A stretch of 11,190 nucleotides of DNA. Source: Bacillota bacterium (GTDB lineage Bacteria > Bacillota_A > Clostridia > Peptostreptococcales > Anaerovoracaceae). The stretch spans positions 1 to 11,190 of the forward strand of contig JAFRWH010000083.1 in assembly GCA_017438085.1 (NCBI GenBank), given 5' to 3'. Shown in pieces: positions 1 through 11,190 of the stretch; positions within the stretch are counted from its first letter, which is position 1; each line of letters starts with the position of its first letter. Below the pieces are notes generated by a model, which saw only the letters and a list, made by a program, of their open reading frames with translations, did no database searches and had not been told where the DNA came from. The translations under genes were made by a program, and so were the position numbers.

Positions 1-2631
1 AGTTGCAAAACTGAAGATCTTGTCTGATATGTCTCCTCCGTCAAATCCTATATGCCAGAGTTCCTCATGGGTCCCCGTATCGTAAACGAATATGCTGGGG
101 TCAGACTGCTCCATCTCGTGGCTGACGCTGCTGCCGGCATTTAACATGAGAAGGCTTCCATCGCCAGAAAAGCTTATATTGTTGATGCAGAGCTTATCGC
201 TTCTGTCGGTTACTGAGACCGTTCCGTCAGTTCGTCTGTAGAGCCGGCTGTGAGGATAATTCGAGCTGATGACAGCGGTCTCCTCCAGTGTTGCGGTATC
301 GATGATGCGTATATTGCCGGCGCTATCACCATTATTTGATGCCATATAGACATAAGCGCTGCCTCCGAAGATCGCCACCCTTAAGCCGCTCTGCCCCGGG
401 TAAAGAGTCTTTATGCGTTCAAGGGTATCCATATCATAAACAGCCAGGCCCTCCTTCGTGCAGACCCAAAGGGTCTTCTCATCCTCGGAAAGCAAAAGCT
501 GAGCGGAGCCTTCCGTATCCACCAGGGGCGTATTTGTTGTGCCGAAGGCCTGATCGTTTATACGCCTGGTAAGGGAAAGCTCCGGATCCAGGCTGTCCCT
601 ACGCCATATTTGTATATTATCAGCACCATAGAGGAGAACATAGGTATCGTCTGCGGAATTGTCGCTGTAGTCCCTGCTTCCGAACTCCGCTTTTTTCAGT
701 TTGAAGCTGCAGGGAATGGTCTGAAGAAGCTCGCCTTCAGCAACCGATACTATGCGTGCAGCATCATCGTCGCAGCTCAGAAGAAGCCTGCTGCTGTCCT
801 TGTTCCACTGAAAATCTTTAACAAGGTAAAGCCCGGGTTCGATAACGTTGAGTACCTTCTGGTTTACACAGTCAAGGATATATACCCTGCTGTCGTCGGT
901 AAGTACCGCAAGCACCTCGCGTTCTGCTCCGGAAAAAGCTGCCTTAACTATCGATATATTGCTTCCGGAAAACAGGGACATGTCAAGGGATGAGATCATT
1001 TTGGATTCCCCGGCATTCCAGAAGTACATAGCTTTTCGCCAGTAGCCGGCGATTATGCTGTCATCGCAGGAGACATCGATCTTATCGACCATATAGTATG
1101 TGTTGCTCATATTCGGTGAAGACCTTACGCTTTCGGCCTTTTCACCATCTATGTAGTAACGGAAAACGGTATTGTCCTGATCGCTGTGGCCCTTCATGAT
1201 GTTAACCATTATCACCGCAGGCGCCGCATCCGCATAGCTCTCAGACCGATAGCCTCCGATAACATAGCAGTTCCATCCCGTACCGCTTTTTGCCGCAATT
1301 GATCTGGCATCCTTGGGAATAAAGCCTTTCTCAGACCAGCTTTGCAGATCTCCAAGCGAAGCGTTTTCCCACTGGTAATCCCTGAAGGCAGTATTATATA
1401 TCTGATATCCGCTGAAGCTCCCCTCCTCGGAAAGCAGCAGATAGCCTCCGCCGGCCGTCATGTCATCGAAGAGTCCGGAAAATGAAGAATAGCCTTCCCT
1501 AACCTCGCCCACTATATAATCGCCCTTCTCATCCTTTCCGAGGATGGAATTGGAAATATTCGTCGTTCCCCTGTCGATGTGGTCCGGATATACTGCAAAG
1601 GGGACTAGCCTGTCGGAGAAAAAGCAGTTGATGGGAGCTTCATTAAATGAATATGCCGGTTCGAGGGCTTTTCCCGTGTTGAGATCCCAGGCTGTTATAT
1701 ATCCGGGACTGAGGCGCGAAAAGCAATAGATCTCATTTTCACTTGCCCTGAAGCTTTCAAGGCCCGGGATATCTATGATATCGACGGAATGGTACAGATC
1801 GTCTCCGGAGCCGGAGAATATGGCATTCTGTAGGGAATATAGGGCATCGCTCACAAATGGGCGCTCGGGATCATCGAGATCCTTCGGAAGTGCTTCCAGG
1901 GAAAGAAGCAGTGAAAGCATCATTTCTCCGTTATCCAGAGCTTCATTTGCGCTTTTCGCAAGCCATTTGGATTCTGCCGTCAGCGCTTCATTTCTCTGGG
2001 CAGTGATCTCGGCGTTTTTGTGCACTGTATAGCCCAGAAAGCCTGCCAATGCCGCGAAAGCCATAGCGATAAGGCCTGCAGCTATGCGGGTCTTTCTTTT
2101 TCTTGCCCTCTGCTTCAGGTCGTCATAGCTTATGCCAAGCATGGCGGCGATAAGGCGGAGCTTTTCGCTTTTGAGTTTCCGGACTGAGCCCTCTATGGTG
2201 CCAGCCCTCACGTCTGCAGCCAGAGGCTCGATCTCTATAGTCCTGCCGTTCTCCTCCCTGAAGCAGAGCTCGGGAGGGAAGGATTCAGAGGGCTCTCCCT
2301 CTGCCAGAACGGTCAGTATATGATCCTGTTTTCCAAGGGAAATAAAATACCGGAGCTCCTCCATGCACCATCTGGAGGCAAGGTATTTCGGTGAGCATAT
2401 GCAGATCAGCCAGTCGCTGTTTTCCAAAGCCCTGTGTATGTCCTCGCCAAGATCCGTGGACAGCGTAAGCTCATCCTGGTCCCTGAAGACCCGGCCCATC
2501 CTTTTAATTCCCCTTGAGCTTTTTATCTGAGAAGGTATGCTGAAGTTCTCTATATATGAGGCCAGTTTTTTTGCGATATCCGCATCAGGCGAAACATGCC
2601 GGTAGGATATAAAGGCTGTATAATGGGTCAT
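1..2631 (-). CDS. TIR domain, membrane helix and beta-propeller-like protein (partial, runs off the left edge)
   Basis: The frame is open from the ATG at 2631 to the window edge (877 codons, no stop). Residues 1-110 form a TIR domain: FISYRH at 7-12, RVFRDQDEL at 47-55, then a Ser-Pro loop and SRWCMEEL at 86-93. The last fits the WCxxE motif, placing the conserved glutamate of TIR NADases at E92. A basic stretch (KQRARKRKTR, 173-182) precedes one hydrophobic helix at about 183-203, so the TIR domain should be cytoplasmic and the rest outside. Residues 205-250 are a helical linker of the kind (QRNEAL, LAKSANEAL, LLLSLEAL) seen before WD40 regions in large STAND-type and TIR proteins. From about 280 on, repeated beta-rich units such as SGDGSLLML (822-830) followed by FVYDTGT (848-854) suggest degenerate WD40/YVTN blades. 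The start follows GGAG (2638-2641) by 6 bases. NAD cleavage and a sensing role are inference from the family. The C-terminus is unseen. Confidence 0.88.
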   Translation of the reverse strand, partial: MTHYTAFISYRHVSPDADIAKKLASYIENFSIPSQIKSSRGIKRMGRVFRDQDELTLSTDLGEDIHRALENSDWLICICSPKYLASRWCMEELRYFISLGKQDHILTVLAEGEPSESFPPELCFREENGRTIEIEPLAADVRAGTIEGSVRKLKSEKLRLIAAMLGISYDDLKQRARKRKTRIAAGLIAMAFAALAGFLGYTVHKNAEITAQRNEALTAESKWLAKSANEALDNGEMMLSLLLSLEALPKDLDDPERPFVSDALYSLQNAIFSGSGDDLYHSVDIIDIPGLESFRASENEIYCFSRLSPGYITAWDLNTGKALEPAYSFNEAPINCFFSDRLVPFAVYPDHIDRGTTNISNSILGKDEKGDYIVGEVREGYSSFSGLFDDMTAGGGYLLLSEEGSFSGYQIYNTAFRDYQWENASLGDLQSWSEKGFIPKDARSIAAKSGTGWNCYVIGGYRSESYADAAPAVIMVNIMKGHSDQDNTVFRYYIDGEKAESVRSSPNMSNTYYMVDKIDVSCDDSIIAGYWRKAMYFWNAGESKMISSLDMSLFSGSNISIVKAAFSGAEREVLAVLTDDSRVYILDCVNQKVLNVIEPGLYLVKDFQWNKDSSRLLLSCDDDAARIVSVAEGELLQTIPCSFKLKKAEFGSRDYSDNSADDTYVLLYGADNIQIWRRDSLDPELSLTRRINDQAFGTTNTPLVDTEGSAQLLLSEDEKTLWVCTKEGLAVYDMDTLERIKTLYPGQSGLRVAIFGGSAYVYMASNNGDSAGNIRIIDTATLEETAVISSNYPHSRLYRRTDGTVSVTDRSDKLCINNISFSGDGSLLMLNAGSSVSHEMEQSDPSIFVYDTGTHEELWHIGFDGGDISDKIFSFAT

Positions 2632-2644
2632 GATAAACTCCGAT

Positions 2645-2695
2645 AAAAAATGCAGCGCATTGTTCGATTCAATAGTAGCATCCACAAGCGCTGCA
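2645..2695 (-). terminator. Intrinsic terminator in the leader of the TIR gene
   Basis: Read on the minus strand, a perfect 8-base stem (TGCAGCGC at 2695-2688 with GCGCTGCA at 2658-2651) is followed directly by six T (2650-2645). The stem can extend inward by TTGT/ACAA across one bulged T, leaving a loop of about 20 bases. It lies 83 bases after the stop of the second ABC gene and can end that operon. It also lies only 14 bases before the ATG of the TIR gene, too close for a separate promoter between them. Any transcript of the TIR gene therefore has to pass it. Confidence 0.72.
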
Positions 2696-2703
2696 GTAAA
2701 GCT

Positions 2704-2732
2704 TATATATGATCTCAGAGCCTGTATGGAAA
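2704..2732 (-). promoter_or_regulatory. Possible sigma-A-type promoter for the TIR gene
   Basis: On the minus strand TTTCCA (2732-2727, four of six matches to the -35 consensus) is separated by 17 bases from TATATA (2709-2704). Initiation would fall near 2698-2696, at the foot of the terminator stem, giving a leader of about 65 bases with the hairpin at its 5' end. The match is moderate and the region is AT-rich, so this may be chance. The alternative is read-through from the ABC operon. Confidence 0.35.
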
Positions 2733-2777
2733 CAGACCATTTACTTAAGAATGGTTTTCAGTGCTATCCGAAAGACG

Positions 2778-4622
2778 TCAGATGGCTTCTGCGTTTACGA
2801 ACTGGGCATTCCAGAGCTGCCAGTAGAAGCCGCCCTTTGCCAGCAGATCCTCGTGATTGCCGGATTCGACTATATCCCCGTCCTTCATTACCAGTATCAC
2901 ATCGGACTCCCTGATGGTCGAAAGCCTGTGCGCAATGGTAAAGGAGGTGCGCCCTTCTGTCAGCTTTTCCATGGCGTTCTGCACCAACTGCTCGGTACGG
3001 GTGTCGACGGAGGATGTTGCTTCGTCCAGTATCAGCAGCGGCGCGTTTTTGATCATTGCCCTTGCTATGGTCATAAGCTGCCTCTGGCCGGCTGACATGT
3101 TGGAATCGTCTGTCAGAACGGTATCGTAGCCCTTGGGCAGACTCATGATGTACCTGTGAAGCCCTACAGCCTTGCAGGCTTCGATCACCTTTTCGTCCGG
3201 CACGTTCTTCATGCTGTAGACTATATTCTCTTTGATGCTGCCTTCAAACAGCCAGGAATCCTGAAGCACCATGCAGAAAAGATCGTGTACATTCTCACGG
3301 GTCATGTCCGACGTTTTTATGCCATCGATGGATATATATCCGCCGTCAAGCTCGTAGAAGCGCATAAGCAGATTCACGATGGTGGTCTTTCCTGCTCCGG
3401 TAGGTCCTACTATGGCAACCTTTTTCCCTGCGTCTATCTTTGCGGAGAAGTCGTTGATTATGATCTTTCCCGGCTCATAGCCGAACTTGACATGGCTGAA
3501 TTCCACCTCTCCCTTTACGTCCCCTTTGGGATCGATGAAGGCTGTTTTGCTGCTTTCATCCGCCATCTGGGGCTCCTCAAGGAAACCGAAGATGCGTTCG
3601 GCTGCGGCTGCGGCGGACTGAAGCTCCGTAGTCGACTGGGCCACCATGCTGAGGGGCTGGATGAATAGCTTTACGTAGATTATGAATGCCACTATAACGC
3701 CGAAGCTTATATCGCCGCGGGCAGTAAGAATCGCGCCCTCGACGCAGACCGCCACATAGCCGATGTTGCCGACGAGAGTCATCAGCGGATTCATAATTCC
3801 GGACAGGAACTGGCTCATAAGATTGCTTGTATAGAGCTTTTCGTTAAGATCGTCGAAGACCTCCAGAGCCTCATCTTCGCCGTTGTAGGCTTTTACTATG
3901 TCGTGACCTGCGAAGGTCTCCTCCACATGGCCGTTTATCTTGCCGAGGTAGACCTGCCTTGCTACAAAATGCTTCTGAGAGACCTTTATTATTATGTTCA
4001 TGCCCACAAAGCCTATGATGCTGGCGCCAAGAGCTGTAAAACCAAGTATCAGGTTGGCGGCGAGCATCAGAGCTCCGCTACCGAGTATCTGAATGATGGC
4101 TCCGAGCATCTGGGGCAGCGCATTGTTCAGGGACATTCCGACAGTGTCTACGTCATTGGTGACCCTGCTCAGCAGGTCGCCAAAGGATGCGGAATCGAAG
4201 CGCGACAGCGGGACCTCGTTGATCTTGTGGTCTATGCCCTTGCGCATCTGATGCATTATATACTGGGTGACATTGGTCATGGAGAAGCCCCTGGTATAGG
4301 CAAGAACGCCGCTCAGGACATAGTAGCCGCCAGTCACAAGGCTGAGCCTCAGTATGGCTTCCGTATCCGGACTTCCGCTCTCCATGCCCGCGCTTATAAG
4401 ATCTGTGATGTTTTTGAGCCTGTTAGGTCCAAGCAGCAGCAGGCTGATGCTGACCACCGTGCAGATGATGGCAAGCGCAAACCAGCCCTTTTTATCCTTA
4501 CCGAAATAGTATACGGATTTCCAGGCTGCCTTGAAATCGTGAGGCTTTTCGGCGACCCTCATTCCGTGGCCGCCTCTTCTGTTCATGGACACTGAACCAA
4601 GTTCGTACTGATTTTTTGCCAT
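2778..4622 (-). CDS. ABC exporter half-transporter with consensus ATPase residues (heterodimer partner 2)
   Basis: This 614-residue half-transporter has an N-terminal extension of about 40 residues, a six-helix exporter domain at about 45-330 and a nucleotide-binding domain at about 370-600. Visible motifs are Walker A GPTGAGKTT (406-414), Q-loop Q454, Walker B LLILDE with catalytic E534, and H-loop H565. The signature is MSAGQ (509-513) rather than LSGGQ. In heterodimeric exporters of the BmrCD/LmrCD/TM287-288 type this pattern marks the subunit that supplies the hydrolytic Walker residues, paired with the partner's intact signature. AAGGAGG ends 7 bases before the ATG and touches the stop of the preceding gene, 12 bases away, so both are on one mRNA. 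The likely role is export of drugs or other hydrophobic compounds or peptides; the substrate cannot be read from the sequence. The Gly/Arg-rich tract near residues 15-22 (RRGGHGMR) looks familiar from clostridial exporters of this kind. Confidence 0.95.
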   Translation of the reverse strand: MAKNQYELGSVSMNRRGGHGMRVAEKPHDFKAAWKSVYYFGKDKKGWFALAIICTVVSISLLLLGPNRLKNITDLISAGMESGSPDTEAILRLSLVTGGYYVLSGVLAYTRGFSMTNVTQYIMHQMRKGIDHKINEVPLSRFDSASFGDLLSRVTNDVDTVGMSLNNALPQMLGAIIQILGSGALMLAANLILGFTALGASIIGFVGMNIIIKVSQKHFVARQVYLGKINGHVEETFAGHDIVKAYNGEDEALEVFDDLNEKLYTSNLMSQFLSGIMNPLMTLVGNIGYVAVCVEGAILTARGDISFGVIVAFIIYVKLFIQPLSMVAQSTTELQSAAAAAERIFGFLEEPQMADESSKTAFIDPKGDVKGEVEFSHVKFGYEPGKIIINDFSAKIDAGKKVAIVGPTGAGKTTIVNLLMRFYELDGGYISIDGIKTSDMTRENVHDLFCMVLQDSWLFEGSIKENIVYSMKNVPDEKVIEACKAVGLHRYIMSLPKGYDTVLTDDSNMSAGQRQLMTIARAMIKNAPLLILDEATSSVDTRTEQLVQNAMEKLTEGRTSFTIAHRLSTIRESDVILVMKDGDIVESGNHEDLLAKGGFYWQLWNAQFVNAEAI

Positions 4623-4634
4623 TTCAGTGCCTCC

Positions 4635-6395
4635 TTACTCAAGATCTTCTTCAGAGAGCTGGGTATAGGCTATCTCCTGATAGACCTTGCAGCTCTTCAT
4701 CAGTTCTTTGTGCGTGCCTTCTGCAATTATCCTGCCCTCGTCCATTACGAGTATCTTGTCGGCGTCGCGTATGGTTCCGATGCGCTGCGCCACGATAATG
4801 CTGGTGACACCTGCGGTCTTTTCCTTCAGTTCCGCTCTGAGCAGCTTATCCGTGCGGTAGTCCAAGGCAGAGAAGGTATCGTCGAACAGATAGATCTCCG
4901 GCTTTCTTGCAACTGCTCTTGCGATGGAAAGGCGCTGCCTCTGGCCACCGGAAACATTCATGCCGCCTCTGGAGATGTCGCCGTCATAGCCCTTATCCAT
5001 GCGTTCGACAAAGTCCTTTGCCTGCGCTATGGCCACGGCTTCCTCCACAGCTTCTCTTCCGGTCTTTTCCTTTCCGTTATCGCCGTAGGCCACATTTGAA
5101 GCGACGCTGCCTGTAAACAGTATGGCTCTCTGGGGCGCCAGGCCTATCTTGTTGTGCAGAGCTCTCTGGGTGTATTCGCGCACATCCCTGCCGTCCACCA
5201 GGACCTGGCCGGATTCCACATCATAGAAACGGACTATAAGGTTGAGTAGCGTTGATTTTCCGCTGCCCGTGGCTCCTATAATTGCAGTTGTCTTACCCTG
5301 CTCTGCCGTGAAGCTTATATCAGTAAGAGCATCGGATTCTGTTCCCGGATACCTGTAGCATACATTCCTGAACTCCACTCTTCCTTCCATGCCGGGCAGT
5401 CCTTCCGTTTCAGTACCATCCGTAAGCACAGGCTGGGTGTCCAGTATCTGGTTGATCCTTTCAGATGCGACCATGGCTCTGGGCAGCATGTTGAATATCA
5501 TGTTGAGACTCATGAAAGCCATTAGCAGCTTGGATGCGTAGGTGGAGAAGACTACCATCGCAGCGAAAATGCCGAGCTGTTCTGCTGCATTGGCAGACTG
5601 CGCTATCATAAATGCGCCGGTGCAGTAGATCGCAATGGTAAGTCCGTTGTTTACTATGGTCATGGTGGGCTGCATAAGCGCCATGGCATGACGCGCCTTC
5701 CGCTGATTGACGGTATAGGTCCTGTTTATCTCCTCGAATCTCGCTTCCTGGAATTCCTCCGCATTGTAAGCCCGGACTACCCTTATGCCTGTCATGTTGT
5801 CTCTCATAGTGCGGTTCAGATCGTCGTTCAGTATCTGGTTCCTGCGCATTTTGGGATGGGCATACATCACCATGAAGACCACAAGGCAGAGCACTATAGC
5901 TACTGCAATGCTGGTGATGACCGACCACTGAAAATAGCGGCCGGAGATCTTCATAAGCGCGATTATCGCTATCACAGGGGCCTGCACTATGCGGGTGAGG
6001 CCTCTTGAAACAAAGTTCTGCAGCTGCTGCACATCGTTGGTGGATCTGGTTATAAGTGAGCCTATGGAAAAGCGGTCGATCTCCTCCATGGAGAAGCTCT
6101 CCACCTTCACGAAGATCTTGCGGCGGAGCATCCTCGAAAAAGACGCTGCCAGTCTGGCAGAGAGGTAATCGCTTAGTATGAGCACCAGCATGCTTGCGAA
6201 GGCACAGAGCAGCATAAAGCCGCCGGACCTTAAAACAGCCGAGACAACGGCAGTGCCCGACTTGACCATGGTTGTGATGTCCGACATGTAATCGGGTATC
6301 TTAAGATCCAGCCAGACCTGCACCATTATGAAAGATATGTTCGTAAGAAGCAGCATCCAGTGGCCCGGCTTCATGTTTTTAAGCATTTTGATCAT
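4635..6395 (-). CDS. ABC exporter half-transporter with degenerate Walker B and H-loop (heterodimer partner 1)
   Basis: This 586-residue protein has a membrane domain (hydrophobic helices from about residue 13 to 310) and a nucleotide-binding domain at about 338-570. Walker A is GATGSGKST (374-382), the Q-loop residue is Q422 and the signature VSGGQ (481-485) is intact. The residue after Walker B aspartate is D506 (LFDD) instead of the catalytic glutamate, and the switch histidine is replaced by Q537 (IIVAQRI). These are the known degenerate-site changes of heterodimeric exporters. Its intact signature complements the altered signature of the next gene, so the two should form one transporter with one active and one regulatory ATP site. 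The ATG overlaps the regulator's stop by four bases (ATGA), and a strong GGAGGTGA inside the last codons of the regulator provides the ribosome site. Control by that MarR-type regulator is inferred from position. Confidence 0.95.
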   Translation of the reverse strand: MIKMLKNMKPGHWMLLLTNISFIMVQVWLDLKIPDYMSDITTMVKSGTAVVSAVLRSGGFMLLCAFASMLVLILSDYLSARLAASFSRMLRRKIFVKVESFSMEEIDRFSIGSLITRSTNDVQQLQNFVSRGLTRIVQAPVIAIIALMKISGRYFQWSVITSIAVAIVLCLVVFMVMYAHPKMRRNQILNDDLNRTMRDNMTGIRVVRAYNAEEFQEARFEEINRTYTVNQRKARHAMALMQPTMTIVNNGLTIAIYCTGAFMIAQSANAAEQLGIFAAMVVFSTYASKLLMAFMSLNMIFNMLPRAMVASERINQILDTQPVLTDGTETEGLPGMEGRVEFRNVCYRYPGTESDALTDISFTAEQGKTTAIIGATGSGKSTLLNLIVRFYDVESGQVLVDGRDVREYTQRALHNKIGLAPQRAILFTGSVASNVAYGDNGKEKTGREAVEEAVAIAQAKDFVERMDKGYDGDISRGGMNVSGGQRQRLSIARAVARKPEIYLFDDTFSALDYRTDKLLRAELKEKTAGVTSIIVAQRIGTIRDADKILVMDEGRIIAEGTHKELMKSCKVYQEIAYTQLSEEDLE

Positions 6396-6838
6396 AAAGC
6401 GCTCACCTCCGGGTTATTAAGCATCTCCGAGGCTTTGTCTGCTATATCCTGAAGCATGGAACTGAGACGCTCCTTTTCTTCCGGACTGATGTCCTCAAGC
6501 ACGTGTTCATCCCAGCAGCTTCTGATCTCTCTTATGCGGGGAAGAAGATCCAGGCCTTTTTCGCTCGGATAAAGTTCAAGTATGCGGCGGTCCTGCGGGC
6601 TCACCTGCCTGTTTACAAGGCCTTTTTCTTCCATGAGGGAAAGGCGCCTGGCCAGATTGCCTTTGTCCATTAAAAGAAGCCGGGAGAGGTTCTCCTGGGA
6701 GATGCCCGGGTTTTCGCAGATCCTCAGAAGGCATGTGCCCTCGCCTCTGCCAAGTCCCAAAGCCTCATATTCCCTTACGAAATACTGCTTCCGGCTCTGT
6801 CTTATGCTGTCTAACAGATCAAGTATACGTTCACTCAT
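6392..6838 (-). CDS. MarR-family transcriptional regulator of the ABC exporter operon
   Basis: The 148-residue length is typical of MarR proteins. The winged helix is clear: ISQENLSRLLLMDKGNLARRL (46-66) forms the helix-turn-helix, followed by MEEKGLVNRQVSPQDRRILEL (69-89), the wing with its usual D-R-R residues, then helices to the end for dimerisation. MarR proteins bind palindromes as dimers, often repress their own operon, and release DNA on binding a small ligand. Here a long palindrome covers the promoter immediately upstream, so autorepression with ligand-induced expression of the exporter is the natural reading (inference). No good Shine-Dalgarno sequence precedes the ATG (the bases before it are AACGATTTTATT), which suggests weak translation of the regulator, while the transporter gene has a strong site. 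Confidence 0.92.
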   Translation of the reverse strand: MSERILDLLDSIRQSRKQYFVREYEALGLGRGEGTCLLRICENPGISQENLSRLLLMDKGNLARRLSLMEEKGLVNRQVSPQDRRILELYPSEKGLDLLPRIREIRSCWDEHVLEDISPEEKERLSSMLQDIADKASEMLNNPEVSAL

Positions 6839-6843
6839 AATAA

Positions 6844-6880
6844 AATCGTTGTATTTGCAATGGTTGCTAATACAACGATT
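6844..6880. promoter_or_regulatory. 37-base palindromic operator, probably for the MarR regulator
   Basis: Two 17-base arms flank a 3-base centre. The left arm (6844-6860) is AATCGTTGTATTTGCAA and the right arm (6864-6880) is TTGCTAATACAACGATT; they pair at 16 of 17 positions. The palindrome overlaps the last three bases of the -10 box and the expected start of transcription, so a bound dimer would block RNA polymerase. Because transcription would begin inside it, only about half would be in the mRNA, which argues for a DNA operator over an RNA hairpin. At 37 bases it is longer than one MarR dimer usually needs, so two dimers may bind. Confidence 0.75.
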
Positions 6881-6906
6881 ATTGCACTATATATATGCAT
6901 TGTCAA
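6878..6906 (-). promoter_or_regulatory. Sigma-A-type promoter of the marR-ABC operon
   Basis: On the minus strand a perfect TTGACA (6906-6901) is followed by a 17-base spacer and AATAAT (6883-6878, five of six matches to TATAAT). The spacer is AT-rich (ATATATA). Transcription should start near 6872-6870, giving a leader of about 33 bases before the regulator's ATG. No terminator is visible between the HAD gene stop (6918) and this promoter, so some read-through from the upstream operon is possible. Confidence 0.78.
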
Positions 6907-6917
6907 GTATAGAGATT

Positions 6918-7718
6918 CTATCCTGTAACAGTATCAAGCAATCCGGCAAGCTTTCTGATGCTCATGGCTTTCAGATAGTATTTCGGAGTGATGGATGCAT
7001 GGCAGTCAGTCAGCCCGCTTTCTGCGGGATCCGGAGATAAAAGCCTTACTTTATCCTCCTGTGGCGAGAGCGCTGAAAGTATATAGCAGCCATCGATGCC
7101 TGCAAGCGAAGCTCCTCCGATATCGCAGCGAAGGTCATTGCCAACCATCAGGCAATCCGAAGCTTCAAGTCCGTATTTTTTCAGCGGAAGCCCGAAGAAA
7201 TCAGGATCGGGTTTTTTTATGCCGTAGTCTGAAGATATAAAAATATCGTCAAAGCTGTCACAGATCCCGAGCATCGTGAGTTCTGGCCAGGTAAATGCCT
7301 TCTGGGCGTTGGAGAGCAGAATGACCTTTATCCCTTTATTTCTGAGGCGTTGCAGCAATTCCCCGGCTCCAGCATAAAGCCTTATGTGAGTAGTGGAAAG
7401 CCTTCGGAATTCCCGGGCGGCAAATATTTCCAGCGGAATGTCCTCTTTGCCTGTGTGCTTTCCGTTCTTCAGAAGCCTGCGGAATACATTCTGAATGTCT
7501 ATTTCAACATTCTCCTTCCCGCTTTTCTGCATCAGGCGCTGCTCTTCTTCTCTGCAGAAGCTGAAATACGCCGTTCTGAGTTCCTCAGGCGTATAGCTTA
7601 TCCCCCGTTCGGCAAAAAAAGAAGCCATTCCGCGCCAGAGCGCGGGACTGACTTCATCAGTATGTATGTCCACAAGAGTTCCGTAGAGATCGAATAAAAC
7701 CGTGCTGTATCTCTTCAA
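6918..7718 (-). CDS. HAD-family hydrolase (phosphatase-like), TTG start
   Basis: A HAD-superfamily phosphatase of 266 residues from the chosen start. Motif I is VLFDLYGTLVD (7-17) with nucleophile D10 and a tyrosine where many members have the second aspartate; motif II is LLSNAQ with S136; motif III is IKKPDP with K169; motif IV is GNDLRCD with D195 and D199. The helical segment at about 25-115 would be the cap. It resembles the broad phosphoglycolate phosphatase/YjjG-like group, and the substrate cannot be told. The TTG at 7718 is preferred: the protein then starts MKRYSTVLFDLYG, as is usual for the family, 13 bases after the flavin reductase stop, with AAGGGTGG upstream. A GTG at 7727 is possible. 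The open frame reaches an ATG at 7784, but that start would overlap the flavin reductase gene by 53 bases. Confidence 0.88.
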   Translation of the reverse strand: MKRYSTVLFDLYGTLVDIHTDEVSPALWRGMASFFAERGISYTPEELRTAYFSFCREEEQRLMQKSGKENVEIDIQNVFRRLLKNGKHTGKEDIPLEIFAAREFRRLSTTHIRLYAGAGELLQRLRNKGIKVILLSNAQKAFTWPELTMLGICDSFDDIFISSDYGIKKPDPDFFGLPLKKYGLEASDCLMVGNDLRCDIGGASLAGIDGCYILSALSPQEDKVRLLSPDPAESGLTDCHASITPKYYLKAMSIRKLAGLLDTVTG

Positions 7719-7731
7719 AGGATCCACCCTT

Positions 7732-8307
7732 CTACCTTGCAGAAGGCTTTTTCTTTCTGACAGAGAAGCCCATCTTTCCTGCATACTTTGTCATGGAGTA
7801 ATATTCGCCGTGGATAAGGCTCACAAGCTCTGCCTTGGCAAGATCTATGCGGCCTTTTTCGCTTACCAGGTTCTCGTCAGCGTGAATAGCCACTATCTCT
7901 GCAAGGAACATGTCGTGACTTGGCAGTTTTACAGTCTGAAAGATCCTGCATTCGAAATTTACAGGGCATTCCTCTATAAGAGGCGCAGCGACCACGTCGC
8001 CGGCCAGCTTCGTAAGCTTAAGCTTTTCGAACTTGTCGATCCTTGCTCCGGTGGTGCAGCCCGCAAGATCCATGGCAGAGCTCAGCCTTTTGGGTACGAG
8101 ATTGATGACGAATTCACCGCTGTTTTCTATTATGTCATGACTGTAACGGCTTGGTCTGACAGATATGTATACATAAGGAAGGTCACTGTTAACTACGCCG
8201 GTCCAGGCCACGGTTATTATATTTGACTTCTCCATGCTGCCGCAGCTTACCATAACGCTGGGAAGCGGCGCCATCATTGTATTTGGTTTTACGCTTATCT
8301 TGTTCAT
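7732..8307 (-). CDS. Flavin reductase-like FMN-binding protein (flavoredoxin type)
   Basis: The 191 residues fit the flavin reductase-like split-barrel family. Typical features are the opening APLPSVMVSCG (13-23), NIITVAWTGVVNSDLPYVYISVRPSRYSHDII (29-60, cited in part as the conserved core: AW, SVRP, YS), GEFVINLV (64-71), and HDMFLAEIVA (131-140). Members bind FMN and pass electrons between NAD(P)H or redox proteins and flavin; flavoredoxins of anaerobes are close relatives. The exact partner is unknown. Its ATG overlaps the stop of the pseudouridine synthase gene (ATGA). The nearest GGAG lies about 14 bases upstream, further than usual, so translation is probably coupled to the gene before it. 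No functional link to division or rRNA modification is apparent. Confidence 0.87.
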   Translation of the reverse strand: MNKISVKPNTMMAPLPSVMVSCGSMEKSNIITVAWTGVVNSDLPYVYISVRPSRYSHDIIENSGEFVINLVPKRLSSAMDLAGCTTGARIDKFEKLKLTKLAGDVVAAPLIEECPVNFECRIFQTVKLPSHDMFLAEIVAIHADENLVSEKGRIDLAKAELVSLIHGEYYSMTKYAGKMGFSVRKKKPSAR

Positions 8308-9230
8308 CTGTTTTTCAGTTTCTCCAGTGTTTCCAGATATTCCGCAGGGGGATCTGCGTCGAATTCCATGTACTGACCCGTAACCGGATGCACAAAGCCA
8401 AGAATGCCCGCATGAAGCATCTGCCCGTTCAGTTTATAGGGCTGATTCGCAGGACCATAGACCGTGTCACCCAGGAGAGGCCGCTTTATATGCGCCATGT
8501 GAACTCTTATCTGATGAGTGCGTCCGGTCTCCAGTCTGCAGGCCAGCTCAGTAAAGCCATTGAAGCGCTGCAGCACTCTCCAGTGAGTGACAGCCCTTCT
8601 CCCCTTTTCAGGCGGCACCACAGCCATCCTGAGCCGGTTCCTGGGGTCCCTGCCTATGGGCGCGTCCACTGTGCCCCTGTCCTCAGCAAAACCGTAGAAG
8701 CAGACTGCGCGGTATTCTCTGGTGACGGAATGCTCCGCCAGCTGCGCGGAAAGCCCCTGATGGGCAGCATCAGTCTTGGCAGCCACGATAAGCCCGGAAG
8801 TATCTTTGTCTATACGGTGCACTATTCCCGGCCTTGCCATGCCTCCTATGCTGCTCATGCTGCCGCAGTGGAAAAGCAGCGCATTCACGAGAGTGCCGCT
8901 CAGATTTCCCGCCGCCGGATGGACCACCATGCCTTTGGGTTTGTTCACGACTATCAGATGGTCGTCCTCGTAGACTATATCCAGCGGTATATCCTCAGGC
9001 TCTGAGAGCCCTTCTGAGGCAGGAGGAAGGACAAGACGTATATTTTCCCCTGAAAGCAGTTTTCTCTTCTTAGAGAGGCACTCAGAGCCTCCTACGGCCA
9101 CATTTCCGCCCTCTATCAGCTTTACGATGTAGCTGCGGGAAACATCTTCCATCAAATTCGAAAGCACGCTGTCGATCCTCTGTCCAGCGTGCTCCTCTGT
9201 AATTGTAAATTCAAATATTCTTTCGTCCAT
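8304..9230 (-). CDS. rluD: RluA/RluD-family 23S rRNA pseudouridine synthase
   Basis: This enzyme isomerises uridine to pseudouridine in RNA, most likely 23S rRNA. Its 308 residues have an N-terminal S4 RNA-binding domain at about 17-80 (GQRIDSVLSNL) and the catalytic domain after it. The family motif is HRIDKDTSGLIV (138-149) with catalytic D141. Other landmarks are VVNKPKGMVVHP (94-105), the GRTHQIRVHM segment and LLGDTVYG. Placement directly after lspA is the classic order in Firmicutes, where the gene is often called rluD or ylyB. The start lies 6 bases after the lspA stop, and the in-frame stop just upstream rules out an earlier start. No Shine-Dalgarno sequence is seen, so coupling to lspA is likely. 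The precise target uridines are not proven by sequence. Confidence 0.93.
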   Translation of the reverse strand: MDERIFEFTITEEHAGQRIDSVLSNLMEDVSRSYIVKLIEGGNVAVGGSECLSKKRKLLSGENIRLVLPPASEGLSEPEDIPLDIVYEDDHLIVVNKPKGMVVHPAAGNLSGTLVNALLFHCGSMSSIGGMARPGIVHRIDKDTSGLIVAAKTDAAHQGLSAQLAEHSVTREYRAVCFYGFAEDRGTVDAPIGRDPRNRLRMAVVPPEKGRRAVTHWRVLQRFNGFTELACRLETGRTHQIRVHMAHIKRPLLGDTVYGPANQPYKLNGQMLHAGILGFVHPVTGQYMEFDADPPAEYLETLEKLKNR

Positions 9231-9236
9231 CGATCG

Positions 9237-9704
9237 TTATTTTGAAGGAGGGGCTTCGTGCTTGTTCTTATGTCCGTCGCTGTAGAAAACGGCGAATATA
9301 AGAAGCAGGCAGCCGCAGGTGATGCAGATATCAGCCACATTGAAGATGGGTATTATCCTGATGTCAAGGAAGTCCACGACATAACCGGTGAACAGTCTGT
9401 CTATGTAATTTCCCAGGCCGCCGCCCAGTATCATGGCCAGAAAGACCTGCTCAGCTTTGGACATGCTGTCCCTGAATTTGTACCAGTAAAACAGCAGAGC
9501 AGCCATCAGCAGTGCGGTGAACACAAGCAGGAAGCCTGTTCTGCCGGCGAAAAAGCTGAAAGCGGCACCGCTGTTCTGCACATATCTGAGTCCTATGCCG
9601 CTGTTTCCGATGCCGATAAACTGACCAAGCTCCATAGTTCTCGTTATCAGTATCTTAGACAGGCGGTCAAGGACTACCACAACGCCTACTATTATCCAGA
9701 ACAC
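9237..9704 (-). CDS. lspA: Lipoprotein signal peptidase (signal peptidase II)
   Basis: An integral membrane aspartyl protease that cuts signal peptides from diacylglyceryl-modified prolipoproteins. The 155 residues are normal in length, with four hydrophobic segments (about 2-20, 57-73, 86-103, 119-141). Family landmarks are YVQNSGAAFSFF (41-52), GGGLGNYIDRL (94-104), and the two catalytic aspartates: D111 in VVDF and D125 in FNVAD. The GTG start shares its first base with the TAG stop of divIVA, and AGAGGT inside the divIVA 3' end supplies the ribosome site, so the two genes are translationally linked. The partner lgt is not in the window. Confidence 0.96.
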   Translation of the reverse strand: MFWIIVGVVVVLDRLSKILITRTMELGQFIGIGNSGIGLRYVQNSGAAFSFFAGRTGFLLVFTALLMAALLFYWYKFRDSMSKAEQVFLAMILGGGLGNYIDRLFTGYVVDFLDIRIIPIFNVADICITCGCLLLIFAVFYSDGHKNKHEAPPSK

Positions 9705-10330
9705 TAAATCTTACCTCTGTAATTGGTGATGGTCCTGGTCAGATCGGCAACCTTATCATCCTGTTCCTTTATCTCCTCGGAAGCCTTGCTGTCCCCGAAG
9801 GAGGAGCCGAACTTGCTGAGGAAGCTTTCGGAAGTGGAATCAAGATCCTTTTCGCTGATGAAATCAGTCCCGGTGTTTCCGATGATGTCTTCGCTCATGC
9901 CATCAACGCGCTCAAGCTCGGATTCGAGTATGGACTTCATGCGGGTGCGCAGGCTGCCGACTCTCTGGGTAAGCCTTCTCTCCTCATCCTGCAGCCTCTC
10001 CACAGCTTCTCTTGCCTGGCGCAGCTTAAGGTCCGCATCCAGTTCGGCATTGCGGATAAGGATCTCAGCTCTCTTTTCAGCGCTGGCTGAAATGTCGTTC
10101 ATAAGAGACTTTGCAGCCTCCAGTGTGTTGAGCATAGCGCCTTCCTGCTGTTTATACTGGCTGATCCTCTCCTGCTGTTCGTCGATCTGCTTGAGAAGCC
10201 TTTCGTTTTCGGACAGCAGCTGCTCCATGGAAACGGTGATGTTATCCAGCAGTGTATCCACTTCTTCCGGGTTGTAACCTCTGACAGACTTGGAAAATTC
10301 CGCAGCCTGGATCTCGCTTGGTGTTATCAT
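9704..10330 (-). CDS. divIVA: DivIVA-family cell division/polarity protein
   Basis: DivIVA proteins are coiled-coil scaffolds that collect at curved membrane of division sites and poles. The 208 residues begin with the conserved membrane-binding domain: MITPSEIQAAEF, then RGYNPEEVDTLLD at 17-29. A long coiled coil rich in Glu, Arg, Gln and Leu spans about 32-150, followed by an acidic Ser-rich tail and a short basic end. The residue that aligns with the membrane-inserting Phe17 of Bacillus subtilis DivIVA is V16, while the adjacent Arg is kept (R17). The ATG is 8 bases after the GGAGGT that lies across the final codons and stop of sepF, which shows a coupled division operon. Confidence 0.94.
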   Translation of the reverse strand: MITPSEIQAAEFSKSVRGYNPEEVDTLLDNITVSMEQLLSENERLLKQIDEQQERISQYKQQEGAMLNTLEAAKSLMNDISASAEKRAEILIRNAELDADLKLRQAREAVERLQDEERRLTQRVGSLRTRMKSILESELERVDGMSEDIIGNTGTDFISEKDLDSTSESFLSKFGSSFGDSKASEEIKEQDDKVADLTRTITNYRGKI

Positions 10331-10336
10331 CTTGAA

Positions 10337-10831
10337 TTACCTCCAGGGACTCTTGATGGGCTGTTCAGCCACCTTGGTGTTCATGTTGTATGCAACGTCC
10401 ACATTCTCGGGAGCGAACACGAAAATGTTGTTTGCCACCTTCTGAACATTGCCGTTCAGGGCATAGGTGGCGCCGGACATGAAATCGAATATCTTCCTGG
10501 CCACGTCTGTCTCCAGGTTCTCCAGATTGATGATGACAGGCTTTTTGGCCTTCAGGCTGTCCACCAGCTTGGGGCTTTCATCGAAGCTCTGGGGCTCGAT
10601 TACTATCATCTTCATTTCCTTCGTGATGTACTTGCTGGTAGCAGTAGATGCAGGAGCTGCAGGCTGCGGTCTGTTTACAGCAGCAGGCGCAGGTCTCTGT
10701 TCGCGGTTCTCGAAGCTGGTCTTCTGATCGGGGATGAACTTTTTGGGTTCCTCCTTGATCTCTTCTTCCAGATCATCCTCATCCACGTCTTCAATGCCGA
10801 CTAGTTCTTTGAATTTACTGAATAATCCCAT
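10337..10831 (-). CDS. sepF: SepF, FtsZ-associated cell division protein
   Basis: SepF anchors and bundles FtsZ at the septal membrane in Gram-positive bacteria. The 164-residue protein shows the three expected parts: an amphipathic N-terminal helix (GLFSKFKELVG, 2-12) for membrane binding; a flexible acidic then Pro/Ala-rich linker (about 15-65); and the SepF core (about 72-150) with PVIINLENLE (98-107), ARKIFDFMSGATYALNG (111-127) and the closing IFVFAPENV (136-144). GAGGTG stands just before the ATG, 15 bases after the stop of the HlyD-like gene. Its last three codons and stop contain the ribosome binding site of divIVA. Confidence 0.96.
   Translation of the reverse strand: MGLFSKFKELVGIEDVDEDDLEEEIKEEPKKFIPDQKTSFENREQRPAPAAVNRPQPAAPASTATSKYITKEMKMIVIEPQSFDESPKLVDSLKAKKPVIINLENLETDVARKIFDFMSGATYALNGNVQKVANNIFVFAPENVDVAYNMNTKVAEQPIKSPWR
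10340..10345 (-). promoter_or_regulatory. divIVA ribosome binding site inside the sepF 3' end
   Basis: On the minus strand TGGAGGTAA encodes the last two residues (W, R) and stop of sepF and at the same time provides GGAGGT 8-10 bases before the divIVA ATG. Ribosomes finishing sepF would clear or reload this site, a simple way to keep the two division proteins in proportion. Confidence 0.7.
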
Positions 10832-10846
10832 TTCACACCTCGTATA

Positions 10847-11190
10847 TCAATTCTGCTCAGCGTTTCTTAATATCTCATCGTATATCCTGACGTTCCCGTC
10901 GGTCTTTATCAAGGTCTCCGAGTCTGTAGATACGATAATATCTATGGTTTTGAAACTGTATTCGCCGTTGATGCTCTGGACATACACGCCCGGCTTAAGG
11001 GAAGATGCGCTCTCTCCTTCCGCCTGTATCTCTTGCCAGCTAATGGCGCTGTTGGGCACCACCAGGCCTTCGTAGTTCTGGGTCAGAAGCTTAAGTCTGG
11101 TGTACCTGAGCTTGGCGAAGTTTTCGTAATAACGGCTGATCCTGATGATGACCAGCCTGTGATCGTCTTTGTCATAGTATTCGGTGACGG
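10847..11190 (-). CDS. C-terminal part of an HlyD-like membrane protein (partial, enters from the right edge)
   Basis: The frame is open from the right edge to a TGA at 10847, giving the last 113 residues; the N-terminus is outside the window. The fragment has YENFAKLRYTRLKLLTQNYEG followed by LVVPNSAISW, then GVYVQSING with a beta-rich stretch and a closing VRIYDEILRNAEQN (key residues cited in part). The pattern of a bulky beta domain, a V-P-x-S-A-I turn, G-V-Y-V and a C-terminal Y-D-E matches the C-terminal region of HlyD-like/RND-adaptor-type proteins that often stand upstream of sepF in Clostridia. It is 15 bases from sepF and so in the same operon. Assignment rests on sequence pattern and context, with no visible catalytic motif. 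A GTG at 11062 within it is an internal codon and not a credible start. Confidence 0.6.
   Translation of the reverse strand, partial: VTEYYDKDDHRLVIIRISRYYENFAKLRYTRLKLLTQNYEGLVVPNSAISWQEIQAEGESASSLKPGVYVQSINGEYSFKTIDIIVSTDSETLIKTDGNVRIYDEILRNAEQN

Follow-up and report, generated by a model that had tools for sequence, protein, structure and literature searches.

What does a gene that joins a TIR domain, a membrane helix and propeller-like repeats in one chain do for its bacterium, and does the TIR domain act alone or through partners? The window analyzed here, a stretch of 11,190 nucleotides, poses this question because its first 2,631 positions hold most of such a gene. Genes were called with a codon-weighted caller combined with six-frame searches, and the features that the argument needs are the following.

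1..2631, (-) strand: the TIR-TM-double-propeller gene, with its ATG at 2631 and its C-terminus beyond the window edge; 877 aa visible
2293..2613, (-) strand: TIR domain, residues 7-113
2356..2370, (-) strand: WCMEE motif; the codon of E92, a catalytic-type glutamate, is at 2356-2358
2086..2112, (-) strand: basic membrane-proximal stretch QRARKRKTR, residues 174-182
2029..2085, (-) strand: membrane helix, residues 183-201, inside helix 169-233 of the structure model
1807..2028, (-) strand: helical linker past the membrane, with LLLSLEALP, residues 202-275, from the structure model
586..1803, (-) strand: first WD40-type propeller, residues 277-682
1..534, (-) strand: start of the second propeller, residues about 700-877, from model strands; it reaches about residue 1118 in P0002
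2778..4622, (-) strand, the same as the TIR gene: ABC exporter upstream of the TIR gene, by Pfam, across a 146-base gap

Because the window ends inside the TIR gene, the downstream side of the gene is out of view; a longer relative, P0002 (1149 aa), is 96% identical to the visible part of the window protein. Upstream, the same-strand genes encode two ABC exporters, MarR, HAD, flavin reductase, RluD, LspA, DivIVA and SepF. A consensus scan of the 146-base gap between the nearer exporter and the TIR gene found no promoter-like or terminator-like site (counts near chance), and this exporter is not thought to belong to the TIR system.

A protein search returned at least 2320 matching proteins, 120 of which are listed; where names are given for these listed matches, they denote TIR domain proteins from Lachnospiraceae, Oscillospiraceae and other Firmicutes. 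The initial annotation had read a TIR domain with an intact WCxxE motif from the window, and this reading is confirmed. The protein has the TIR fold, and E92 is kept in 120 of the 120 listed relatives, aligns with the glutamate of the plant L6 and RUN1 TIRs, and sits in helix 87-98 of the structure model, the helix after the third strand. The fold resembles that of NAD-cleaving TIRs, and NAD+ cleavage is predicted. Curated models do not place the protein in the ThsB type (Pfam ThsB_TIR, 19.1 bits vs a cut-off of 21.2; NCBIfam ThcB4, 18.7 vs a cut-off of 220), and PADLOC gives weak matches alone (PDC-S66 at 3e-4, ThsB at 4e-3). Separately, five tandem pairs occur in three genomes (G001, G185 and G024; L061-L065, e.g. 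L061:6331-11297). The first gene of each pair encodes a TIR-TM receptor that has FISY and WCxxE; the next encodes another membrane protein, whose degenerate TIR lacks FISY, RVFRD and WCxxE and keeps EPLAA...LRLLAP...basic stretch. These pairs are perhaps heteromeric receptors.

The basic stretch, single membrane helix and propeller-like outer region described in the initial annotation also hold up: one membrane helix with an inside-positive flank is present in 119 of the 120 listed relatives, the structure model supplies the strands, and the protein has the WD40-type propeller fold. Linker residues L243, A247, L248 and P249 are invariant across 33 aligned sequences. Hydrophobicity and charge, the whole basis for orientation here, would put the propellers outside and the TIR domain in the cytoplasm, in keeping with the proposed receptor plan. 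If the hydrophobic helix did not in fact carry the propellers across, they would be cytoplasmic; cysteine content, which gives no signal as a topology test (68 of 120 proteins have less of it in the C-terminal part), leaves room for that arrangement, but the charge asymmetry around a single helix and the acidity of the C-terminal part (median -6.8 vs -0.6 net charges per 100 residues) make it quite improbable. Among 32 relatives, median identity falls from 65% in the TIR domain and 56% in the membrane-linker part to 31% in each propeller; the outer half thus diverges more than the inner half among distant relatives. Between the window protein and P0002 we count 14 differences in 275 inner residues vs 22 in 602, so that the inner part is no better conserved in this close pair, which we counted against the pattern. 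A homology search with the propellers only gave at least 3 matches and was uninformative. The receptor plan of the window protein is likely, and what we have seems to be a membrane protein of a gut- or rumen-type bacterium whose double propeller senses the outside and whose enzyme-type TIR answers inside.

The gene is patchily distributed. Of the 200 genomes searched from the G001 family, 37 have a TIR-TM match, and so the gene is no fixed housekeeping gene at family level; across the class, matches at 1e-30 occur in 33 of 391 genomes, and G001 itself has 9, partly as paired copies. A phage or plasmid origin was also considered: a search of 50,697 phage records gave no match to the window protein, no carrier contig was viral by two patterns, and 9 plasmid records have a match, the best from Butyrivibrio fibrisolvens.

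Clustering of the genes around relatives brought out one same-strand neighbour family in 12 loci. In a first Pfam scan of six of these, two members had Ion_trans_2 with RyR, one had RyR below the cut-off, one had HD below the cut-off, and two gave nothing. Pfam RyR is above the cut-off in L068 and L071 (both with Ion_trans_2), L143, L074 and L145; it is below it in the L046 neighbour (23.8 vs 27.4) and has no match in the HD proteins of L001, L045 and L048 or the Rossmann-type proteins of L053 and L057. The RyR-type proteins come in four forms: a K+-channel-RyR fusion, a membrane Rossmann-type protein with an RyR-type tail, an HD protein with an RyR-like tail, and a small stand-alone protein. 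The "RCK-like/Rossmann-type" label denotes membrane helices plus a GFGxxG-type motif and lies outside Pfam support. The cleanest gene order is channel-RyR, Rossmann-type RyR and TIR-TM-Sel1, the last being a sister type of the window protein in which Sel1-type repeats replace the propellers; this set recurs in L066, L071, L072, L073, L075, L168, L169 and L170, and the genomes G029, G163 and G175 each have two RyR genes and a TIR gene, placed on separate contigs. On the B. fibrisolvens plasmid, the TIR gene is followed by an RyR-type protein that scores 61 bits with our in-house RyR model, which was built partly from the loci under study, and has no Pfam RyR call.

A second kind of neighbour is a SLOG-DUF4231 protein, whose DUF4231 part we take to be SLATT-like. 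It is carried by L001, L048, L107 and L108, none of which carries ThsA there; in L001 and L048 DUF4231 comes with a weak SLOG (YAcAr) match, and in L048 DUF4231 is above the cut-off and YAcAr-SLOG below it. In the reverse search, 18 of the 308 genomes examined from the G001 family carry SLOG-DUF4231, two of them (G001 and G094) beside TIR-TM; the other 16 have no adjacent TIR-TM, an RyR-type gene (in-house model) is nearby in 7 of the 16, and kinase-TPR or LRR proteins stand alongside elsewhere among them. The module thus has several front ends, a result that counts against the pathway preferred below. HD RyR-type and SLOG-DUF4231 genes also occur together in L191, L193, L195, L197, L198 and L200, stretches with no TIR of the window family, and kinase-TPR proteins adjoin the SLOG gene in L198 and L200. 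Other recurrent neighbours are a 180-aa protein between the TIR-TM-propeller gene and the Rossmann-type RyR gene in three genomes (L053, L054 and L056; the L053 copy has no Pfam match) and a cluster, seen at 13 loci, of mostly convergent genes for proteins of about 495 aa that read as DHH-like, which we set aside because it looks like lineage synteny.

Co-occurrence speaks to whether the association of RyR-type and TIR genes is real. Among the 200 genomes, RyR (PF02026) is found in 24, TIR-TM in 37 and both in 21 (Fisher p 1.4e-15); with 12 TIR-Sel1 genomes taken out, 9 of 12 RyR genomes fall among the 25 of 188 with TIR-TM (p 5e-7); the genomes are related and therefore not independent. By coordinates, 15 of 26 RyR matches adjoin a TIR gene, one of these being a weak TIR match.

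In a first tree, which left out 8 of 80 TIR genes that lack FISY near the start, 20 of 72 genome rows have RyR or SLOG within 6 kb, among them 5 of 7 in the window's clade. A fuller tree, with nine more contexts and the plasmid added (2 of 10 later genes left out, again for want of FISY near the start), has 22 of 80 TIR rows so linked, three of them (L142-L144, outside the window's clade) fetched because of their RyR match, and its starred branches require the linkage label to change 10 times or more. In this tree the window's clade (support 97/95) comprises 21 rows; genomic context is available for 8, of which 4 are linked. The change from 5 of 7 to 4 of 8 came about because L107 and L108, which have a SLOG-DUF4231 gene next door, moved just outside the clade and L209, L210 and L211 came in. 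In L001, L045, L046 and L209 a same-strand RyR or RyR-like gene lies no more than three genes away, and L001, which shares with the window the smallest supported set that holds it (6 rows), has the order TIR, LRR, HD-RyR-like, SLOG-DUF4231.

These neighbourhoods bear on the earlier view that the gene stands alone as a self-contained system, a suicide receptor in which outer binding would cluster the TIR domains and drain NAD+ with no partner. That view draws on the active-site residues kept in every one of the 120 listed relatives and on the 58 of 80 TIR rows that have neither RyR nor SLOG within 6 kb, including L047 and L049, which have context and lie in the window's clade. However, some unlinked rows lie on short contigs: L210 and L211, also in the clade, extend just 101 and about 800 bases past the 3' end of the gene. 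The RyR-type neighbours in 4 of 8 clade loci and the strong genome co-occurrence weaken the self-contained reading; the relatives do not support it, and we regard it as unlikely.

The RyR-type neighbours can be compared with a known ligand site. A 2026 preprint reports binding of both 2'cADPR and 3'cADPR by RyR-domain proteins of phages, one of which also cleaves the two molecules, and gives the ligand residues of RyDEP as H75, W78, H100 and D117 (PMC13232231). Residues at this spacing (0, 3, 25, 42; that is, H, W+3, H+25, D+42) are present in 10 of the 26 RyR-type proteins examined: 7 of 7 of the channel type, 1 of 7 HD (L074), 2 of 5 stand-alone and 0 of 7 Rossmann-type. It is thus mainly the channel type, found with the TIR-Sel1 sister type and with L143, that has the predicted site intact. 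Under a permissive pattern, H and D occur with longer loops in the 6 other HD proteins. The similarity of the HD tails to channel RyR (E 4e-7) spans 44 columns in a region picked by motif and covers the first helix pair only. None of the window-clade RyR-type proteins tested has the exact RyDEP spacing: in L046 an H stands at +24 and position +42 lacks D, and the HD proteins of L001 and L045 have long insertions. By sequence, then, the window's own clade shows an altered or stretched form of the predicted RyR site; gating of any of the RyR-type neighbours by a TIR signal is inferred. The small stand-alone RyR proteins (about 100-150 aa; L140:9214-9504, L142:1897-2355, L144:1923-2285, L145:1918-2211, L146:5861-6160), of which those of L140, L142 and L144 are encoded on the opposite strand adjoining TIR-TM genes, are possible messenger sinks or hydrolases like RyDEP.

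As for what would trigger the receptor, the initial annotation had named phage adsorption among candidate surface events, and we find no support for phage-triggered sensing in the phage records or in the weak PADLOC matches of the protein. Nor did the neighbourhoods reveal a clear defence island: among 114 neighbours of 17 window-type genes (17 of 22 WC-type genes, counting neighbours of up to 900 aa), PADLOC returned 9 families at 1e-10, few and generic, most with a single member and mad3 with 4. The commonest neighbour families, among the 25 listed of 159, are ordinary, such as ABC permeases, MatE and response regulators. Together with the empty phage and viral-contig searches, this setting would suit a non-defence surface sensor with the same kind of pathway, one that responds to the state of the envelope, to host glycans or to neighbours by adjusting ion flux or metabolism. 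Against that stand the patchiness of the gene, the nine matches in one genome, the divergent outer part and the plasmid-borne copy, all of which look more like conflict genes; we consider such a sensor improbable. A distant relative on a Sinorhizobium plasmid, a TIR-TPR gene (L208), has an NgoFVII/PLD-type gene and a methylase gene of Eco57I/MmeI type as neighbours, a restriction-like setting, and likewise has the look of a conflict gene.

The reading we prefer, tentatively and at close to even chances, is a Thoeris-like pathway that runs from a membrane receptor through an ADP-ribose-type messenger to an RyR or SLOG effector. The outer propellers would bind a ligand or register a surface event, binding would bring TIR domains together in the cytoplasm, and the TIR, which has the fold and residues for it, would cleave NAD+ to yield an ADP-ribose-type messenger. 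A neighbouring RyR-type or SLOG effector, as linked in relatives, may then read the messenger, the candidates being the membrane Rossmann-type RyR protein, the K+-channel-RyR, the HD-RyR-like protein and the SLOG-DUF4231 membrane protein; the response, begun at the cell surface, would be ion flux or a metabolic arrest. The neighbours of several relatives, predicted nucleotide-sensing channels and membrane proteins, suggest a receptor-to-channel alarm pathway. A more specific version, in which an ADP-ribose-type signal from membrane TIR receptors, whose outer parts diverge fast, opens RyR K+ channels or activates SLOG/RyR membrane proteins of adjacent genes as a bacterial outside-in cADPR-ryanodine-receptor pathway, is possible but rather doubtful.

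The preferred pathway resembles several known systems. Toll-like and IL-1 receptors have an outer binding part, a single membrane helix and an inner TIR; the window TIR is instead N-terminal and catalytic-type, with propellers in place of LRR or Ig domains, so that the plan is alike and no kinship is claimed. Kinase-TM-propeller receptors such as mycobacterial PknD combine a cytosolic effector, a membrane helix and an outer propeller, and the window protein has a TIR where they have a kinase. In Thoeris (ThsB TIR with ThsA SLOG), as here, the TIR is predicted to make an ADP-ribose-type signal, and some relatives have a SLOG neighbour; however, the window type is a membrane propeller receptor rather than a cytosolic ThsB, and the individually scanned neighbours include RyR-type proteins and no SIR2-SLOG or macro protein. 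As we read it, the window system works like Thoeris and is no member of it by curated models. A study of TIR + SLATT (2TM) pairs likewise describes a TIR next to a membrane protein of two helices, for which regulation by ADPr derivatives is predicted (PMC9503650); in the present loci DUF4231 follows a SLOG-type part, and the TIR belongs to a propeller receptor. In the comparison with phage RyDEP and the animal RyR R12 domain (PMC13232231), the channel-type RyR neighbours keep the four ligand residues at RyDEP spacing, but bacterial RyR is here joined in one protein to a K+-channel, Rossmann-type membrane or HD part, beside TIR genes, and is a predicted host effector where RyDEP is a phage counter-defence protein. 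We found no paper on TIR-WD40, TIR-TM, TIR-RyR or similar combinations so named, a negative that does not extend to Burroughs 2015 (gkv1267).

All bacterial TIR pathways known to us start inside the cell, and the gating of RyR channels by cyclic ADP-ribose has long been debated in animals. If the preferred pathway is true, bacterial TIR signalling would gain a Toll-like input side, connected through an ADP-ribose messenger to RyR channels; RyR domains, of which phage ones bind 2'/3'cADPR, would gain a host-side role; and a direct test of whether cyclic ADP-ribose gates RyR-domain channels would become feasible.
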